Part shown: positions 1-64,000 of the stretch, piece by piece
How the letters are laid out: the number at the start of each line of letters is the position of its first letter
Numbering within the stretch: position 1 is the stretch's first letter
IMG/VR virus record: IMGVR_UViG_3300009011_000012
Location: 1 to 64,000 of that record
Strand: one strand, 5' to 3'
DNA from: a virus
DNA length: 64,000 nt
Position numbers and translations under genes: made by a program
Notes under the pieces: model-generated
What the model saw: the letters and a program-made list of their open reading frames with translations, nothing else
Database searches by the model: none
What the model was told of the DNA's origin: nothing

Positions 1-140
1 GCCATACGTTCCTGAGTTTCCGCCGCATTGAATGTCTTTCTGACAGATTCAATGACGTAATTGCGCTCATTTTGTGGGGTGTGTTTACGGATTTTCTCAA
101 CGAGGGAGAATCGATCCGTAACCGTTTTAAGTGACTGCAT
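1..140 (-). CDS. pro: Prohead protease Pro, N-terminal part
   Basis: The gene starts at the ATG at 140, after a GGAGGG ribosome site, and runs off the left edge, so only about 46 residues are visible. They read MQSLKTVTDRFSLVEKIRKH and on. I recognise no catalytic motif in this piece. The assignment rests on position: in P1 the head protease gene pro lies directly downstream of the portal gene prt, as here, with 12 bp between them. The candidate cleavage motifs in several head proteins of this window also imply such a protease. The product would trim head proteins during capsid maturation. Confidence 0.6.
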   Translation of the reverse strand, partial: MQSLKTVTDRFSLVEKIRKHTPQNERNYVIESVRKTFNAAETQERM

Positions 141-152
141 GTTTCCCTCCGG

Positions 153-1832
153 TTAGTTGCTGCTCATCACAAATTTTGCAAAATTAATTAACTGCTCTGT
201 CGTCCATTTTGTTGGATCATCCCCAGCTGCCTCAGGGGCGGATTCATACATCCCGTGCTCATCTTCTGCTGGTTCATTCGAGGCGAACTCTTTGATCATG
301 ATATTAAGCCTGTCAGCATCAATACGAAGCTGATCAGTGAACAGGTACCGCATGAACTCTTCGCTGCCAGCCAGTTTGGGATTGTTTTGAACCTGATCCA
401 TGATCTGTGCGATTATCGAAACGAAGTTAGCGCGGGCATCAAGCTCACGATTTTCTTCTTCTTGGATCGCGGTATTCATTGAGTTGAATTGTATTTCGAA
501 AGGACGGTCGGCAGACGTGTAGGTTTTGCCGTACTTGTAAGCAAGATGTATATCAATGAGACGGTATATTGCTCGCGCTGAACCTTGTCGAATCCAGTTC
601 GCACGCAGTGCTGCCTGAATAGCTGTTTGCTGCCAACCTCCCTCTCCAAGCCCGCCGCTCATCATGTCTGCCCAACCCAGCATTGTCGCGTCAATCCCCA
701 AACTGGCTGCCAATTGCCGCAGGTGAAACATGACGTCCTCAATTCCGGTGATATCTGCAGGGATTGACTGCGTGTCGACAACCATGCCGTTTTTACCATC
801 TGCCATTAATGGGACAATGTGGTTTAAAACTGTGGGCATAGCATTGGCATTGATTGAACGACTCGCGACCATTTCGGCATTTCGTTTAAGCGACTGGGTT
901 ACATTTCGTGTGTAGTTAGCAGCGTTAACTGGGTCGAGAGTATTCGTGGTAAGACCAATCAGACGATCAATTTTAGCTGCGTTATTACGAGTCGCCTTTA
1001 GCGCGGTCAAAGCAGCGCAGAGATTCAGGAAAGGCTCGTAGCTATATTCAAGAAACGACGTCCCATAATTCTGCGTTTCTGTTAAAGGGGCATTTTTTTC
1101 AGCATCCAGCAGCGAGTATCCCTTTGTGCCGTAAGCAACCGGCATAAGCTTATGCTGGGGCATCCAATAGGGGTTTTTGATTGAAACCAGGCTCCATGGC
1201 TCAGCGACAACACGGCTCATCTTCTCAGTATCGAGTAGATAGTCACCGCCGTAGCCCACCAACTGGCTACCACGGGTAAACTCCTGCACAAAATGAGGCA
1301 AGGTGTAATAACTGGAATCAATACCTGTAATACCAAGGCCCGGCTCACCGTATGGCCGAACATAAGAAACGCCAAAGATGGCCATAATCATTGCCCATGA
1401 CGGCAAGCCATCGTTAATCATCGTCCCAAGGTCTGCCGTGAGCTCCTCGCAACGCTTAACTGCTTCCGTGTCGCCACCGTTTTTGGGGGCTATCTGAAAT
1501 GACATACCTGTTTTCTTTGACGGTGCCAGGGCCTGCGCGATGTGAATATTAAGCGCAGTTGAAACGGTAGGACTCTTCGCCATTTCTTCAAGAACGTTGT
1601 AGCGCTGTAGCCGCTCTGCAGGCAGTTCAGCAGTGAGTTTTACCGAATCGGATGCGCTTACCATTCCGTCTGCATTTTGCTTACCACCAGGCCGCAATGA
1701 AGCCAAGCCAGACCGTGCTACTACGCTGTGGCCACTCATGAATACAACTGGGTCAGCAGTGGTCACATCACCGCCGGTGAAAACTTTTCTCAGTGCACTA
1801 CGAAAGCCCTGTTTTTTTTCTTTCTCTGCCAT
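153..1832 (-). CDS. prt: Portal protein
   Basis: A 559-residue protein whose size and composition fit a myovirus portal: the dodecameric ring at one capsid vertex through which DNA is packaged and ejected and to which the tail attaches. The ATG start follows a GGCGG stretch. The first 50 residues are basic and disordered-looking, followed by a long alpha/beta body. Near the C-terminus, at about residue 530, is GMYESAPE, resembling a motif (AM[FL]ES) found in the capsid and internal head proteins of this window that may be cut by Pro. Position next to pro and ahead of the ddr/dar block matches P1 prt. Assignment is by family resemblance and context. Confidence 0.75.
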   Translation of the reverse strand: MAEKEKKQGFRSALRKVFTGGDVTTADPVVFMSGHSVVARSGLASLRPGGKQNADGMVSASDSVKLTAELPAERLQRYNVLEEMAKSPTVSTALNIHIAQALAPSKKTGMSFQIAPKNGGDTEAVKRCEELTADLGTMINDGLPSWAMIMAIFGVSYVRPYGEPGLGITGIDSSYYTLPHFVQEFTRGSQLVGYGGDYLLDTEKMSRVVAEPWSLVSIKNPYWMPQHKLMPVAYGTKGYSLLDAEKNAPLTETQNYGTSFLEYSYEPFLNLCAALTALKATRNNAAKIDRLIGLTTNTLDPVNAANYTRNVTQSLKRNAEMVASRSINANAMPTVLNHIVPLMADGKNGMVVDTQSIPADITGIEDVMFHLRQLAASLGIDATMLGWADMMSGGLGEGGWQQTAIQAALRANWIRQGSARAIYRLIDIHLAYKYGKTYTSADRPFEIQFNSMNTAIQEEENRELDARANFVSIIAQIMDQVQNNPKLAGSEEFMRYLFTDQLRIDADRLNIMIKEFASNEPAEDEHGMYESAPEAAGDDPTKWTTEQLINFAKFVMSSN

Positions 1833-1909
1833 GTTTCGCCGCTAGGTGCTGGTTTTTCGGTATCACGGCATCGTAGTTAGTCTGTGATTTATACAGGTGC
1901 AGAAAGTCA

Positions 1910-1938
1910 TTGCCAATTACGTACAACGTACATATAGT
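1910..1938 (+). promoter_or_regulatory. Promoter for the plus-strand regulator pair
   Basis: TTGCCA (1910-1915) and TATAGT (1933-1938) are separated by exactly 17 bp. The spacer holds GTAC-AAC-GTAC, a short palindrome that could be an operator for the HTH protein encoded downstream. This is the only clear sigma70 promoter in the gap between the portal gene and the first plus-strand gene. Confidence 0.6.
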
Positions 1939-1970
1939 AAATGTATATTTGAACAATATGTAATTTAGAA

Positions 1971-2171
1971 ATGAACGAAAATACAAAAACTCTTCAGAGC
2001 TCTCTTCCCAAAGGGAGCATTACCCGTGAGCAAGCGCGCCAGCTGATGAACGCACATCCGAACCTGAAAATGGAACGCGAGAGCGCTTCATTCTTCGCCC
2101 TCGTACTGAGAGACAAGACAGGGTTCCCTGTTTGGCAGTGCTTGAATTACCTGCCCACCAGCAATGGGTAA
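1971..2171 (+). CDS. Small protein of unknown function
   Basis: A 66-residue protein, the first gene of a two-gene plus-strand unit inserted between the minus-strand head genes prt and ddrB. I do not recognise the family. The N-terminal third is polar and contains KGSITREQARQLMNAHP, likely a helix; the rest is mixed (FFALVLRDKTGFPVWQCLNYL). It is driven by a well-spaced promoter and followed 23 bp later by an HTH gene, so a regulatory or accessory role expressed from the prophage is plausible. No Shine-Dalgarno sequence is obvious. In P1 a small lysogeny modulator (lxc) lies in this part of the map, but I see no sequence reason to equate them. Confidence 0.55.
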   Translation: MNENTKTLQSSLPKGSITREQARQLMNAHPNLKMERESASFFALVLRDKTGFPVWQCLNYLPTSNG

Positions 2172-2194
2172 AGAACTAAAGTCATAGTGTTATA

Positions 2195-2473
2195 ATGGTC
2201 GCTAACTGGCCTGTTTTAGAATTGAGGAAGAAATTGAGCGATTTACCTCCAAACACACCTGAGACAATACGTGCTATCCGAAGCCGTATGAATCTTACCC
2301 AAACAGAATTGGCCGACATTATGGGTTACAAGCTTCGCGCCTGGCAGCTGAAAGAGAACACTGACCCTGAACGAACCAGATTCCTTGTGGCCGGAGAGTT
2401 CCAGTACCTGCTGCTGCTGGCAGGCGAACACCCAGATTACGAACTTATACCTCGAAACAAAAAGCCCGCATAA
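2195..2473 (+). CDS. Cro/CI-type helix-turn-helix DNA-binding protein
   Basis: About 92 residues with a helix-turn-helix in the middle (IRAIRSRMNLTQTELADIMG), typical of XRE-family regulators, followed by a short C-terminal helix. The start is uncertain. The ATG at 2195 overlaps a TATAAT-like hexamer, whereas the in-frame TTG at 2234 has a GAGG site at good distance and would give a 79-residue protein beginning just before the HTH. The gene ends inside a Rho-independent terminator. It probably autoregulates or controls the flanking gene; its target is unknown. Confidence 0.7.
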   Translation: MVANWPVLELRKKLSDLPPNTPETIRAIRSRMNLTQTELADIMGYKLRAWQLKENTDPERTRFLVAGEFQYLLLLAGEHPDYELIPRNKKPA

Positions 2474-2484
2474 AGCGGGCTTTT
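2461..2484 (+). terminator. Rho-independent terminator
   Basis: AAAGCCCGC, a short loop and GCGGGCTTTT form a strong GC stem followed by T residues. It overlaps the last codons of the HTH gene and also faces the end of the converging minus-strand gene at 2487, so it may work in both directions. Confidence 0.85.
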
Positions 2485-2486
2485 GC

Positions 2487-2780
2487 TCAATTCACGTTAA
2501 AGTCACCAGGTTCATCTTCCTCGCTCTGATCGCCAACTTCAGCACCTGCCACCTCTGGCCACTCAACCAACCAACCAACATACTCCAGGCTCCGTAGAAC
2601 AAACTCTGGCCTTGACTTGACAGTATTAACGAGGCCGGTCGCAGAGTTCGGATGAACAAGGCGAAGCTCTTCTGCCATCTGCTCTAAAGTAATTTGACCT
2701 TCGGCAATGATGAATGAACCATCTTCATGGCACTCAATCACGCCGTCCTGTTTCTCCGGCGATGCGATCTTAATCCGCAT
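2487..2780 (-). CDS. Acidic protein of unknown function downstream of ddrB
   Basis: A 97-residue protein translated in overlap with the end of ddrB (its ATG at 2780 lies 11 bp inside ddrB), so it is probably translationally coupled. The middle part (EGQITLEQMAEELRLVHP) looks like a helix pair. The C-terminal 25 residues are strongly acidic (GDQSEEDEPGDF). I do not recognise a family. Position at the end of the ddrB transcript suggests a head-associated or antirestriction accessory protein. Confidence 0.55.
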   Translation of the reverse strand: MRIKIASPEKQDGVIECHEDGSFIIAEGQITLEQMAEELRLVHPNSATGLVNTVKSRPEFVLRSLEYVGWLVEWPEVAGAEVGDQSEEDEPGDFNVN

Positions 2781-5700
2781 GATGTATCTCCTTCATGCAC
2801 CCCAGGAAGAACTCTACCAAACCATCACCGTTCAAAACTGATTTTGCGGCTGCTTCCGGGTCGGCATACAGTTGCATGCCCATAGAAAAAATCTCTGTGC
2901 TGCGGCAATTGTTTAAAGCCGGTGGTTTAGATAGCGGCTTACCGCTCTTAGCACTGAAATTTAGTTCCATATAAATTTTAGACATGTACCGGTCACTTAA
3001 GGCAGACCTTACCATATATTCAGCATCCCCCCTGGTGCCGGTGTTGTAATATGTCAGTCGATCACCGGCTTTGGATTTGAGGAAGGCCTTCGCACGTTCA
3101 AGCAGGTGTGGATTAGAGTATTCAATGTGATGCCCTATCTCATGCCAAAGCACATGCTCACCGTCAGTATTGCCCTCTATAGCGATTACCCCATTACGGT
3201 TAGCGTACGCCCTAACGCCATCGCTATGATAAATGTGGTTTAACGAAGCAAGATTGCCACCCACCAGCTCGTAGGCTTTTGCGGCTACCTCTTTTATACT
3301 AAAACCCTTGCGGCCGTAGTCAGGCTGGTCTTGTGCGGTCAGCTCGTCTACTTGATCAGACAGCCTAATGCCTTCACTCCACTCACTCGCCTGTTCTGCA
3401 GTGACGCCACCGGTTTCAAGAAGAGTATCGAAAGCAGCTTTTACCTTCTTGTGAATCATGGTCGTTATAGCCGGAGGATACGCAACGCGATCACTAAATA
3501 ACCTCGAAAGGTCATCCATTTCAAGCTCTAAACGGTCTCGCTCAGGATGAGCCCGCAAAATCATTTTTAAATGACGCACATCAAGCGCTAACCCTGAATT
3601 TTTGTCAAAAACAGCTTTCAAATACGGCTTCAGCTTTTCCGGGTTATCCTGCACTTTATTGATTTGTTCAATATAAAAATCTACCGTGCTCTGGAATCCA
3701 ATATTTCCAGGGTCCACATCAGTGCCAATCTGCTTTAGACTGTTCAAGGCGGAAATATAGCCGTCTGCGATAACATTGATATCGATATCTCTACTCAGCC
3801 CCACTCTTTCCAGTACAGCCTTACCGGATTCCATTACTCCGCTAATGTCAGAAAGCATTTTCTTGGCTAACTTCTCTGCATTCTGGATCGCTGCTACCAG
3901 TTGTTGCACTGTTTTGGCACTACTCATTTTTTTCGTGAAGCTGGCCAACAATGATTTTTTAAGGTTTGGGGGTAATTTTTGGTTCGTCGCGAACCATTTA
4001 ATGCAAGCTTCTTGTACTTCTGGCCAGCTAATTTCACTAGGGACAAGGTTCTCAAGTTGATGCAAAGTCCTGATTACCCTTTCAGTATTGCCTCCATTTT
4101 GTGCTGCATCATTAAGATGCTCTATCGCGTAGTGGATGTTTCGCGGGTCAACCAAAGAAGGGGCCGAATGACCATCTTCGATCGCTGTTTTCAGCGCGCT
4201 GCTGTAAAACATGCTTTTATCAACTGAACTGATCATTGCCCGCACTACACCATCGCTATAGCCGTTGTTACTTATCCATTCTCGGACGGTGTTGTAATTG
4301 AAAAAACGAAGCTTGAAACCAAGGTCTTTGACGTTTTGCTCGCCACTGTGCACATTACTTTTAATCTGCTCGCTGAGCCGCACAATTCTGACCAGCTCAC
4401 TAACATCGGAAGCGCGGGAAATAAGATCCGAAATATAAGGGTCCACTTCCCCGGGCGCGCTTTCAAACATAGCGAAGTTCAGTCCCTTTCCCTCCCCAAA
4501 CTCTGACTCAATCTCCTGGGAAACCGCCGTCAGCACGCTTCGCAGGTCAACCTCACCGCCGCCAAACATATCGCCCAAAGCCTGCTGCTGGTGCGTCAAT
4601 TCGTCATTTATTTTCTGAGCGAGTTTTTTGAACGCAGCTCCCATGCGTTTTGCGCTTCGGTTATTGGTGACGATGAAGAGCGCCAGTGCCTCAGCTTCGG
4701 GAGTGCTGTCACCAAATAATCCTCGCTGGGCAATAACCTCTTCGAGTGCTTGGCCATTATCCTTAGCCTCTCTGACCAGATTTATTGCTTCCTGTAGCGC
4801 GGCTATAGCTTGCTTGTCCAGGCCATCAATGGTTTCGATGCCGTCCACCAGCCCGGTCACAGCGTCATGGTGTATGTCACCAGACAATGACTGCATTTGT
4901 GCAAAATCACTGGCCGCCGTGTTTAGCGCGGTAAGAATATTACGCATATCCGGATCGGGTTCTTCAGCAATAAGTCGAACAAGACGCTCATCTTTGTAGG
5001 CTTTGGCGAAAATCGCGTTTTGCACGCGGTCAATAAGTTGCTTTGTCGGGCGCCCATCGTTAGTTAGAAGGCCAGCCGTCGCCGTGTCACCTATTTCACG
5101 TAAAAATGCCCGGATAAAACCATCATTTGAGCGCGCCAGAAGGTTTCCATCTTCTGAAGGATTAAACAGCGCCATCACGCTTTCTGAAAGGAATTGAGCG
5201 TCTGCATATGCCTTTTCACTGGCCGCCATTTCTTGGAGATCAGAAATGTTAGAGTCTCGCGCGAACTGGGCGCGATCAATGTCAGTTAGACGTTCACGCA
5301 CCAAGACCGGCATTTCCATTGCAGCCACGTCAGATGCCTTAAGGCCAAATTCCTCTGCATGGTCAATCAGGTACTGGCGGTAGTCATTTGCTTGGTCTTG
5401 TTGGTAAGCACGCCAGATCCCCATTGAGCGGCCATTACCAGATTCAACGACGTTATCAGGGCCGACAATCGGTGCACCGTGGCTACTCATCCCTGAGTCG
5501 GTCAGTTGTGCCGGGCGTAGGCCGGAGGCGATCTTACTGACTTGGAGCTTACTGGATAGACGTGTCCGGTCGCGAGGTTGAAGCTCAGATGGAAAATCAG
5601 GGTTAATAGTGCCATCAAGGTTGTTCGAAATTGTCAAAACTGCCACCTCAACGACTTTGAAAGCGGTTTTGACCTCTGCTCCTTTGCTTGTTACAACGTA

Positions 5701-5808
5701 GCTGGCCCGGCCGGTGGTTCTTTGATGTATGGGTAAAGACGTCAACACTGCAATAACGTCATCGATGTCTGTCGCCGCGGACAATGCGGTTTGTACGGAA
5801 AAAGTCAT
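2770..5808 (-). CDS. ddrB: DdrB-like defence-against-restriction head protein with zincin motif
   Basis: About 1012 residues. The start is the ATG at 5808, which follows GGGGGAATTT; the longer reading frame to 5916 lacks a ribosome site. The N-terminal 200 residues contain GAPIVGPDNVVESGNGRSMG, matching the ParB-superfamily domain named after P1 DdrB. P1 Ddr/Dar proteins are packaged in the head and affect antirestriction and morphogenesis. AMFESAPGE at about residue 446 matches the candidate Pro cleavage motif. Near residue 889, WHEIGHHIEYSN is a metallopeptidase-type HExxH motif in a separate C-terminal domain. The ParB-like domain and position beside ssb/darA support the name; the peptidase activity is inferred. 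Confidence 0.75.
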   Translation of the reverse strand: MTFSVQTALSAATDIDDVIAVLTSLPIHQRTTGRASYVVTSKGAEVKTAFKVVEVAVLTISNNLDGTINPDFPSELQPRDRTRLSSKLQVSKIASGLRPAQLTDSGMSSHGAPIVGPDNVVESGNGRSMGIWRAYQQDQANDYRQYLIDHAEEFGLKASDVAAMEMPVLVRERLTDIDRAQFARDSNISDLQEMAASEKAYADAQFLSESVMALFNPSEDGNLLARSNDGFIRAFLREIGDTATAGLLTNDGRPTKQLIDRVQNAIFAKAYKDERLVRLIAEEPDPDMRNILTALNTAASDFAQMQSLSGDIHHDAVTGLVDGIETIDGLDKQAIAALQEAINLVREAKDNGQALEEVIAQRGLFGDSTPEAEALALFIVTNNRSAKRMGAAFKKLAQKINDELTHQQQALGDMFGGGEVDLRSVLTAVSQEIESEFGEGKGLNFAMFESAPGEVDPYISDLISRASDVSELVRIVRLSEQIKSNVHSGEQNVKDLGFKLRFFNYNTVREWISNNGYSDGVVRAMISSVDKSMFYSSALKTAIEDGHSAPSLVDPRNIHYAIEHLNDAAQNGGNTERVIRTLHQLENLVPSEISWPEVQEACIKWFATNQKLPPNLKKSLLASFTKKMSSAKTVQQLVAAIQNAEKLAKKMLSDISGVMESGKAVLERVGLSRDIDINVIADGYISALNSLKQIGTDVDPGNIGFQSTVDFYIEQINKVQDNPEKLKPYLKAVFDKNSGLALDVRHLKMILRAHPERDRLELEMDDLSRLFSDRVAYPPAITTMIHKKVKAAFDTLLETGGVTAEQASEWSEGIRLSDQVDELTAQDQPDYGRKGFSIKEVAAKAYELVGGNLASLNHIYHSDGVRAYANRNGVIAIEGNTDGEHVLWHEIGHHIEYSNPHLLERAKAFLKSKAGDRLTYYNTGTRGDAEYMVRSALSDRYMSKIYMELNFSAKSGKPLSKPPALNNCRSTEIFSMGMQLYADPEAAAKSVLNGDGLVEFFLGCMKEIHHAD

Positions 5809-5946
5809 AAATTCCCCCTTGTCAGAGGGATTGTGGGGAGTTTGGTATTTCTGCGTGACGATGCAATTTGACTGTGAGAAAATTAAGTGCATCATAAATT
5901 TCATGTTGATTAACATCAGTATAATGTGTCACGAGGCTAAAGAGAT

Positions 5947-6249
5947 ATGAAGGTTGTTTTTTTAAGGCGTGCAATGCTCGCCATTAATTCCCTAAGAAAT
6001 GAAGATAAAAAAATGGTCACAAAATTAGTTAGTGATATGTCAACTGATTTTGAAGATGTCAAGCCAAATCAAATAAAGAAAATAGAAAGAAACCCTCGCG
6101 TAAGAATCTTAAGCGAAGGCCATAGCAATAAAATTTATGCGTACCAAGGAGATTATCCAATAAGGATACTTTTCTCTATAACAACAGGTGTTGCAGAAAA
6201 TATTTTGATAGTTGATATCGCTTTACCCCATCAATTGGTGGCAGAATGA
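5947..6249 (+). CDS. RelE/ParE-like small protein
   Basis: A 100-residue protein with the pattern of RelE-superfamily toxins: N-terminal helices (LRRAMLAINSLRNEDKKM), then strands ending in KIYAYQGDYPIRILFSI and ENILIVDIALPHQL. It is AT-rich and on the opposite strand to the head genes around it, marking an acquired cassette. TATAAT lies 20 bp upstream of the start. The stop overlaps the start of the next gene (ATGA), so the two are co-translated. There is no adjacent HTH antitoxin, so the usual RelBE reading does not fit; the partner here is a Shedu-like protein. Function as an mRNA interferase is inferred only. Confidence 0.65.
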   Translation: MKVVFLRRAMLAINSLRNEDKKMVTKLVSDMSTDFEDVKPNQIKKIERNPRVRILSEGHSNKIYAYQGDYPIRILFSITTGVAENILIVDIALPHQLVAE

Positions 6250-6863
6250 AAAATTTACAAAAGCACACATATTCAAAATCTGCCGCTATTTCACAACTCG
6301 CTGAGTATTCGAATTTACTAGCTCAAAAGCCTACTCTATCAGAGAGAAGAGACATACTGCCATTTTTCAAAAGAAGCCCTGACCTTAATCTTCTGATAAG
6401 TTATCATTTACCTAAAATGAGACAGGCTGATTGCTATGCGTCTGAGTTCGACATCTATAGTGATTTCAAAGCAGATATGATTGTAGGTGATAGTAAAAAC
6501 CATCAATATTTATTAATTGAGTTTGAGGATGGTCGGCCTGACAGTATCTTCAGATCAAAAGGCAATAAAGCTACTCCAGACTGGTCTCCAAGGTTTGAAA
6601 GTGCTCATTCACAATTAATGGACTGGTTATGGAAGATAGAGGATATGCGTGGCACAGGTGACTTCCTTAATACCTTCGGAAGTAGAAGAGCAAAATTTTC
6701 TGGCATTATAATTACTGGAAAAAACATGAATTTATCCAATCAGGAGTTAGACCGCTTAGAATGGCGAACATCTAAAACAATAGTTGAAAGTACGCATGTA
6801 ATGTGTGTTTCATTCGATGAGTTATTAGAAAACTTCCAACATTATATTTCAATTTATAAATAA
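6246..6863 (+). CDS. DUF4263 (Shedu-like) putative nuclease
   Basis: A 205-residue protein whose C-terminal two thirds resemble the DUF4263 domain of Shedu antiphage proteins. FKADMIVGD followed by YLLIEFEDGRPDSIF gives the D...ExE arrangement of a PD-(D/E)XK-like nuclease core. It is followed by TPDWSPRFESAHSQLMDW and a late strand FSGIIITGK. It overlaps the RelE-like gene by 4 bp and is followed by a hairpin. AT-rich composition and opposite orientation point to horizontal acquisition. A role in excluding other phages, or as a toxin held in check by its partner, is inference. I am fairly sure of the domain, not of the biology. Confidence 0.7.
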   Translation: MKNLQKHTYSKSAAISQLAEYSNLLAQKPTLSERRDILPFFKRSPDLNLLISYHLPKMRQADCYASEFDIYSDFKADMIVGDSKNHQYLLIEFEDGRPDSIFRSKGNKATPDWSPRFESAHSQLMDWLWKIEDMRGTGDFLNTFGSRRAKFSGIIITGKNMNLSNQELDRLEWRTSKTIVESTHVMCVSFDELLENFQHYISIYK

Positions 6864-6880
6864 GCCCCTATTAAGGGGCT
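6863..6880. terminator. Hairpin between the Shedu-like gene and ssb
   Basis: AGCCCCTATTAAGGGGCT, a 7-bp GC-rich stem with a short loop, sits between two converging genes. The same 18-mer recurs at 41993-42010 with long A/T tracts. Here the T tract is poor on both strands, so termination may be weaker. Confidence 0.6.
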
Positions 6881-6885
6881 GTGAT

Positions 6886-7416
6886 TTATAAAGCATATAT
6901 ACGGTGCTTACCGTACTGAAGTCCGATTGTTGCAAATGGAATATCGTCATCAAAATCTATCGGTGGCTCATTGCCTGAAGCCGGGGACGCCTGGCCGCCA
7001 CTGCTAGGTTGGTTCGATTGCCCCCACCCGCCCTGCTGGCCAACACCGTTCTGCGCTCCACCAGCTTGCCGTCCGCCAAGCATCTGCATGGTGCCGCCAA
7101 CATTTACCACGACTTCGGTTGTGTACTTTTCCGAACCAGATTGATCTGTCCATTTGCGGGTACGCAGCTGCCCTTCAATAAAGACTTGTGAGCCTTTACG
7201 CAGGTATTCACCGGCTACCTCTGCCAGCTTTCCAAACAGCACAACACGATGCCACTCAGTCTGTTCCTTCATCTCCCCGGTCTGCTTATCACGCCAGCTC
7301 TCAGAGGTGGCCAAAGTGAAGTTGGCAACCGCACCACCATTCGGCATATAACGCATCTCAGGATCGGAGCCCAGATTGCCGACCAAAATTACCTTGTTGA
7401 CTCCACGACTAGCCAT
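6886..7416 (-). CDS. ssb: Single-stranded DNA-binding protein
   Basis: A 176-residue SSB. The OB-fold domain covers about residues 1-110 ([50 protein letters not shown]). It is followed by a Gly/Gln-rich linker and the acidic [11 protein letters not shown] segment that in bacterial SSB binds partner proteins. Unusually, that segment is not at the very end: 15 more residues ([15 protein letters not shown]) follow it. SSB coats single strands during replication and recombination. P1 also carries ssb near lyz and ddrB. Confidence 0.95.
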
Positions 7417-7457
7417 TCTGTTTCACTCGTATTAAAAGGGCATGTTGCCCTCTATGC

Positions 7458-7831
7458 TCAGTCTGCATACCCGTTTTGGGCCACCCATAAGGCCGTTTGC
7501 TCTTTGGCCTGATCCAGCGTTAAGTGCTGGCCGACGTATTCTGCAATCGCGCGCAGCGTATCGATGAACTCCAGCTGAGGCACTTTTGTGAACACTCCCG
7601 CCAAGAAGTCTTTAACGACCTGAGGAGCATCTTCAGGTTCCGGAGGCAGTTCCGGAGCGGGCACTTCTTCGGGCCTGGGTTCTGCAGCTGCACCCAGGCC
7701 AAGCTTGATCATCACTTCCACAATCTGCTTGCCGATCGTCATGCGCTGCATAACTGACGCGGATTTTTGCTCCTGCATTAATCCGGACAGCTCTTTACCC
7801 AGTGCCAGGCGTTCCATGATAGACAATGCCA

Positions 7832-7832
<1 letters not shown>
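7458..7832 (-). CDS. ddrA: DdrA-like small head/antirestriction protein
   Basis: A 124-residue protein. The helical N-terminus (MALSIMERLALGKELSGLM) is followed by a Pro/Glu linker and a helical C-terminus (VVKDFLAGVFTKVPQLEFIDTLRAIAEY). The start codon overlaps the darA stop by one base. The order ssb, this gene, darA, hdf matches the P1 order ending ddrA, darA, hdf, which is the main basis for the name. In P1 these proteins take part in incorporation of Dar antirestriction proteins into heads. Confidence 0.55.
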
Positions 7833-9870
<2,038 letters not shown>

Positions 9871-9874
<4 letters not shown>

Positions 9875-10488
9875 GCGACCTCCTCCAGTTGGGCAATTTC
9901 TTCTTTCAGTTGCCGAGTACGGGCCGTTTCCTGGTTCAGAGCAGCTTTAACCTTTTCAGCTTCGGTCATCGCATTATCGGTATTGGTCTGAACCACCCCC
10001 AAGCGAGTCTTAACCTGCTGGATATCGTCACTTACAGCATCTCGCTTTGCCTTGGCGTCTGCCAGTTGCTGCGCGTTGGATTTAATGCCTGGTGACTTCT
10101 TATCGCTACCATTGAGGTTTTTCTTGGCTGCGCGAGCCATTTTTCGAGCAAGTGCTTTTTGAAAAGCGGTAGCGCCACGTTTGAATAGCGCTGAAAGGGA
10201 TTGTGCCAGGGCAGAAATCGATTTTACTGGCTGATAGGGCGATGTTTTGCCGTTTACTTTGATGCCGGAAATATCGCCTGTGTCGTTAACCTGGACATCC
10301 ATCACCTGTTCATCTAGGCCGATCAATGTAAATGTTCGCGTAGCGATACCATCTTTCTTTCGCGATTTTCCCGCTGGTATAACCTTAGCGACTTCATAGC
10401 CAGCCTTCGCCATCGCTTTAGTCAGCTTGGTCAGGCCTTTCTCGTTGAGCTCTTCAAATTTGAGCTGGACGTATTCACCCTTCGACAT
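9871..10488 (-). CDS. hdf: Hdf-like protein upstream of darA
   Basis: A 205-residue protein with a compact N-terminal domain ([33 protein letters not shown]), a basic middle ([19 protein letters not shown]) and a C-terminal coiled coil ([33 protein letters not shown]). It sits between lydB, whose last codons it overlaps, and darA, the place of hdf in P1. P1 Hdf belongs to the Dar system and affects which proteins are packaged in the head. Confidence 0.65.
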
Positions 10489-10924
10489 TCAGGCGGCCCT
10501 CTGGATCGATGTTAATTGTGTACTGTTTTTCCATCACATGTGACAGTGGAAATATGCGATATAACGGATTTAAACGGCAGTTACCGTTAAAAATACGTAC
10601 CTTCAGATCCCACCGACCGCTTTCAAGGTAGCGAGTGTTTATCAATAAAAACTCCTCCCTACTCCCCCGGCGCGTGACATCGAGAGGGCGCGTCTTTCCA
10701 GTGATAACAACCATTGGATTGTTTAAATCTTGAAGGCTGTATTCAATATGGGCATCGCTTATCCAACTGCGCCTAATATCCAATAGGATCGGGAAGGCGA
10801 GTGCATACGGTTTAACAGCTGCGGCCCCGATGCTGATAATCAAGGCGCTTTTACGACGTATAGCGAATCGGTCAAAAAGAGCCAAACCACACATAAAGAT
10901 TAAAAAATAATGCTCACTTCCCAT
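10475..10924 (-). CDS. lydB: LydB-like antiholin
   Basis: A 149-residue protein. I take the ATG at 10924, which overlaps the end of lydA and has GGTGGGG just upstream; an in-frame GTG at 10936 would add four residues. A hydrophobic N-terminus (HYFLIFMCGLALF) is followed by a second apolar stretch (IISIGAAAVKPYALAFPILL) and a soluble domain. In P1, LydB delays lysis by the LydA holin and is encoded in the same overlapping arrangement. Name by position and topology. Confidence 0.65.
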   Translation of the reverse strand: MGSEHYFLIFMCGLALFDRFAIRRKSALIISIGAAAVKPYALAFPILLDIRRSWISDAHIEYSLQDLNNPMVVITGKTRPLDVTRRGSREEFLLINTRYLESGRWDLKVRIFNGNCRLNPLYRIFPLSHVMEKQYTINIDPEGRLNVEG

Positions 10925-11240
10925 GAGTTTCCCCACCTTTGTTACTGCCCATCATTGCCGTAAGAACAGTGATGAACTTCGTTTTTATTGCGGTTGATAC
11001 CTCCCGGCCATTGTTGCTGGCAACCAGCACTGCAATGAACATAAGGCTATCTTCCCACCCCTGATTTCTGGCGACGTAAAAACCTGTTACGCCAGCGATA
11101 AGCGCCATCACCCACTCCGTTATCAGATTGAAAAACGAAGCCGGTATGCGCTTTTCACGCACTCCATGAAGGAACACGCCAGTGCCGCTTAACAGGGACA
11201 GGAGTAAAGCCAGAAACAGAGTTTCGTAGTTGGCGAACAC
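10914..11240 (-). CDS. lydA: LydA-like holin
   Basis: A 108-residue protein with three predicted membrane segments (LFLALLLSLLSGTGVFLHG; FNLITEWVMALIAGVTGFYVA; SLMFIAVLV) and a basic-ending tail, the layout of class I/III holins. It starts with GTG after GGAGGG. Holins form inner-membrane holes that trigger lysis. The lydA-lydB overlap mirrors P1. The 194 bp between it and cin hold no gene that I can see. Confidence 0.75.
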   Translation of the reverse strand: MFANYETLFLALLLSLLSGTGVFLHGVREKRIPASFFNLITEWVMALIAGVTGFYVARNQGWEDSLMFIAVLVASNNGREVSTAIKTKFITVLTAMMGSNKGGETHGK

Positions 11241-11433
11241 GTACCCTCCTGAAATGACGTTAGAACGCAGAAGGGAACTTATTTAGTCTGTAATTTGTAT
11301 GGGTAGGAAATGATTCATGGGTAGAAGAATAAGGGCTATCAATCGTTTGAAGACAGGGACTTATGAGCATCAAAAAATGGGCCCTAGCGCGGAGCTAAAG
11401 GCCCTGGCAATGGGCTTCATAGTTAAAGGAAAG

Positions 11434-12087
11434 TTAACTGAACGGCCTAGGCTTTAACTCAAGGGCCTTCTCCCAATCAGTTTTTTCTTCAAAATAGGCC
11501 TGATCAGCTTCATTATCATCATCCATAACCTGTTCCATCATAGATGCAGGAAATTTCCTATAGAGGGTCGATACACCAACGTCATAGATGATTGCCACTT
11601 GGTTCCTAGTTAATCCATTACGGATTAAGCGCCCCATTTGTTGCCATTCATCGTAAGAGTATTTTGGAGGCCTCCCGCCAATACGCCCTTTTTTTCTTGC
11701 TGCAGCCAAGCCTGCTCGGGTTCGCTCAATGATGATTTCCCTTTCCATTTCAGCAAGTGCTGACATGATGTGGAAAGTAAACCGCCCCATACTCGTATTG
11801 GTGTTAATCCCCTCCGTTATGGAGAGAAATTTCACATCCATTTTTTTAAATGTTTGCAATAGATCGGCCAGATTGATCAAGGAGCGCCCCAAGCGATCAA
11901 GTTTCCAAACTACAACCGTGTCACCGGGTTTAAGGGTTTTGAGTAATTTGTTCAGGCCCGGGCGCTTTGCTTTAACTCCGGTCATTTTATCTTCAAAAAT
12001 TAGTTCACATTTTGCTCGTTCAATTGCATCACGCTGTAATTCAGGATTTTGGTCATTTGTTGACACCCTAACATAGCCAATTCGCAT
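11434..12087 (-). CDS. cin: Serine DNA invertase (Cin/Min family)
   Basis: A 217-residue serine recombinase. MRIGYVRVSTNDQNPEL carries the catalytic Ser9, followed by TVVWKLDRLGRSL and MGRFTFHIMSALAEMEREII, the signature of Hin/Gin/Cin invertases. A C-terminal helix-turn-helix (GLTRNQVAIIYDVGVSTLYRK) binds the crossover sites. It is about 30 residues longer than P1 Cin, with an acidic tail (DDDNEADQAYFEEK). It is transcribed away from the invertible array that begins 65 bp upstream. It would catalyse inversions between the nine sites listed below, normally with Fis and an enhancer, which I could not locate. Confidence 0.93.
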   Translation of the reverse strand: MRIGYVRVSTNDQNPELQRDAIERAKCELIFEDKMTGVKAKRPGLNKLLKTLKPGDTVVVWKLDRLGRSLINLADLLQTFKKMDVKFLSITEGINTNTSMGRFTFHIMSALAEMEREIIIERTRAGLAAARKKGRIGGRPPKYSYDEWQQMGRLIRNGLTRNQVAIIYDVGVSTLYRKFPASMMEQVMDDDNEADQAYFEEKTDWEKALELKPRPFS

Positions 12088-12151
12088 AACTTTTAACCAA
12101 TTAAATACCCTTTAAAAAGTGACTGATTGTAAACAAGAATCGGCAAGCATT

Positions 12152-12177
12152 TCATTCAAAACGTTGGTTTAAGAGAA
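12152..12177 (+). repeat. Invertase crossover site 1
   Basis: Twenty-six-base dix-type site with half-site GTTGGTTTAAGAGAAGC. Plus orientation, 65 bp from cin, at the start of silent cassette 1. Confidence 0.85.
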
Positions 12178-12510
12178 GCAAGGTTTGTAACAAGCAGAGG
12201 TCGTAATGCGAATGGTCAATGGATTATTTGGTCTGATGGAGCTATCGAGGTTATGGGTTATGGCGTAACCATTGAAAATGGATTGGCCACAGTAACGTAT
12301 CCGATCGAGTTACCTGATGTGAGCCGTTATATCAGTATTGCTGAACGGCTTGCTGGGGACTCTGGTACTGCGTTCAATTCTACTCATACATCTATGGTCA
12401 TCGACTCATTAACAACAAAAGCGGGTTTTAAAGCTCGTTGCACAATGGCAGCAACGGGTGCTCCTTCAAGCAATGGATTTTCATGGAGAGTGTACTATGC
12501 GCCTATTTAA
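12163..12510 (+). CDS. Silent tail-fibre 3' cassette 1
   Basis: Reading frame open from the crossover site (VGLREARFVT...) to the stop at 12510, ending GFSWRVYYAPI. It has no promoter or start of its own and becomes expressed when inversion fuses it to the S gene. The N-terminal junction VGL.EA matches LGLGEA in the expressed fibre. It encodes an alternative receptor-binding tip of about 115 residues. It is followed by its own truncated fibre-assembly gene. Confidence 0.75.
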   Translation, partial: VGLREARFVTSRGRNANGQWIIWSDGAIEVMGYGVTIENGLATVTYPIELPDVSRYISIAERLAGDSGTAFNSTHTSMVIDSLTTKAGFKARCTMAATGAPSSNGFSWRVYYAPI

Positions 12511-12694
12511 TCCCAAAACAATGACAGAAGTAATACCAGGCTTTCATGATATCGCTGGTGCTATTGAACTACCCGAGGATAATTGGTTTTTTAGAGAAAA
12601 TGTAATTCCGGAAGGAAAAATGCTCGCCGTTACTCAATCAGGCGAGCCAATTTTGGTCGATGTTAATTCAGCGCGGGAGGAGTCGGATAGGTGA
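12497..12694 (+). CDS. Truncated tail-fibre assembly protein (U'-like)
   Basis: A 65-residue protein beginning MRLFNPKTMTEV, overlapping the end of cassette 1. It resembles the N-terminal part of tail-fibre assembly chaperones (PEGKMLAVTQSGEPILVDV) but stops after ...SAREESDR, where the full-length family continues. It is comparable to the partial U' genes that accompany alternative fibre ends in P1. It may be a non-functional remnant moved with the cassette. Confidence 0.6.
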   Translation: MRLFNPKTMTEVIPGFHDIAGAIELPEDNWFFRENVIPEGKMLAVTQSGEPILVDVNSAREESDR

Positions 12695-12755
12695 TGTTGG
12701 GTGCTGAGGTGATATCTACCTCCTTGAGCGCCTTAATATAGAGCATGAAAAGCAT

Positions 12756-12781
12756 ACGCGCTTAACGTTGGTTTAGGAGAG
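12756..12781 (+). repeat. Invertase crossover site 2
   Basis: Plus-oriented site with half-site GTTGGTTTAGGAGAGGC at the start of silent cassette 2. The flank CGCTTAACG recurs at sites 5 and 7. Confidence 0.85.
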
Positions 12782-13114
12782 GCAGCGAAAATGGAGGCTG
12801 TCACAGCCCAATTAGCGGTTAATGGATGGCTTAAAATTCCTTTGCCAGGAGATCAAAATATTTATCTTCAGTGGACTGTTCTTACTTCGTCAAAAATCGA
12901 TATAAGCGGTGGAGAGATAGATGTCATGTCTTTCACGTGGCCTATAGCTTTCCCACATGGCGTACTGGCAATAAGTAATTCAGCAAACACCTATGTTCAA
13001 GCAGTTAGAAGCATCGAAGGTGCTAACCGATTGGGAGGGAAGCTGTTAGTAATGGCGCATAGCGGCAATATCGCACACACACCTGTGACAAGTATCATGG
13101 CGATCGGGTATTAA
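12767..13114 (+). CDS. Silent tail-fibre 3' cassette 2
   Basis: Open from the crossover (VGLGEAAKMEAVTAQ) to ...VTSIMAIGY. About 115 residues with the beta-rich tip pattern shared by all cassettes: NGWLKIP, IYLQW, a FTWPIAFP strand and a terminal IGY. Silent in the present orientation; alternative receptor-binding C-terminus. Confidence 0.75.
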   Translation, partial: VGLGEAAKMEAVTAQLAVNGWLKIPLPGDQNIYLQWTVLTSSKIDISGGEIDVMSFTWPIAFPHGVLAISNSANTYVQAVRSIEGANRLGGKLLVMAHSGNIAHTPVTSIMAIGY

Positions 13115-13135
13115 AGGTTGTTTTTTCACACTAAT

Positions 13136-13229
13136 CGAAATACCCGGAGGCAAGATGCTCGCCAAAAATGAAACCGGCGAGCCAATTTTGATTGGAATTA
13201 GTTATGTTCAGGAGGAATTTGCAGGTTGA
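13136..13229 (+). pseudogene. Remnant of a tail-fibre assembly gene
   Basis: The frame reads EIPGGKMLAKNETGEPILIG... to a TGA. It matches the PEGKMLA...GEPIL segment of the U'-like gene at 12497. There is no start or N-terminal half, so this is a fragment carried with cassette 2. Confidence 0.6.
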
Positions 13230-13262
13230 TATTAGATACTATGCAGATTTCTTCTGTGAAAG

Positions 13263-13604
13263 TTATTTACCTATGGCAATAATCATGGTCCCGTACTTTC
13301 CTGCCTTTGATGTTTTGATTTTCGCGAGCGTTCGATCACCTCCTATGATTTTGTACGTAGGCGCTTCTGTCTGTGTTGGATCTACCCACATAGCGGATAT
13401 TGCTAACAACGAATAGGGAAAAGCTACCGGGTAAACTGCTGGTGTTCCCTCTAAATCTGAGCTGTAAACATCAACTGAAAAGACCTGTACAATATGGCCG
13501 CTAGGTAATTTGAACCATCTCAGATCAGAAGTGAATGAACTCATATCGGGGAGCTGATTTGCGCCGGTGCCTACTGTTCTTTTCGCTGCCTCTCCTAAAC
13601 CAAC
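13263..13604 (-). CDS. Silent tail-fibre 3' cassette 3
   Basis: Minus-strand frame from site 3 (VGLGEAAKRTVGTGANQLPDM) to ...GTMIIAIGK, 113 residues. NQLPDMSSF after the junction recurs in cassettes 4, 5 and 8, so these share a domain boundary. It points the same way as S, so at least two successive inversions are needed to attach it. Confidence 0.75.
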   Translation of the reverse strand, partial: VGLGEAAKRTVGTGANQLPDMSSFTSDLRWFKLPSGHIVQVFSVDVYSSDLEGTPAVYPVAFPYSLLAISAMWVDPTQTEAPTYKIIGGDRTLAKIKTSKAGKYGTMIIAIGK

Positions 13605-13615
13605 GATTTTAGAGT
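13590..13615 (-). repeat. Invertase crossover site 3
   Basis: Minus-oriented site, CTCTCCTAAACCAACG on the plus strand, at the 5' end of cassette 3. Confidence 0.85.
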
Positions 13616-13635
13616 ATAAATTTAATACTACGCGT

Positions 13636-13995
13636 TCAGCATCCCATCACAATGAAGAATATGGAATTTGTAGTCGGTGTTACGTAGGTAAAGTTAACTT
13701 GAGAACGGGAAGTAAGTGCCGTATTAAATCCAACGGACCGTACAGACGGATCTTGTGTACTAAACATTGCGATAACAGAAAGTAATGCTGTAGGCATTGC
13801 GATTGGGAGGTTTACATATTTATTTGAAACCACACCATTCGTTGTGTCTACAGCAAACCATCCCCATTGAATGATCAAACCACCAGGCAATTTTGAATAG
13901 CCGTTAGTGCTCATGTTGCTTGAGAAAAATGACATATCCGGTATCTGGTTAGCAGCAGAACCAATTGATCGTTTCGCTGCCTCTCCTAAACCAAC
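13636..13995 (-). CDS. Silent tail-fibre 3' cassette 4
   Basis: Minus-strand frame from site 4 (VGLGEAAKRSIGSAANQIPDM) to ...NSIFFIVMGC, 119 residues. Its first 20 residues are nearly identical to those of cassette 5, after which the tips diverge. Silent; alternative fibre tip. Confidence 0.75.
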   Translation of the reverse strand, partial: VGLGEAAKRSIGSAANQIPDMSFFSSNMSTNGYSKLPGGLIIQWGWFAVDTTNGVVSNKYVNLPIAMPTALLSVIAMFSTQDPSVRSVGFNTALTSRSQVNFTYVTPTTNSIFFIVMGC

Positions 13996-14006
13996 GTATG
14001 CAGTGC
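13981..14006 (-). repeat. Invertase crossover site 4
   Basis: Minus-oriented site facing away from site 5, which lies 12 bp further on. The short spacer between the two cores (ATGCAGTGCTTAAAAAATAC and on) recurs inverted between sites 7 and 8. Confidence 0.85.
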
Positions 14007-14017
14007 TTAAAAAATAC

Positions 14018-14043
14018 ACGCGCTTAACGTTGGTTTAGGAGAA
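14018..14043 (+). repeat. Invertase crossover site 5
   Basis: Plus-oriented site, half-site GTTGGTTTAGGAGAAGC, start of cassette 5. Confidence 0.85.
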
Positions 14044-14397
14044 GCTGCTAAGAGAAGTATTGGGAACGGCGCAAATCAGGTTCCTGATATGGGTTTTTTC
14101 AAATCTCAGATAGGATCTAACGGCTACGCTTGCTCTCCAAGCGGATACATTTTGCAATGGGGCCTACTTACCGGGGGGAATCAGTATGATTTTAACTTTC
14201 CCATATCTTTCCCTACCGGAGGTTTCATTTTAATTGGAATGGCACATACTACCGATACTGCCGGTGTAACTGCACTATCGATAGTAAATGGGTTTATCAG
14301 AGGTAATTCTGCAGGATATTTAGCAAGTGCCAATATCATTAACGGGGCACCTCAGTATTTCGCTAGATCGATACAGTGGTTTGCCTTAGGAAAATGA
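14029..14397 (+). CDS. Silent tail-fibre 3' cassette 5
   Basis: Plus-strand frame from site 5 (VGLGEAAKRSIGNGANQVPDM) to ...SIQWFALGK, 122 residues, with the shared pattern NGYACSPSGYILQWG and FNFPISFP. A single inversion between sites 5 and 9 would attach it to S. Confidence 0.75.
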   Translation, partial: VGLGEAAKRSIGNGANQVPDMGFFKSQIGSNGYACSPSGYILQWGLLTGGNQYDFNFPISFPTGGFILIGMAHTTDTAGVTALSIVNGFIRGNSAGYLASANIINGAPQYFARSIQWFALGK

Positions 14398-14406
14398 TAA
14401 TTTCAG

Positions 14407-14766
14407 TTAGTAACCAAGCATAATATAACAAGCTGTTTGGAGTCTCGTTGGGATGTGTGGGTATGGTGCATTAGAAACGTCTCTAAAGACTGCAGAAAAT
14501 CCAATGGTTGACCGAGGACCGAAGGAAGCAGTGAAGCCACCATTGATGGTATCGACTCCAGTCAGTAATCCACTTAAAACCCCACTGGGAAAAGCAATCG
14601 GATAGGTTGCTTCTCCCACTGTGCCTGCTCCAGAATTTGAAACCGTCCCCCATTGAAGGAGCAAAATTTTTTGTTTCCCCGCCTCACTTAATGGAATCTT
14701 CAAGTACCCTCCAGCGGAAATTAGTCCTAGGATGCCGCTACGATCTGAGGCCTCTCCTAAACCAAC
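14407..14766 (-). CDS. Silent tail-fibre 3' cassette 6
   Basis: Minus-strand frame from site 6 (VGLGEASDRSGILGLISAGG) to ...TACYIMLGY, 119 residues. Pattern YLKIP, ILLLQWG, TYPIAFPSG shared with other tips. It converges on cassette 5 with 9 bp between the stops. Silent. Confidence 0.75.
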   Translation of the reverse strand, partial: VGLGEASDRSGILGLISAGGYLKIPLSEAGKQKILLLQWGTVSNSGAGTVGEATYPIAFPSGVLSGLLTGVDTINGGFTASFGPRSTIGFSAVFRDVSNAPYPHIPTRLQTACYIMLGY

Positions 14767-14777
14767 GTATTAAGCGC
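14752..14777 (-). repeat. Invertase crossover site 6
   Basis: Minus-oriented site, CTCTCCTAAACCAACG on the plus strand, at the 5' end of cassette 6. Confidence 0.85.
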
Positions 14778-14799
14778 TCAAAAGGTATACTCTGAAGTA

Positions 14800-15183
14800 T
14801 CAATACCCGATTGCAAACCAGCAGAAGCTGTTTCCTCCCCCGCTACTTGAGACGTAGGCAGTAGTCGAGTGGAGTGACCATGTAAATTTACCGGCTGAAT
14901 ATGGATAGGCACTTGCTATATAAGTATTAATAACATCGTTTGACGAGGTAATGATATTTATCACCGAATTTGGGAAAGTGATAGGGAAATTTCTTTCTCC
15001 AATATACTTACTTACACTGCCTCCGAGTACAGCATAGGCACTATGTTCTCCCGAGTAATCAACCCTTATTCTCCCCCACTGAACTATCAACTTTTTTCCA
15101 TCTTTGGTTGGAACTGCCAACCATCCATCCACATCTTGTGCGCCTTCTGCAGGTTTTAGTTTGATGACTTCTTCTAAACCAAC
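14800..15183 (-). CDS. Silent tail-fibre 3' cassette 7
   Basis: Minus-strand frame from site 7 (VGLEEVIKLKPAEGAQDVDG) to ...NSFCWFAIGY, 127 residues. The junction sequence is the most divergent (VGLEEV rather than VGLGEA), reflecting a substitution in the crossover half-site. Silent. Confidence 0.75.
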   Translation of the reverse strand, partial: VGLEEVIKLKPAEGAQDVDGWLAVPTKDGKKLIVQWGRIRVDYSGEHSAYAVLGGSVSKYIGERNFPITFPNSVINIITSSNDVINTYIASAYPYSAGKFTWSLHSTTAYVSSSGGGNSFCWFAIGY

Positions 15184-15194
15184 GTTAAGCGCGT
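15169..15194 (-). repeat. Invertase crossover site 7 (divergent)
   Basis: Minus-oriented site with half-site GTTGGTTTAGAAGAAGT. The changed outer bases could lower Cin binding, making cassette 7 a rare variant. Confidence 0.75.
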
Positions 15195-15205
15195 GTATTT
15201 TTTAA

Positions 15206-15231
15206 GCACTGCATACGTTGGTTTGGGAGAA
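15206..15231 (+). repeat. Invertase crossover site 8
   Basis: Plus-oriented site with half-site GTTGGTTTGGGAGAAGC, start of cassette 8. Paired with site 9 it bounds the segment containing cassette 8 and the complete assembly gene U. Confidence 0.85.
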
Positions 15232-15585
15232 GCTGCGCGACGTGATATCGGCACGGGGTCAAATCAACTCCCGGAGATGAGTATGTTCGCTAGCGCATTT
15301 AGTGGCGCAAGCGGTTACTGCAAGCTGCCTAATGGCGTAATATTGCAAAGTGCCGCCATTAGTGGCATTCCTGCTGGCGGTTCGCTTGAAGTCACCTATC
15401 CGATCCCATTTCCTAACCTAATGATGTTTGTAATTGCAGCCCCGGCGATCGCTGCTAATGGAACAACACCCATTTCAATTGCGATAGACGCAGCATCTGT
15501 AACCGACCCCAAAAAAACCATCATGATAAGGAATATTTCAACAGTAAATAATGGTGGGACGCGCCTGTTTGCGTTAGGTAGATAG
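15217..15585 (+). CDS. Silent tail-fibre 3' cassette 8
   Basis: Plus-strand frame from site 8 (VGLGEAARRDIGTGSNQLPEM) to ...GGTRLFALGR, 122 residues. It is followed on the same strand by the only full-length fibre-assembly gene. Inversion between sites 8 and 9 would produce S-cassette 8-U, the arrangement closest to P1 S-U. Confidence 0.75.
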   Translation, partial: VGLGEAARRDIGTGSNQLPEMSMFASAFSGASGYCKLPNGVILQSAAISGIPAGGSLEVTYPIPFPNLMMFVIAAPAIAANGTTPISIAIDAASVTDPKKTIMIRNISTVNNGGTRLFALGR

Positions 15586-15662
15586 CGAATAGGCAAACAA
15601 CGAATTTTATGCACCTATTTCACATAGTTCATAGCATTGAATCTTCATGTGAGAGGGCAAAT

Positions 15663-16136
15663 ATGGAATACTTTTACAGCGCTTCAACAAATGCTTTTTA
15701 TCCAGCGGCTTTGTTGGACAGTTACAAACAGGCCGGAACTCTACCTGATGACATCCAATCAGTAGGGGAGGATGTTTTCATGGAATTTACCGCAACACAA
15801 TTAGGTATGCGACGAGTGCCCAATCAGGAGGGTTTCCCCATGTGGGAGGCCATACCTGCAGTGGTGCTGACTCAGGACGAGATAAAAAGTAAAGCAAGAA
15901 AGTTACGTGATAGCTTCATATCCGCAACAGATAGCATGCTCGTTTCAGACTACACCATTAACGATACCGAGCTCACCGAGGATGAAAGGGAGGAGCTAAT
16001 GAGCGTCAGGCTCACCTTCAAGAAATGGCCAACAAATGATGGCTGGCCTGGTATAGCATTACCTGACATTCCTCAATGGTTATTGGTTGAAGCGGTTAAT
16101 AATGGGTACAGAGTATACAGCTGGCCTGAAGAGTAA
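15663..16136 (+). CDS. U: Tail-fibre assembly protein (U-like)
   Basis: A 157-residue tail-fibre assembly chaperone of the Mu/P1 U family. The ATG at 15663 starts MEYFYSASTNAFYPAALLD. The C-terminal half has the family pattern (LTEDEREELMSVRLTFKKWPTNDGWPGIALPDIPQW). These proteins help fold and trimerise the distal fibre. In the present orientation the gene is antisense to S and cut off from the S promoter. A Rho-independent terminator follows. An inversion at sites 8/9 would place it downstream of S. Confidence 0.8.
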   Translation: MEYFYSASTNAFYPAALLDSYKQAGTLPDDIQSVGEDVFMEFTATQLGMRRVPNQEGFPMWEAIPAVVLTQDEIKSKARKLRDSFISATDSMLVSDYTINDTELTEDEREELMSVRLTFKKWPTNDGWPGIALPDIPQWLLVEAVNNGYRVYSWPEE

Positions 16137-16148
16137 AATCATAATATC

Positions 16149-16173
16149 AAGCACCATATGACATGGTGCTTTT
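16149..16173 (+). terminator. Terminator after U
   Basis: AAGCACCAT, a 5-base loop and ATGGTGCTTTT: a 9-bp stem with a short T run, 12 bp after the U stop. Confidence 0.75.
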
Positions 16174-16233
16174 AACTAACTTTTTAGATAGGCATTGTGT
16201 TTTTATTAGGTCATTTAATTGATTCTAAAGACA

Positions 16234-17592
16234 TCAGTATCCGATTGAAAACCACGTAAACATACGGGAGTTACCAGGTAGCGTATCATCAAGGAAAAAC
16301 TGAGCATTAGCGCCGGTTTTCGTTGGGTAGCCGACTGAAACAGCTTGCCTTAAAGTTCTATAGACTGGCACATAATCATAATTTGATGCCCTTACGCCTG
16401 CGCTTGAATATATACCGAAGCAAGCCGACGGGAACGCGACTGGAAACGTAATATCACAATTATATGTAGTGCTTGTTACTCCCCCCTCCCATCGCCCCCA
16501 TTGAAGTATTATTTGCTTACCCCCGTATATAGGCAGGTTTAGCCAACCAGAGCCTAAAAGTGTGCCAGTTGCCGCTGGCAGTTTAGCGGCCTCTCCTAAA
16601 CCAAGGTATTCGAGAATACCGGCAACCGTTTTACCAGAAAGATCTGTGAGGGTTTGGTTAAGCGGCTGCTTGCCATCGAGGGCCTTTTTCATAGTAGATG
16701 CAAACTGGGGATCATTATTCAGCGCAGCAGCAAGCTCACTTAGAGTATCGAGGCCCTCGGGAGTTGAACCACCTACCAGAGCAGAAATCGCCGCCTTAAC
16801 GAAAGCGGTGGTGGCTATCTGTGTGTTATTTACCGTTTGGTCAGCTGTAGGAGCCTTAGGTGTCCCGGTTAACGTCGGGCTCGCCAATGGGGCCTTAAGG
16901 TCTAGTGCCTTATCAATTGTCTGCGCGAAATTACCATCGTTGTTTATCGCTGCGGCTAGCTGGGCCAGTGTAGAGAGGGCTTCCGGCACTCCCTCCCCAG
17001 ACAGGAAGGAAATCGCTTTTTTAATAGCGAGGGAGTTCGCAGCGACCCCTTCTTCTTCGCTATCAAGTTCTGCGCTTAACTGAAGCCCCAAGCTGCGAAA
17101 TACACGGAAAGAGGTGTCTATCATTTCCGATGTAATCTGCGTTGCCCCCTCCGGTACCGCAACCCGGCACAACTCTATTTGGCCGTCTTTTAGTTGCTGA
17201 GCCGTAATAGTAACAATCTCAGCTGCATTAACAGTCGATTCGTCCGTTACTTGGCTCGTTTTCACACCAAACTTATAAAAAGCCTGCAACGCGATAATCG
17301 TTGTCTGGCCAGCAGGGATGTCGACGTCAATATCTAAAATCTGCTGTACTGACAACTGGACGTTATCAATATCAACAGACGCAGCACCGCCTTCATTGCC
17401 GGAGGTCACTGTAACCTTCAGACCGTTGCCAGGCACGACATTAAAACCTGAATAGATTCCAGGCTTAATAATATTTTTAAATTTCCGGTTTAATGCTGTT
17501 GAGGTGTAGGCCTCGTAAAACTGTACGTCTGTGATCAGGCTCTTACGAGAATCTGCGGCCAGAAGGCTCACACCACTAATAGATCCGCTCAT
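16234..17592 (-). CDS. S: Tail fibre protein S, currently expressed variant
   Basis: A 452-residue tail fibre. The constant part (about residues 1-328) has an N-terminal virion-attachment domain (LLAADSRKSLITDVQFYEAYTS and on) and the repeated fibre motif SPTLTGTPKAPTADQTVNNT...IATTAFVKAAISAL. Crossover site 9 lies in codons YLGLGEA; the last 123 residues are cassette 9, with ILQWGRW, ITFPVAFP and a terminal FSIGY. This tip presumably binds the host receptor, so the array changes host range. The start at 17592 follows the R stop by 2 bp. Downstream on the same strand there is no sense assembly gene in this orientation. Confidence 0.85.
   Translation of the reverse strand: MSGSISGVSLLAADSRKSLITDVQFYEAYTSTALNRKFKNIIKPGIYSGFNVVPGNGLKVTVTSGNEGGAASVDIDNVQLSVQQILDIDVDIPAGQTTIIALQAFYKFGVKTSQVTDESTVNAAEIVTITAQQLKDGQIELCRVAVPEGATQITSEMIDTSFRVFRSLGLQLSAELDSEEEGVAANSLAIKKAISFLSGEGVPEALSTLAQLAAAINNDGNFAQTIDKALDLKAPLASPTLTGTPKAPTADQTVNNTQIATTAFVKAAISALVGGSTPEGLDTLSELAAALNNDPQFASTMKKALDGKQPLNQTLTDLSGKTVAGILEYLGLGEAAKLPAATGTLLGSGWLNLPIYGGKQIILQWGRWEGGVTSTTYNCDITFPVAFPSACFGIYSSAGVRASNYDYVPVYRTLRQAVSVGYPTKTGANAQFFLDDTLPGNSRMFTWFSIGY
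16591..16616 (-). repeat. Invertase crossover site 9 (expression site)
   Basis: Minus-oriented site inside S, CTCTCCTAAACCAAGG on the plus strand. It has the canonical CCAAGG centre of Cin sites, whereas the other sites have CCAACG. It is the junction between constant and variable fibre parts. Confidence 0.88.
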
Positions 17593-17594
17593 AC

Positions 17595-18044
17595 TCAGCT
17601 CCCCGCCTGCTCAATCATCATGATGATTGAGTAATTCTTTCCCAGGTATACAGTATCTTGCTGAGTAGCAAGCACGGCGATGGCTTTGTCTTCTGCGTCC
17701 AATAGCACGAGTGTATTGAAGTCGTAAACAGTGTCTTCCTCAAGGCTGTCTTGAGGCAACACGGCATTAAGCGTGATGATGTTCCCCTGAACTGACCGCA
17801 CAAGTTCACATTTCGCGAAGTTGGTAGTCATGTCTTCCAGCACGAAGTCAGTTGGGATATCTGAGATATTCCAACCACCAGCCTCATTCACCGAAACCAG
17901 CGTCGATTTGCCCCAGCATGCCGTTTTGATTTCAAAGCGTTGGCCGTTGCCGATCGCAGACTCCGCGCGGCGTGAGTAGTAGTAATCGAGTAATTGCGCT
18001 TTATAAAGCGTACCGCTAGTACGAGCGGCGAGAACATCAGCCAT
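17595..18044 (-). CDS. R: Tail fibre-associated protein R
   Basis: A 149-residue protein directly upstream of S, with the position of P1 gene R. MADVLAARTSGTLYKAQLLDYYYSRRAESAIGN resembles the N-terminal domain that anchors fibres to the baseplate in P2/Mu-type phages. It probably connects the long fibre to the baseplate or assists its assembly. The stop lies 2 bp before the S start, so translation is coupled. A hairpin precedes its start. Confidence 0.7.
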   Translation of the reverse strand: MADVLAARTSGTLYKAQLLDYYYSRRAESAIGNGQRFEIKTACWGKSTLVSVNEAGGWNISDIPTDFVLEDMTTNFAKCELVRSVQGNIITLNAVLPQDSLEEDTVYDFNTLVLLDAEDKAIAVLATQQDTVYLGKNYSIIMMIEQAGS

Positions 18045-18095
18045 TTAAATCCCCTCAAAATGCACTGAGAGGAGTTCGAGCCCTTGAGTGGAATC

Positions 18096-18125
18096 AAACT
18101 CCGCAAGTGGTAGTCTGCGGAGTTT
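18096..18125. other. Perfect 10-bp inverted repeat between genes 16 and R
   Basis: AAACTCCGCA and TGCGGAGTTT with a 10-base loop, in the 103-bp gap between gene 16 and R. No T run follows on the minus strand, so I read it as an attenuator or RNA-processing hairpin that could lower fibre expression relative to baseplate genes. Confidence 0.6.
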
Positions 18126-18147
18126 GTTGAGTTTGTGAAATTGAGCG

Positions 18148-19950
18148 TTAGGCGCTAGAACCTATCAGGTAATTTATTTTCCTGATAGTCTTTCTCCAGC
18201 TGCCTGCAGGCTCCTGTATGAGCACATGTTCGCTATCAACTGGGAATAGGATCGTCGCTAGGTCACCATTTGCGTATTCGATAATACAACCATGTAATCC
18301 AAGCGTTGACACGTATAACCCCACAACACCGGCAAACTCTCCGGTATCAGAAATTACCTGCTCAAAAATACGCGGATCAGGATTTTTTTCACCCGGGATG
18401 ATGGCTGGAACGATGTGGGTGTGTCCTATTGGCCACGCATCAAGCGGTAAGGTATCGAGTGTCAACGAAACTGCATCCAGTCCCCGTGGAACGCCATTAA
18501 ATTGTTGTTCACACACCCCAGTAAAGCTCCTGCCCTGCACCAGATGGGAATTATGATCATCCAACCTATAATGAACCTGCGAACTGACGTCTGCGTTTAT
18601 AATCCCTTCATTCACGGCGGAAAAAATCGGCTCAATGCTGGCTGACACATCACTTTGAAGAAAGTCGTCAGCGACTTCGCTAACAATAAACACATCTGAA
18701 CTTTCACCGCCCATCATCGATATGGCTATAGGAGCATCATTAAAATCGGCGTGATCATGCTCTGACCTGATTTGACCAAGTGTTATCTCGTTAAGCCTTT
18801 CGTGTACTGATGCACTCTGACGTATCTCATCAGCACACTGCAAATAGTTAATTTGACGAATCTCATCCCTCCAGTTACCGGCCAGAGGTTGTAATATCAC
18901 CTCATCAACGAAGCCGGGAAATCCGTACCGGACGACTCGACTATCTGCATACTCGACAATACAGCCGTACTGGCCAAGAGTTTTGAGCATCAAGCGAGAC
19001 TCTCCTTGGCTATATGTGAATAAAACAGTGGAATCAACCGTGAAATCGCGCCCGGACATATCCTGGGTATACAATCGCCCATCGCCCTCTTCTCTTGCAG
19101 GGATTATTGGTGGAATAATTGCTGTCATACCTAAGGGCCAAGCATCAAGCGGCATGCCATCAAAGCAAATAGGTATCATGTCCAGAGAGCGCTTAAGGCT
19201 TTTGATAACGCGATTTTCATTGAATGAAATGTTAGTTTTTACACCAACAGCGTCGGTCTTATCGCCGAAATCAAAGCTATGGTTGAAACTCATTTGAGTT
19301 TCAACAAATACAAGATTTTCCTTTTTCTCTATCGCTTTAAATACTAGCTGCAACGTTAAGCCGTCATAGACAATATGCAGTGGAATAAGAGGAACTATGA
19401 TTTTGGTAAAGTCAGACTGAAAACGCCTTATGCTCGCATTAATATCGTCAGCACCGTAAAGCTCATATAATTTGTTGAGATTAAGTACAACTCGACCACG
19501 GGAAGTAAGGAAAAAGTCCCCATAACTAGCGGTGGCTGACTCAACTTCTTGTGCCGTCGCCAAATACGATCCGTAAGGGGTTTTAACGATATCAGTGGGC
19601 GCGTACAACGGCTCCCAAGATACAGGCATCTCTCCGAACTCACGCCAAAGGGTCTGCTCGATTGGCCTAGTAGTGCCTTTGAAATGCACCTCATCGAGAC
19701 GCTGAGTAAGAAGCATGGGCCGCCGGGCTCTGTCTTCCTCTGCGATTATGAAGAAACGACCATATTCCGAAATCCGTGTATCCATATCTTCACTATCCAT
19801 GGTGAAAAAGGATTTGCGATTACTGATTCGCGTCAGGACCGGTTCGACAGTTTCATTCCACATGTCCTGCATCTTTTCAGTAAACGCAGCCCATAAATTT
19901 GAGCTGCGCTTAGCTGGTGTTAACTGCTCTTTCAGCCAATTTTCTTTCAC
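18148..19950 (-). CDS. 16: Baseplate/tail protein gp16-like
   Basis: A 600-residue protein starting with GTG. The N-terminal 200 residues resemble P2 gpI-type baseplate proteins (RRPMLLTQRLDEVHFKGTT, EQTLWREFGEMP). Residues 255-375 and 490-600 are two diverged copies of one domain (FDGMPLDAWPLGMTAIIPPI versus LDTLPLDAWPIGHTHIVPAI), each ending in a similar W-R-x-x-I-R-x-I-N-Y-L pattern. The duplicated domain may be where R/S fibres attach. Order bplA-16-R-S agrees with P1. Confidence 0.7.
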   Translation of the reverse strand: MKENWLKEQLTPAKRSSNLWAAFTEKMQDMWNETVEPVLTRISNRKSFFTMDSEDMDTRISEYGRFFIIAEEDRARRPMLLTQRLDEVHFKGTTRPIEQTLWREFGEMPVSWEPLYAPTDIVKTPYGSYLATAQEVESATASYGDFFLTSRGRVVLNLNKLYELYGADDINASIRRFQSDFTKIIVPLIPLHIVYDGLTLQLVFKAIEKKENLVFVETQMSFNHSFDFGDKTDAVGVKTNISFNENRVIKSLKRSLDMIPICFDGMPLDAWPLGMTAIIPPIIPAREEGDGRLYTQDMSGRDFTVDSTVLFTYSQGESRLMLKTLGQYGCIVEYADSRVVRYGFPGFVDEVILQPLAGNWRDEIRQINYLQCADEIRQSASVHERLNEITLGQIRSEHDHADFNDAPIAISMMGGESSDVFIVSEVADDFLQSDVSASIEPIFSAVNEGIINADVSSQVHYRLDDHNSHLVQGRSFTGVCEQQFNGVPRGLDAVSLTLDTLPLDAWPIGHTHIVPAIIPGEKNPDPRIFEQVISDTGEFAGVVGLYVSTLGLHGCIIEYANGDLATILFPVDSEHVLIQEPAGSWRKTIRKINYLIGSSA

Positions 19951-19959
19951 AGTTTTACC

Positions 19960-21396
19960 CTACGGATAGCTGATTGATTCGAAGTCAGACGACTCAACAT
20001 TGAGATAAACGAAGTCATTCATCAATACGGCGTCACTCATATCAATCGCCTCAACATCATAGGAAATAAATAACCCTGTATCCTCGATAACACGCCAAAT
20101 ATCTTTAACCTTTACCTGAGCGTAATATTGTTGCTGTGAATCATCCTCACTTTGAAGTAATTTGCTGAATGATGGCGAATCTTTCCCGAAGTTATTCTCT
20201 AACGCCTCCTTCAGATCCTTGCGGGCGTCATCAATAAGAACGCTTTTTTTGGCCGTTCCGCTGAACTTGATAGTGAATGGTTTTTCGTTTGTCGGCACAT
20301 ATTCGAAGTGCTTGTTTAGCTCGTTAGGGATGGGGGCCAGTGCTTCAAGAATCTCTGAAGCTAGCTTTTCCTGCGATACACCCGGTTTATGCCCACAGAA
20401 GAAGATACGGTTAATATTTCGTACATCAAAACCGGTTATGCTCTCTTGAACAGCCTCTCCCCAGACGTTCAGCCAAGAGGTGCCACTAACTGCACCTTGC
20501 ACAAAATGACGATAGTCGCCACCCCATACAACCTGCTCATCAAAGGGAACGTAGTATTGCGCACGATTTCTCGTTTCTTCGGTTGATTCCATACCGCCGC
20601 CGCCGGAGATAACAGAATCAGTTACGATTTCGAGGACGTCCGCATATTTAGCGATATTACCGGCTGCTTCAAGCTTCTGTCCCTGAGCAAGGGTGTAATC
20701 CCCCAGGCTTGCCAGAATATCGAGCCGAACCTGGCAACCAGCTGGTGGCATCATTCCCATGGAGCCATCACCGAACCGTACCCCTAGCTGCTCTGTAGGT
20801 TTATATACCAGCGCATAGTGTTTACTATCACTGCGTGACATACGGAATAGTGGGTTACGAGTCCATACCTGCTCCTCGTCTCCATTCACAATGATAACTG
20901 ACAACTCTGAAACTTCAGCCGTAATATCCCGAGTAAGCAGTAAAGTTAGGAATGGTTTTTCTTCTGCAATATCGAAGCTAACACTGATCGCTTCTTGCTG
21001 CTTGACTGGCACGCCATAGACAGTTTCGCCGGGACCAATTGTCACGGTGTTATCACATGATAATGGGGTTTGATCCGATGTGAGTATTTCCCCGCCAGAG
21101 GGCAGAATTATGCTTTCAGAAGATTTATTTTTGATTGATACCGTGCCATGAGATGCCTCAACAAAACGCCCTACATATCCACGATCTTCCGCTGCGGCGA
21201 GGATACTAGATCGACGTGTTGCAGTCGTGATAAAACCCTCAACCAGTGCCCTGCTTGCGTAGGTCTGAGCAATATATATAACCTGCGCGCCTAGGACGGC
21301 CATCATCTGCGCAAACTGACTGTTAACGAACCTCGACCACCAGCTGTTTTCGCTCAGTTTGGCGTTAAATTTCTCTAAAACCTCGGAGATACTCAC
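19960..21396 (-). CDS. bplA: Baseplate J-like protein BplA
   Basis: About 478 residues. The start is the GTG at 21396, overlapping the previous stop (GTGA), with AGGAGG upstream; the longer frame reaching 21690 only shadows pmgA. It has the baseplate-J arrangement: helical N-terminus (VLGAQVIYIAQTYASRALVEGFITTATRRSS split by turns), then SGGGGMESTEETRNRAQY and AVSGTSWLNVWGE. J-type proteins form the wedge arms of contractile tails. Placed between pmgA and 16 as in P1. Confidence 0.8.
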   Translation of the reverse strand: MSISEVLEKFNAKLSENSWWSRFVNSQFAQMMAVLGAQVIYIAQTYASRALVEGFITTATRRSSILAAAEDRGYVGRFVEASHGTVSIKNKSSESIILPSGGEILTSDQTPLSCDNTVTIGPGETVYGVPVKQQEAISVSFDIAEEKPFLTLLLTRDITAEVSELSVIIVNGDEEQVWTRNPLFRMSRSDSKHYALVYKPTEQLGVRFGDGSMGMMPPAGCQVRLDILASLGDYTLAQGQKLEAAGNIAKYADVLEIVTDSVISGGGGMESTEETRNRAQYYVPFDEQVVWGGDYRHFVQGAVSGTSWLNVWGEAVQESITGFDVRNINRIFFCGHKPGVSQEKLASEILEALAPIPNELNKHFEYVPTNEKPFTIKFSGTAKKSVLIDDARKDLKEALENNFGKDSPSFSKLLQSEDDSQQQYYAQVKVKDIWRVIEDTGLFISYDVEAIDMSDAVLMNDFVYLNVESSDFESISYP

Positions 21397-21764
21397 GATT
21401 CCTCCTGCTTTTTCTTCATGATCACACTCGTTCCACCACCATGGGCAAAAAAGCTGATTTGTAATTCGTCCATGCTCAGAGCCGCACAACGAATTGACTC
21501 GATGTTTAAGCCCGGCAAATCCTCTCCCAACTTCGTTACCAACCTGCCTTCGATGGCCACTTCTACTAAGTGACTTGTTTCCGAACCAATAGGCTCGTGT
21601 TTGAACTCCTCCATAGGATTTCCCCAATGCGGCAGCCCGTAAACGCTCCCGGAAGGAGTGCGTAACCATTCGTGTAGCCGGGCCATCCATACATCTTTTT
21701 GTCCCTTTGCAATGACAATTCCGTTCTCGTCCACGCTTAAAAGGGCGTCCACCTCATAAAACAT
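21393..21764 (-). CDS. pmgA: gp25/GpW-like baseplate wedge protein
   Basis: A 123-residue protein beginning MFYEVDALLSVDENGIVIAKG. The central part (DVWMARLHEWLRTPSGSVYGLPHWGNPMEEF) is the typical gp25-family signature found beside baseplate J genes in contractile tails. The ATG at 21764 follows the sit stop closely and has GGAG upstream. gp25 sits at the inner baseplate and starts sheath assembly. Confidence 0.75.
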   Translation of the reverse strand: MFYEVDALLSVDENGIVIAKGQKDVWMARLHEWLRTPSGSVYGLPHWGNPMEEFKHEPIGSETSHLVEVAIEGRLVTKLGEDLPGLNIESIRCAALSMDELQISFFAHGGGTSVIMKKKQEES

Positions 21765-21766
21765 GC

Positions 21767-24700
21767 TCAATCCTCCAACAGAACATCCAGTGATGGGTCA
21801 CTAATTGTGGTGCTGGCACGTTCCCTCGGCTGCGGCTGGGCCGTTTTAACCACTTTGTCAGGGTCTCCTTTGCTTCCGCTTTTGGTGGCTCCCAGGATGT
21901 CCTTAAGAACGCTGTACACACCGTCCAGCGTTTTCAACATAGCCGGATCGTTATTTATGTTGTCAGTGGTTAAAGTTTGTCGAACGCCGCTTCGGGCTAG
22001 GTCTGTTACCGTTGGCAGTTGCTGCGGCATACTTAGGAAAGGCTCTTGCCTCTTCGGTTTCGCACCAAATAGAGTATTGTTTAGGCCACTTGTTGTGGAA
22101 CTGACAGTGGATGCAGCTGACTGAAGCCCGCCGTCGAGTAATTCCCCAGCTTTTTGGGTTAAAGGACTCACAGCACGCGCTATGTCGGTATTTCCCCCTG
22201 TAACTTGTGTCATCAGGTCGTCAATTACCCCACCGCCGCTAATCCCGCCAATCACTCTTGAGACATGCTCACCTGCAGTCGGCAAAATGGAAGAACCGAT
22301 ATTCTTTAAGCCCTCTACAGAGGATGAGAGGAATGATGTATCTCCCCCCTCACCTTTCTCTATGACCTTGTAACCATTGTTGTAGACGGGGATTCCGCGT
22401 TCATTTAGCGGCGGGTTTAAATCATCTTGACTGGCGGTACCTAACAGGTCGATATCCGCTCTTTTATCTGAGTCCTGGTGGGCACTAGAACGTTTCACTT
22501 GCTGGAGAGCCGCCAGAGGTGCCGCCGGAGTGAAGCCAACCTTTTTTCCTGTCCAGCCCTGAACTTTGGCGCTGATCTGTTTATCCAGCTCACGGGATTT
22601 CGCTATTGCAGCCTGGATGGCTTCAGGTGTATTGGCCGACATCAGCCCAGTCATAGCAGATGTGGAAGAAGCGCCTAAATCCCCTATGGTTGACATTACG
22701 CCACCTTGCGGTACCTGAGAGGCGGCAGTCTCTTCAGTGAGAAGTCCTGCGGGTGCAGCTGTCAGTGTCTTAGCTGAATGCTGATGTGCCATTTTAAATG
22801 CCGTTTCGCTCGACACATTTGGCTTTGGGGATAATACGTGCGTTGGTACTGGCTTCTTCACTGATTGCGCGCGTTGCGCCACTTCTGAGTCGGTAATTGG
22901 CGTTTTAAAAGACACAGCATTTTTTTGTGGTGCCAGTGCTGTGCCTGTGGAGTTAGCCAATTTCACCTTACTACCGAAGCTGTATTGGGAATCTGCCGCA
23001 ATAGCCTGCTCGCCGTTAGCAGTCCGCGCGGCATTTATCTTCGTTAGCGATTCGTCAGAGAACTTGCCTTCCCACTTACCAGTATCCCTGTTGAATGTTC
23101 CCAGAGCGTCTTTAATGTACCCATCGTTGACTGCAGGATTTCCGCCCTCTTTCGTCGCAATGGCGCGAACGAGGCGGGTCATCACTTCAGGGTCGGAAGC
23201 GTCGATCTTTTCGTTAGGGGATACGCCCAGATAATCACAGACGTTTTTGATGTACTGATTCGTGTTATTTTCGTTCGGCGGAGCCCATTTAGAAATAATG
23301 CTCGATACTGTCTGAAGTTTCTCGTAGCCAGCAGCCTTGCTGGTACCCTCGTAGTAACTGGATACCTGATTTGCTAATCCACGAATGCCCTCTTCAGGCG
23401 TGTTGAATTTGGCGAAACGCCTTTCACCATTGGAGTTAGCGGTTTCTAGGCTTGCGCCTTCTTGGTTTGCATATACCAGGTTGCCCGGGTTGTTGTTGCG
23501 AAAATTACGGTTCTTAGCGTTGCTTCCACCAATATTTAGATCCGCTGCGATGTTATTGGCCGCTGGTGCCGTGAATTCAGCTTTTGATGTGTAACCATGC
23601 TCGCCGACACCATCCTCGCCAAACTGTCCCCCTTGTAACTGCCCTTTTAACCCTTCGATCGCAGAAACAGTTTTTCGAGTGCCATCTTCGATGGAGGTCT
23701 TGAGTTGTTTGGTACTGTCCTCATCTGACTTAAAGCCTGATTTAACCTTATCGACAACGTTGGCCGCTGCCCCAAATGCTAAGTTTTTAGCCCCCGAAAA
23801 TATCGATTGGGCGAAGTCCATTCCGCCCTCTAACCCACGTGCGATAGAGTCAGTTCCGACTGACTGAAGTTTATCCCCTGTTCCACTTAGACCAACTGCT
23901 GAAAGTCCTTGGCCAACAAGATTGGTGGCTCCAGTTAACAGCCCGCCCATATCTAACACGTTAGCACCGGCATAAGCGGTTTTCTGTTTAGTCGATACCT
24001 CTTTGCCTTCGGCTACCCCGAAAGCCTCCCGTTGGGCATCCTCATCGTTAAAGCCCTCTACCGCGTCATAACCAGCAAGAAGCGCAGTGCCGACACCAGG
24101 AATAAAGCGCAAAGCACCCTTGGCTGCAGCCTTTGCTCCCATTTTGGCTGCAGCATGTTCGGTTTCTCTTAACGCCACTGAGCCGGTCACTTTCCCGGCC
24201 TGCTTAGTTGCTGCTGTTTCTACACTTTTTTCGGCTGCGATTCCGGTGGCGCTGCCTGCTTGCTTGGCTACAGCGGCTTCTGTCCCTTTGGCTGTGACTT
24301 GAGCAGCTGCCTTACTTTCTTTCAGTATTGGTTTGGCGGTGTTGGCTGCTGTGTTTGCTCCCTTGGAGCTTAGCGCACCCGCCCCTGTCACTGCACCGAT
24401 TGTTGCCGCTGTACCGGCTGCAACCTTTGCACCGACACTGCTGAAAATTTTACCAATACGTCCGAACCGACCTTTAGGTTTAGTGCCACGCGTTTTTCTG
24501 GTGGACTTCTCAATAGAATCAGGGCGTTCACCTCGATTATGCCCACGGCCAGTTGATCCTCCACCAGCGCGGCGTTTTGTACCCCTTCGACCGCCAGGCC
24601 AACGATTCCTGAAGAAGTCAGACATACTGAAACTGCCACCGGAAGACATAGACTTTCTGAGCTTAATTATCTCGTCTTCTACGTCCTCAAGCGTTCCGAT

Positions 24701-25645
24701 AATACGATCGTCATTACTTGATAGGGCCTTGGTCTGCTCCTGGATCACTTTGACCGATTGGGAAGCTTGGTTTTCTGCAAAAATTTTAGATGAGTTAACT
24801 TTACCCAGCTCTGGAGCAGAAATTGGCTTTGCCTGAGCTGGTGGATAACTCAGAGCTTCCGACTGAGTGATCGATGTAACTTGTGAGGTTTTTTTACCGA
24901 CGTCTTTTTTGTCACCATTTAGCTCATCAACCCACTTTTTGAGCGAGATAGCTTTCCCACCAGTCTCTTTAGCTAACTCCACTACACCGCTGGCTGCCAT
25001 CCATAAAGGACCACCGACTCCCACTCCAGCCGCGTCCGTAACATCATTGCCTTCTGCTTTATCATGCTTATCATCGAGGCCAATTATTGAACCGAGCTTT
25101 CTCAAAAAACCTTCTTGAAGCTTGGCGGTAGCGCTGTTTTGCTTCTTACGGTTGTTGTTCTCAGCTATCTCGGATTGCTTATTTTCCGAGATAAATCGAC
25201 CTTTCCCGTCACGTTGCGCTACTTTTTGGGATGAGTTGGCTATGGGGTCATTATGTATTTTTTTACTATTCTGCCGGTACGATCTTTTTAGAGGCACAGA
25301 GTGCTGCAGATTTTTTTCCGCTGGCTCTGACGTCTGATTGTTATGCAAAACGTTACCGAGATCAGACACCAGTTTAGGCTTACGTCGGGCTTTTTTGGGC
25401 ATTCGGGAAACATAGACATTCTCATGCTGCAGCGCTATTCCAGAGACATCATTCGTGACTACCGGTGCCTGTTTATTTATATGTGAAAGCCTACGTGTAA
25501 CGCGCCCCTGATTTTCGCCAGCGCCCGCTACTAAGGTGCCTTTGGCGGTTATGGCGTTTTTAATATCGGCCAGTGCTTTGAGCTCGTTAGCGCTGGCGTC
25601 CTCGATTGCGCTAATGATTGCGATCCGATCTTGCTGTTTATCCAA
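21767..25645 (-). CDS. sit: Sit-like tape measure with lytic transglycosylase domain
   Basis: A 1292-residue protein starting with TTG after GGGGAGG. The N-terminal 350 residues are polar. About residues 370-600 are Ala-rich and helical, as in tape-measure proteins. Around residues 715-860 lies a muramidase-like domain (RNNNPGNLVYANQEGASLE, FAKFNTPEEGIRGLANQV, NNTNQYIKNVCDYLGV). This matches P1 Sit (structural injection transglycosylase), which sets tail length and opens the peptidoglycan during DNA injection. Followed by pmgA and bplA as in P1. Confidence 0.85.
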   Translation of the reverse strand: MDKQQDRIAIISAIEDASANELKALADIKNAITAKGTLVAGAGENQGRVTRRLSHINKQAPVVTNDVSGIALQHENVYVSRMPKKARRKPKLVSDLGNVLHNNQTSEPAEKNLQHSVPLKRSYRQNSKKIHNDPIANSSQKVAQRDGKGRFISENKQSEIAENNNRKKQNSATAKLQEGFLRKLGSIIGLDDKHDKAEGNDVTDAAGVGVGGPLWMAASGVVELAKETGGKAISLKKWVDELNGDKKDVGKKTSQVTSITQSEALSYPPAQAKPISAPELGKVNSSKIFAENQASQSVKVIQEQTKALSSNDDRIIGTLEDVEDEIIKLRKSMSSGGSFSMSDFFRNRWPGGRRGTKRRAGGGSTGRGHNRGERPDSIEKSTRKTRGTKPKGRFGRIGKIFSSVGAKVAAGTAATIGAVTGAGALSSKGANTAANTAKPILKESKAAAQVTAKGTEAAVAKQAGSATGIAAEKSVETAATKQAGKVTGSVALRETEHAAAKMGAKAAAKGALRFIPGVGTALLAGYDAVEGFNDEDAQREAFGVAEGKEVSTKQKTAYAGANVLDMGGLLTGATNLVGQGLSAVGLSGTGDKLQSVGTDSIARGLEGGMDFAQSIFSGAKNLAFGAAANVVDKVKSGFKSDEDSTKQLKTSIEDGTRKTVSAIEGLKGQLQGGQFGEDGVGEHGYTSKAEFTAPAANNIAADLNIGGSNAKNRNFRNNNPGNLVYANQEGASLETANSNGERRFAKFNTPEEGIRGLANQVSSYYEGTSKAAGYEKLQTVSSIISKWAPPNENNTNQYIKNVCDYLGVSPNEKIDASDPEVMTRLVRAIATKEGGNPAVNDGYIKDALGTFNRDTGKWEGKFSDESLTKINAARTANGEQAIAADSQYSFGSKVKLANSTGTALAPQKNAVSFKTPITDSEVAQRAQSVKKPVPTHVLSPKPNVSSETAFKMAHQHSAKTLTAAPAGLLTEETAASQVPQGGVMSTIGDLGASSTSAMTGLMSANTPEAIQAAIAKSRELDKQISAKVQGWTGKKVGFTPAAPLAALQQVKRSSAHQDSDKRADIDLLGTASQDDLNPPLNERGIPVYNNGYKVIEKGEGGDTSFLSSSVEGLKNIGSSILPTAGEHVSRVIGGISGGGVIDDLMTQVTGGNTDIARAVSPLTQKAGELLDGGLQSAASTVSSTTSGLNNTLFGAKPKRQEPFLSMPQQLPTVTDLARSGVRQTLTTDNINNDPAMLKTLDGVYSVLKDILGATKSGSKGDPDKVVKTAQPQPRERASTTISDPSLDVLLED

Positions 25646-25673
25646 AACATCCTCCCCTGCGCAGCTGCGTGAG

Positions 25674-25889
25674 CTATCTATTTTTCCCGGCCTGAGCCTT
25701 ATATTTCTGTTCCAGCGCTTTGCTCATATGGATAGCTCGCCACTGAGAAAGGCGCTCAACGTCTCCCACCGGCTGATATCCATAAAGAGCAAGGTTGTTA
25801 ATGATGGTTAGCCATCCATTCAGGTCTAATTGATGGGATAAACTCTCGATTGAGAAATGGGACGTACAGCGTCGTGGTAACGTCTGCAC
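25674..25889 (-). CDS. Downstream half of a tape-measure chaperone pair
   Basis: The frame runs from 25930 to a stop at 25674 just before sit and overlaps the end of the 273-residue gene. The only canonical start (GTG, 25889) touches the AAAGGAGG sequence with no spacing, so independent initiation looks poor. The body reads LNGWLTIINNLALYGYQPVG...LSQWRAIHMSKALEQKYKAQAGKNR, helical and basic. Position between a conserved tail gene and the tape measure is where phages make a G/GT-type chaperone by frameshifting. A shift at either A5 run (25894-25898 or 25902-25910 region) would join the frames. It could also be an independent protein like P1 PmgB. Confidence 0.5.
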   Translation of the reverse strand: MQTLPRRCTSHFSIESLSHQLDLNGWLTIINNLALYGYQPVGDVERLSQWRAIHMSKALEQKYKAQAGKNR

Positions 25890-26619
25890 CCTCCTTTGCG
25901 TTTTTGCATTTTTGCGGAGGTAGGATTAGACGGCTTGTACCATGTTCTATCGACATGAGTAGCCCATGGCGCAGGTCGCGCTGCATGAGCTGAATACGCG
26001 CTACGAGGGGTGTAAATTCGGTTTCTAAAGCCATAGCTTCGATCATTTCGAATCGTCTATTTGCTGCTTCGGTAAAGTCTTCTGGGTCATCGTCGAGAGC
26101 TGTGCATAAAGCAAGTTCAGCTATGCGAAACCGGGACATTCCGGCACTGTATTCTGGGTCTTTCATATCAGGTAGAGAGGCGCGCATACGTTCGAGCATA
26201 TGAGCACCACGACCGGTGAGAGGTTTTAAAGTCCACTGCGTTGGCTTCCCATTCACCGGAACCTGTGTTTTTACGTAAGGCTCTACGGTTAGCAGTTCAA
26301 CTGTTTCGGCCAACTGGTTTAGGTCAATATCTGCATTATGAGAGCTGTTGCAATGGCGGCACTCATAGGAATATGTCATTACCGGATCTGGGCGTGAGTT
26401 AACAAAGATCCACCATAGTGCGGTTCGACGGTCTTGAACGGTCCATTCAGCACTGTCGCTGATCGGTGGTTCTTGCATGGAGTTAAGGTACTCTGTTGTT
26501 GTAACCTCATCTTCACTTGGATTGAAATCGCTGTATTTGATTGCGTCTTTCACCGTTGGAGCATGGAATCTGACTTCGATTTGAGGTTTGGATGGCAATG
26601 GGAAGTTTGGGATATTCAA
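25798..26619 (-). CDS. T4 gp26-like tail assembly/baseplate protein
   Basis: A 273-residue protein upstream of the tape measure. It has a treble-clef-like CRHC pair (SYECRHCNSSHNADIDL) at about residue 88 and a helical C-terminal half (RMRASLPDMKD, ANRRFEMIEAMALETEF), a layout found in T4 gp26/gp51-type hub or chaperone proteins. Its last 30 codons overlap another frame that leads into sit. It starts immediately next to oriR, so the P1-type replicon has been placed within the tail operon. Precise role inferred. Confidence 0.55.
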   Translation of the reverse strand: MNIPNFPLPSKPQIEVRFHAPTVKDAIKYSDFNPSEDEVTTTEYLNSMQEPPISDSAEWTVQDRRTALWWIFVNSRPDPVMTYSYECRHCNSSHNADIDLNQLAETVELLTVEPYVKTQVPVNGKPTQWTLKPLTGRGAHMLERMRASLPDMKDPEYSAGMSRFRIAELALCTALDDDPEDFTEAANRRFEMIEAMALETEFTPLVARIQLMQRDLRHGLLMSIEHGTSRLILPPQKCKNAKEGADVTTTLYVPFLNREFIPSIRPEWMANHH

Positions 26620-26710
26620 TGTACTCTCCGGTCGGGTTTCTTATGACCAGGCGAGCATATTCAGTGTGTGATTTTTAACGATATCGCTCTCAAATAGATA
26701 ACCTTTAAAG

Positions 26711-26975
26711 TTATCCACTGGATAGATCCAATAATAAGATCCTAAATAGATCCTAATATTACCAAACAGATCCCGCTGGGCTTGAGGCCGCGTCAGCTCT
26801 GGCTTGAAGGGCTATCACGATGTGCGCTGGAGGGAGATAAGTGTGTGCTGTAGGGATAATAATGTGCGCTGGAGGGTTGTCAATGTGTGCTGGCGGGATA
26901 TAGGATGTGTGCTGACGGGAACCGGCGGTAAGTTGTCCAATGCCGATAAACTTATCCACACAACCATGGTAAGCC
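26711..26975 (+). other. oriR: Plasmid replication origin oriR with incC iterons
   Basis: P1-type origin. From left: a DnaA box-like TTATCCACT (26711-26719), four AGATCC elements with Dam sites (26724, 26737, 26748, 26768) in AT-rich DNA, five plus-oriented 19-bp iterons of the form ATGTGTGCTGGAGGG (starting 26820, 26841, 26862, 26883, 26905, spaced 21-22 bp) and a perfect DnaA box TTATCCACA (26952-26960). Five incC iterons and Dam-methylated heptamers before repA are the known P1 arrangement. RepA binds the iterons, which also overlap its own promoter region. Confidence 0.93.
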
Positions 26976-26979
26976 ATTG

Positions 26980-27840
26980 ATGAATCAACCATTTATCTCT
27001 GATGTTCTGTACGCAGACATTGAAAGCAAAGCTAAAGAGTTAACAGTTAATTCAAACAACACAGTACAGCCGGTAGCGTTGATGCGCTTAGGGGTCTTTG
27101 TGCCTAAGCCGACTAAAAACCAAGTTGAAAACAAAGAGATAGATGCGTCCAAGGTATTCTCTCAATTGGAGATCGCTCAGGCCGAAGGTTACGATAATAT
27201 CAAAATCACCGGCCCGCGACTCGATATGGATACTGATTTTAAGGTATGGATTGGCGTAATTTACTCTTTTAGTAAGTACGGCCTATCCTCCAACACGATA
27301 CAGCTATCTTTTCAGGAGTTCGCTAAGGCGTGCGGTTTCCCTTCAAAGCGTCTGGACGGAAAGCTTCGCAACACCATACACGATTCACTCGGTCGTTTGC
27401 GTAACAAAGGTATTTCCTTTAAACGTGGCAAAAGTGCGCGAGGCAGTTACAACACGGGCCTTCTAAAGACTGGTTATTTTGATGCTGAGCGCGACATTGT
27501 TGAGTTGGAAGCAGACTCAAAGTTGTGGGAAATTTTTCAGCTCGATTACCGTGTGCTTTTGCAACAACACGCGCTGCGAGCTCTGCCTAAAAAAGAAGCC
27601 GCCCAAGCAATTTACACATTCATCGAGAGCCTCCCGGCCCGCCCTATCCCTATTTCGTTTGAACGAATTCGCGAGCGCCTGGCTTTGATGTCAACTGTCA
27701 GCGAGCAGAATAGAACCATTAAGAAAGCTATCGAGCAACTGAAGACGATCGGCTACCTTGACTGTTCTATCGAGAAAAAAGGGCGTGAAAACTACATCAT
27801 CGTGCATTCCCGCAATCCTAAGCTCAAGCCTACCGAATAG
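26980..27840 (+). CDS. repA: P1-type plasmid replication initiator RepA
   Basis: A 286-residue initiator almost colinear with P1 RepA. I take the ATG at 26980, giving MNQPFISDVLYADIESKAKEL; the TTG one codon earlier is unlikely. Conserved blocks include TVQPVALMRLGVFVPKP, GPRLDMDTDFKVWIGV, CGFPSKRLDGKLR and the C-terminal winged helix (RIRERLALMSTVSEQNRTIK). RepA monomers bind the iterons with DnaA to open oriR and repress repA; dimers link iterons of different plasmids to limit copy number. Flanked by incC and incA, with parAB following, exactly as in P1. Confidence 0.97.
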   Translation: MNQPFISDVLYADIESKAKELTVNSNNTVQPVALMRLGVFVPKPTKNQVENKEIDASKVFSQLEIAQAEGYDNIKITGPRLDMDTDFKVWIGVIYSFSKYGLSSNTIQLSFQEFAKACGFPSKRLDGKLRNTIHDSLGRLRNKGISFKRGKSARGSYNTGLLKTGYFDAERDIVELEADSKLWEIFQLDYRVLLQQHALRALPKKEAAQAIYTFIESLPARPIPISFERIRERLALMSTVSEQNRTIKKAIEQLKTIGYLDCSIEKKGRENYIIVHSRNPKLKPTE

Positions 27841-28216
27841 TGTGTGCTGGAGGGCATTGACCTCCATTGTTCGTTTGAAAATGTGCGCTGATGGGAATAC
27901 GCGCACTGACCCAACGTGATTTACCCTACAGCACACATTTTTTTCCCGGCAGCACACATATTACCTCCCATTTTTCCCTGCAGCACACATGCAATTTTGG
28001 CTTTATCCCTTCAGGGCACACGCATGGCCAATCACCCCCTCCAGCACACATATTTTCCGGGCTATTACGTCTATCTTTTCCCCTCCAGCACACATTTTTT
28101 AATGCTCATCCACCCAGCGCACATCCATTTATCGTAAAGTGGGTGCTGGAGGGAGGATTATAGCGCTAACGTTCTAGGTAATACGGCGGTGTTCAAAAAC
28201 TCCCTCCAGCACACAT
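27840..28216. repeat. incA: incA copy-number control iterons
   Basis: RepA-binding iterons downstream of repA. Well-conserved copies are on the plus strand near 27840, 27881 and 28140, and on the minus strand ending near 27938, 27959, 27990, 28051, 28095 and 28216. Degenerate copies end at 28024 and 28124. All share the CAGCACACAT core. P1 incA has nine iterons that titrate and handcuff RepA. There is no gene in this 377-bp stretch. Confidence 0.92.
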
Positions 28217-28218
28217 AT

Positions 28219-28280
28219 TACGTGCAATAAAATCACGTTTAGCGTTAATTTGTTGCACGTAGGCTTAATTGTTGTACACT
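28219..28280 (+). promoter_or_regulatory. parOP: parAB operator-promoter
   Basis: TACGTGCAA (28219-28227) and TTGCACGTA (28252-28260) form an inverted repeat. TTGCAC within the right arm and TACACT 16 bp later can serve as -35 and -10. This fits the P1 par operator, which ADP/ATP-bound ParA represses. Confidence 0.7.
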
Positions 28281-28332
28281 CCAAAACTGCAAAAGCAATG
28301 TCCCCAACATTGAAAACTTCATGGAGATCAGA

Positions 28333-29538
28333 ATGAAACGAGATTACGGTGGTGTAGGCTCCATAGCACGCAGGGCTAGCCATTTGCTTGAGTCAATGAG
28401 CAGGGACATTGAAGAGCAGCGCAAAGAGTTTAATTTGACTGAATATTTCCAGACATTTACCCGGAATGCTGTCGCTAAATTACCGAAACTCAGTCGCAGG
28501 ATTGTCGAACAGGCCATTAAAGAAATGGAAGATGAGGGCTACGAGTTCAACAAAAAACAGGTTGGGAATGTCGAACAGTACGCACTGACTATCCAGAACG
28601 TCATTGATATTTACGCTCACCGCAAGATTCCTAAGTATCGTGATACCCATACCTCGCCTTACGTTATCTTTGTTGTGAACCTGAAAGGCGGTGTTTCGAA
28701 GACTGTTAGCACCGTTACTCTCGCTCATGCGCTTCGAGTTCACCAGGATCTTCTTCGCCACGATTTGCGCGTTCTTGTTATTGACCTCGACCCTCAGGCA
28801 TCGAGCACTATGTTCCTGGATCACACACATAGTATCGGTTCTATACTTGAGACGGCGGCTCAGGCGATGCTAAACGACGTTGATACTGAAACGTTGCGTA
28901 AGGATGTGATCCGCCCAACCATCATCCCTGGCGTAGATGTTATTCCTGCTTCTATCGATGATGGATTTGTAGCTAGTGCATGGAAGGAGCTGGTGAACGA
29001 GAACCTTCCAGGTGTTAACCAATATGAAGTGCTTCGCAAGGTTATTATCGATCGCGTAGCTGATGATTATGATTTCATCCTGATTGATACAGGGCCACAC
29101 CTCGATCCATTTTTGCTAAACGGCCTGGCTGCGAGTGACCTGATTCTCACCCCTACCCCACCGGCGCAAGTCGATTTCCATTCGACGTTAAAATACCTTA
29201 CCCGCTTGCCTGAAATGCTGGAAACATTGGAACAAGAAGGCATTGAACCGCGATTGTCCGCCAGTATTGGCTTTATGTCGAAGATGACCGGAAAGCCAGA
29301 TCACCAAGTTTCACACAGCCTTGCTCGTGAAGTATACACCAGCAATATTCTCGACTCGGCCCTGCCGCGACTAGATGGTTTTGAACGATGTGGTGAGACG
29401 TTTGACACTATTATCAGTGCGAACCCTGCATCATATCCTGGTAGTAACGACGCGCTGAAAAAGGCCCGAACAGAAGCGGAGCATTTCACTAAGGCTGTGT
29501 TTGATCGCATCGAGTTCTTGAGGAGCAAAGCGGCATGA
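28333..29538 (+). CDS. parA: Partition ATPase ParA (type Ia)
   Basis: A 401-residue Walker-type ATPase closely resembling P1 ParA. I take the ATG at 28333, which has GGAG six to seven bases upstream; the ATG at 28321 has none. The N-terminal 100 residues hold the DNA-binding/autoregulation region (LPKLSRRIVEQAIKEMEDEGYEF). The deviant Walker A LKGGVSKTVSTV is at about residue 115, with DLDPQASSTMF and later DTGPHLDPF. ParA forms nucleoid-bound gradients that move ParB-parS complexes and also represses the operon. Confidence 0.96.
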   Translation: MKRDYGGVGSIARRASHLLESMSRDIEEQRKEFNLTEYFQTFTRNAVAKLPKLSRRIVEQAIKEMEDEGYEFNKKQVGNVEQYALTIQNVIDIYAHRKIPKYRDTHTSPYVIFVVNLKGGVSKTVSTVTLAHALRVHQDLLRHDLRVLVIDLDPQASSTMFLDHTHSIGSILETAAQAMLNDVDTETLRKDVIRPTIIPGVDVIPASIDDGFVASAWKELVNENLPGVNQYEVLRKVIIDRVADDYDFILIDTGPHLDPFLLNGLAASDLILTPTPPAQVDFHSTLKYLTRLPEMLETLEQEGIEPRLSASIGFMSKMTGKPDHQVSHSLAREVYTSNILDSALPRLDGFERCGETFDTIISANPASYPGSNDALKKARTEAEHFTKAVFDRIEFLRSKAA

Positions 29539-30509
29539 AAAAGAAAATAGTAGCTCGCGGGCGAAGCATTTTAGGCAGTGATAGCTCCGATTTTATCCGT
29601 AGCCTTGATAACCAAGGCGGTGAGAAGGTTTTCACGCTTAAGTCTGGAAAGCAGGCTAAGTTCACTCTAAAGACCATTGTTAGTGATGAAATAGAGCAGA
29701 AAACTTTTGTTGATCCTGCTGTTAATGGTCGCGATCAAAGAAATGTAACTCCCGAGTCAGTGAGCGATATAACGCGAACGATCACTCTTCAGCAATTTTT
29801 CCCGGCAATTGGTCGGGCTGTAGGTGAGCGCATTGAGGTGTTGGATGGTTCCCGTCGTCGAGCTGCTTGTATTTTTAGCGGCTCGAAGTTTGAAATCATG
29901 GTTACAGAAGATGAAATAAGTCTGGAAGATGCCCGCCAACTGGCAAAAGACATCCAGACCGCCCGTGAACATACACTTCGTGAAATTGGGCAGAGATACC
30001 AGCTCATGCACGAGAATGGCATGACAAAGGATGAGATCGCGCGCGCTGAGGGAGTTTCCCCTGCAAGCGTTACCCGCGCGTTCCAAGCCGCTTCGGTACC
30101 AGCTGAGATGGTTGCGCTATTCCCGGTCATCAATGAACTTGCTCTTGCTGATTACCAACTGCTGCTTAAGCTTTCAGAAGAGCTAAACAACAAAGGTGTT
30201 CCCCTGCCAGAATTACTTGCAAAAGTGCAAGAAGACATAAGTGCAGCGGAAGTGGAGAGCGTAACTAAGTCGTTAATCCTGGACTCGTTCAAACGTCACA
30301 CAAAGCAGTTGAACCCGCGACCAGTGAAAACAGTCCAAACTGAAAAGCTGCGTGAGTTCGAAGATAAAAAACAGTTTGCACGTAAGAAAACTGATACGTC
30401 TAAACGCTTAGTGACCTATGAATTTGCTCGACTCCCAGCGTCAGTTCAAGCTGAGTTGGATAAAGCCATTAAGCAGGTAATGGATAACATGCAGGCACCT
30501 GCGAAGTAA
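29535..30509 (+). CDS. parB: Partition protein ParB
   Basis: A 324-residue ParB overlapping parA by 4 bp (ATGA). Conserved pattern: MKKKIVARGRSILGSDSS at the N-terminus (ParA contact), the ParB/Srx-like nucleotide-binding core (GRAVGERIEVLDGSRRRAA), a helix-turn-helix (MTKDEIARAEGVSPASVTRAFQAA) and a C-terminal dimer domain (ARLPASVQAELDKAIKQVM). It binds parS just downstream and recruits ParA. P1 ParB is 333 residues. Confidence 0.96.
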   Translation: MKKKIVARGRSILGSDSSDFIRSLDNQGGEKVFTLKSGKQAKFTLKTIVSDEIEQKTFVDPAVNGRDQRNVTPESVSDITRTITLQQFFPAIGRAVGERIEVLDGSRRRAACIFSGSKFEIMVTEDEISLEDARQLAKDIQTAREHTLREIGQRYQLMHENGMTKDEIARAEGVSPASVTRAFQAASVPAEMVALFPVINELALADYQLLLKLSEELNNKGVPLPELLAKVQEDISAAEVESVTKSLILDSFKRHTKQLNPRPVKTVQTEKLREFEDKKQFARKKTDTSKRLVTYEFARLPASVQAELDKAIKQVMDNMQAPAK

Positions 30510-30514
30510 AAAAA

Positions 30515-30643
30515 GTGGGAACTTCAGGCAGTTTTCTACCGAAAAGTTCCCACTCAATTATCAATGTTAACTAGCTAATAAATATGGATTTTATTAACTT
30601 CTTTCAATGTGAAATTCCCAAGGCTCACGCCCCTGAAACTTCA
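30515..30643. other. parS: Candidate parS centromere
   Basis: Directly after parB: GTGGGAACTT (30515-30524) and AAGTTCCCAC (30544-30553) are a perfect 10-bp inverted repeat, and AATTCCCA recurs at 30613-30620 after an AT-rich 60-bp spacer. In P1, parS consists of ParB heptamer boxes on both sides of an IHF-bent spacer at this position. The boxes here (TTCCCAC/TTCCCAA) differ from the P1 heptamer, implying altered ParB specificity. Confidence 0.6.
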
Positions 30644-31348
30644 GAATTCGATAACACTTCCTGCCGCTGACTTCGCAGCTGAGCCCACTGCCCCGGCCGC
30701 TCCAGATAAGATAGCCTCAACCCCAGAACCAGCAGACGTGTATTTCTGAAAGGTGATCGGATAACTCAAAAACTCTGTTACCTGGTCACGTGAGCGGGTG
30801 ATTTCTCCAAGCTGAGTCGGAAATACGCGCATCTCTTCTTCTAGGGTTTTTCCACCTTCTTGAGATACGCGATACAAACGTATATTCATCAGGTATGAAG
30901 GTGGCAAGTTAATTGTGCCATCTCGGTTTGTCACTTTCCCTTTTCGCTCTTTAAACCAGCCCATTATTTTGCCATCCTCTGTATCCCGAACGGTCATCGT
31001 GACGAGCCCAGCGGTAACATGGGTAGGTTTATTGAATTCCACACTACCTATCACCTTACTTTCTGTTTCAATAGTCCCATGCCCATAAGTTATGTCTTTA
31101 ACAAACATGTCAAAGCCATTTAGCCCATCAACATCGACTGTCCACTGCCATCCTTGTGCGTAGCGAATACGCATAGCGGTCGCGACGATATTTTTCCCGT
31201 AGGCAATATCGTCGGCATAATTCCCACGCACACCTGAACCGGAAAGAGCCTTATCAAGGATGTCGCTAATAAGGTTGCTGGTGAAAGATTTAGTATTGAA
31301 GGAAAGAGAACTTGAAAGAGTGCTCTCTAGGCCGCTAAATATCCCCAC
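30641..31348 (-). CDS. Tail structural protein, possibly Tub-like
   Basis: A 235-residue protein converging on parB. The beta-rich centre (IETESKVIGSVEFNKPTHVTAGLVTMTVRDTEDGKIMGWF; EMRVFPTQLGEITRSRDQVTEFLSYPITFQKY) looks like a tail-tube or tube-initiator fold. The C-terminus is Gly/Ala-rich. Size and neighbourhood suggest a relation to P1 Tub, but I cannot confirm this without a search. It is the last gene of the minus-strand run that begins with the capsid. Confidence 0.55.
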   Translation of the reverse strand: MGIFSGLESTLSSSLSFNTKSFTSNLISDILDKALSGSGVRGNYADDIAYGKNIVATAMRIRYAQGWQWTVDVDGLNGFDMFVKDITYGHGTIETESKVIGSVEFNKPTHVTAGLVTMTVRDTEDGKIMGWFKERKGKVTNRDGTINLPPSYLMNIRLYRVSQEGGKTLEEEMRVFPTQLGEITRSRDQVTEFLSYPITFQKYTSAGSGVEAILSGAAGAVGSAAKSAAGSVIEF

Positions 31349-31361
31349 TGTTCCGCCCTCT

Positions 31362-31919
31362 CTATGATGCCGTGGTTGCGCCTGGAATGATGGCTCTGTT
31401 CGATGCCATTTTTTCCTCCATGTCCAAAACTCGCTGGTGGAGCGTTACTTCATCTGGAAGGTCAGAATAATCGAACTTTCCATCTATAGAAGCGCGTCTT
31501 AAGCGTGCAACATTAGGCACTTTTATTAGCGCTTCCAGGTAGTCTTCAATCATACCGATAATAGCTGGGGGTAAATGCCATCCTTCAAAACCACGATCAC
31601 GCAAATTCATAAGATACTGCATTCTGAATGGCCACCGCTCTGAACCTGTAAGATCCAGTTCGATGGTATTCCCTACTTCATCAGAGTAAACGAGTAAGCC
31701 GTGTGCGTCGGTAACATGGATAAGAGCTAAATAGTCATCAGGGCGAGATATAACCGTCCCTCCAGCCTTTTCCAGCTTAACAGTGGCAATGACCCCTGCC
31801 CTATCCTGATATGCTCCCAGCGCCTTTCTGAGAAGGGAATCAAGCGTTTCCTGTTCTCGAACAAGTAAAGGGTTAAAACGGAGCTTTACGTTTTCAAGGA
31901 GCTCGGCGGGCGTTGTCAT
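31362..31919 (-). CDS. Tail/head completion protein, family not recognised
   Basis: A 185-residue protein, mainly helical, beginning MTTPAELLENVKLRFNPLLVREQETLDSLLRKALGAYQDRAG. It then has beta strands (TVISRPDDYLALIHVTDAHGLLVYSD) and a helical end. It lies between two tube-like genes, where tail completion or head-tail joining proteins are usual. The early helical segment followed by a small beta domain is compatible with a connector, but this is context only. Confidence 0.5.
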   Translation of the reverse strand: MTTPAELLENVKLRFNPLLVREQETLDSLLRKALGAYQDRAGVIATVKLEKAGGTVISRPDDYLALIHVTDAHGLLVYSDEVGNTIELDLTGSERWPFRMQYLMNLRDRGFEGWHLPPAIIGMIEDYLEALIKVPNVARLRRASIDGKFDYSDLPDEVTLHQRVLDMEEKMASNRAIIPGATTAS

Positions 31920-31984
31920 GATATTCCCTGCAAAAGAAGATTAAATGCCTAATAGGCGCTGCGATTAAGCCAGCGCCGATTCTG

Positions 31985-32476
31985 TTACTCAACCCAGTTG
32001 TATACGACGCGCAGTGTCGGACGGACTACGGTCGTGACGTCTTCAGATGAGAAGTCCACTGCATCAGAATAGATTTTGCAGTGGGAGAAGGTACGGATTA
32101 AGCCTTTGTGATCGCCGCTGTTTGACTCGGCGGCTGCTTGAACCGTGACTTCGATATACTTCTTGCCGTAAACAAGCTCTTTGACGGCTGCTAATACAGT
32201 TCCATCGATGGTTTCTGCACAAGTAACCTGATATTCCCCTGAGTTGCGCAGCGTACCGTGCTGGTTGAATTTCATACCACCCGGACCAAAATCTTCTACG
32301 TCTTCACGTGTCATTTCCGGAATCTGAGTGGAGCGCACAAGGATGCTCAGATTGTCGTACCCTTTAAACGTCATCCAAAATTCTGAGCCGATCAGCTTCT
32401 CGCCAGCTGCAATATTTTTGTTGAAGCGAGATTTGAGAAAAGCGGTATCTGCTTTGGTATTCGCAAAACCAGACAT
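31985..32476 (-). CDS. Putative tail tube protein
   Basis: A 163-residue protein, the usual length of T4 gp19-type tube proteins. The pattern FKGYDNLSILVRSTQIPEMTREDVEDFGPGG followed by NSGEYQVTCAETIDGTVLAAVKELV is what tube subunits show (receptor strand, IP-turn, long loop). Together with the sheath gene in the same operon, this makes it a candidate for the inner tube. The 235-residue neighbour is the alternative. Confidence 0.55.
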   Translation of the reverse strand: MSGFANTKADTAFLKSRFNKNIAAGEKLIGSEFWMTFKGYDNLSILVRSTQIPEMTREDVEDFGPGGMKFNQHGTLRNSGEYQVTCAETIDGTVLAAVKELVYGKKYIEVTVQAAAESNSGDHKGLIRTFSHCKIYSDAVDFSSEDVTTVVRPTLRVVYNWVE

Positions 32477-32485
32477 AGAAACTCC

Positions 32486-33079
32486 TTAAATGATAAACAC
32501 AGTGGAAATATTGCTGCGATTGAGTGATGTAATACCGCTGCATTGGAGAGTGACAGTGTTGTGGGAAAAATAGCCCTCTGAGGTTCGTGGAGCATCCAAT
32601 TGATAAGTCACATCTTTAATAACCACTCCTGAGAGAGCTATTGTGCGACCTATATTTAATGTTACTTGCTCTGGACGTCGCCCGAGTGCGGTGTACTCAT
32701 TGAGCTCTGGAGAGCACATTTTTAGTAGTGTTGTGATAGCAGCATTAACTTCTATTTGCGCGTTTTGGGTAGCCATGAGATCAACCGTTAAACTAAACTC
32801 CGGTGGCTGCTGACCTTCCCAGACGAGCATAGAGTTAAAGATCGTCTTTGCTGTAACGCCCGAAGCGGATTGAATAACATTGGCTGTAGCGTCCAGTTTC
32901 TGACTTACAGCCCCCATAATTCCGCTCAATGACTGATTCTCGAACGGTGATTGCCACATAGCTGAAAGCGTGGCTGAGGAGCCATCACCGATATAACCTA
33001 CAACCATATCCTCATCAGTACGGATGTAGATTTTCATGAGAGGGCTAATGCCATCCGGCATGATCGCGCCACATATCAT
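32486..33079 (-). CDS. Baseplate/tail-tube initiator-like protein
   Basis: A 197-residue protein. MKIYIRTDEDMVVGYIGDGSSATLSAMWQSPFENQSLSG (split here by turns) is followed by long hydrophobic strands (FNSMLVWEGQQPPEFSLTVDLMATQNAQIEV; VTLNIGRTIALSGVVIKDVTYQLDAP). Such a profile occurs in T4 gp48/gp54-like proteins that start tube growth. Translation could begin at the ATG at 33079 or the internal ATG at 33037. The name is tentative. Confidence 0.5.
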   Translation of the reverse strand: MICGAIMPDGISPLMKIYIRTDEDMVVGYIGDGSSATLSAMWQSPFENQSLSGIMGAVSQKLDATANVIQSASGVTAKTIFNSMLVWEGQQPPEFSLTVDLMATQNAQIEVNAAITTLLKMCSPELNEYTALGRRPEQVTLNIGRTIALSGVVIKDVTYQLDAPRTSEGYFSHNTVTLQCSGITSLNRSNISTVFII

Positions 33080-33125
33080 CTCCAGACCTCCGAATCAGGC
33101 CATCATTACTGATGGCCTGATATAG

Positions 33126-33836
33126 TTACATGCCGCGTTTCTTGCGCAGCTTCATGGACTTCTTGCGGTGCAAATTCGCAACAGATGTATGAGCCTTACG
33201 GCGAGCCTTCTTCAGTGCCTGTTTCTGCAAAGAGTTAAGGCGACGAGGACGAGGGCGCTTACGAATAATTTTCACCTTGCCGTCACGAACAACCTTTTTA
33301 CGAACGGCTTCGAGCATAGCTGTATCGCCACCCGCAACTGTATACATTGCAATAGCCTCCTCCAGCATGTCTGAATCGTTCCCTGACAGAGCGTCGAAAA
33401 CTCGCTCCGCTGCTGAATCATCCATATCGTCGATCATGTCGGTGACATCATCCTGGTCCGCGCCCATGGACACTGCTGCATCAGCCAGCGAGGCTAATGC
33501 AGCGTTATAGGCATCAACTTGTTCATCGGTGAAATCAGCATCTTCATCTACACCATCAAGCCCCGCCATAATAATGGCCAAAGCATCAAAGGCGTCGGCT
33601 TCGGGATCATCATCCTCCAACCATTGCGCGATCATCGACGCGGCGAGGCCACGCTCATCGCCTTTGGCGCGCGCGCTAACAGCTTCCAGCATTAAGGCTT
33701 CACCATCTTTAGGCTGCTCCTGCTCTCCCGGTTTACGCTCTCCTGCGCTTTCAAGCATTGCCTTATCGTCAGAACCCGGCACGGTGGCACCAAAAAGAAC
33801 ACGAGCCAGGGGATTAGCGATTGTGAAATTTTTCAT
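33126..33836 (-). CDS. Internal head/scaffold protein with basic C-terminal peptide
   Basis: A 236-residue protein of unusual composition: residues 30-175 are very acidic (DDDPEADAFDALAIIMAGLDGVDEDADF), and the last 60 are extremely basic (RDGKVKIIRKRPRPRR, KKARRKAHTSV, KSMKLRKKRGM). Three copies of the candidate Pro cleavage motif (AMLES at 26, LMLEAV at 48, AMLEAV at about 173) would release a 60-residue basic peptide able to bind packaged DNA, while the acidic part acts as scaffold. No family name is certain, but the processing motif puts it inside the head. Confidence 0.65.
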   Translation of the reverse strand: MKNFTIANPLARVLFGATVPGSDDKAMLESAGERKPGEQEQPKDGEALMLEAVSARAKGDERGLAASMIAQWLEDDDPEADAFDALAIIMAGLDGVDEDADFTDEQVDAYNAALASLADAAVSMGADQDDVTDMIDDMDDSAAERVFDALSGNDSDMLEEAIAMYTVAGGDTAMLEAVRKKVVRDGKVKIIRKRPRPRRLNSLQKQALKKARRKAHTSVANLHRKKSMKLRKKRGM

Positions 33837-33876
33837 GTTTTATCTCTTAACGGCCGCCCGGAGGGCGGCTCATGGT

Positions 33877-35487
33877 TTATCGCATAAGGATTGGTTTACC
33901 GATGATGCGGCGCGCTGAACCGGTAGGGCACACTGCCCATTCGACTTGCCAGTAATCGCTCTCCAGTTGAGCCACAGTGATTACAAATGGCTCTTCGCCC
34001 TGAGACTTATCTCGGGGCTTTACCAGTGCACCTGCTGAATAGAAGCGCTCCAGTAATTCGGTCATGCCTTTCGTGAGTGACTCTTGGGTAACACCGTCCG
34101 GCTCGTGCTTGATAGCTTCAGCGAGCTCATAGAAGTTACGGGCGATGGCATTCATCAAGGAGGAGACGTGTTGGAAGCGAAGGTAGTTCTTTTTGGTAAA
34201 CGTGGTCAGCGCGTCATCAATATAAACATCACCGCTGGCCGACACTTTTACAGGATTGATTCGTGCCGTAACGAAAGCTTCCAGGTCGATAGCATCGAGG
34301 TTTGGAATCTTGGTGATGTTTTGACGATCGATAATGCCTCGGGATGTCCCCGCAGGGGAATAATGCCAGCCACCGACATCTGGTACCATCGCAACGCCTT
34401 TCGCTTTAGCTACAAAAGCGTCACAGCTAATACCGAAGACAACCTGCATGCCAGTTGCACTGTCTTTACAGGAATAAGGGAAGTAGTAGCGTGCGGGCTG
34501 GTGTGAACCACCAAAGCCATGACCTTTGGCTTCGGTGATCGCAGCTGCAGCTGTCTGATTGCCTGAAAGATCATAGAAGAAGTCGACGCGAACTGCTTCT
34601 GCCAGGTCCTTCAGTGCAGCTAGTACAGTTGAGTCGTAACAACCCAGCGAGAGAATGGCAGTTACATTGATCGGGGCTTGTTCCAGAATAGCCAGTGCTT
34701 TCAGGTATTCTTCAGCAGTAACTTTCGAGAACGTGCCATCAGAACCACCCACGAACGCCACATCTGTGAACGTAATGCCTGTGAACAAATCATCTTTATC
34801 ATCACTGGTGATCACGCAACCTAGGCGGGTAGACATGCTTTCCAACATGGTTTGCAACCATGCTGGTTGGCCCATATCGTTGACGGCCTCTGGGTTGAAA
34901 GAAACCTGATGAGTTTCGAGTTGTTCCACAGAACCATCCGATTGGGTTTCTTTTAGCGTCAGGTTGAGAAGGTCGCTATCCTCATCACTATCAAGCGAAA
35001 TTGTACGATTGCCTGAAGCCTCGCCGTCTTTGATGTAAATGATGGCCAGTTCGCCATCCTTAAGTGCTGGTGTTTCGTGGGGACCAAACTGAGCCCCTTT
35101 TAACACGTACTCACCCAGAACGGTGAAGGATTCGCCTTCTTCAACCTGGTTTTCTTCCCCAGAAGCCTTAGAAATGATGATGCCCGGGACCTTCATATCT
35201 GAAGGGCAAACGCGCACTACATAACCATCGCCACCTTTAACCGCCTGCTGGACGTGACGGAATGGCTCGAATGCCGAACCCAGTCGAGGATGGATTGGTG
35301 TTCCAAGCACATCCTTATAGTTCGATGCTGTGACCTGTAGCACCTTACCCGGCGCGCCACGGCGAGAAATCACCAGACCAGCGAAAACGGAGCTGCCGCC
35401 GCTGCCGGTGGATAGGGTCGCATCAGCGTTAACAGGCATAATGCCGACGCCAGCTGCTTGCCCTACTGAATATCCGATCTTATTCAT
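33877..35487 (-). CDS. 22: Contractile tail sheath protein
   Basis: A 536-residue sheath protein; start ATG at 35487 with AGGGGTAA upstream. The N-terminal segment (GSGGSSVFAGLVISRRGAPGKVL, NYKDVLGTPIHP) and C-terminal domain (MNAIARNFYELAEAIKHEPDG, QVEWAVCPTGSARRIIG) follow the sheath pattern. P1 gp22 is the tail sheath and is adjacent to capsid gene 23, as here. The subunits form the contractile outer tube that drives the inner tube through the envelope. Confidence 0.85.
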   Translation of the reverse strand: MNKIGYSVGQAAGVGIMPVNADATLSTGSGGSSVFAGLVISRRGAPGKVLQVTASNYKDVLGTPIHPRLGSAFEPFRHVQQAVKGGDGYVVRVCPSDMKVPGIIISKASGEENQVEEGESFTVLGEYVLKGAQFGPHETPALKDGELAIIYIKDGEASGNRTISLDSDEDSDLLNLTLKETQSDGSVEQLETHQVSFNPEAVNDMGQPAWLQTMLESMSTRLGCVITSDDKDDLFTGITFTDVAFVGGSDGTFSKVTAEEYLKALAILEQAPINVTAILSLGCYDSTVLAALKDLAEAVRVDFFYDLSGNQTAAAAITEAKGHGFGGSHQPARYYFPYSCKDSATGMQVVFGISCDAFVAKAKGVAMVPDVGGWHYSPAGTSRGIIDRQNITKIPNLDAIDLEAFVTARINPVKVSASGDVYIDDALTTFTKKNYLRFQHVSSLMNAIARNFYELAEAIKHEPDGVTQESLTKGMTELLERFYSAGALVKPRDKSQGEEPFVITVAQLESDYWQVEWAVCPTGSARRIIGKPILMR

Positions 35488-35552
35488 TGCACTTACCCCT
35501 TCGGCGTGCGATTTGAACTTAAAACATTTCCCCCTCATGCGAGGGAGGAAAA

Positions 35553-35831
35553 TTATTCGCCTACGGTGAAGGTGTCACCCACGGTAGCGTCTTGTTTTTC
35601 GCTATCCACGCTGACGCCCTCTACGGTAACTACTGCCGCTTTAACCACAACCTTATGAGTAACGGTGTGGCCACCATCAGCAGTTGTAATAGTCAGTTCG
35701 GCTTCGCCAGGACCTTCTGCTTTACATTTATTGTTTTTACCCACAGATACGACCGCAGGGTTACTTGATACGACAGTAATGGCCTTGTTGGTGGCGTTTT
35801 CAGGGAAAACGGAAACTTTGATATCTGGCAT
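35553..35831 (-). CDS. Ig-like (Big_2) decoration protein, circularly permuted in appearance
   Basis: A 92-residue bacterial Ig-like protein: MPDIKVSVFPENATNKAIT, SSNPAVVSVG, CKAEGPGEAELTITTADGG. In a normal Big_2 domain the strand GVSV...VGDTFTV comes first; here it comes last (VEGVSVDSEKQDATVGDTFTVGE), so the domain looks circularly permuted or lacks its own first strand. The capsid gene just upstream can encode the missing strand by frameshifting. It probably decorates the capsid surface, as Ig-like domains do in many phages. Confidence 0.7.
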   Translation of the reverse strand: MPDIKVSVFPENATNKAITVVSSNPAVVSVGKNNKCKAEGPGEAELTITTADGGHTVTHKVVVKAAVVTVEGVSVDSEKQDATVGDTFTVGE

Positions 35832-35883
35832 TTTGTTCTCCTAACGCCCCATAAGGGGGCGTTGTAAATAGACGTTTTATGGC

Positions 35884-35964
35884 TTACTCAATTGCGAACG
35901 AGTCACCCTCAGATAACTCCTGGCCGTCAGATGAAACTGAAACGCCAGTTACTCCGACTTTTTT
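35884..35964 (-). other. Programmed -1 frameshift site and Ig-strand extension of the capsid gene
   Basis: The capsid frame ends ...GAA GAA AAA AAG TCG GAG TAA. The heptamer A AAA AAG (35964-35958) is in the correct phase for -1 slippage. Nine bases later CTGGC...GCCAG can form a stem-loop. The -1 frame then runs 24 codons to a stop at 35884: VGVTGVSVSSDGQELSEGDS and FAIE. This matches the terminal strand of the adjacent Ig-like protein, so it is unlikely to be a chance open frame. Confidence 0.7.
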
Positions 35965-37691
35965 TCTTCTTCATCCGTGGTTTCCCCTGGATTTGATGCT
36001 GAGGAGTTAATCTGGCCTGTCAGCATGTTGATCGCGCCTTCTTTGGAGTGCGTCAGACGTAAACGTGCGAAATAGTTTTCACCGTTACGAGGGTGAACAT
36101 CATTGATTGCTGAACCCCACAGAGTTGTACGGTTAACCAGGCTCGGGTTGGTTTCGTGGACGTAAGGAATTGCTGCTACTGCATCACCGGCGATCAGACC
36201 TGCTTTGCCGATATCGTTGCCGCGACCGTAGAAATAGATGTCATCCAGGCCAAGGTCATAACCCTGTTTCTGGAACTGCTCGCAAACTGGAGTAGGGACT
36301 TCGTAAATGCGGATAGATCCAAAAAGGGTACCGATGTACTGAATGTACGGAGATTGGACATAACCCGGGGCCAGCTGGAAATGCTGAGGTGGTAGTGAGC
36401 GCAGGAAGTTAGCTGCATCGCCACCAGCGAAGCCACCGCGAATACCTGAAGCCAGGGTGCGGTTAGCCATATCCTGGGACAAAGCATTCACAACATGGCG
36501 CATCAGACTTACCCATGATTCATAGCTTTGTGCTTCTGGAAGAGCAGCATCGAATTCACGGCCATACACGGTATGGAAAACCAGCGTGCGAAGGCGCATT
36601 ACATCTTGTTCATGGCTGAGCCACTGGCGCATTGCTGAGAACTGAGTCGCAGCCATGTTAATACCAAATTCACGGCTGGCATCAGACGCGGACATGATGG
36701 TGTGTTCAGATGCAACAACATACTGAGACGGCTTAACTTTGTAGTTACGCATCGCCTGGTTGATGACGGGGATCAGGTTAGGAGCGCGCTCGATGTTGAT
36801 CTCAACCTGTACTGCAAGCTCGGTACCTTCCGCTGGTGCATCGGTAAAGGTGATATCAATTACACCGGTGTCGTATGCCACCTTCGCAGTAGCAGCAAAC
36901 AGATTGCCTTTGCTATCCGAACCGTTGAAATACAGATTGCCGTCACCATCGTCAACTTTCGATGGTTTACGATTGATTAACAGCTTGTTATAGCCAGCAC
37001 GGATAGGGCAGTTTTGTCCTTCAAAGTCCTTAATATCGAACTTGAAAACTTTGGTTACACCATCGCCTTTTGCCGCCAGCTGGTACAGTCGTTTCATCTG
37101 ACTGTAGACGCCAGCGCTTTGCATATTCAATTCATCGCCTGGCTTGAAAGTGCCAAAATTGGTGCCTGCGATGTTGATGAGTTCGTAGATGTCTGATTCA
37201 TCACGTTCGCATGGGATGAAAGTGCAGGCATCGCTTGTGGCTGCGCCCAGGGCAGCTGGCAGAATCAGCGCTGCAAATTGAGCGATGCGCATAACACCAT
37301 CAGAACTGCGCATGGATTCAGCAGCGGACTCGAACATCGCCTTACCGGTGCCGCTATGCTTATCTTTAGCGCATTCTGTCATAAGGTTTTCGAGCGCGAC
37401 GTGACAGTTTGCCAGCACGTCTACAGCCGGGTAACGGCCGTGCTCTTGTTTATACTGGTGCATAGCCATAGCCCAGCCACCTGCAATTTGCAGGGCTGCA
37501 TCAGGATCGACACCTTCGAACATTGGCACCTTTTGCACTGCTGAGGTAAGGCTCGCCGTCATGGCGGCTTCATCGGCAATCAAATTGCCTGCACCGTCGG
37601 TGATTGGTTCGATAGTCATCGCCATGACGGAAGCCGCCCGACTCATCATTTCTTTCTCGCGTTTGCGAGCTGGCTGAATATCTTTATTCAC
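35949..37691 (-). CDS. 23: Major capsid protein
   Basis: A 580-residue capsid protein starting with GTG at 37691. Position beside sheath gene 22, length near P1 gp23 and an N-terminal propeptide support the assignment. AMFESA at residues 118-123 is the likely Pro cleavage site and would remove about 121 residues. The mature part contains GGFAGGDAANFLRSLPPQHFQL and long loops typical of HK97-fold capsids. The extreme C-terminus (TDEEEKKSE) contains a slippery heptamer that would extend about 4-50 percent of chains by 24 residues if it works like known sites; the true rate is unknown. Confidence 0.87.
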   Translation of the reverse strand: MNKDIQPARKREKEMMSRAASVMAMTIEPITDGAGNLIADEAAMTASLTSAVQKVPMFEGVDPDAALQIAGGWAMAMHQYKQEHGRYPAVDVLANCHVALENLMTECAKDKHSGTGKAMFESAAESMRSSDGVMRIAQFAALILPAALGAATSDACTFIPCERDESDIYELINIAGTNFGTFKPGDELNMQSAGVYSQMKRLYQLAAKGDGVTKVFKFDIKDFEGQNCPIRAGYNKLLINRKPSKVDDGDGNLYFNGSDSKGNLFAATAKVAYDTGVIDITFTDAPAEGTELAVQVEINIERAPNLIPVINQAMRNYKVKPSQYVVASEHTIMSASDASREFGINMAATQFSAMRQWLSHEQDVMRLRTLVFHTVYGREFDAALPEAQSYESWVSLMRHVVNALSQDMANRTLASGIRGGFAGGDAANFLRSLPPQHFQLAPGYVQSPYIQYIGTLFGSIRIYEVPTPVCEQFQKQGYDLGLDDIYFYGRGNDIGKAGLIAGDAVAAIPYVHETNPSLVNRTTLWGSAINDVHPRNGENYFARLRLTHSKEGAINMLTGQINSSASNPGETTDEEEKKSE

Positions 37692-37726
37692 TGTTTAGCC
37701 CTAAATTCGGGCGCGGCGTGAAAGTT

Positions 37727-37780
37727 CTTTTGACAGGCTTAATCTAATAACCTTGTTATATAGTCAAGACTGTCAAAAAG
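37727..37780 (-). promoter_or_regulatory. Inverted repeat in the capsid promoter region
   Basis: CTTTTGACAG (37727-37736) and CTGTCAAAAAG (37770-37780) are inverted copies flanking an AT-rich core that contains TTGACT on the minus strand. It lies just upstream of the capsid gene and is a candidate late-promoter activator site. P1 late promoters also depend on an inverted repeat and a phage activator, but the sequence here is different. Confidence 0.5.
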
Positions 37781-37819
37781 TTTAAATTGCTTGAAAAATC
37801 TCTCGTTTTAGATCTAAGA

Positions 37820-37848
37820 TTGAAAATCAGTTAGTAATTTTCTAACAT
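37820..37848 (+). promoter_or_regulatory. Promoter with C1-like operator motif, site 1
   Basis: TTGAAA (37820-37825), a 17-bp spacer and TAACAT (37843-37848). The repeated motif ATTTTCTAACA (37837-37847) overlaps the -10 element, as a repressor site would. It drives the two-gene plus-strand operon that follows. Confidence 0.65.
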
Positions 37849-37866
37849 AAAAAGTGAGAGCAATTG

Positions 37867-38262
37867 ATGGGATACAATATTTTTCTAACTTATCCTGGAG
37901 GGTCACAGAGTCACAAAATGAAGACTCTGTGCCGTGCCAGAGCGCAAGCTCACCTGCAAAAAATCCTTGATGATGCCGAGCTCCTGGCTATGGCGGAAAA
38001 GCTCACTATTCGCCATTCTGGCCGCAAGATTTTGGATATAGCGACAAGTAAGCCTGTTGATGAAATCCAAAATGCGATCGAGTGGCCAGCTGTTGGTGCG
38101 CAACGGAAAGTTAAACAGCCTGTAGCAGCCACTCTATATATGCCTGAGGCAGTCCGAGACTGGCTAAAGGGGGAGGGTAATGGGAATGTTAGCGCAGGAT
38201 TTCGTAAAGTGATGCAGAAGCAAAACCCGGCATTAAGTGACGAATGGGTTAAATCTAAGTGA
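37867..38262 (+). CDS. Small putative DNA-binding protein
   Basis: A 131-residue protein starting at the ATG at 37867. The middle contains basic helices; the C-terminal part (PVAATLYMPEAVRDWLKGEG, NVSAGFRKVMQKQNP) resembles a ribbon-helix-helix-like unit. I do not recognise the whole protein. It is the first gene of an operon carrying the repeated operator motif, on the strand opposite to the structural genes, so it is probably silent in the lysogen and made early after induction. Confidence 0.55.
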   Translation: MGYNIFLTYPGGSQSHKMKTLCRARAQAHLQKILDDAELLAMAEKLTIRHSGRKILDIATSKPVDEIQNAIEWPAVGAQRKVKQPVAATLYMPEAVRDWLKGEGNGNVSAGFRKVMQKQNPALSDEWVKSK

Positions 38263-38717
38263 GTCACGTCAATCCATCCCGAACACAATACCGCCTTATG
38301 CTGGCAATAGCCTCCGCTATACCCACTAGCCTGAATCCTCCTCTGGGCTGGCCTGCTGTAGTGGATGACTGTGGCCAGTATTACGGTTCCGATATTTTTG
38401 GGGAAACGAAGGCTCTCGCGCAGCTCTGCAAGGCTGGGGTATTGCATTGCATCGGTGAGCCGGATGATTTCGTTGTTCAACTGGCAGATCGGGATTCCTT
38501 CTTATTGTCGTGGAAGTCCGGTGCACGTGAGGCAGGTTTAGGTAATGGCATAGGGTACATTGATTATAGTGATTGTCCTTTGGCCTTTGCTGCTGGTTAC
38601 ATGCACTGGCATAACCGGTGTAAGGGAAGGGTGCGTGAATATAGGATCAGCGAGTTCCATGTTTGCCACGGCTTCGAAGAGGCTGACAACCAAGACATAT
38701 GGCTACAAGAGCCTTAG
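38259..38717 (+). CDS. Protein of unknown function
   Basis: A 152-residue protein that starts with GTG overlapping the previous stop (GTGA). Mixed composition with several Cys and His (DDCGQYYG, LHCIGEPDD, YMHWHNRCKG, FHVCHGFEE), which could bind a metal, and no signal peptide. No family recognised. Ends before a strong terminator. Confidence 0.5.
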   Translation: MSHVNPSRTQYRLMLAIASAIPTSLNPPLGWPAVVDDCGQYYGSDIFGETKALAQLCKAGVLHCIGEPDDFVVQLADRDSFLLSWKSGAREAGLGNGIGYIDYSDCPLAFAAGYMHWHNRCKGRVREYRISEFHVCHGFEEADNQDIWLQEP

Positions 38718-38729
38718 TTGAAGCTACAT

Positions 38730-38753
38730 AAAAGGCCGCATAGCGGCCTTTTT
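38730..38753. terminator. Bidirectional terminator
   Basis: AAAAGGCCGC-ATA-GCGGCCTTTTT, a 10-bp stem with A and T tracts on both sides, between the converging gene at 38259 and the spanin genes. Confidence 0.9.
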
Positions 38754-38754
38754 G

Positions 38755-39066
38755 TTATTGGAAAGCTTCTTTGTTGCGTTTGTTTATCAGAAAATTTCGT
38801 TCGTTACACTCATCAACTTTGGTGAAGATTGTTTCCGTGTACGCCGGATACTGGTTAAACAAGATGGGAGAGTTTTCAGGAACTATGCACGGTTGGTAAT
38901 CCATCACCGTTGCCATGTGCTTGCTGTTCGTTGTTATCGTAACCTTCACGGGCTCTACGGTTGATTTCTTTTGCCCGGTCCCGCTGCATCCGGATAACGT
39001 CATCAGGAACAGGCTCATCACTAACACCGGCATTGAGAAGTGCTTTTTCCAGACGGTTGATTTCAT
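38755..39066 (-). CDS. Rz1: Outer-membrane spanin (Rz1-like lipoprotein)
   Basis: A 103-residue lipoprotein: signal peptide with lipobox LSGC (Cys27), then a short polar domain. It overlaps the Rz-like gene out of frame by about 190 bp, the hallmark of Rz/Rz1 pairs. It would be anchored in the outer membrane and join the inner-membrane spanin to fuse the two membranes at the last step of lysis. It is longer than lambda Rz1 and not especially Pro-rich. Confidence 0.75.
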   Translation of the reverse strand: MKSTVWKKHFSMPVLVMSLFLMTLSGCSGTGQKKSTVEPVKVTITTNSKHMATVMDYQPCIVPENSPILFNQYPAYTETIFTKVDECNERNFLINKRNKEAFQ

Positions 39067-39352
39067 CCCGGCTTTTCTCCTGTTGTTTGGAAAGTTTGAT
39101 TTCTAAATCTGCAACTTTTTGTTGGTAGTTTTGCTCAACACTATTCAGCCGCTTTCGCTCTTCGAGCTCTGCTTTCCTTTGAGCCTCGCTGAGGTTCAAA
39201 GCGCCTTCCAGAGTGCTTACATTTGTATTTAAGGTCGAATTTGCGGCCTCAAGTCTCTCTATGTAGTCAAAGTGGTCGGATACTGCATTCACGGTCTTAT
39301 AGCCTGCAAATAACAGAAGCATGGCCACAACTGCGATGATGGTGTTTTTCAA
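38876..39352 (-). CDS. Rz: Inner-membrane spanin (Rz-like)
   Basis: A 158-residue protein: one N-terminal membrane segment (TIIAVVAMLLLFAGYKTV) and a long periplasmic coiled coil (AQRKAELEERKRLNSVEQNYQQKVADLEIKLSKQ in part), the class of Rz. It contains the Rz1 gene start in another frame. It stands apart from the holin genes at 11 kb; in P1 the spanin-like genes lie near lyz. Confidence 0.75.
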   Translation of the reverse strand: MKNTIIAVVAMLLLFAGYKTVNAVSDHFDYIERLEAANSTLNTNVSTLEGALNLSEAQRKAELEERKRLNSVEQNYQQKVADLEIKLSKQQEKSRDEINRLEKALLNAGVSDEPVPDDVIRMQRDRAKEINRRAREGYDNNEQQAHGNGDGLPTVHSS

Positions 39353-39353
39353 G

Positions 39354-40136
39354 TTATTCCTCCTTCAGAGATTCGATTACACCAGCGGGCATCAGCAGGC
39401 TTAATGCAGGTAAGATGGCCTGATTAGTCATCATTGAGCCTGTTAGGGTTATAGCTACTGCGTTATGCAGACTGGCAGCCGCGAGCACTGTCGATTCACT
39501 GATTTTTGAAGCCGCTATTTGTGTCGCAGCGGTCGCTGTTAAGATCTCGTCGGTTACGGCCGCAGCGGTTTCTACGGCGGTTTTCAGCGCCAATATCTCT
39601 TCGTCGGTTAAAGAAGGCGGCACCGGCGCACCACCAGCTCCAGCACCTCCCTCTGTGCCGGTAGTCGTACCGTTTGAAAGCTTATTGTTTATGGCTGTCA
39701 TGGACGCCTGCAACTCGTCGATGTTGAATTCATTCACGCTCATTTTAAGCGACCGGGGTATGCCTTCGTCTCCCATACCGGCAACGAGAGGGAATGGTTC
39801 ACTCACAGGTAACGAAGCTGCTTTTACATGGCATTCCCAACCCAGCTTCATCTGTAAGAGGTCAGACGGCGTGCAATATGGAGATATGGCTCCTGCAAGT
39901 GCGCTTGCAGCATTAGCTGCTTGCGTAATGATCTCTGTGAACGCTGGAAGCTGAGACGTATACGCACTGACCGAAGGTGGGTAAGACATTCCAGGTTGAA
40001 TAAGCGTTCCGATAGTTGTCGCCAAGTTAGTAGCGGCATCTTCAGCTTCTCTGCTTAATTTGACAGTTGCAGGCGTATTTAAGCCTGCCTGATTAAGGAT
40101 ATTGAAGGCATCAATCTGGCCTTGGGTATCGAGCAT
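39354..40136 (-). CDS. Putative baseplate/spike-associated protein
   Basis: A 260-residue, Ala- and Thr-rich helical protein with a Gly-rich hinge (TTTGTEGGAGAGGAPVPP) separating two halves. It contains one Cys-x-x-Ser turn near CTPSDLLQMKLGWEC. It directly follows the PAAR gene with a one-base overlap and precedes the spanins. No family recognised. Translational coupling to PAAR suggests a baseplate or injected protein. Confidence 0.5.
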   Translation of the reverse strand: MLDTQGQIDAFNILNQAGLNTPATVKLSREAEDAATNLATTIGTLIQPGMSYPPSVSAYTSQLPAFTEIITQAANAASALAGAISPYCTPSDLLQMKLGWECHVKAASLPVSEPFPLVAGMGDEGIPRSLKMSVNEFNIDELQASMTAINNKLSNGTTTGTEGGAGAGGAPVPPSLTDEEILALKTAVETAAAVTDEILTATAATQIAASKISESTVLAAASLHNAVAITLTGSMMTNQAILPALSLLMPAGVIESLKEE

Positions 40137-40420
40137 TATTCAACCTCAAATGAGCCATCACCGGTCGCAACTACCGATCCGCACGAAACTGGGTCGCCAA
40201 CACAAACTCCCGCTTTACCTCCAATGACGAACCATGGGCGAGTAGAAACAGCCGCGCCCGGGTGTGAGCTATTCCCGTCGCTATGATCAGGAAACGCATT
40301 TCCATCCACTACTACCGGTTTTCCATTAACTGTGAACCAGGGCACTGTCTCTGCTACTTGGCGGGATGGAAACCCGCCATGCCCGGAGCAAACAGTATCG
40401 CTGATCGCAATAGCACTCAT
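40136..40420 (-). CDS. PAAR-domain spike tip protein
   Basis: A 94-residue PAAR-like protein; start ATG at 40420 after AGGAGG. Pattern: AIAISDTVCSGHGGFPSRQV, FPDHSDGNSSHPG, CVGDPVSCGSVVATGDGSFEV, with conserved His and Cys residues that usually bind a metal ion at the tip of a sharpened cone. PAAR proteins cap the central spike of contractile injection machines and pierce the outer membrane. Confidence 0.85.
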   Translation of the reverse strand: MSAIAISDTVCSGHGGFPSRQVAETVPWFTVNGKPVVVDGNAFPDHSDGNSSHPGAAVSTRPWFVIGGKAGVCVGDPVSCGSVVATGDGSFEVE

Positions 40421-40509
40421 AACGCCTCCTTTGATCTTGTGGAATTCTGGTCGGTTTGTGATTTGACGTGATAGCCCGCCGGAGGACTTGTGATGTTGAG
40501 TAAAGATAA

Positions 40510-40622
40510 ATTCTCTTTTCGTTCTCAAAACAATCTCAATTCAGTCTCTTGTTAAGTGCCATTTCACTTGTTATTCTCTCTTCGTTCTCAGTTATGTATC
40601 TTTATAAACTCTTATGTGTCTC
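40510..40622 (+). other. parC: parC centromere and promoter of parMR
   Basis: CTC trinucleotides within TTCGTTCTCA-like repeats recur every 11 bp at 40513, 40524, 40535, 40546 and again at 40576, 40587, 40609 and 40620 (one position, 40598, degenerate). Two arrays of 11-bp ParR repeats flanking the promoter is the arrangement of plasmid R1 parC. TTGTTA and TTATTC, 16 bp apart, lie between the arrays. ParR would bind both arrays, repressing transcription and seeding ParM filaments. Confidence 0.8.
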
Positions 40623-40636
40623 AGAAGTGGAGCAAT

Positions 40637-41596
40637 ATGATGCGCATTTTTATCGACGATGGTTCAACTAATATCAAAATGTTGTGGGAAGAGGGTGGTA
40701 AGACCTTCACTCACATCAGCCCTAACAGCTTCAAGCGAGGATGGTCGGCAACGTTCGGTTCAGGAAAACCGTTCAACTATTTAGTTGATGGGGAGAAGTA
40801 TTCCTTTGATCTGATTACGCCGGACGTTCTGCCTACAAACAATGTTGAATGGCAGTACAGCCCGTTAAATGCCCTGGCCATACACCACGCACTACAGACA
40901 AGCGGCATAGAGCCACAAGATGTAGAGGTTATTGTTACCTTGCCACTGGCTGAGTATTACGACGAGGATGCTCAGTACCGCCTGGATAACATTGAGCGTA
41001 AAAAGAAGAGTGTCATGCGCTCTGTGGAACTGAATAAGGGGAGCGGCTTCAACATCACCAAAGTTAAGGTGCTCCCGGAGTCTATTCCTGCTGGCGTTAG
41101 CCTCTGCGCGGATCTCAAACCGTCTCATTCAGCTTTGATCGTAGACTTGGGAGGGACCACGCTCGATGTCTCGATGGTGGCCGGTCAAATGACTTCAGTA
41201 TCCCGCGTCTATGGCGACTCACGGCTAGGAGTATCATTAGTAACTGATGCCGTTAAACTGGCCCTGGCTAAGGCGGAAACAGCAACGTCCAGCTACAACG
41301 TAGACCAGATCATTATTAACCGTAATGACGCGGAATTTTTGGCCGAAAACATTAACGACCCTGCAGCCATTGATTTTGTCAAAAAAGAGATCACGTCCAG
41401 CATCGAGCGTCTTTGCAAACGCGTGAATGATGTTATTAGCAGTTTCAAAGGGTATTCTCATGTTATTGTAATTGGAGGTGGCGCACCGCTAGTGGCTGAC
41501 TCTATCCGTGATCATGTTGCTATCCGTGATGATCGCTTTTTTGTGGCCGACGAACCTCAATTTGCTCTCGTTCGTGGCCTTAAACTACTCGGTTAA
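40637..41596 (+). CDS. parM: Actin-like partition ATPase ParM/StbA
   Basis: About 319 residues, very similar along its length to R1 ParM: MRIFIDDGSTNIKMLWEE (phosphate 1), ISPNSFKRGW, VTLPLAEYYD, LIVDLGGTTLDVS (phosphate 2), GDSRLGVSLVTDAVK and HVIVIGGGAPLVADSI (adenosine). Two adjacent ATGs (40637, 40640) are possible; the second aligns with R1 ParM. The protein polymerises into filaments between ParR-parC complexes and pushes plasmid copies apart. It is followed by parR. Confidence 0.95.
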   Translation: MMRIFIDDGSTNIKMLWEEGGKTFTHISPNSFKRGWSATFGSGKPFNYLVDGEKYSFDLITPDVLPTNNVEWQYSPLNALAIHHALQTSGIEPQDVEVIVTLPLAEYYDEDAQYRLDNIERKKKSVMRSVELNKGSGFNITKVKVLPESIPAGVSLCADLKPSHSALIVDLGGTTLDVSMVAGQMTSVSRVYGDSRLGVSLVTDAVKLALAKAETATSSYNVDQIIINRNDAEFLAENINDPAAIDFVKKEITSSIERLCKRVNDVISSFKGYSHVIVIGGGAPLVADSIRDHVAIRDDRFFVADEPQFALVRGLKLLG

Positions 41597-41607
41597 CAGG
41601 AGTATGT

Positions 41608-41988
41608 ATGTCCCAGGACCGCAGAAAGGTACTTCTGTATCTTCGCCGGACTAAAATCGCCAACGAGCGTTTTGTTGATGAACGATTAGAATCATATCCT
41701 AATCGTGTTCGCGGCGATGTTGCTCGGACTGCGTTGCTGGCCGGTTTTGCATTAGCTGAAATCGATAGCCGGTTGCCTGGCATTCTCGCTGCCACACTCG
41801 GCGACGAGACAAAGGGTGAAACCATACGCGCTATATTGGCGTCATTCTTAGAACTTCAGTCACCATCAGCTGAGCCAGCCGTAAAGCCAACCGAAGAAAC
41901 GCGGTTGCCCGGGGAAACAAGCAAGGGAAATCCTGACGAGACTGATAATTCAGCGATCAAGCGGTTTTCCAGCCAGTTCCCTGAATAA
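41608..41988 (+). CDS. parR: Centromere-binding adaptor ParR
   Basis: A 126-residue protein 11 bp after parM. The N-terminal half is a ribbon-helix-helix DNA-binding domain (RRKVLLYLRRTKIANERFVD, RVRGDVARTALLAGFALAEID). The C-terminal half is polar and disordered, ending NSAIKRFSSQFPE, the type of tail that contacts ParM filament ends. It binds the 11-bp parC repeats and represses the operon. Confidence 0.85.
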   Translation: MSQDRRKVLLYLRRTKIANERFVDERLESYPNRVRGDVARTALLAGFALAEIDSRLPGILAATLGDETKGETIRAILASFLELQSPSAEPAVKPTEETRLPGETSKGNPDETDNSAIKRFSSQFPE

Positions 41989-42017
41989 AAAAAGCCCCTA
42001 TTAAGGGGCTTTTTTTA
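41986..42017. terminator. Bidirectional terminator between parR and dmt
   Basis: AAAAAAAGCCCC-TATTAA-GGGGCTTTTTTT: perfect stem with A/T tracts on both sides. It reuses the same 18-base hairpin as 6863-6880. Confidence 0.92.
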
Positions 42018-44063
42018 GCATCCAAGTTTAGCCAGGATATCACTGGCCATCTCCCGGCTACCGGATTTACACGACACCGAACGCCGAGCCTGCAGCTGGT
42101 GGAGGTCAAAACCGTTATTGCGGTACAACTCCCGTATTTTAGGCGCGCCGCTGTTCGTGATAAGCACCTTTGCTCCTCGCTTATTAGCTGCCACCAGCAG
42201 TGAAACCAATCTTTCCTGTTCGTCAAAACCAAAGCTGTGGCCAGAATAGCTCGTGAAACCATTCTTGCCCGGCATGGGCTCGTATGGAGGGTCACAAAAA
42301 ATAACATCGCCTTCACCGGCCTGCGTGATCACGCCAGCGAAGTCGCCAGTGACAAACTCGCTTATGTTTGCCGCCCCAAGGAACTGCTCCATCTCTTCAA
42401 GTGGGAAGCGAGGCGCTTTATATTTGCCGTAACCAACATTGAATTCTCCGGACAGGTTATAGCGCACAAGGCCGTTGAATGCGTGACGGTTAAGGTACAA
42501 GAACGCAGCGGCTAAATGACAGTCGTCTAAAGCTTTCTCATTGAACAACCTACGTATTCGAAGAAATGAATCGGCGGTATTGTAGTTCTCGAAGTAATGA
42601 TGGGCGAGGGTTATAAGAGCATGCCCCTCACGCTGTAATACCTTATAGAAATTGATTAGGTGGCCGTTAACATCATTAAGCAGATTCTGTTTATAGCCCG
42701 CATTGGTAAAGACCGAGCCGCCGCCGACAAATGGCTCGATCAAACGTTTCCCGTGCGGCAAGTGCTCATTCAACACTTCCATTACGGAAAACTTGCCACC
42801 AGCCCATTTGAAGATCGGGCGCTCAAACTCTTCCGGCGCGCGAACGACGCGAAGGTGTGTAACGGTGCTCTTGAGAGGGCTAGCCTCGCGAATAGCATCA
42901 TCTATACGCTTGCCTATCCATCTCATTACCGGCACCGCCATAGAGTTTCCCAGAGCTTTGTAGCGCGGACCATCAGCTGCAAGTTTTTTTGCTTCTTCGA
43001 CTGTAATATCTGGGAAGTAATGATGCAGATGGGTAATGTCATCCTCTCGGATTTGCTTACGCTTTGCTGTAGGGATGAGGGTGTACTGGTCAGGGAAGCC
43101 CTGAAGTCGTTCGCATTCAACTGGAGTTAAGCGCCGAACATTAATCGGGTCCACTGTCACAACAATTGGAGCCTCATGATTACAGGTAAGCGTTGGCGTT
43201 GCGCCATCAGTTTTGATCTCTGCTCCGCCTTGGCCATGTGCCATAGCTATCAGATGGTTTTTTTCGACTTCGCAACTGAGTCCAGTGCCATGCGTAGCAT
43301 TGTCGGCAGAGTTCTGCCGCGCGCTCCGGCCCGGCGGAGTATCCCTGCGCTCGCCTTCGCGCTCAAATAGTATTTCGGATGGATCGATGTCTGTTCGAGC
43401 ACTTGAGACAACGAAGACACGGTTGCGTTGTTGGGCCACGCCGAAGTATTGGGCATCGAGGGTTCGCCAGGCCACTTTGCGCTTTCGCCCAATAACACAA
43501 CCAGACTTTGGCCACTTTGGAAAATGTTGACTGGCTTTTTTGCTCCATGTCCAGAAAGCACTGGATTTTCCGTCTGCAGGTCGTTGACCTGGTTCAAATG
43601 GATCATCTTCACCAGCCAATCCGGCAAGGAAACAGCCGAATGCGTTATCTGTGGAGCTGAGGACTCCGCTAACATTTTCCCACACCGAGATTGCTGGCTG
43701 GTGGCCAGATTTAATACGTGTTTCATCGATAACATCCAGTAACTCAACATATTTTAGAGTCAGCTGCCCACGCTCGTCTTCCAAACCACCACGTAACCCG
43801 GCAATTGAAAATGCTTGGCAGGGCGTGCCACCCACCAGCAAATCAGGGGCATTAATCTCACCCGAAGCAATGCGACTGGCTATTTGCGTCATATCCCCTA
43901 AGTTCACAGTGTCGGGATAACGATAAGCAAGTACAGCTGAAGGGAAGGGGGCTATCTCGCTCAGCCAGTCGGCGCTCCACCCAAGCGGCCCCCAGGCGCA
44001 GCTGGCCGCCTCAATACCAGAGCAAACTGAGCCGAAGCTTACCTTAGCGTTGTGCTTCGCCAC
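42015..44063 (-). CDS. dmt: Bifunctional DNA methyltransferase Dmt (Dcm-like plus Dam-like)
   Basis: About 682 residues. The likely start is the GTG at 44063 (VAKHNAKVSFGSVCSGIEAAS), 20 bp inside rdgC; a TTG lies one codon upstream. The N-terminal 400 residues are a C5-cytosine methylase: SAM motif FGSVCSGIEA, catalytic GTPCQAFSIAG, ENV in VWENVSGVL, and QRNRVFVV. The C-terminal 260 residues are an N6-adenine (Dam-type) methylase: KWAGGK, IEPFVGGGSVF and DPPYEP. P1 Dmt has the same fusion. It can mark phage DNA against host enzymes and, through GATC methylation, affect oriR function and packaging. Confidence 0.93.
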   Translation of the reverse strand: MAKHNAKVSFGSVCSGIEAASCAWGPLGWSADWLSEIAPFPSAVLAYRYPDTVNLGDMTQIASRIASGEINAPDLLVGGTPCQAFSIAGLRGGLEDERGQLTLKYVELLDVIDETRIKSGHQPAISVWENVSGVLSSTDNAFGCFLAGLAGEDDPFEPGQRPADGKSSAFWTWSKKASQHFPKWPKSGCVIGRKRKVAWRTLDAQYFGVAQQRNRVFVVSSARTDIDPSEILFEREGERRDTPPGRSARQNSADNATHGTGLSCEVEKNHLIAMAHGQGGAEIKTDGATPTLTCNHEAPIVVTVDPINVRRLTPVECERLQGFPDQYTLIPTAKRKQIREDDITHLHHYFPDITVEEAKKLAADGPRYKALGNSMAVPVMRWIGKRIDDAIREASPLKSTVTHLRVVRAPEEFERPIFKWAGGKFSVMEVLNEHLPHGKRLIEPFVGGGSVFTNAGYKQNLLNDVNGHLINFYKVLQREGHALITLAHHYFENYNTADSFLRIRRLFNEKALDDCHLAAAFLYLNRHAFNGLVRYNLSGEFNVGYGKYKAPRFPLEEMEQFLGAANISEFVTGDFAGVITQAGEGDVIFCDPPYEPMPGKNGFTSYSGHSFGFDEQERLVSLLVAANKRGAKVLITNSGAPKIRELYRNNGFDLHQLQARRSVSCKSGSREMASDILAKLGC

Positions 44064-44949
44064 CAACGACCTCCACCAGTGCAGTAAACAGCGCAGATAA
44101 CTCGGCAGTAAAAAGAATGAAGTCAGCGTCAAATCTTTGAAGCACATCTTCACGGTCGATGTCGTCGTTCTGATCGTACAGTTCGTCGGTGAAGCTAAGT
44201 CCTTTGATTGTCATGTCATCGCACAGGCGGAATGAGGCACGATCGGACCAGTTTAAACCGACGGCAGTAGCTACCTTTCCTGCGTCGATATGGGTCAGGA
44301 CTTCCTCAGAATGCAGATCCTGTTTCTTACAGCGCACAGCGCCGCCATCTTCCAAAATGGCTTTGAGCATTACGTCTGTACCGGCAGTAAAACCGCGCGG
44401 GAAACCGCTTCGAATCCATTCGGTGATGGTCAACTCTACTGGTTCAGCGGGGGTGAATGGAACGACCGGCAGACTTCCTAGGGACTTACGCAGCAACGCC
44501 AGCATATCTTCAGCCTTACGAGCGCTATTGCCTTCAACAAAGACGAGTCCTTCTTTACGGTCCACTATCAGGCGATTGCGCGATTTTCGGGTGAAGGCTC
44601 GGGGGAGAAGTGAGTGTAATACCTCATCCTTCAATGAGTCCTTCTCAGTCTTCTTAAGCTTGCGTCCCTGTTCGATTTCAAGCTTCGTAATTTTTTTATT
44701 CAATTCGTCCTTAATGACATGCGTAGGAATGATTTTTTCCTCACGTTGCATAGTCATAAGAAGATATTGCCCGCTTTCATACGTTAGATTATCCCCGATT
44801 GTTTCTATCCACCCAGCAGTGGCCATATCCTGTGACCCACAAGGTTTAAAAAGGAAGCTTTTCAGCGATTCGTTAACGGCTGCAGTCTGTAGCTCAACGT
44901 CACGCGAGAGGCGGTAAATCAGAATGCCTTTGAATGCTATAGATTTCAT
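44044..44949 (-). CDS. hrdC: RdgC-like recombination-associated protein
   Basis: A 301-residue RdgC homologue: FKGILIYRLSRDVEL at the N-terminus, FKPCGSQDMATAGWIE, LPRAFTRKSRNRLIVD and RCKKQDLHSEEVLTHIDAGK are hallmark segments. RdgC forms DNA-encircling dimers that limit RecA access. P1 carries the homologue HrdC next to dmt, exactly as here. The gene is preceded by the C1-like motif 15 bp upstream of the start. The LTF..., AELSALF end overlaps the dmt start. Confidence 0.92.
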   Translation of the reverse strand: MKSIAFKGILIYRLSRDVELQTAAVNESLKSFLFKPCGSQDMATAGWIETIGDNLTYESGQYLLMTMQREEKIIPTHVIKDELNKKITKLEIEQGRKLKKTEKDSLKDEVLHSLLPRAFTRKSRNRLIVDRKEGLVFVEGNSARKAEDMLALLRKSLGSLPVVPFTPAEPVELTITEWIRSGFPRGFTAGTDVMLKAILEDGGAVRCKKQDLHSEEVLTHIDAGKVATAVGLNWSDRASFRLCDDMTIKGLSFTDELYDQNDDIDREDVLQRFDADFILFTAELSALFTALVEVVGGEAQR

Positions 44950-44963
44950 TTATCAACCTTAAC

Positions 44964-44974
44964 TGTTAGAAAAT
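44964..44974 (-). promoter_or_regulatory. C1-like operator motif, site 2
   Basis: ATTTTCTAACA on the minus strand, 15 bp upstream of the rdgC start. It would place rdgC-dmt under the same control as the other motif-bearing operons. Confidence 0.6.
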
Positions 44975-45008
44975 TACTCTTTATTATCGTCCACAACATC
45001 GGCATTTG

Positions 45009-45641
45009 CTACGCCTTCTTGAAGCTAAAGCTTTTGGCCAAGGCTGAAAAAACACCCTTAACCTTGAAATTCAGGTCTCCACCAGCTTCGATGTCTACAT
45101 TCCCCCCAGCAACTACTTTCGCGTCGCCGCCCACGTGAATAAATAATCCAGCGGGGCCGATAATGTATGGCACACCGTCTTCACTCATGCCGATACGGCT
45201 ACCAGCTGCAGTGTTAGCGATCTCGTAACCTCCACCAGCTGATCGCAGTTCCAGAATGTTGTTGCGGTGGATAACAAAATCCGCAGTGGAAGAGAGGGCA
45301 GGGCGGCTGGGGGAGCCTTCGATCTCTTCAGGCGTCCAGGGAGTCCCTTGGCCTGAAGCTTCTGCAGCCACATTAGGGACGCCGCCCGGGGCGTCCTGCG
45401 CAGCGCCTACAATGAGCGGGCGACGAGTATCCATCTGGCCATTTGCATCGGTGTATGGAAACTCAACCCAAACAGCATCGCCCGCCAGGGTAGGTACAAA
45501 GGCATTTCCGATTGGCAACTGGTATTCGGCCCAGGGGAGATCACTTTCGTCCACCCCGTTCCAGTCAGGCAACACGCGAACTTGCGCGCGCATCAGACCG
45601 CCAGGGTGCTTCGTGCCAACGATAACGGCGCGGCGTTTCAT
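45009..45641 (-). CDS. 5: Baseplate spike protein (gp5-like, OB fold)
   Basis: A 210-residue protein with the gp5/VgrG N-terminal OB-fold pattern (HPGGLMRAQVRVLPDWNG, WAEYQLPIGNAFVPTLAGDAVWVEFPY, RRPLIVGAAQD) and a C-terminal repetitive beta region (HVGGDAKVVAGGNVDIEAGGDLNFKVKG), as in spike helices. It forms the central membrane-piercing spike below the hub. The start overlaps the hub gene stop by 4 bp. The position corresponds to P1 gene 5 (baseplate). Confidence 0.75.
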   Translation of the reverse strand: MKRRAVIVGTKHPGGLMRAQVRVLPDWNGVDESDLPWAEYQLPIGNAFVPTLAGDAVWVEFPYTDANGQMDTRRPLIVGAAQDAPGGVPNVAAEASGQGTPWTPEEIEGSPSRPALSSTADFVIHRNNILELRSAGGGYEIANTAAGSRIGMSEDGVPYIIGPAGLFIHVGGDAKVVAGGNVDIEAGGDLNFKVKGVFSALAKSFSFKKA

Positions 45642-46618
45642 TGATTTGGTACTCCTAAAATCATGCGCGTGGTGTACCCCACGCGGTCCTCAAAGTGCGC
45701 TACGTTTTTGACGATCATTTTCTGGGGTAGTGATTCATTCAGCTGGTTTTCTTCGTCATAGCGATGAATAAGGATTTCAATGAGCATGCCAGGCCGAATA
45801 GCAGGATTCCCCTGTACCTCTATATCCAACTTTGGTACGAGCGTGAGCTGCATGTTTCTTAGCGTTTCCATATCAGCGTCAGAGATGTAGCGTACCGGCA
45901 GCGACGGATCTCCCGACTCGATATACCCATCTGTCATTGAATACCCGACGAACCGGTATTCCTTGTTGGCGGTTGCTGCATGATCCTGGTTGATAAAGCT
46001 TATCTTCGATATCGTACGTTCTGCTTTTGGGTTATTAGCCTCATAAGTGAACGCTGGTTTCTGCTTCATCAGGTCCGCGAGGGATGAGAAGAAGAATTCC
46101 CCCCGGCACGTCCAACATAATGAACCTTTATCACGGGCCATCTCTGCCAGCATCTTAGATGGCTTTTGACCGGCATTAAGATGGTACGTAACAGAGCGCT
46201 TTTGCGTGCCGGTCGCCAGTTTCAACGCACCTATGTAGCTTTTGAAGATTTCGTTCGGTGTTTTGTTCGTATGCAGATTAGTGCGAGGGGAAGGAATCTT
46301 AAATCGCCGGACGTCTTCGCTCACCGCTATTATCGTCACAATGTCAGATGATTGGGTTGCAGAAGTAATGAAAAACGCGGTCTTAAAAGCAGTTTCCTCA
46401 CCCTGTGGATCACCCATTTCAGCGATTAATGCTGCTCCGTATTTCGCTTTCCAGTCATCAACAACGGTACCAGTAGCATCACGCACTTCGATTTTCAGCA
46501 GAGGGGCTTTGAGGCTTGCTTTCTCGACATATACGGTTGCAACAATCCACTCACGCGGTACCTTGTTGTCGTTGATCATGACGGATTGCAGAAACAGTTG
46601 GTGGAGTTCTTGCGCCAT
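45638..46618 (-). CDS. 6: Baseplate hub protein (gp27-like)
   Basis: A 326-residue protein upstream of the spike gene. The pattern (KTPNEIFKSYIGAL, GQKPSKMLAEMARDKGSLCWTCRGEFFFSS, DIEVQGNPAIRPGMLIEI, VAHFEDRVGYTTRMILG) is typical of phage late-control D/gp27 hub proteins. The hub carries the spike and starts tube assembly. The gene symbol follows P1 order 5-6-24-7 and is tentative. Confidence 0.65.
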   Translation of the reverse strand: MAQELHQLFLQSVMINDNKVPREWIVATVYVEKASLKAPLLKIEVRDATGTVVDDWKAKYGAALIAEMGDPQGEETAFKTAFFITSATQSSDIVTIIAVSEDVRRFKIPSPRTNLHTNKTPNEIFKSYIGALKLATGTQKRSVTYHLNAGQKPSKMLAEMARDKGSLCWTCRGEFFFSSLADLMKQKPAFTYEANNPKAERTISKISFINQDHAATANKEYRFVGYSMTDGYIESGDPSLPVRYISDADMETLRNMQLTLVPKLDIEVQGNPAIRPGMLIEILIHRYDEENQLNESLPQKMIVKNVAHFEDRVGYTTRMILGVPNQ

Positions 46619-46621
46619 GAT

Positions 46622-47389
46622 TTACCCCACTGCCAGCGTCGTTTCTGTCACTACCCGGGTGGCATCTAATTCAAAGGCGGTAATGACATCAGCCAGCACT
46701 GAGATTGGTGCTTGAGCAGCGTAAATACGTTCTTCGGCCAGCGGAGCAGAGACATCAGAGAATCCTATTTCTTTTGCGTCTTGCAAAGAACAGATCAGCG
46801 GTACTGGCACGCGGACAAGCTTTGTATTGGCTTCGAACTGAGTAGACATTAATAGTCGAATGCTTGCGCCCAGGGAGTTACACATCAGCCCTAGAGTGTC
46901 TTTATCGGTGGCCATGATAGTGACGTCATAGGTGATGATCGCCTGCATGAATTCCAGGCTGGCCAGTGGCCTGCCATCATCGGGATCGCTAAATGATGAA
47001 CCGATACGGCGATCTACCTGCTGATCGGTGTTGTCATAGTTGATATCCATCGAGCGAGAGATATTGATGAGCGGTAACGCGTCCCGGTTTAACTGCAGAT
47101 CATCAGGCTTTCTCCCTTGCCCTGCATTAGCACGGCGGATAGCTTTAAGGCATTCTATTACGCTATCGAAGCGGCCCACGTAAATCCGTTCCGCAGCTGG
47201 GCGTGATAGGAATGACTGAAAACGTTTTTCAACCGGGCGTGGTTCCACCAGCAGCACATTATCGAATACTTTGCTGATCAGAGTGGCCAGAGCATCGTCT
47301 ACCGCGTCAAATCCCGTGGTCTGCTGCTTACCTGTTTTGCTGACCTTCCACTCACCGGTTCTGGATAGGAGCTTGCTGTTATCACTCAT
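46622..47389 (-). CDS. 24: Baseplate protein, P1 gp24 position
   Basis: A 255-residue protein; start ATG at 47389 overlapping the previous stop (ATGA). KTGKQQTTGFDAVDDALATLISKVFDNVLLVEP and IITYDVTIMATDKDTLGLMCNSLGASIRLLM suggest an alpha/beta baseplate component. Name from order only (P1 genes 5, 6, 24, 7). Confidence 0.55.
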   Translation of the reverse strand: MSDNSKLLSRTGEWKVSKTGKQQTTGFDAVDDALATLISKVFDNVLLVEPRPVEKRFQSFLSRPAAERIYVGRFDSVIECLKAIRRANAGQGRKPDDLQLNRDALPLINISRSMDINYDNTDQQVDRRIGSSFSDPDDGRPLASLEFMQAIITYDVTIMATDKDTLGLMCNSLGASIRLLMSTQFEANTKLVRVPVPLICSLQDAKEIGFSDVSAPLAEERIYAAQAPISVLADVITAFELDATRVVTETTLAVG

Positions 47390-48180
47390 TGGACGTGACC
47401 CCCATTCGTGCTGTCGAAATTGCGGGCCGGGATACAGTAATACAGCGATCCTACGTGCTGAGTTCCATAGCTGAAGATACGATGCACATACCACCAGCGC
47501 CGGGCGGTACCGTTAGCCATTTCCTCATTCCATTCCAGAATGGAGCCTACGGGCACGTTATTAGCTGCTATACGCAACACCAGAACGTCATCCGTTAATC
47601 CGTCCTGTTCACCATCACCATCAACTGCGCGGAAAGACTCGCGTCCATCCGGGTTATCCAGCACGTACACGATGTCAGGTTCCTGGTATGTCAGCGGCCG
47701 TTGGTTATTGTCGATTTCGGTGAAGGACTCCGTGCCGCTTTCGTCGTCTATAACGCCATACGTCCCAACATCAGGGCGATAAATAAGCGCCTGGAATGAG
47801 TCAGGACTGCTTTCAATAACCAGCATCCAGTCTGCACGGATCTGATCATTAAACTGCTTGTGACCATTGAATCGGGTCTTGAGTTTGGTATTTTGCTCAC
47901 GAGCTGCCAGAGAAGCGGGAAGAGATGCTACATCAGGCTCATTGTCATCTGTTTCGCCATAACCACCAGCGAGATCACCATTATCATCAGGAGCAACACC
48001 CATGGAGGAGGTGGACGCTTCCAGGTTGCTGAACGAGATGGAGTGCTCAGGCTTTGCTTCTGAGACACTTCCCGTATTTTCTTCTGTCGGCGTTGTCGTT
48101 TCTGCCTGGGTGCTGTCATTTGCTGGTTCCTCCTGCTTCTGGCTTAACTCGTCGGTTAGCCACGCATCAAAACGGCCCAT
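47386..48180 (-). CDS. 7: Tail/baseplate protein, P1 gp7 position
   Basis: A 264-residue protein. The first 95 residues are acidic, Ser/Thr-rich and probably disordered (QAETTTPTEENTGSVSEAKP). The C-terminal part is beta-rich with SH3-like turns (VPVGSILEWNEEMANGTARRWWYVHRIFSYGTQH). It begins the hub operon on the minus strand, back-to-back with higBA. Symbol by order only. Confidence 0.5.
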   Translation of the reverse strand: MGRFDAWLTDELSQKQEEPANDSTQAETTTPTEENTGSVSEAKPEHSISFSNLEASTSSMGVAPDDNGDLAGGYGETDDNEPDVASLPASLAAREQNTKLKTRFNGHKQFNDQIRADWMLVIESSPDSFQALIYRPDVGTYGVIDDESGTESFTEIDNNQRPLTYQEPDIVYVLDNPDGRESFRAVDGDGEQDGLTDDVLVLRIAANNVPVGSILEWNEEMANGTARRWWYVHRIFSYGTQHVGSLYYCIPARNFDSTNGGHVQ

Positions 48181-48249
48181 ATGCCCTCAAGGTCCACTCT
48201 ATTCAGGTTAAGTAGGGATTTTGGCGAGGTTGTGAAATGCAAAGATAGC

Positions 48250-48306
48250 GTTCACATATTGTAAACGGCAAAGGACGATGCTATGATGTTCACATAATGT
48301 AAACGG
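48250..48306 (+). promoter_or_regulatory. higBA promoter and operators
   Basis: TTGTAA (48259-48264), 17 bp, TATGAT (48282-48287). GTTCACATATTGTAAACGG (48250-48268) and GTTCACATAATGTAAACGG (48288-48306) are near-identical 19-bp sites, one over the -35 and one just after the -10. HigA would bind both and shut off its own operon. Confidence 0.85.
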
Positions 48307-48322
48307 ATGGAACGACCGCAAG

Positions 48323-48634
48323 ATGCACGTAATTTCAAAAGAGCCTTTTGAGGAAGCGGCAAAGCGATATCCCAACGATTCGTTAGCCATTCGGGCGCTG
48401 TACCGCTTAGTGCGCGAGACGGACTTCTCTTCTCCAGCTGAGATGAGAACTCTGATACCGAGCCTGGATAATTTTAAGTACAGGAATAAGTGGTGGGTTT
48501 TGGATGTAGGGGGCAACAACTTGAGGGTTATCGCCTATATCAATTTCGTGAATAAGCGCTTCTACGTGAAGCACATCGCAACCCACGCTGATTACGACAA
48601 GTTGACCCGCTATTACAGGGAGAACAAAGAATGA
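48323..48634 (+). CDS. higB: HigB toxin (mRNA interferase)
   Basis: A 103-residue toxin matching E. coli HigB along its length: MHVISKEPFEEAAKRYPNDS, FPSLDNFKY-like IPSLDNFKYRNKWWVLDVGGN, LRVIAYINF and THADYDKLTRYYR. It cleaves translated mRNA on the ribosome. As usual for hig loci, the toxin precedes the antitoxin, and the two overlap by 4 bp. Confidence 0.92.
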   Translation: MHVISKEPFEEAAKRYPNDSLAIRALYRLVRETDFSSPAEMRTLIPSLDNFKYRNKWWVLDVGGNNLRVIAYINFVNKRFYVKHIATHADYDKLTRYYRENKE

Positions 48635-49050
48635 TTACCGACACTGCAAAAGCCATTGAAGCAACCAAACAACTCGTAGCGGCTGTCCCCTTCCTGGGGG
48701 GCAGTTCTTCCGAGAGCGATTACCGCGAAGCGATGGAGCTGGTGGACTACCTGATCGAGAACGATGATGAGAACCCGCTAATAGACTTCCTGGCGAGCAA
48801 AATTGCCGACTATGAAGATAACAGCCCTCGTTTCGCTGAGTTCAACAAAGCTATCGCTGAAATGCCAGTCGGCGTTGCACTTCTGCGTACCCTGATTGAC
48901 CAGCACAAGCTGTCTTATTCAGACCTTAAGGATGAGATCGGATCTAAATCACTGGTCAGCCAAATCCTGTCAGGGCAGCGCTCTTTGACTATCACTCACA
49001 TAAAAGCGCTTTCCGCGCGCTTTGGTGTTAAACCTGAGTGGTTCCTATAA
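48631..49050 (+). CDS. higA: HigA antitoxin
   Basis: A 139-residue antitoxin. The helical N-terminal part (REAMELVDYLIENDDENPLID) binds HigB; the C-terminal helix-turn-helix (YSDLKDEIGSKSLVSQILSGQRSLTITHIKALSARFGV, split here by turns) binds the operators. HigBA acts as an addiction module that kills plasmid-free daughter cells or disturbs infecting phages. Confidence 0.92.
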   Translation: MITDTAKAIEATKQLVAAVPFLGGSSSESDYREAMELVDYLIENDDENPLIDFLASKIADYEDNSPRFAEFNKAIAEMPVGVALLRTLIDQHKLSYSDLKDEIGSKSLVSQILSGQRSLTITHIKALSARFGVKPEWFL

Positions 49051-49059
49051 CCGAAAGAT

Positions 49060-49091
49060 ATAACTAAATCACCTGATGGTGATTTAGTTAT
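49060..49091. terminator. Perfect 14-bp inverted repeat between higA and the membrane gene
   Basis: ATAACTAAATCACC-TGAT-GGTGATTTAGTTAT. It is AT-rich at the ends and has no long T run, so it may act as a partial terminator or protect the higBA mRNA 3' end. Confidence 0.6.
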
Positions 49092-49119
49092 GGTTAATTT
49101 CATTTGTAAGGAAGCTTCC

Positions 49120-49857
49120 ATGTCAGACGAAGTAGCAAAGCCAGGGAATGAAGAGGCTCTTAGTCCAAACCAGTCTCTGTCAGAGGCAATAAAAGATAAA
49201 ATTTTCAATAAAATATATTTTTATATTCTAGTTTCTTTCCTGTTGGTAAACTGGCAGGAGATATTAATTCTCTTCAAATCAGGTGAAGATATTCTTTATA
49301 CATTGTCTATTATCTTCACAAGCCAAATGTGGTTCGGCTACATGCTTTCGCCTTGGTTTGCACATTTCGGCTTGCCAATCCTATTTGGCATCCTTGCATC
49401 AGCTTTAACTCCTTTTGTAACATATTGGATTTCAAGGGTTACAGCAAAAAGGTTTGCTAAAATTAGGCGCGCAGATAGAAAAGCCGATCTTGAGGTTGAA
49501 GATGAATTTCAAGACTTGCGAATCAAGCTTGTTACAAAAACAAATAAGGCGGAAAGTCTTTTAAATAGAATCAATCTATTAGAAATGCAAAACGCCTCTA
49601 TATCAGAGAAAAACATCCAACTTCAGGAGCATAGAAAACAGTTGTTTTTTGGCATTAAAGCATTGGTTGATTATTATGAAACAAAAGGGGCGTTGAAAAC
49701 TCCAGAAGATTTTGCGGAATTTCTCACGTTGGTTGAGAAAACCGATTTTTACAAAGATCAAACAATAATAGGTAGGGTAAATAAACTTCTTGAAGACATT
49801 AAGAATATTTACTTTGAAGAGCCAGAAGGTGAAATAACTACAACTGCAAACGAATAA
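49120..49857 (+). CDS. Membrane protein with long coiled coil
   Basis: A 245-residue protein; the ATG at 49120 has AAGGAAG upstream. Two membrane segments (IYFYILVSFLLVNWQEIL at about 32-50 and FGLPILFGILASALTPFVTY at about 83-103) are followed by a basic patch (RVTAKRFAKIRRADRK) and a coiled coil to about residue 185. It is AT-rich compared with the structural genes on both sides. No family recognised. As cargo beside higBA in a phage-plasmid, an exclusion or abortive-infection role is possible but not shown. Confidence 0.6.
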   Translation: MSDEVAKPGNEEALSPNQSLSEAIKDKIFNKIYFYILVSFLLVNWQEILILFKSGEDILYTLSIIFTSQMWFGYMLSPWFAHFGLPILFGILASALTPFVTYWISRVTAKRFAKIRRADRKADLEVEDEFQDLRIKLVTKTNKAESLLNRINLLEMQNASISEKNIQLQEHRKQLFFGIKALVDYYETKGALKTPEDFAEFLTLVEKTDFYKDQTIIGRVNKLLEDIKNIYFEEPEGEITTTANE

Positions 49858-49863
49858 GAATAT

Positions 49864-49888
49864 GTGGCGTATCATGCGCCACCTTTTT
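49864..49888. terminator. Terminator after the membrane gene
   Basis: GTGGCG-TATCATG-CGCCAC followed by TTTTTT. It ends the plus-strand cassette and faces the stop of the minus-strand gene at 49872. Confidence 0.85.
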
Positions 49889-51071
49889 TAATATATTCCA
49901 TAAACATCTTTTCCGCTTGCGTCGGTGCTGTTCCAGCCATCACTAGAGCGTCAATAAACGACTGCTTCTTCAGTGCGAACTGATCTGCTAATTGCTGCTT
50001 GAGCATCTTGTTCTTTTCTTTCTCTTTCTGCAATGCTGCCTCCTTCTCGGCGGCACGCTTTTTCTGAGTATCAGAGAGTTTTCTGGCTTTGGTGAGCTGC
50101 GTCCGGAGCTGTTCTATCTTCCCAGAGCCCTTAGCAAGCTTCGAGCTCAGCGCGGCCTGGCGCTTTTGGTAGATATCCCACTCGCGCTTAGCCGCGGCAA
50201 CGTTCGTTTTGGCGTTACGGTTACGGCTAAATTCTTTCTCATCTGTTTTGCTGAAGTGCTGTGTGGTGCGGCGCTTATCATCGCCAAAGGCAATCTGTGT
50301 CGCCGCTTTCTGCATGGCACGGGCAATACTCAGTTGCCAGCTGGACGACTGCAACCGCGTGAGGGAGTGGATAACATGCTTACACGCTACACCCTGTAAC
50401 TTGGGGTTTTTAATTTTGGGGTAGGCGTACTCTTTCGGCGGTGCCAGCGCGAAATTACCCGCCGTGGCAATATAGCGATACCAATATTGGTGACGGCCGC
50501 AATCGCAGTCGAACGACACTCGACCAGCGCAAAGAGCCTTCGTAACCTTGATCCCGGCCTTCTCGTCTTCTGCGATGTCCTCCACCAGCTGATCCCATTC
50601 CTCAAAACGGAACTTGACCAAGTGGTGCTGGTGGGCCGATTTATCAGAAGCCTCAACGCGGATATTGATCATATTGTGCTTGAGAGACAGCGGAACCGCA
50701 CGCTTAATGCCTGAGCCGTCGTCTACAGCGTTATTGGCACGCTTAATATCTATGGCCTGGCTGGAAGCCACCAGCTGCGCATAAGTGATACCAGCGGTTT
50801 TATTATCGAACTTCTCCCGCGTCTTGCCACGCTGCTTTTCAAATCCCTTCAGGTCATCGAGTGTGAAAAACGTGCCTTCTTTCTTTTTCCCCAGCTTCAG
50901 GATGTCGTCAATAGACCGGTTCTTGAGCCTGCCAGGGGTTAATGTCCGATGGGCAGAGCGACGCTTGCGCGTCTGCTCCTTGCGTATCAGGTCGAATACC
51001 TTATTGAATGCCTTTGGTGATAGCCCATCAGTGATATAGCGGCCATTGTCATTTTTGAGGAATTCAGCCAT
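49872..51071 (-). CDS. SWIM-type zinc-finger phage protein
   Basis: A 399-residue protein. At about residues 190-240, DCDCGRHQYWYRYIATAGNF...GVACKHVIHSL is a CxC...CxH metal site as in SWIM domains. The N-terminal part is basic (RKEQTRKRRSAHRTL); the C-terminal 130 residues are a strongly charged coiled coil (KKRAAEKEAALQKEKEKNKM). It belongs to a structural operon with a gp53-like gene, so it may be a virion or injected protein. The role is unknown; DNA or nucleoprotein binding is inferred from the zinc site and charge. Confidence 0.6.
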   Translation of the reverse strand: MAEFLKNDNGRYITDGLSPKAFNKVFDLIRKEQTRKRRSAHRTLTPGRLKNRSIDDILKLGKKKEGTFFTLDDLKGFEKQRGKTREKFDNKTAGITYAQLVASSQAIDIKRANNAVDDGSGIKRAVPLSLKHNMINIRVEASDKSAHQHHLVKFRFEEWDQLVEDIAEDEKAGIKVTKALCAGRVSFDCDCGRHQYWYRYIATAGNFALAPPKEYAYPKIKNPKLQGVACKHVIHSLTRLQSSSWQLSIARAMQKAATQIAFGDDKRRTTQHFSKTDEKEFSRNRNAKTNVAAAKREWDIYQKRQAALSSKLAKGSGKIEQLRTQLTKARKLSDTQKKRAAEKEAALQKEKEKNKMLKQQLADQFALKKQSFIDALVMAGTAPTQAEKMFMEYIKKGGA

Positions 51072-51393
51072 TGCTTAACTCCGGCGCGTTGCCTGCGAAG
51101 TCACGGATGCGGTTACGTATCCATGCCTGATCGGGAAGAATGAGCGTTTTACCCGCAGGCATTTCTTCCATTTCAGATTCATGACCCACTAGCACGCGGA
51201 ATACCCAGCGTAGGTCTGCATTTCCATAGGCACGGTAGGCTGCCAGATCAGATCGGTATGTTTCATCAATCTTTATCGTGTACTCAAAATTGTCAGATCG
51301 ACGTTGGCTGACGCGGGCAATCAGCTCCTGGTGGAGTAGGGCGCGGAGAACGTCATCTTCAACATATCGGTCATCGAGTCGGCTATAGCTCAC
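51064..51393 (-). CDS. gp53-like baseplate wedge protein
   Basis: A 109-residue protein with the gp53/LysM-like pattern of baseplate wedges: RRSDNFEYTIKIDETYRSDLAAYRAYGNADLRWVFRVL (split by turns) and EEMPAGKTLILPDQAWI. The strand order and the G-N-A-D-L-R-W-V-F segment match T4 gp53-type proteins. It overlaps the preceding and following genes closely. Confidence 0.65.
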   Translation of the reverse strand: MSYSRLDDRYVEDDVLRALLHQELIARVSQRRSDNFEYTIKIDETYRSDLAAYRAYGNADLRWVFRVLVGHESEMEEMPAGKTLILPDQAWIRNRIRDFAGNAPELSNG

Positions 51394-51452
51394 TTATCCC
51401 CCTGAATGCAAAAAGACCGCAGAATGCGGCCTAATTGTCAGTGGTCTGTGAT

Positions 51453-52106
51453 TTATAGGATGTACGTATCGTCATCTATGCGTCGGCCGGCAAGTGATTT
51501 TGGCTGCGATGTGGCGGCCTTTTTCTGTTCATGGCCAATGAGGGATAAGAAGGAAGCGACCAGCCCAGGCTCTTCTTGTTCAATGGTTACACCTGTCATC
51601 TGGCTTACGTAATCCGCGCTGGCCACGTTGTGATACACGGTCGCGAAGCAGCAAAGGATCATCAGGATGTGTTCTGGACGGATATCTTGCCAGTTGACGC
51701 GATAGACCTCTTCCCCATTGCCATTAAATTCGATATCGACGATGGAATCCGGTATTTCAAATGAGCCTTTGAGTCCTTTTGGTAGCGAGAGCATGCGCTG
51801 AAGCTTCAACTCCCTGTAACGCTCCATGCCAACGATGATTGCCGCTCTTCCGTCTAAATGCCGTGTTTTAAGCGTTACCTGGCTGGCACCGGTGCCCGCT
51901 GAAACTGTGGGAGTGATTTCATCCACCAGCACCTTGAATCTTTTTTCTCTTAACTTACGTATCGCCGCAGGAATTTTTTCTTTCTGCTCGCGCGCTGAGA
52001 TAGCCAACGGCTTTACTTCGTTAATCAGCAGCGCACCTTCTTTAAACACTGCCGTCATCAGCTGTGGTTTGCTGGTGGTAAGGCTAAATATCGCGATCTG
52101 TTCCAT
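51453..52106 (-). CDS. Structural operon protein of unknown family
   Basis: A 217-residue protein beginning MEQIAIFSLTTSKPQLMTAVFKEG. The middle reads LREKRFKVLVDEITPTVSAGTG and the C-terminal part has a hydrophobic helix (EHILMILCCFATVYHNVASADYV). It heads a three-gene minus-strand run with a gp53-like and a zinc-finger gene. Similar-sized P1 genes in the area include 25 and 26, but I cannot match it. Confidence 0.5.
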   Translation of the reverse strand: MEQIAIFSLTTSKPQLMTAVFKEGALLINEVKPLAISAREQKEKIPAAIRKLREKRFKVLVDEITPTVSAGTGASQVTLKTRHLDGRAAIIVGMERYRELKLQRMLSLPKGLKGSFEIPDSIVDIEFNGNGEEVYRVNWQDIRPEHILMILCCFATVYHNVASADYVSQMTGVTIEQEEPGLVASFLSLIGHEQKKAATSQPKSLAGRRIDDDTYIL

Positions 52107-52130
52107 AAACTCCCCGGTATCAGATACAAA

Positions 52131-52152
52131 AAAAGCCGCTCTGAGGCGGCTT
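52131..52152. terminator. Hairpin upstream of the 51453 gene
   Basis: AAGCCGC-TCTGA-GCGGCTT with an A tract on the left, so it would terminate minus-strand transcription entering from the sim/c4 side. A near copy lies at 53268-53292. Confidence 0.7.
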
Positions 52153-52273
52153 GTTTCGGCGCTAGGGCTCCCAACCGCGCTTCGGCAGAAAGTTAGTCGT
52201 CAAAAGAACCCTCAACGGGAACCTTAGCGCGAATGAAGTATTGCCAGTTTGTGAAATTGATATCAAATATTTT

Positions 52274-52284
52274 TGTTAGAAAAT
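52274..52284 (-). promoter_or_regulatory. C1-like operator motif, site 3
   Basis: ATTTTCTAACA on the minus strand in the 318-bp gap between the structural gene (start 52106) and sim (start 52425). The gap otherwise holds the hairpin at 52131 and candidate sim promoter elements (TTGAAT, 16 bp, TACATA near 52376-52403). I see no further gene in it. Confidence 0.55.
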
Positions 52285-52424
52285 TGGAATTATGTGCTTC
52301 TTGCGTTTCAGTTATTAATGCGCCAACTCACTGATATAACGAGGAATATCATTGGAGATTGATCTCTTTTTCTGCAGTTGAATTGATACTATGAAGCCTT
52401 ACATACAACGATAAGGCCCTAATA

Positions 52425-53258
52425 ATGAGAATAAAACTTCTTGTTGCGCTTTCTGCATCAGTGCTTTTTGGTGCATTTTCGGCTATCTCCTTTGCGCAAG
52501 CGTTACCGGCAAACCCGCACGCCGGGAGGCTGGTTCTCAACAAAATCCCCGGCAACTATACACAGTCTCAGATTCTGGAATTCTGTTCGTCAAATGACGT
52601 ACCGTTAAAGCCGGTTGGGCCGCTGCAGGGCTCTAATGAATTCTGCGTAATGGCGTTCTCCGCTCACTTAACGGATACGGCGATCGCCGCGATCGGCTAT
52701 TCCACTCAGGACACCATTTCAAAGATTGCTAAGGACTACGGTATCTCATACCAGCGCGCGGGACTGGGTGATGTCCTTCTGCCATTCAGTGGACTGGCGT
52801 CGTTCCCCGAGGGGCAGGATTTTCTTGTTAGCCAGAGCATGATGCGCACCGGCGACAGGTCATTATTTAATAAAACGCCTGCTATTGAGGGTCACGTCGC
52901 CGCTGGGGGAAGTGTTCAGGCAACTGCGAACCTGGCCGTTGAATGCGGTAAATACAGCATCAAAATATACCCTGGCGCTATCTTCCTTAACGGCAACAAA
53001 ATGGACTATCCCAAGAAGCAAACTGAATCCGATGTAAGTAATTACTTCTTCCAAGAGTTCGCTGAAATGGGGGGGACCTATACGCTTTATTCTCTCGATA
53101 TTCCTGCTCGGGGTGGAATGACATTATCTCACCAATGGCAAGATGCCGACGGCAATGCGTTGCGTGATGTTAAAACGGAGAAGTGTGGCACCTTCAAATC
53201 GTTCTCCGGGGAACAACCCAACAAGCAATCTACCCTAGAGCGTCAACAAGCGGGGTAA
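52425..53258 (+). CDS. sim: Sim-like superinfection exclusion protein (exported)
   Basis: A 277-residue protein with a signal peptide (KLLVALSASVLFGAFSAISFAQA, cut after AQA). The mature part starts LPANPHAGRLVLNKIPGNY and contains four or more Cys that could form periplasmic disulphides (LEFCSSND, NEFCVMAF, VECGKY, EKCGTF). P1 Sim is a SecA-exported, processed protein that blocks superinfecting P1, encoded next to c4/icd; the same neighbourhood occurs here. It would be made by the prophage and act in the periplasm. Confidence 0.75.
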   Translation: MRIKLLVALSASVLFGAFSAISFAQALPANPHAGRLVLNKIPGNYTQSQILEFCSSNDVPLKPVGPLQGSNEFCVMAFSAHLTDTAIAAIGYSTQDTISKIAKDYGISYQRAGLGDVLLPFSGLASFPEGQDFLVSQSMMRTGDRSLFNKTPAIEGHVAAGGSVQATANLAVECGKYSIKIYPGAIFLNGNKMDYPKKQTESDVSNYFFQEFAEMGGTYTLYSLDIPARGGMTLSHQWQDADGNALRDVKTEKCGTFKSFSGEQPNKQSTLERQQAG

Positions 53259-53267
53259 AGGGTGTTA

Positions 53268-53292
53268 AAAAGCCGCCTGGTGGCGGCTTGTT
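53268..53292. terminator. Terminator after sim
   Basis: AAGCCGCC-TGGT-GGCGGCTT followed by GTTT, preceded by AAAA. It works for sim and possibly for the converging icd transcript. Confidence 0.8.
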
Positions 53293-53310
53293 TCGACTGT
53301 GGGGCCAGCG

Positions 53311-53487
53311 TCAAGCGGCCTTTCTCTTTCGGGTAGGGCGCTGCGATAATTTGCAGGCATAGGCCATAACTTTCTGCTTCACTTCATTCAGCGCACCGGA
53401 CACGTGATCTTTGCCAAGCGTAGCCGTCCAGTCGTAGCAGCCACCAGTGCTGTTCTTAATGTTGAACTTGAGATATCTAACAACCAT
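53311..53487 (-). CDS. Small basic protein downstream of icd
   Basis: A 58-residue frame with GGAG eight bases before its ATG: MVVRYLKFNIKNSTGGCYDW ... SQRPTRKRKAA. It lies 44 bp after icd on the same transcript, between icd and the place where P1 has ant. I recognise no family. The good ribosome site and the operon position make it likely to be real. Confidence 0.55.
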   Translation of the reverse strand: MVVRYLKFNIKNSTGGCYDWTATLGKDHVSGALNEVKQKVMAYACKLSQRPTRKRKAA

Positions 53488-53531
53488 CAGCTTAACTCCA
53501 TATGAGCTGGTGGAGCGCCACCAGCAACAAA

Positions 53532-53717
53532 TCAGTGACGAATACAGCCCGCGAAAAAACAGATGTGAGTAGGGGCCAGCAAGCGGCGCGCTTCACGCTC
53601 AGTTTCAGCTTCGATATGAAAGGTCTGGGGCTTAATCTCTTTCTGCATGCGCGGCTGCGCGGCGAAGATCCAGGTCGGCGGACGTTTGTCCGATTGGGTA
53701 TTTGCGAAGATATTCAT
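53532..53717 (-). CDS. icd: Icd-like host cell division inhibitor
   Basis: A 61-residue protein; start ATG at 53717 with AGGAG upstream. PTWIFAAQPRMQKEIKPQTFHIEAETEREARRLLAPTHICFFAG (split by turns) has the pattern of the Icd-like family: WxF.A, HIEA.TE..ARR.L...I..FAG. In P1, icd lies in the immI operon after c4 RNA and its product blocks septation when C4 control is lost. The leader contains two CTGGAAC copies complementary to the C4-like RNA. Confidence 0.75.
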   Translation of the reverse strand: MNIFANTQSDKRPPTWIFAAQPRMQKEIKPQTFHIEAETEREARRLLAPTHICFFAGCIRH

Positions 53718-53739
53718 TGTGGCTCCTGTTGTTCCAGAA

Positions 53740-53836
53740 GTCACACCTAACGTTCCAGGGCTAAGTGTGACATGGTTAAGGCTGGAACACCGGGAAGCCT
53801 ACAACCGGGGGCTTTCGCCTCCTTAACCACGTCACG
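53740..53836 (-). ncRNA. c4: C4-type antisense immunity RNA
   Basis: On the minus strand GTGACGTGGTTAAGG (53836-53822) pairs with CCTTAACCATGTCAC (53781-53767), 14 of 15 bases, enclosing GGCGAAAGCC and other small hairpins: the folded C4 RNA shape. It contains GUUCCAG, complementary to CUGGAAC at 53746-53752 and again at 53731-53737 just ahead of the icd ribosome site. In P1/P7, processed C4 RNA pairs with such sites to occlude translation of icd/ant. GTCACAC...GTGTGAC (53740-53771) adds a leader hairpin. Confidence 0.8.
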
Positions 53837-53923
53837 GCGCACATGATACGCAAGTGAATGGTTATTGTCTTCCCGATGCTCCTAATTTATTGGCAAAAAC
53901 TTTATCGCATTGCCAATATGCAC

Positions 53924-53952
53924 AATGTACACACCCAATTTATTACAGTCAA
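53924..53952 (-). promoter_or_regulatory. Promoter of the c4-icd operon
   Basis: TTGACT (53952-53947), 17 bp, TACATT (53929-53924) on the minus strand, about 90 bp upstream of the C4 RNA. The C1-like motif at 53960-53970 abuts the -35. The spacer TGTAATAAATTGG also resembles part of the P1 C1 operator. This corresponds to the P1 immI promoter. Confidence 0.75.
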
Positions 53953-53956
53953 TATA

Positions 53957-54568
53957 TTATGTTAGAAAATTGCATTGTTCATAAACAATAGCCAGCAATG
54001 CAGCCTCAGAAGCATTAAGGCGGGTAAACTCACTCTTGCCGCCGGTAATCCCATCTGCATGAACCGGGACGAGCCAAGGGTGTTTGTGCCTCATCTCTAT
54101 TGGCGCGGCGTACTGGTGATGCCAATTGCATAGAGGGAGCACTTTCTTATGTGCGTCTGGCGCGGTACGGCCATCAATATGGTGTAGGACAATAACTGGG
54201 CTATATACTCCGTGCAGCGCACATGCAGCACATGGAAGCTTTGCGATCGCTTCCTGGTAGCGCTTCTCCTCTGCCGTGGGCGAACGACCTTTCAGACCTC
54301 GCGAAGAAGAACGACGCGGGGACGACATAGCTTGCGTCTGAATGGACGCCTTTTCCCTGGCTTTCTCCCGTGCCTTGTGCAACTTCTCCCGACACTTATC
54401 CCTGTATTCCGGGCTGGCAATTTTCTCCCTGTGTTTCTTCAAAGCTCTATCTGCAGCGGCTCGCTTTTTTTCTTGTTGCTGTGCCAGCCAGGCAGGATCT
54501 GCAAGCTTGAGTTTCATTTTCGCGCGCTGCTTTTCTCTCTGTTTTTCCCACTGCGTTTGCTCTGCCAT
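53957..54568 (-). CDS. ref: Ref-like RecA-dependent HNH endonuclease
   Basis: A 203-residue protein. The N-terminal 95 residues are highly basic and helical (KQREKQRAKMKLKLADP, KLHKAREKAREKA), followed by the Ref HNH domain: LPCAACALHG, VLHHIDGRTAPDAHKK and LPLCNWHHQYAAP, with the Cys and His residues for zinc and catalysis. P1 Ref cuts DNA at RecA-made displacement loops and stimulates recombination. Its last codons overlap the operator motif of the c4-icd promoter. Confidence 0.88.
   Translation of the reverse strand: MAEQTQWEKQREKQRAKMKLKLADPAWLAQQQEKKRAAADRALKKHREKIASPEYRDKCREKLHKAREKAREKASIQTQAMSSPRRSSSRGLKGRSPTAEEKRYQEAIAKLPCAACALHGVYSPVIVLHHIDGRTAPDAHKKVLPLCNWHHQYAAPIEMRHKHPWLVPVHADGITGGKSEFTRLNASEAALLAIVYEQCNFLT
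53960..53970 (-). promoter_or_regulatory. C1-like operator motif, site 4
   Basis: ATTTTCTAACA on the minus strand, immediately upstream of the c4-icd -35 box and overlapping the ref stop codon. Confidence 0.65.
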
Positions 54569-54632
54569 TCCTTATCCCGGTTATCAATATCCAGACCGAT
54601 ATGATGGATCAGAATTTAAATATTAAAAATAG

Positions 54633-54643
54633 ATTTTCTAACA
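54633..54643 (+). promoter_or_regulatory. C1-like operator motif, site 5
   Basis: ATTTTCTAACA, 51 bp upstream of the first gene of the plus-strand operon (54694). It is followed by AT-rich DNA with TATGAT, a possible -10. Confidence 0.62.
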
Positions 54644-54693
54644 TAAAAGATAATTTGATATGATTTTAATCCGATTCGAACAGAGGGTTAGTC

Positions 54694-54846
54694 ATGCTCA
54701 TAGCAATCCATGCCTTCCTAAACAGTCTCGCAGGAGCCTCGCTGTATCAGCTGGAGTTGATCTATAGCCTGTCTGCGGTTGAGGCGTGTTTTGAGCTGTA
54801 TGTATTGGTCATGGCCGCGCTCGCAATTAAAGGAAAACTACGATGA
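54694..54846 (+). CDS. Small hydrophobic protein
   Basis: A 50-residue protein (MLIAIHAFLNSLAGASLYQL ... LAIKGKLR) with one apolar stretch (FELYVLVMAALAI), possibly membrane-bound. AGAGGG precedes the ATG. Its stop overlaps the next start (ATGA), so it is the first gene of an operon under the C1-like motif. Family not recognised. Confidence 0.55.
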   Translation: MLIAIHAFLNSLAGASLYQLELIYSLSAVEACFELYVLVMAALAIKGKLR

Positions 54847-55085
54847 ACACCCAGCAAACAGTTTTAACCACGAACTTAGTTAGTCGCGTTGAAGGTGAGG
54901 TGGCTTGTATCTGCCCTCACTGCAAGCGACCGGCCTTCTTATCCGCCTCCCGACTCAATGATGTTCGCGGCGAACAGTTCAAACATAGTGATGTGGTTAA
55001 TCTCAGGACACGGGCACGTTGCAATGGGGTTTTTGAGGTTAGCAGCACGGCAAAATACGACGGTTCTCTCTTCAACGTTGCTTAA
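54843..55085 (+). CDS. Small zinc-ribbon-like protein
   Basis: An 80-residue protein with CICPHCKRPAFLSASRL and a later Cys (RARCNGVFEV). CPHC plus a downstream Cys suggests a small zinc site, like phage Ogr/Delta-type or Com-like regulators, though it is not a clear match. Coupled to its neighbours; function unknown. Confidence 0.6.
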   Translation: MNTQQTVLTTNLVSRVEGEVACICPHCKRPAFLSASRLNDVRGEQFKHSDVVNLRTRARCNGVFEVSSTAKYDGSLFNVA

Positions 55086-55099
55086 TAGGAGACTCATAT

Positions 55100-55276
55100 A
55101 TGGCAGATTTCGCGTCGACTAAACACACAGCCACCTTTGAGGAATGGCACGAACAACTGATGGATTACGCTGATTTACGTGGTGGAAGCGCAGCTGATGC
55201 AGATGTCTGGCGAGAAGACTACGAGGCAGGAAAAACGCCGGTAGCAGCTTACTGTGACGAGTGGGGCGAAGATTAA
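55100..55276 (+). CDS. Small acidic protein
   Basis: A 58-residue acidic frame (MADFASTKHTATFEEWHEQL ... AAYCDEWGED) with AGGAG 9 bases before its ATG. The stop overlaps the next start (TAATG). The FEEWH..L...A..RGGS pattern recurs in small phage proteins of unknown role. Confidence 0.6.
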   Translation: MADFASTKHTATFEEWHEQLMDYADLRGGSAADADVWREDYEAGKTPVAAYCDEWGED

Positions 55277-55569
55277 TGTCCGACCTCCAGTTAGCCGTTA
55301 AGGGGGTTTATTTTGACGCAATGCAAACAGGGGAGAAGGTGGAAGAATACCGCCTGGTTAGCCCTTACTGGATTAATCGGTTGATGTCGGGATTTAAACA
55401 ACGGAAGTATGACCGCCTGATCATTACCCGGGGCTACCCAAAGCGTGATGACCTCAGCAAGCGGATTGTTGTTCCGTATAACGGTTATGAAATTAAGGTC
55501 ATCACACATGAGCATTTCGGCCCCGACCCGGTGAAAGTCTTTGCGATTAAGGTAAACCTACAACCTTAA
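55276..55569 (+). CDS. ASCH-domain protein
   Basis: A 97-residue protein with the ASCH/PUA-like pattern: LAVKGVYFDAMQTGEKVEEY, YWINRLM and YDRLIITRGYPKRDDLSK. ASCH domains bind RNA or nucleotides and are common small phage proteins. Last gene of the four-gene unit; a CCATCCG-GTAGCT-CGGATGG hairpin follows at about 55587. Confidence 0.7.
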   Translation: MSDLQLAVKGVYFDAMQTGEKVEEYRLVSPYWINRLMSGFKQRKYDRLIITRGYPKRDDLSKRIVVPYNGYEIKVITHEHFGPDPVKVFAIKVNLQP

Positions 55570-55647
55570 CTACCCGCCTCACAACCATCCGGTAGCTCCG
55601 GATGGCCCCTTCTGCGCACGTCGTGCATATTTATTTCCTCTCAACTA

Positions 55648-55676
55648 TTGAAAGTGATTTTCTAACACATTATATT
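55648..55676 (+). promoter_or_regulatory. Promoter with C1-like operator motif, site 6
   Basis: TTGAAA (55648-55653), 17 bp, TATATT (55671-55676), with ATTTTCTAACA (55657-55667) lying entirely in the spacer. Binding there would block RNA polymerase, the best evidence that the motif is a repressor operator. Confidence 0.72.
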
Positions 55677-55708
55677 TTTAACCGGAACAAATTGAAGCCG
55701 AGTTAAAT

Positions 55709-56704
55709 ATGAGTGCAATCATCACCCCCTTCGTACAAAAAGAAACCGGCGTTGCTGTGTTCTCTGTGGACTCAGCCACCAGCAACATGATCAAGAGCGC
55801 TGAACGGTTTCTGTTAACCCCATTGCCAAAAGAGCAGGGAAAAGACACTCCTGACGGGTTTGTCGATCTGAACTACTCGCTGGTGGCCAATGAAACGCTA
55901 AAGCCATTTTTTGAAAGTGAACGCGTATTCGACTCCCTTGGCGGTCAACCCTCTGTTATGGACTGGGTGCAACGCAGTGTGCATACCTGCCAGGCAGAAA
56001 GTCGGGAGGATTGTGATAACCAACTAACTACGCATTTTCACAACGGCTCTGCTGTGCGTTTGTGCTGGTATCACGACAATGAATATTTGATGCGGGGCTA
56101 TAACCGTCTCAATGATGTTTTTCAGCGGAATCGCGCCAATTGGATCATGTCATGGGCGAACAGCGAAATGAGGCTGGAGCCCGGCCGTGACATTAGCCTC
56201 ATCGAATTAACGTTTTGGGCACTGCGTCGCGGATTCAAAGACCAGCTACCCCAAGAGGCTGGACGCATCGCCCTCTGCAAGCCAGTAGAAGAGTTCACGA
56301 CAGGCACCATGCGTGAATCCGATATCGTTTGGACCTATGGAGTCAATGAGCTGGTGGAGCAGCTGGCGGACAAGATTACAGAAATTGACGTTGATGAAGA
56401 ATCCGGCTTGCTCTACATGGCCAGACCAAAAATCCAGTTGGGAAAAAGCGCAGCCTATCGCCGGTTTATCGTCTCCCGCCCCTGTGTAGGTTGCTCTGGT
56501 GAGGTTAATCGCCCCTTCATGTACCGCGCACGCGGTTTAAACGAACACGACCGTTGGTGTGTGCCCCTTTGTGATAAATGCGCCCACGACGCCGCTCAGG
56601 ACGTCAGGGGATGGGAAGCCGCACACGGCAAGCGTCTCTATGTTCTCGCTAACCAGATATTCGACTTTGCCATCGAGCATGGCGTGATCAACTTCAATAA
56701 CTGA
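55709..56704 (+). CDS. Zinc-containing DUF968-like protein
   Basis: A 331-residue protein. Its C-terminal part (SRPCVGCSGEVNRPFMYRAR, RWCVPLCDKCAHDAAQD) has two Cys pairs arranged as in the small treble-clef nuclease-like DUF968 proteins of lambdoid phages, but the usual His pair is replaced, so catalysis is doubtful. The N-terminal 230 residues are a separate domain I do not recognise. First gene of an eight-gene plus-strand operon. Confidence 0.55.
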   Translation: MSAIITPFVQKETGVAVFSVDSATSNMIKSAERFLLTPLPKEQGKDTPDGFVDLNYSLVANETLKPFFESERVFDSLGGQPSVMDWVQRSVHTCQAESREDCDNQLTTHFHNGSAVRLCWYHDNEYLMRGYNRLNDVFQRNRANWIMSWANSEMRLEPGRDISLIELTFWALRRGFKDQLPQEAGRIALCKPVEEFTTGTMRESDIVWTYGVNELVEQLADKITEIDVDEESGLLYMARPKIQLGKSAAYRRFIVSRPCVGCSGEVNRPFMYRARGLNEHDRWCVPLCDKCAHDAAQDVRGWEAAHGKRLYVLANQIFDFAIEHGVINFNN

Positions 56705-56713
56705 GGGATCAGT

Positions 56714-57352
56714 ATGCACCAGCGTTTTTACATGATGTGCTTGCGGGAAACTGTGGGCACGAATGCTTCATTCCATCGCAAAGATGGCCATGGCTACAGT
56801 AGCGATATCGATGCCGCCCATGTCTACACACTGAGCGAAGCGCAAAACAACTGGGAGAAAGGGAGGAGTATCGATCTGCCTATCTCAGCTGAGTGCGTAG
56901 ATGCTCTGGCCGTTTGGCACGTAGACCACCAGCTAATTCCACATGAGACGGTGGAAGAAGAGGGCTGTAGTCAATACGTGGCCTTTCTTAAAGGGGAGTG
57001 GGACGGAAATGATGTGTACTGGCTTGCAGGTACCGAGCGGCCTACTACCGATTTCAGCAAAGCCTATATCCATCCGTTCCCGGTGACATCGAGTGAAGGA
57101 GTGGTATGGCTTCCTTATCATCTCGTTGCGGCAGTAAAAAGACGCACTTTCAATATCCACCTCTTGGACCGCCGCAAGATGATTCAGGCTCCAGGCTTGC
57201 GCATGCCCAAATGGCTGAAGCTTCAAAAACGTCGGCACCAGAATTCATCCGGCAAGGTTCGTTGGAATTGCCCCAGCTGCGGCCGTATCTCCTGGCAATT
57301 GAATCCCTATGACTTTGACGGTTGCTCAAACCTCAGCTGCAGGGGGACGTGA
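56714..57352 (+). CDS. Protein with C-terminal zinc ribbon
   Basis: A 212-residue protein. Residues up to 180 are mixed alpha/beta (HVDHQLIPHETVEEEGCSQYVAFL). The end, WNCPSCGRISWQLNPYDFDGCSNLSC, is a CPxCG...C...C zinc ribbon. Family unknown; the ribbon suggests nucleic-acid binding. Confidence 0.55.
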   Translation: MHQRFYMMCLRETVGTNASFHRKDGHGYSSDIDAAHVYTLSEAQNNWEKGRSIDLPISAECVDALAVWHVDHQLIPHETVEEEGCSQYVAFLKGEWDGNDVYWLAGTERPTTDFSKAYIHPFPVTSSEGVVWLPYHLVAAVKRRTFNIHLLDRRKMIQAPGLRMPKWLKLQKRRHQNSSGKVRWNCPSCGRISWQLNPYDFDGCSNLSCRGT

Positions 57353-57663
57353 TGGCCAGCGCCAATCTTTGGGCGATCGTCCGGACGATTCAACGCGACG
57401 GGGAGATCACCCCACGAAAGGTGTGCCGTTTGCTGGGCTGCTCCAGCAAAAAGGCAAGCCGCATGCTTGAGCACTTGGTGTCAGCTGGTGCTGTTAAGAA
57501 CGTTGGCCAACGCGGTCACCCAGTGTTCAGGATGCGGCCAGGCGGGGAAACAAAAATTAAGCCAATGCTGGTGGCACGCGAGCTACCCAGCATCACAGAG
57601 ATTTGCCGCAAGAACTGGCGCGGCTATCAAATTCACAAAATCATCGGGAGTACGAGAGCATGA
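57352..57663 (+). CDS. Small winged-helix-like protein
   Basis: A 103-residue protein whose ATG overlaps the previous stop. IVRTIQRDGEITPRKVCRLLGCSSKKASRMLEHLVSAGAVK (split by turns) is a typical winged helix, followed by a wing (RGHPVFRMRPGG). Likely a DNA-binding regulator acting within the operon or on host genes; target unknown. Confidence 0.65.
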   Translation: MASANLWAIVRTIQRDGEITPRKVCRLLGCSSKKASRMLEHLVSAGAVKNVGQRGHPVFRMRPGGETKIKPMLVARELPSITEICRKNWRGYQIHKIIGSTRA

Positions 57664-58076
57664 CACCCAATATACAGGCGTACCGCGCTGACGGTGGCGA
57701 TATTGGCACTGACCGCATTAAAGAGATAGCCAATAACCCATACGGTGACGAAGAGAAATGCTGGCTAGCTAAGCGCGTGCTGGCACTGCTGGATGAACTG
57801 GAAGCCAAAGACAAAGCATGGTCCGCACAGGACAACCATATCAACCAGCAGGCTGACCGAATTGAATCGCTGGAGAAGAAGAATGGCGATCTGGGCAGAG
57901 CGCTTGGAGCAGCAGAGAAGCGGACTGCTGAGCTGCAGGCGCGGGATATCACCATCAAACAGCATGCACAGGCTTTATTTGAGGCAATCGCAAACCCGTC
58001 TGACCATTACGTACCTGCATACGCCCGGTGTTTAAGAGAAGCGCTGAATGGCACTAGCACCGGTAAAGGAGAGTGA
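57660..58076 (+). CDS. Ead/Ea22-like accessory protein
   Basis: A 138-residue protein overlapping the previous stop (ATGA). It has an N-terminal helix-rich part (CWLAKRVLALLDELEAKDKA), a coiled coil (QQADRIESLEKKNGDLGRALG) and a C-terminal helix (ARCLREALNG), as in the variable Ead/Ea22 early proteins of lambdoid phages. No defined function. Confidence 0.6.
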   Translation: MTPNIQAYRADGGDIGTDRIKEIANNPYGDEEKCWLAKRVLALLDELEAKDKAWSAQDNHINQQADRIESLEKKNGDLGRALGAAEKRTAELQARDITIKQHAQALFEAIANPSDHYVPAYARCLREALNGTSTGKGE

Positions 58077-58078
58077 GC

Positions 58079-58366
58079 ATGGCTACTTTGCAGGAGTTAA
58101 TCGACCTGACGCCGGAACAGGAAAAAGCCTGGAAACGTCTTGAGAAAGCAGTGAAGGATTTCAGAGCCGCAGGAGGCAAGTTCTATAGCGTTCTGGACAC
58201 TTTGAGCGCCTACAACGGTGAGCACGTTTACTGCATTGATAACGATACGGGATATCACACCGCAAGCGTCTACATGCCGAGCATTGATGCACCAGGGCTA
58301 ACCAGTTGGGCCGATGATTGGCATGGCATAACGCTGAAAGATGGCGTTGAAGTGGATGAGGACTAA
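58079..58366 (+). CDS. Small accessory protein
   Basis: A 95-residue protein; the ATG at 58079 with GGAG at good distance is preferred to the GTG at 58073. LIDLTPEQEKAWKRLEKAVKDF and a short beta region (VYCIDNDTGYHTASVYMP). Similar small proteins occur in early phage operons; function unknown. Confidence 0.6.
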   Translation: MATLQELIDLTPEQEKAWKRLEKAVKDFRAAGGKFYSVLDTLSAYNGEHVYCIDNDTGYHTASVYMPSIDAPGLTSWADDWHGITLKDGVEVDED

Positions 58367-58369
58367 CCC

Positions 58370-58624
58370 ATGAGCACTATTACCAGCGAATTCACCATAG
58401 AGCAGATAAAGGCGCTAATTTCAGAGGCTGAAGAATGGGCTGAAATTTACGAACATCCGATTCACGATAAGCCTCAAAGGGATTTCTTCGAAGGCATGGC
58501 GCGAGCAATGACCGCTTATCTTGCGGTATTAACCACCGAGCCTGCGAAATGTGGGCATATCGATCTTGATTGCGATGACGGCAAGGCTGTTTGTCTGCAT
58601 TGCGGCAAAACGTGGGAGGTCTAA
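58370..58624 (+). CDS. Small protein with C-terminal zinc motif
   Basis: An 84-residue protein. The N-terminal helices (IEQIKALISEAEEWAEIYEH) are followed by CGHIDLDCDDGKAVCLHCG, a CxH...C...CxxC cluster that could hold one zinc ion. It lies 3 bp after its neighbour; function unknown. Confidence 0.55.
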   Translation: MSTITSEFTIEQIKALISEAEEWAEIYEHPIHDKPQRDFFEGMARAMTAYLAVLTTEPAKCGHIDLDCDDGKAVCLHCGKTWEV

Positions 58625-59620
58625 ATGGAATTTACCAGAGAACAATTAACGAAAATCATCGAAAGCGCGGAAGTCGTTATTACTGCATTGGATGGTACGA
58701 ATGAAGACCTTCATCCAGGCAATAACAAAGGGATGGTGGAAGCTTGGGACCATTTGAATGATGTTGCGGCCCCGCCGAAAGTTGTGAAGGAGCTGGCGCG
58801 TATTGCGATGGCAGCAACAGTTGAGCCCCTGTATCAATACCGAATTCGAAATGGCTACAACGGACAGGTAACAGAGTGGCAAACCATTAGACGTGACCAG
58901 GTTGATTTTGTTTTGAAAGCTCAGCCGCATAATACTGAGTTTCAAATTATCGCCCCGCCAGCTCCGATTCCTGATGTTTCCGCCGTCGCCCGCGCGGCGC
59001 TGGATTACATCGATGCACTTCCGGACGAAGTGGTAGCCAAGCTTCCTGCAATGCCTGGTTTCGATCGAGATTGGGCTGAAGAGATTCTTTCCACGGTCGC
59101 CGCACCGGCGCAGAGAACGCTAGCCATTGCGAACGAGACGATCGACTTTGAACGCCTGTGTGAAATCGCAGAAGAGGACAAAGGAAGCGACGTGGCGTCT
59201 GAATCTTCAATAATGGCGCGCATGCTAATTGGCGTGGCCATGAACAGCGAGCCGGTGGCGTATACTGATGCAGATGAATTGCGTTTCCCGCACGCCACCA
59301 GCGACATGTGGCCCGCACCTCTTGGGCACGGTAGGGATGTTCCTCTATACACTGTACAGCAGCTTAACGATAGGGAAAGGGCTGAGCTCACGTCATATCG
59401 TTGGCTGGTGGAGCGCCTTGAGGCAGCGCTCCGGCCTGACTGTCCCGCTTTTGATGCTGCATGCCGCGCATTATGGGAACGTGAACCACACAGGATTTTG
59501 GAAAAGGCCGGTTACCCGATTGATTACGACTCTCAGCCACCAGCGATTAAAGCTGGCTTAAAGCGGCAGGTGTTAACGGTTTTAAGGACCGTGGAAAAGG
59601 AGGTGAGGGGTGAAGGCTGA
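58625..59620 (+). CDS. Ead/Ea22-like mosaic protein
   Basis: A 331-residue protein built of segments common in lambdoid early proteins: an N-terminal helical part (FTREQLTKIIESAEVVITAL), a central VARAALDYIDALPDEVVAKL, and the segment EPVAYTDADELRF...DMWPAPLGHGRDVPLYT found in many such proteins. It probably arose by recombination among early-region modules. Function unknown. Confidence 0.6.
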   Translation: MEFTREQLTKIIESAEVVITALDGTNEDLHPGNNKGMVEAWDHLNDVAAPPKVVKELARIAMAATVEPLYQYRIRNGYNGQVTEWQTIRRDQVDFVLKAQPHNTEFQIIAPPAPIPDVSAVARAALDYIDALPDEVVAKLPAMPGFDRDWAEEILSTVAAPAQRTLAIANETIDFERLCEIAEEDKGSDVASESSIMARMLIGVAMNSEPVAYTDADELRFPHATSDMWPAPLGHGRDVPLYTVQQLNDRERAELTSYRWLVERLEAALRPDCPAFDAACRALWEREPHRILEKAGYPIDYDSQPPAIKAGLKRQVLTVLRTVEKEVRGEG

Positions 59621-59801
59621 AATATCCATCGTTCGTCCGGGCGCATGCGATGACCATGAGATCAGGTTGATTATCCGGCTGGCACGCGGGAAAACGATCA
59701 CTGCCATCATGACGCCGGAAAACCTGGCATTAGCGCTGACAGGGAAATCAGACCTACCGGCAGAAATTTCCCTACGTAATGTGGATATAGTGGTGAAGTG
59801 A
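59610..59801 (+). CDS. Small protein at the end of the accessory operon
   Basis: A 63-residue protein starting with GTG inside the end of its neighbour, with GGAGGTGAG just upstream. IRLIIRLARGKTITAIMTPENLALALTG has the pattern of small phage proteins of unknown function. It is followed by a strong terminator. Confidence 0.6.
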   Translation: MKAEISIVRPGACDDHEIRLIIRLARGKTITAIMTPENLALALTGKSDLPAEISLRNVDIVVK

Positions 59802-59819
59802 CCCATGGTGAAACGAGGA

Positions 59820-59845
59820 AAGGCCCAATATCTGGGCCTTTTTTT
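59820..59845. terminator. Terminator closing the plus-strand operon
   Basis: AAGGCCCA-ATATC-TGGGCCTTTTTTT. It ends the 55.7-59.8 kb operon and can also end the minus-strand peptide transcript arriving from the right. Confidence 0.9.
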
Positions 59846-59856
59846 ATTTGACGTAA

Positions 59857-59937
59857 TCACCGCTTGTTGATGTAGTCGATGATCGTCGTGATGATGGCCA
59901 CCAGCGGTGGTAGTATCTTCAGCAGCAAACTAACCAT
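59857..59937 (-). CDS. Small hydrophobic peptide B (putative type I toxin)
   Basis: A 26-codon frame, MVSLLLKILPPLVAIITTII then DYINKR, with a perfect AAGGAGG six bases before its ATG. One membrane segment with an internal Pro and a charged tail is the layout of Ldr/Fst-type toxins. Peptide A, 25 bp upstream, has the same architecture, so the two look like tandem paralogues. Membrane toxicity is inferred. Confidence 0.6.
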   Translation of the reverse strand: MVSLLLKILPPLVAIITTIIDYINKR

Positions 59938-59961
59938 TTTGAGCCTCCTTGGGCTTCGGGG

Positions 59962-60048
59962 TTATCGGTCTTTCCAGTAACCCAGCAGCGTCATAATGAT
60001 GACCGCTACCGGATGCGCGAGTTTTAAAAACAACAGCAGCATTTGCAT
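59962..60048 (-). CDS. Small hydrophobic peptide A (putative type I toxin)
   Basis: A 28-codon frame, MQMLLLFLKLAHPVAVIIMT then LLGYWKDR, with AAGGA six bases before the ATG. The A-H-P-V-A-V-I-I and terminal Y-W-K-D-R recall the A-P-I-L-A-G-I-I...W-W-R-x-R of Ldr peptides. The leader to the right contains a 23-nt stretch that can pair with a divergent RNA. Likely a membrane-acting toxin of a type I system; not proven. Confidence 0.65.
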   Translation of the reverse strand: MQMLLLFLKLAHPVAVIIMTLLGYWKDR

Positions 60049-60057
60049 GTTGAATCC

Positions 60058-60282
60058 TTACTTGTTTTCTCGCGCCTGGCTGCAAACACCCTTGGGCTTG
60101 CCTTTGCAGTTGCTGTATCGATAGTCGCCAGATACATTCAGCACGATTTCATGTTTGGGTGAGGCCTTCGAATCACCAAAAAACCTGCGCAGAAATTTCG
60201 CTTTTAAATCATGTCCTAAACCCTTCTCAACCGTTAGGGAACCTTCAGAACGGTTCCAGCTGGCTTGAAGAATGCAGTGCAT
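60058..60282 (-). CDS. Leader reading frame ahead of the hydrophobic peptides
   Basis: A 74-codon frame whose stop (TAA) overlaps the ribosome site of peptide A, so ribosomes finishing it could restart there. It spans the candidate toxin leader, including the sRNA-pairing segment. It has no good ribosome site of its own at 60282 and a promoter-like TTGAGA/TTTAAA lies inside it, so it may be only partly transcribed. It may be a real basic protein (KGKPKGVCSQARENK end) or a coupling frame like mok. Confidence 0.35.
   Translation of the reverse strand: MHCILQASWNRSEGSLTVEKGLGHDLKAKFLRRFFGDSKASPKHEIVLNVSGDYRYSNCKGKPKGVCSQARENK
60203..60230 (-). promoter_or_regulatory. Candidate promoter for the peptide transcript
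   Basis: TTGAGA (60230-60225) and TTTAAA (60208-60203) on the minus strand, 16 bp apart. Transcription would start near 60197, giving a leader of about 150 nt before peptide A that includes the pairing segment at 60123-60145. Confidence 0.45.
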
Positions 60283-60297
60283 TTGTTTAAGCTAACT

Positions 60298-60386
60298 TCA
60301 GTCGCCAGATACATTTGGCACGGTAAGCGGAGTTCGCACCTCCAGTTACCGATTGAAAGACCCGGTCTAATCAGCCGGGTTTTTTC
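60298..60386 (+). ncRNA. Putative antitoxin sRNA
   Basis: A plus-strand unit: TTGAAG and TAAGCT 17 bp apart (60267-60295 region), then AGTCGCCAGATACATT...GGCACG (60300-60322), a hairpin CGGTAA-GC-GGAG...CTCC-AG-TTACCG, and a terminator ACCCGG...CCGGGTTTTTT. The 23-nt segment repeats 60123-60145 with two changes. It is therefore complementary to the peptide mRNA leader, with both changes giving G-U pairs. The layout (short divergent RNA, 5' pairing region, terminator) is that of OrzO or IstR. Confidence 0.6.
60358..60386 (+). terminator. Terminator of the putative sRNA
   Basis: ACCCGG-TCTAATCAG-CCGGGT followed by six T residues, plus strand. No plus-strand protein gene lies directly before it, which is why an RNA gene is proposed. 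Confidence 0.85.
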
Positions 60387-60694
60387 ATTTCCGGCAGACA
60401 AAAAAAAGCTTATGGAATAAATACTACATATAGGGGTTTCAAAAATTCTTCCCGCTATATGGTGAGTATTCTAGTATCGAATCATTTCAGTACAAGAGTT
60501 GATTTTGACGTTAAATTGAGGTTGTCAAGGGGTAAAAATGCTTAAGTCCTCGTAACATAAGGCCTGGAAGAGATGTCAATAATTAAGAAAAAAAATTCAA
60601 AATTTGATCGAGTGATGATTTCTTCAACGGGAGGTCAGAATTGCGCAACATGATGTCGCGCAATGCACTCAGTTTCATACCAAATCTTCGCTTC
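60387..60694. other. Intergenic stretch without a recognised gene
   Basis: About 308 bp, AT-rich. The only plus-strand frame with a start is a 26-codon one at 60573 (MSIIKKKNSKFDRVMISSTG and on) without a good ribosome site. I see no repeat, tRNA or strong promoter. Confidence 0.5.
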
Positions 60695-61012
60695 TTATCT
60701 TATGGTTTGTGCCATGCATTTCCGCCAGGCACTCCCCTCAACACCATTATCCACATACGTTGATATTGCATACGGAATACTCCTGATTTCGGTTGAAACG
60801 ACTGCTCCATCACTAGCTGAGGTCGCGCGAGGTATTGAGGTGAACTTGTATTGGCCGCTGATTCCTTTTGCTGCTTGAGCCTTCGATTTCGTCATGATGG
60901 TATTTGCGCATTGTTCTGCTGCTGCAAGCTGCGGATCTTTATCCGATTTATCCGCGCTGCATGCTGTGAGGGTGATAACCAAAGCAGAGATGAATAATTT
61001 TCTATTTATCAT
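60695..61012 (-). CDS. Small lipoprotein
   Basis: A 105-residue protein with a lipoprotein signal: basic start MINRKLF, apolar core ISALVITLTA and lipobox LTAC (Cys18). The mature part (SADKSDKDPQLAAAEQCANT) begins Ser-Ala-Asp, so outer-membrane sorting is possible. It has two further Cys. No family recognised. Prophage lipoproteins often block receptors or DNA entry of related phages, but this is only a suggestion here. Confidence 0.65.
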   Translation of the reverse strand: MINRKLFISALVITLTACSADKSDKDPQLAAAEQCANTIMTKSKAQAAKGISGQYKFTSIPRATSASDGAVVSTEIRSIPYAISTYVDNGVEGSAWRKCMAQTIR

Positions 61013-61141
61013 TTTTTCGACCTAACGCTAATAAAAACAATAGACTACATCAAAATACAGTGGCGTAGAAGCGACCGCTGCGCTTTGACATTTGCTTACT
61101 TCGCTCACTACACGATTTGGATCAGTGCCTAGTATTGAATA

Positions 61142-61161
61142 TACTGTATATATATACAGTT
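61142..61161 (+). promoter_or_regulatory. LexA box (SOS operator)
   Basis: TACTGTATATATATACAGTT: CTGT, eight alternating A/T bases, ACAG, a near-ideal LexA site. TTGAAT lies just upstream. The downstream genes would be induced by DNA damage, as P1 lxr-humD are. Confidence 0.93.
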
Positions 61162-61179
61162 CATGCGCGTGAGGCCGTT

Positions 61180-61434
61180 ATGGGTAAGGATCTGAAATAT
61201 GAAGTTATTCCGCGAGGGACTCATATCCCTTACATCACACCGGGAAAATGGACCTTCATACAGCGCAAACGTGAATATGGGGGAGGCTGGTGGTTCGGGA
61301 GGGCTTATGACGATCACTTTCAGCTTGAGTTTGAACGGCCGACCTCATTGGGTGAAGGTATTGACTATATAAATGCCTACGAAAAAGTAAGCAAACTACC
61401 TGACTGGGATGATGATTTTAATTTGGAGGGTTAG
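61180..61434 (+). CDS. lxr: Lxr-like LexA-regulated protein
   Basis: An 84-residue protein; ATG at 61180 with GAGG upstream. YEVIPRGTHIPYITPGKWTF and GGGWWFGRAYDDHFQLEFERP form a compact beta-rich domain. The LexA box directly upstream and humD directly downstream reproduce the P1 lxr-humD order, the main reason for the name. Function unknown even in P1. Confidence 0.6.
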   Translation: MGKDLKYEVIPRGTHIPYITPGKWTFIQRKREYGGGWWFGRAYDDHFQLEFERPTSLGEGIDYINAYEKVSKLPDWDDDFNLEG

Positions 61435-61746
61435 ATGGGATTTCCTTCTCCTGCAACTGATTACGCAGAGTCTAGGTTAACCATAGATAGGATCTGCCAG
61501 ATAGACAGTAACTGTGTTGTTATTGAGACAACGACCGGTTACGCAGTGATTAACCGGTCAATGAAGGCAAAGCAGGGTGATATGGTGCTGATCTCGATGT
61601 TCGGGCGAAACCTATTTGCCAGGGTCCATGGAGCGACCTTGCGAGAAAACGACGGGAAAATAATAGCGGGTGAGGAGCTCAATGAAGTTCATGTTGAGGG
61701 CGTAGTGACCTTCACAATTCACAGAACTCCAAGTACCCGCACTTAG
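61435..61746 (+). CDS. humD: HumD, UmuD'-like SOS protein
   Basis: A 103-residue protein starting MGFPSPATDYAESRLTIDRI, which matches UmuD from its cleavage point (C/GFPSPAADYVEQRIDLNQL) on. It is thus encoded already in the shortened UmuD' form, as is P1 HumD. The SGDSM segment with the catalytic Ser and the later Lys are missing; KAKQGDMVLISMFGRNLFARV aligns with the region around them. It may pair with host UmuC to support lesion bypass. It starts 1 bp after the lxr stop and is SOS-controlled. Confidence 0.85.
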   Translation: MGFPSPATDYAESRLTIDRICQIDSNCVVIETTTGYAVINRSMKAKQGDMVLISMFGRNLFARVHGATLRENDGKIIAGEELNEVHVEGVVTFTIHRTPSTRT

Positions 61747-62165
61747 TCCTTTTGGTCGGCGTAGCGTTGTTCTTGTAGGCTCTCAAACGATTCGGTTATT
61801 GACCAAGGGACCGATTTAAACCGCTCGATCGCCTTCAACACCTCTACAGCGGTCGCTGTTGGCTCGACGGCCCCCTGAAGCCACGGGAGGAGGGCATCAA
61901 TAATGCGATCTTTCATGTTCTCACCGTCCGCAAGCAACCGGGCTTGGTACGCTTGAATGTCGGCCACCAGCGCCGACTCAGCCAGGCGTTGAAAAGGTTC
62001 TCCCTCTCCCGGTTCGTCAAGTAACTCCAGACGCTCTTTAATGCGTTGCGTATCCCGTGTTATCGCGTCGGAGGGAGTTGTGGCCAACCAGAGCTGGCAA
62101 AGATGATCGGGAATAACGATCGTCGTTCGCGTACCGGTGCTCTTCCTCACATAGTTCACTTTCAT
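61743..62165 (-). CDS. Putative repressor with divergent palindromic operators
   Basis: A 140-residue protein. The N-terminal YVRKSTGTRTTIVIPDHLCQLW has the basic beta strand then helix expected of a ribbon-helix-helix protein, followed by a helical C-terminal part. Its start faces two identical 16-bp palindromes shared with the divergent operon, consistent with autoregulation. Its stop overlaps the humD stop by 4 bp. No known family assigned. Confidence 0.55.
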   Translation of the reverse strand: MKVNYVRKSTGTRTTIVIPDHLCQLWLATTPSDAITRDTQRIKERLELLDEPGEGEPFQRLAESALVADIQAYQARLLADGENMKDRIIDALLPWLQGAVEPTATAVEVLKAIERFKSVPWSITESFESLQEQRYADQKD

Positions 62166-62216
62166 GGATTGAACCTCTTTTTTCAGAAAGCAACATAATA
62201 CCGATCATCCGTTTTT

Positions 62217-62274
62217 GAGTAAATATTTACTCAATCCCATTGACCTAATTCCATAAATGAGTAAATATTTACTC
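62217..62274. promoter_or_regulatory. Twin palindromic operators
   Basis: GAGTAAATATTTACTC occurs at 62217-62232 and 62259-62274, 42 bp (four helical turns) centre to centre, between the divergent genes at 62165 and 62310. Identical perfect palindromes on one DNA face point to cooperative binding by a dimeric regulator. Confidence 0.85.
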
Positions 62275-62309
62275 GTCAGATGAGTTAGATAAAAATAAGG
62301 ATGAACGCG

Positions 62310-62663
62310 ATGAAACCGATACTCAACAAAGAGATCACCACACTTGCCGAGCTGGTGGCCACAACTGAAAATCTTGAGCCAACAGACCCGAAATTACTCG
62401 CGGCGATTAACGAAGTGCCTGCTGCGGCAAACACTGACATAACCTCTCCACTGCGGATTATTTCCGATTACATGCTGCGCTTCCTCAGCAACAACAAGGA
62501 TGCAAAATTGTATGAGGCAAAAGATCGGCTCGAACACAAGATCATCCAGTTTACCTTTGATGGATACGATGAGCAGTGCTTACGACAAGCACTCTCCACC
62601 GCCACCAGCTGCCACACACGGGAAGCGTTCGCCAGCGCCCTCGAATTGGAGGCAATCCAATGA
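62310..62663 (+). CDS. Accessory protein, first gene of the right-hand operon
   Basis: A 117-residue protein; the ATG at 62310 has AGGA at good distance, whereas the ATG at 62301 sits directly on it. Acidic N-terminal half (TLAELVATTENLEPTDPKLL) and a helical C-terminal half (CLRQALSTATSCHTREAFAS). Family not recognised. Controlled by the twin palindromes. Confidence 0.55.
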   Translation: MKPILNKEITTLAELVATTENLEPTDPKLLAAINEVPAAANTDITSPLRIISDYMLRFLSNNKDAKLYEAKDRLEHKIIQFTFDGYDEQCLRQALSTATSCHTREAFASALELEAIQ

Positions 62664-63115
62664 CCGTATATCGCAACTATGCCACCCGCACGCAAGCCGT
62701 TACTGCGTTGAATAAGCTGCCGCTGGGAGAGTCCATTCTGTTAGTGCCGTACAACCCTGGCGCGTATCAGCAGGAGTCTGGAAGTCTTAAAGCTGTAGCT
62801 TGTAAGCAGCGTATTAAAATTGAGCTGAAAAAGGTGCTGCTGGTGGTTGAGGACGAAATGCCGCAGTCCTTCTTGCGTGTGAGGAAGGTCGCCGGGGAGC
62901 CAGTTCCGCTGACCGAAAAAGAGCAACGCACCGCCCTGCGTGATGAAGCTGCCGCGCTGCTGGAGCAGGCTGAAGCGCTGTTAACTGAGCTAACTGACGG
63001 ATACACCGAAGAGAAGGACGGCACATTCAGCGCCTGCCACCCGCATAATGGCTTTGCTAGCGTGATTCGTCAGATCTCCAGCCTGCGTAAACCACTGACG
63101 AGGGCGAAGGTATGA
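62660..63115 (+). CDS. Accessory protein with helical C-terminus
   Basis: A 151-residue protein overlapping the previous stop (ATGA). The N-terminal part (RNYATRTQAVTALNKLPLGESILLVPY) is alpha/beta; the centre is a long helix pair (KEQRTALRDEAAALLEQAEALLTEL); the end contains CHPHNGF. Function unknown. Confidence 0.55.
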   Translation: MTVYRNYATRTQAVTALNKLPLGESILLVPYNPGAYQQESGSLKAVACKQRIKIELKKVLLVVEDEMPQSFLRVRKVAGEPVPLTEKEQRTALRDEAAALLEQAEALLTELTDGYTEEKDGTFSACHPHNGFASVIRQISSLRKPLTRAKV

Positions 63116-63927
63116 CACTTCTTAAGCCGATCACGCACGCACAGATCATGACGCTGCGCCGCCTGGGCTCTGGAGTGCGTTTCTCGCTCCGTGGTGATGG
63201 CAAGAAGGTGATAGAACGCCGGGGGCAAGCCTTGGCTCACCATGACCATATTAACGTCTCCAGCCTCATAATAATGGCTTGCTCGGCGACAAAGGGCAGG
63301 GAGGCGGCCCCGGCTATGGACCTCTATAAAGGAGTTATGTATTCAACATTCCGCGCGAACGTACCCGCAACACATCCTGCAATTGTCATCTTGTCGGCAA
63401 AGCACGGCTTCATTGAAGCTGACCGTGTTATCGAACCTTATGAACAGTGCATGACAGAAGCGCGTGCAGATGAAATGATTGCGAAGTTGCCTGATCTTGA
63501 CTCAATAAGATGGCCAACTGGCGTTCACTCAATACTGCTGGCTGGTGGCAAAACCTATCAGCGAGTGATGCGAGCAGCGATTAAACGCCGTATTGAACTT
63601 GGCTTGCTGGATAACGGCATCATTATCGAACAAACGAGTGGTGGCATTGGCTATCAACGGGCGCAGCTAGGCGCTTATCTGCGTAGCCTGCCTAACTCCA
63701 ACGTGAACCATGATAAAGTAACCGCGGACACTACAATGCACATAAAGGGGAGGGCCATGAGTAACCAACTCGACGCTCCGGCAGAGCAGGACATAGCAGC
63801 TGAAGGCTGCAATCCCAAAGAGGGATTGATCATCAACGGCTTGGGCCAGAAACCTGGTAATGGTAAATCGGTACCGTTTCAGATGCAGGAAATGAGCGAC
63901 CGGGCGACGGCTGAAGGACAGGAGTAA
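63112..63927 (+). CDS. DUF6884-like protein
   Basis: A 271-residue protein coupled to its neighbour by ATGA. Residues 50-185 follow the DUF6884 pattern: IIMACSATKG, AMDLYKGVMYSTFR, AIVILSAKHGFIEADRVIEPYEQ and LLAGGKTYQRVMR. The family is related to nucleotide/base-modifying folds and is often found in phages, sometimes near DNA-modification genes. The first 45 residues resemble an extra small domain, and the last 60 look disordered. Activity not established. Confidence 0.65.
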   Translation: MTLLKPITHAQIMTLRRLGSGVRFSLRGDGKKVIERRGQALAHHDHINVSSLIIMACSATKGREAAPAMDLYKGVMYSTFRANVPATHPAIVILSAKHGFIEADRVIEPYEQCMTEARADEMIAKLPDLDSIRWPTGVHSILLAGGKTYQRVMRAAIKRRIELGLLDNGIIIEQTSGGIGYQRAQLGAYLRSLPNSNVNHDKVTADTTMHIKGRAMSNQLDAPAEQDIAAEGCNPKEGLIINGLGQKPGNGKSVPFQMQEMSDRATAEGQE

Positions 63928-64000
63928 TGTTAGATCTACGAAGTTACGAAAGCCAGTTAGATGATCCAGCCTGGCGCAAACTTCACATATCCGGGCCGGT
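63927..64000 (+). CDS. Start of a further gene, cut by the window edge
   Basis: The ATG at 63927 overlaps the previous stop (TAATG) and has AGGAG upstream. The visible 24 residues read MLDLRSYESQLDDPAWRKLH and on, too few to assign. Confidence 0.6.
   Translation, partial: MLDLRSYESQLDDPAWRKLHISGP

Follow-up and report, generated by a model that had tools for sequence, protein, structure and literature searches.

Organization of the locus

We analyzed a 64,000-nucleotide stretch of viral DNA, positions 1 to 64,000 of IMG/VR record IMGVR_UViG_3300009011_000012 (hereafter the window). Gene order around the locus was syntenic with that of phage P1 (darA-hdf-lydB-lydA-invertase-array-S-R-16-bplA). 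P1 gene content was accompanied by a sheath, a portal, ParA and a partition protein, as in P1-like phage-plasmids, and relatives of the element are circular plasmids of 88–91 kb. Judged by its genes, the window is a P1-like genome, and Enterobacter is most likely the host of the phage. The genes in and around the array are as follows.

11434–12087, minus strand: Din-family serine DNA invertase, 217 aa (Resolvase and HTH_7; phrog_125 DNA invertase, E = 9e-82)
12003–12065, minus strand: two Fis-like 15-mers within the invertase gene, forming a putative Fis recombinational enhancer
12497–12694, plus strand: 65-aa chaperone fragment behind cassette 1 (phrog_5400, positions 1–62 of 145)
13115–13236, plus strand: chaperone remnant following cassette 2 (32 aa align at 50% identity with the cassette 1 fragment)
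15663–16136, plus strand: Tfa-type tail fiber assembly chaperone, 157 aa (phrog_188, E = 1.3e-31)
16606–17592, minus strand: constant part of the tail fiber gene, homologue of P1 S (phrog_454 tail fiber, E = 6e-114)
17595–18044, minus strand: fixed tail fiber gene upstream of S, homologue of P1 R (phrog_2032, E = 2e-59)

The invertase had the combination typical of the Din family (Cin, Gin, Hin, Pin, Min), namely a Resolvase N-terminal domain, HTH_7 and the catalytic motifs VSTNDQN and LDRLGRS. Over residues 1–182 it shared 65.4% identity with P1 Cin, and its best PDB matches were the 193-aa DNA-invertases 3uj3 and 4m6f, structures of Gin. These family matches agreed with an initial, sequence-only reading that placed a Cin-type invertase next to the sites; the gene itself lies just outside the interval which that reading gave for the array (12152–17592). 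An Rci-type shufflon was rejected because it requires a tyrosine recombinase, and the recombinase here is a serine invertase. The Fis-like 15-mers lay at nucleotides 23–37 and 71–85 of the invertase gene, which are the positions of the annotated enhancer in P1 cin. Judged from a simple consensus and from homology, this pair, 48 bp apart from start to start, would form the two-site enhancer of Din-family systems.

The constant part was 46–66% identical to that of P1 S. The fixed gene was 46% identical to P1 R, and its annotation also includes tail-fiber assembly. The statement that the only full-length assembly gene travels with cassette 8 held within the array, where the Tfa gene 3' of that cassette was the only intact chaperone; the fixed gene shares the assembly annotation. 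Fragments of this gene had also been proposed behind cassettes 1 and 2. The fragment behind cassette 1 was real and belonged to another chaperone type than the intact Tfa, and behind cassette 2 there was a short remnant only. A single intact Tfa in an array with nine tips, adjoining a tip that is not the same in all relatives, is an unusual trait.

Crossover sites and tip cassettes

We searched the window for the motif TTGGTTTAGGAGA, allowing at most one mismatch. As had been proposed, there were nine, four in plus and five in minus orientation; they span 12152–16616. Dinucleotide-preserving shuffles gave 0.04 matches on average and never more than one. The rest of the 89,473-bp record held no TTGGTTTAGGAGA sites beyond these nine. 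A tenth, loose match at 12583 was discarded because it lay inside the chaperone fragment and no cassette begins there. The 26-bp crossover sites and the two spacers between head-to-head cassettes are as follows.

12152–12177, plus strand: crossover site 1, TCATTCAAAACG-TT-GGTTTAAGAGAA
12756–12781, plus strand: crossover site 2
13590–13615, minus strand: crossover site 3
13981–14006, minus strand: crossover site 4
13995–14029, plus strand: 35-bp spacer between the head-to-head cassettes 4 and 5 (exact reverse complement of 15183–15217)
14018–14043, plus strand: crossover site 5
14752–14777, minus strand: crossover site 6
15169–15194, minus strand: crossover site 7
15183–15217, minus strand: 35-bp spacer between the head-to-head cassettes 7 and 8 (exact reverse complement of 13995–14029)
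15206–15231, plus strand: crossover site 8
16591–16616, minus strand: crossover site 9, the constant/variable junction of the expressed fiber gene

A 26-bp site with a central dinucleotide is characteristic of the Din family, and the consensus in PMC4134206 agrees with the sites found here. The A-halves were degenerate (3–8 palindromic matches out of 12), and the cassette-side half of each site was coding and conserved at the protein level. With four sites pointing one way and five the other, the invertible segments overlap, as in Min-type systems.

Each site starts a different cassette:

12163–12510, plus strand: tip cassette 1, silent, 115 residues (sub-threshold match to Gp53-like_C, E = 0.0057)
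12767–13114, plus strand: tip cassette 2, silent, 115 residues
13263–13604, minus strand: tip cassette 3, silent, 113 residues
13636–13995, minus strand: tip cassette 4, silent, 119 residues
14029–14397, plus strand: tip cassette 5, silent, 122 residues
14407–14766, minus strand: tip cassette 6, silent, 119 residues
14800–15183, minus strand: tip cassette 7, silent, 127 residues
15217–15585, plus strand: tip cassette 8, silent, 122 residues
16234–16605, minus strand: tip cassette 9, joined to the constant part here, 123 residues (Gp53-like_C, E = 9.7e-10)

The constant part together with each cassette formed an open protein in all nine cases (442–456 aa), and at every site the sole open frame was the one set by the fiber gene, as in Min-type arrays. 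Shuffled cassettes were open in only 0–5 of 2000 trials each. Nine 3' cassettes on one constant gene had been predicted, and this was correct apart from their length, which was 113–127 rather than 115–127 residues. A consensus promoter scan found fewer promoter-like sites in the region than in shuffles.

All nine tips matched Gp53-like_C, the match of cassette 1 being below the cut-off. Compared with solved structures, the tip profile matched the R-type pyocin foot (E = 1.6e-12) and the AP22 tail fiber foot (E = 8e-11). These feet have a lectin fold, and truncated fibers are enough for strain-specific binding (PMC6363177). On profile similarity, the tips are homologues of lectin-like receptor-binding feet.

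Rearrangement and selection in related elements

The Enterobacter hormaechei plasmid p60214CZ_1 (NZ_CP085744) carried nine sites, an invertase 99.5% identical to that of the window, a constant part 98% identical, and six shared cassettes (cassette 5, 98%; cassette 6, 97%; cassette 8, 100% as protein). It is an independent element, and many generations could separate its arrangement from the one here. For five of the six shared cassettes the upstream neighbor differed, and the break fell at the crossover core: the two elements were 96–99% identical over the 100 bp after the core and unrelated before it. The breaks coincided with the central dinucleotide; blocks were inverted and the non-coding halves of sites exchanged, and the constant gene was joined to a different cassette. 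At least four cassettes were broken in p60214CZ_1 (an IS3 within or beside the expressed cassette, a frameshift in cassette 1, truncations in cassettes 2 and 3), whereas those of the window were intact.

Cronobacter phage JK004 (MZ188976) resembled the window in having nine sites, nine open cassettes of 113–135 aa and one intact Tfa, in an array that is not annotated as such. Its orthologues of cassettes 3, 4 and 8 were 86, 88 and 76% identical, and that of cassette 3 sat at the constant-gene junction. JK004 differed in its site (TTCGTTT versus TTGGTTT here), its invertase (57% identical) and its cassette order. Cassette 1 was 75.7% identical to a cassette of JBIWA008; both JK004 and JBIWA008 had only part of the cassette set in common with the window. 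The tip next to the intact Tfa varied: this gene follows cassette 8 in the window and p60214CZ_1, but in JBIWA008 it follows a relative of cassette 1 and in JK004 a tip resembling cassette 9.

The silent cassettes were under purifying selection. Where dS was measurable, dN/dS was 0.05–0.11 against JK004 and JBIWA008, and cassette 8 differed from its p60214CZ_1 counterpart, outside the site, by six synonymous and no non-synonymous changes.

A single arrangement is seen in the record, and its left junction recurs in another contig, 33 kb long and 100% identical. The viral and genome contigs searched contained neither the exact recombinant-junction patterns of this phage nor relatives detectable through the constant fiber part. 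A single arrangement in two contigs would suit a frozen or nearly frozen library, in which inversions occurred in the past and this phage has no useful switching rate now, and the broken cassettes of p60214CZ_1 illustrate that arrays can decay. We consider such a library improbable, since the invertase is intact and 98–99.5% conserved across three elements, all nine cassettes are intact here, and the silent ones show purifying selection.

Alternatively, homologous recombination or horizontal exchange between phages might account for most of the cassette shuffling, the sites being a mere conserved linker encoding LGLGEAA. The coding, conserved cassette halves of the sites fit this, and the partial cassette sets of JK004 and JBIWA008 indicate that exchange between phages also occurs; however, the nature and position of the breaks against p60214CZ_1, and the intact invertase and enhancer adjoining the array, make it very unlikely as the main route. 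That a metagenome assembler merged cassettes from several phages or isomers is scarcely credible, even for a virus record from IMG/VR and arrays that are hard to assemble, because the cassettes include no duplicates (the closest pair is 52% identical), the complete isolate plasmid p60214CZ_1 shares the design, with nine sites and six cassettes in common, and JK004 also has nine sites.

Proposed mechanism and comparison with known systems

We concluded that the locus is very probably a Min-type multiple-inversion system in a P1-like phage-plasmid, in which one constant fiber gene is served by nine switchable lectin-like tips that would alter which receptor is bound. A Min-like array had been suggested from the outset, and the invertase family, the conserved Fis enhancer, the in-frame junctions and the natural rearrangement at the sites in a relative all support it. 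Host Fis bound at the enhancer within the invertase gene would assist the invertase, which would pair any two oppositely oriented sites and invert the DNA between them, exchanging strands at the central TT. A series of such inversions would permute the segments and could bring any of the nine tips in frame 3' of the constant gene, while the other eight stay silent. From the relatives we infer that switching is active now, and it probably depends on Fis and on this invertase. Because the tips appear to be lectin-like receptor-binding feet, switching would change the surface structure bound and hence the host range.

The array belongs to a known kind, the Min type, with more sites than p15B. The p15B Min system, studied by Sandmeier, Iida and Arber, reportedly has six sites and 240 isomers. 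Both systems have a Din-family serine invertase, a P1-like element, a constant 5' fiber part with variable 3' parts, and overlapping invertible segments that choose among these; they differ in that nine sites and nine tips are present here versus six and six in p15B. An isomer count gave 129,024 reachable arrangements for nine sites and 240 for six, the latter matching the figure given for p15B. The array is thus larger than that of p15B, as first claimed, but the implied uniqueness did not hold, since p60214CZ_1 and JK004 also have nine sites. The p15B system is itself described as a multiple-inversion system (PMC6109161).

The array shares with the P1 Cin/C-segment its gene order, P1-like S and R, the 26-bp site type and the position of the Fis enhancer. 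In P1 there are two sites, and the two variable parts are long and come with one chaperone each (U/U'), whereas the array has nine short tips, one intact chaperone and an invertase read in the opposite direction. In the tail fiber shufflon of the Enterobacter prophage FRphi, a Gin-type invertase switches C-terminal fiber ends, and only a single isoform out of three was able to infect the host tested (PMC13418256); FRphi differs in having three isoforms and in being a chromosomally integrated prophage. The Rci shufflon of R64 and IncI plasmids also switches the 3' end of an adhesin through multiple inverted segments, with seven PilV variants in R64 (PMC5430464), but it uses a tyrosine recombinase, a pilus adhesin and other sites.

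A broader reading, which we offer only tentatively, is that in the P1-like lineage the array might serve as a high-capacity modular tip library with one shared chaperone tied to no particular tip, with Enterobacter and Cronobacter phages acquiring, losing and swapping tips. The finding raises the size of Din-type tail fiber switches from the six sites of p15B: nine are now seen in at least three independent records. The nine natural receptor-binding tips, carried by a single backbone, are a ready means of matching tips to the surfaces they bind. Deposited phage genomes such as JK004 contain arrays of this kind unannotated, and their recorded host range may therefore cover one isomer only.

Crossover sites and tip cassettes

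A motif scan of the window, allowing at most one mismatch, found nine matches to TTGGTTTAGGAGA, four in plus and five in minus orientation as the sequence-only reading had counted them, against a mean of 0.04 in shuffled sequences. TTGGTTTAGGAGA was absent outside the array when the whole 89,473-bp record was scanned. Each 26-bp site consists of an A-half, TT and a B-half; the A-half is variable, and the conserved B-half (GGTTTAGGAGA) points to the cassette. The sites conform to the consensus listed for Mu, P1, e14, p15B and S. boydii (PMC4134206). The features adjoining or lying within the array were:

11434-12087, minus strand, serine invertase (Resolvase and HTH_7 domains), adjoining the array
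15663-16136, intact tail fibre assembly chaperone (Tfa), behind cassette 8
16606-17592, minus strand, constant part of the tail fibre gene

Fusing each of the nine cassettes to the constant part gave an open protein (442-456 aa), upholding the proposal of one constant fibre gene with nine alternative 3' cassettes. At the cassettes, the only frame to remain open was the one given by the fibre gene; shuffled cassette sequences were open in 0-5 of 2000 trials. Because the most similar pair inside the window was just 52% identical, the cassettes are not recent copies. All nine matched Pfam Gp53-like_C (cassette 1 weakly), and a profile of tips from the window and its relatives had hits to the foot at the C terminus of R1 and R2 pyocin fibres (6cxb, 6cl5, 6ct8) and of AP22 gp53 (4mtm), with E down to 1.6e-12. 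The R pyocin foot is a lectin-like jellyroll, and truncated fibres with the foot bind cells by subtype (PMC6363177).

At 13995-14029 and 15183-15217, a 35-bp spacer without any cassette occurs in two identical copies of opposite orientation, which link cassettes head to head. A near-identical pair occurs in the Enterobacter hormaechei plasmid p60214CZ_1 (NZ_CP085744) and one copy in the relative JBIWA008; they seem to be movable hubs.

Invertase and genome setting

Over residues 1-182 the invertase shared 65% identity with P1 Cin. At the C terminus it extends by about 30 residues that are missing from Cin; Enterobacter and Citrobacter relatives are likewise extended. Two Fis-like sites, at gene positions 23-37 and 71-85 exactly as in the P1 cin enhancer, mark a putative Fis enhancer inside the gene. 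Relative to P1 cin, the invertase gene points the other way. The genes follow one another as in P1 (darA, hdf, lydB, lydA, invertase, array, S, R, gene 16, bplA), and sheath, portal, ParA and partition proteins are encoded elsewhere in the window. Enterobacter is the likely host, because the closest relatives are Enterobacter plasmids (DNA 87-96% identical over the neighbouring 10 kb).

Three further genes were noted. The gene at 6246-6863, which lies between structural genes, is a candidate for anti-phage defence: it matches Shedu SduA (PADLOC E 5e-81), and it is also annotated in both Enterobacter plasmid relatives. The DarA homologue (7832-9874) has a long Pro-Glu repeat run between its N- and C-terminal domains, and the 712-aa product of 42015-44153 (phrog_116) contains two regions resembling methyltransferases.

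Comparison with other arrays

We scanned 76 viral contigs, many of them incomplete, that encode related invertases; neither scan found more than six sites in any. The Citrobacter plasmids examined had 1-4 sites by exact scan, and JBIWA008 had five. Cronobacter phage JK004 (MZ188976) had nine sites (TTCGTTT variant) and nine open cassettes, three of them orthologous to window cassettes 3, 4 and 8; the nine-site array is thus not unique to the window phage. In that record the array is unannotated and spans the start/end junction, its cassettes being mostly unannotated or labelled hypothetical. A literature search of partial coverage found no paper on a nine-site tail fibre array, and to our knowledge the window system exceeds in size the Min-type systems described.

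We counted reachable arrangements breadth-first over inversions. The window and p60214CZ_1 layouts each gave 129,024 and that of JK004 gave 80,640; six-site layouts gave 240 for one class, the number for p15B, and 320 or 384 for others. Leaving out inversions <100 bp did not alter the count. Nine expressed proteins are possible from the window array.

Rearrangement between relatives

Nine sites are also present in plasmid p60214CZ_1, which has cassettes 1, 2, 3, 5, 6 and 8 in common with the window. In five of the six shared cassettes, identity was 96-99% over the 100 bp past the core and the 40 bp ahead were unrelated (28-47%), whereas the constant-gene junction showed the opposite pattern (100% identical before the core, 47% after). 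Two blocks differ in orientation between plasmid and window, one running from cassette 1 to cassette 3 and one made up of cassettes 5/6. Such a pattern is the product expected from inversion at the sites; judged from these alignments, it shows that the sites rearranged in the past and says nothing of rate. We concluded that the array is a real, intact inversion system of the Min type, the type first proposed.

A 33-kb metagenome contig was 100% identical over 9,785 bp, with the same left junction, and ends 57 bp into cassette 1; we did not accept that end as a sign of isomers. In p60214CZ_1, an IS3-family element (6394-8006 of L003, our handle for a sequence from the plasmid) lies between the first two sites. 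Because it is in or beside the cassette joined to the constant gene, the current fibre of that isolate is probably broken.

Chaperone and maintenance of silent cassettes

P1 has a separate U gene for each fibre end, whereas the window array has one intact Tfa for nine cassettes. As the initial reading had it, this gene follows cassette 8; chaperone remnants stand after cassettes 1 and 2. A related Tfa follows cassette 8 in p60214CZ_1, a relative of cassette 1 in JBIWA008, where there are two more chaperones, and a tip resembling cassette 9 in JK004. We hypothesize that a single chaperone is common to all tips.

Compared with JK004 and JBIWA008, cassettes 1, 3 and 4 had dN/dS of 0.05-0.11; dS was saturated for cassettes 5 and 8 against JK004. 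Against p60214CZ_1, cassette 8 with the site excluded had six synonymous and no amino-acid changes. These low ratios and synonymous-only changes indicate that the silent DNA is kept functional, and such maintenance would agree with regular expression of the cassettes after inversion.

Follow-up and report, generated by a model that had tools for sequence, protein, structure and literature searches.

A conserved candidate frameshift site at the end of a P1/D6-like capsid gene and its possible link to a truncated Ig protein

Main finding

The major capsid gene of a P1/D6-like phage-plasmid ends in a conserved, putative −1 programmed ribosomal frameshift site, and the capsid subunits made by frameshifting there would probably bear a donor strand for the capture of a truncated Ig protein encoded by the next gene. 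Most ribosomes would stop at the end of the capsid gene and yield the plain capsid protein, while at A AAA AAG a fraction would shift frame and extend the protein by a short C-terminal peptide that would correspond to strand A, and the start of strand B, of a Big_2 Ig domain. The product of the next gene is predicted to be a small Ig protein without that strand, and the capsid peptide would enter its open edge by donor-strand complementation, thereby anchoring the Ig protein on the head, probably on its outside. The C-terminus of the Ig protein itself resembles a second donor strand, and a bound Ig protein could thus recruit another to give a short, non-covalent chain.

Results

Genomic setting of the capsid gene

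The window, by which we mean the whole stretch of 64,000 nucleotides analyzed here, is part of an 89-kb IMG/VR virus record (IMGVR_UViG_3300009011_000012); close copies of it are found in Enterobacter and E. coli phage-plasmids. The capsid ORF scores 81% to D6 and 46% to P1 gp23 by tblastn and matches the P1 Gp23 structure 9ukm with an E value of 8e-171 (phmmer). With both a gp23-type capsid and a gp22-type sheath present, the source phage is a P1/D6-like phage-plasmid. Reading along the minus strand, the order of genes is capsid, the 92-amino-acid Ig ORF, and the tail sheath (Table 1). A search of positions 35300-36300 against Rfam gave a single match, at chance level, and a possible tie to defence genes was dropped, PADLOC having given none. 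GC-rich hairpins lie on the minus strand at 35840-35870 and 35529-35552, just upstream of the ribosome-binding sites between the capsid, Ig, and sheath genes, and similar junction hairpins occur in the relatives examined, including at the capsid-sheath junction of P1; they may be mRNA processing or stabilizing elements.

Table 1. Coordinates in the window of the features discussed in the text.
Feature	Coordinates	Strand	Basis
Major capsid protein ORF, 580 aa	37691-35949	minus	P1 gp23 / D6 orf51 homologue
Slippery heptamer A AAA AAG, exact −1 phase, just 5' of the 0-frame stop	35964-35958	minus	X XXY YYZ form
−1 frame extension VGVTGVSVSSDGQELSEGDSFAIE + stop; putative Ig strand A + start of strand B, candidate donor strand	35884..35957	minus	Frame dN/dS, cross-clade peptide likeness, L033 counterpart
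Candidate 3' stimulatory stem-loop CTGGC...GCCAG	35920..35948	minus	9 nt after heptamer, RNA fold
AGGAG ribosome-binding site of Ig ORF	35838..35842	minus	Read from sequence
92-aa Big_2 Ig protein without strand A, putative acceptor; strands B-G at about residues 4-63	35831-35553	minus	Pfam, PHROG 215, AF2
Ig protein C-terminal tail VEGVSVDSEKQDATVGDTFTV...; putative strand A of the "next" domain, candidate second donor strand	35556..35630	minus	BP63_31 boundary alignment
Tail sheath, P1 gp22 homologue (context)	33877..35487	minus	PHROG 1036 tail sheath, E 6e-175

The slippery heptamer and the −1 extension

The capsid ORF ends in GAA GAA GAA AAA AAG TCG GAG TAA, and its last codons thus contain A AAA AAG in the exact −1 phase, just as the initial annotation had claimed; the same is true of its statement that the −1 frame runs on for 24 codons. 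The −1 frame reads KK followed by VGVTGVSVSSDGQELSEGDSFAIE, up to a stop at 35886-35884. Taken alone, these 24 codons have no match in Pfam, and the shifted frame contains no complete Ig domain. AAAAAAG occurs 26 times in the window, and only one of the 26, the capsid site, is both in the −1 phase and no more than five codons away from where a long gene ends. In E. coli, A_AAA_AAG is among the most shift-prone heptamers and is absent from the 306 most highly expressed genes (PMC5009743); because high expression is to be expected of a capsid gene, the heptamer is unlikely to be neutral in this one. Its occurrence by chance is ruled out by its conservation in relatives (see below), and a sequencing slip in the run of A residues is likewise ruled out, as independent genomes of two clades share the run while their DNA is distinct. 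The run consists of seven A's in both clades, which would also suit transcriptional slippage, rather than ribosomal frameshifting, as the source of an extended protein. However, E. coli RNA polymerase slippage usually needs longer A runs, and the exact A AAA AAG in one phase is a better fit to ribosomal slippage; we regard a transcriptional origin as highly improbable.

The site had been likened to that of E. coli dnaX, and the likeness holds for the heptamer and, in prediction, for a candidate stem 9 nt downstream but not for the upstream Shine-Dalgarno stimulator. As in dnaX, the same A AAA AAG is followed by a stem-loop, here a candidate one, whose arms (CTGGC, 35948-35944, and GCCAG, 35924-35920) pair in the predicted minimum free energy fold (z-score of -2.2). 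Comparison of copies by eye revealed no Shine-Dalgarno-like motif common to them upstream, in contrast to dnaX; furthermore, the capsid frameshift product would be longer, not shorter, and both the gene and its function are different. The 3' folds of D6 and of one further locus, L010, have z-scores of -2.8 and -3.1, but that of another, L013, is only -0.41, i.e., the RNA folds no better than its shuffled counterparts. The E. coli-type copies have a different, common stem of 7 bp that starts 5 nt after the heptamer; its codons are invariant and there is almost no covariation.

Conservation of the heptamer and the −1 peptide

The heptamer and the −1 peptide were found together in 49 fetched copies, which represent 13 distinct DNA versions, since some of the 49 are overlapping fetches of one contig. 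Every Ig-bearing capsid locus retains the heptamer, with the sole exception of L033, which is discussed below. In D6 and in phage-plasmids of E. coli, Salmonella, and Shigella (together, the D6 type), the capsid is ~80% identical to that of the window, but the DNA of the tail is unalignable. D6-type capsids end in ...AAC GAA AAA AAG followed directly by a stop, which varies by copy among TGA, TAG, and TAA; the −1 frame nevertheless always continues as KKV(M/A)VANVSV(S/A)P...GETIA..., and in D6 itself a frameshifted product would read through ...VNEKKVMVANVSVSP.... Across the whole system, the extension is 24-35 residues long, about one and a half strands.

Ten distinct E. coli-type versions were used to estimate dN/dS by the Nei-Gojobori method, yielding 0.47 for the −1 frame versus 0.96 and 1.26 for the other two; judged by these ratios, the −1 frame is under purifying selection. 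The −1 peptides of the window type and the D6 type align with a score of 38, and only 2 of 2000 shuffles did as well, whereas the same shuffle comparison of the window and D6 types gave no similarity signal in the other two frames. Window-type copies differ at two positions within the extension, and both differences are synonymous in the −1 frame. The initial annotation had staked its idea on the heptamer and the −1 frame being conserved in homologous phages; both are, and the idea survived. One D6-type copy (L025, about 5780-5820) is one A short in a second run of seven A's within the extension; the loss alters only the basic part of the C-terminal tail, and the strand A portion is intact.

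An in-frame relative and co-occurrence with the Ig gene

At the level of sequence, the best support for production and use of the extension comes from L033, an IMG/VR metagenome contig whose capsid is 76% identical and has no heptamer. The L033 capsid instead reads ...LTGQVNGTSGTVVEGVTLSPASITVSAGDEITAGNTKKDS* at its end without leaving frame 0, and a similarly truncated Ig gene follows. Aligning the D6 trans-frame peptide with the in-frame peptide of L033 gave a score of 50, which none of 2000 shuffles attained. All capsids that have the strand and the Ig gene fall into a single clade of the capsid tree (100/99); L033 is nested inside it, adjoining the window type (95/93). The reading frame has therefore changed during evolution, and the peptide was kept. 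Among more than 100 capsid loci, the strand and the Ig gene co-occur, in one clade; the capsids of P1, JK004, Salmonella Newport, Leclercia, the Pantoea type, and Xenorhabdus have neither the strand nor the Ig gene.

The existence of an in-frame version would also be expected if the −1 frame were a relic, decaying or only incidentally expressed, of an ancestral in-frame capsid-Ig fusion that was broken by indels, and rescue by slippage of out-of-frame Ig fragments in phages has already been proposed (PMC5009743). A relic is nevertheless difficult to reconcile with purifying selection in the −1 frame, or with retention of the heptamer across deep splits despite changing stop codons; the Ig gene, moreover, has its own start and ribosome-binding site and is intact in the copies examined. 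We therefore think decay of an old fusion a very unlikely account.

The truncated Ig protein is a shifted unit of a tandem array

The 92-residue protein matches Pfam Big_2 (PF02368) with an E value of 3.5e-5 and a score of 24.1 bits, against a cut-off of 22.8, but only over part of the profile, positions 23-79 of 79; as the match begins at profile position 23, the first strand is missing. It also matches PHROG 215, "structural protein with Ig domain", over residues 4-90 (E 1e-19). A search of viral contigs with the single Ig protein gave no match, whereas matches were obtained with an alignment of Ig proteins. The last 25 residues again resemble the first strand of a Big_2 domain, and in the window phage this tail aligns with the capsid extension with a score of 54, against a shuffled mean of 20. 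The protein thus does have no first strand at its start and does end with a strand of the same kind (VEGVSVDSEKQDATVGDTFTV), both of which had been noticed originally.

The further suggestion that the protein is circularly permuted is better replaced by that of a tandem Ig array unit in a shifted register. Tandem Big_2 proteins of phage heads and tails (PHROG 215), such as BP63_31 of Rosemountvirus, have the same fold and the same domain-boundary register, and the Ig protein aligns nearly without gaps to BP63_31, over a stretch that begins in strand B of one repeat and, past the boundary, reaches strand A of the next. The spacing of the strand A motif from the DG of the F-G turn is 18 residues in each of the four Ig proteins tested, as it is at both covalent boundaries. 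From the alignment and this spacing it follows that the Ig protein would be a single repeat of a tandem array whose cut lies in the A-B loop; the difference is that tandem Big_2 proteins are covalent arrays, whereas here the array is spread over two genes. The same comparisons support the capsid peptide as the strand A that is missing from the Ig unit. Because the linker in covalent arrays sends strand A into the next domain, the Ig tail would be placed to act in trans, and, given the 18-residue register, donation in trans is more probable than circular permutation in cis.

Predicted completion of the Ig fold

All AF2 alignments contained rows from the window and related loci only. Modeled alone (12 rows), the Ig protein of the window has a pLDDT of 89 and no strand in residues 1-17; in silico, by Pfam coverage and AF2 alike, the acceptor is an Ig fold without an edge strand. 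The C-terminal tail is modeled with a pLDDT of 88-94, and some packing of the tail in cis is therefore possible. In L033, the capsid tail and the Ig gene share a frame, and a tethered construct was obtained by reading the two stops as residues (8 rows, pTM 0.58). In this model, the capsid peptide forms strands at 10-14, 17-20, and 25-29 with a pLDDT of about 80-84, the linker is disordered (about 40), strand B forms, and the Ig tail is free and without strands. Foldseek alignment to solved Big_2 domains increased from 57 columns (E 1e-3), against the best Big_2 structure, for the Ig protein alone to 118 (E 5e-7) for the tethered L033 model, which covers a single 82-residue viral Ig domain with a TMt of 0.88; this model is of L033, not of the window, and the native Ig order and the shallow alignment favor the expected answer. 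The capsid strand is thus predicted to complete the Ig fold, and docking by strand exchange, as proposed in the initial annotation, gains support in prediction from the tethered model together with the tandem-array register.

It could be argued that the frameshift is real but that the peptide and the Ig protein never meet: the peptide would stabilize neighboring capsid subunits, and the Ig protein would complete itself in cis or bind the tail or sheath. The high pLDDT of the tail in the Ig protein alone fits such a separation, as does the position of the Ig gene between those for the capsid and the sheath, where it could serve either. We nonetheless consider this unlikely, because the Ig tail after strand G is spaced as in covalent arrays, in which strand A goes into the following domain, because in the tethered model it is the capsid strand that is taken up while the Ig tail stays free, and because the capsid strand and the Ig gene share one pattern of presence and absence.

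Donor-strand capture by the capsid peptide is compatible with a stronger form, in which the capsid strand mainly nucleates multi-subunit Ig fibers. Frameshifted capsid subunits would then be seeds: their strand captures an Ig protein, whose tail captures the next, and so on, giving non-covalent head fibers without a chaperone, and the number of seeds would be set by the frequency of frameshifting. The Ig tail appears to be a good strand A donor, both from its score against the capsid extension and from its tandem-array register, but no terminator subunit was identified, and the tail could be capped in cis. We put fiber growth forward only tentatively, as a possibility somewhat short of an even chance.

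Discussion

Two capsid products, one of them extended within an Ig-like fold by a −1 frameshift near the gene end, are already known: phage T3 gp10 and the major head protein of Lactobacillus phage A2 both gain an Ig-like domain at the C-terminus in this way (PMC5009743; Fraser et al. 2006, cited there). In those phages, the frameshift adds the Ig-like domain itself, whereas the extension described here is of 24-35 residues, and the rest of the domain would be the product of a separate gene. Frameshift-added whole Ig domains are thus known; the literature searched yielded no case of one domain shared by two proteins.

In chaperone-usher pili, donor-strand exchange occurs between subunits whose Ig fold is without one edge strand, the gap being filled by an extension of another protein. 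The parallel with the proposed system is close, in that a missing edge strand is supplied in trans to a subunit that also carries a donor strand of its own. The differences are that the missing strand in this phage is strand A, on the N-terminal edge, that the donor would be the capsid C-terminus reached through frameshifting, and that no chaperone or usher was named among the genes examined here. The Hoc protein of T4 and the Ig-like decoration proteins of N4 are also Ig-type proteins tied to the capsid surface, but they are complete and bind the capsid by their own surface, with no split domain. A search of the open literature, in which the original D6 genome paper was not included, found nothing relevant on donor-strand exchange or complementation in phage capsid decoration.

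Phages are known to use frameshifting to append Ig domains to their capsids, but there is little understanding of why the extension is limited to a fraction of the subunits. In the system described here, the extension is shorter than a domain and its putative partner is the product of the next gene; D6, for which the phage record names E. coli C600 as the host, therefore lends itself to direct tests of ratio control, docking, and assembly. P1, which does not have the peptide, is reported to be without decoration and cement proteins (PMC9024508, PMC12810830), and the strand/Ig system would therefore be dispensable for a P1-type head. If the proposal is correct, the phage would offer a natural example of decoration by donor strands with a split Ig domain, on which capsid display in controlled ratios might be built.

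A further capsid tail among the relatives

A second capsid tail may be reached by frameshifting among these relatives, as judged from the sequence of L053 (IMGVR_UViG_2890906962_000004, about 5695-5920). Its capsid gene ends in G GGA AAG TGA, is accompanied by no Ig gene, and contains in G GGA AAG what we take to be a slippery heptamer of the lambda G-T type; the −1 frame continues for 72 codons that are rich in Ala, Lys, and Gln. Similar capsid tails, rich in Ala and Pro, are found in L050, L051, and L054, but there they are encoded in frame 0.
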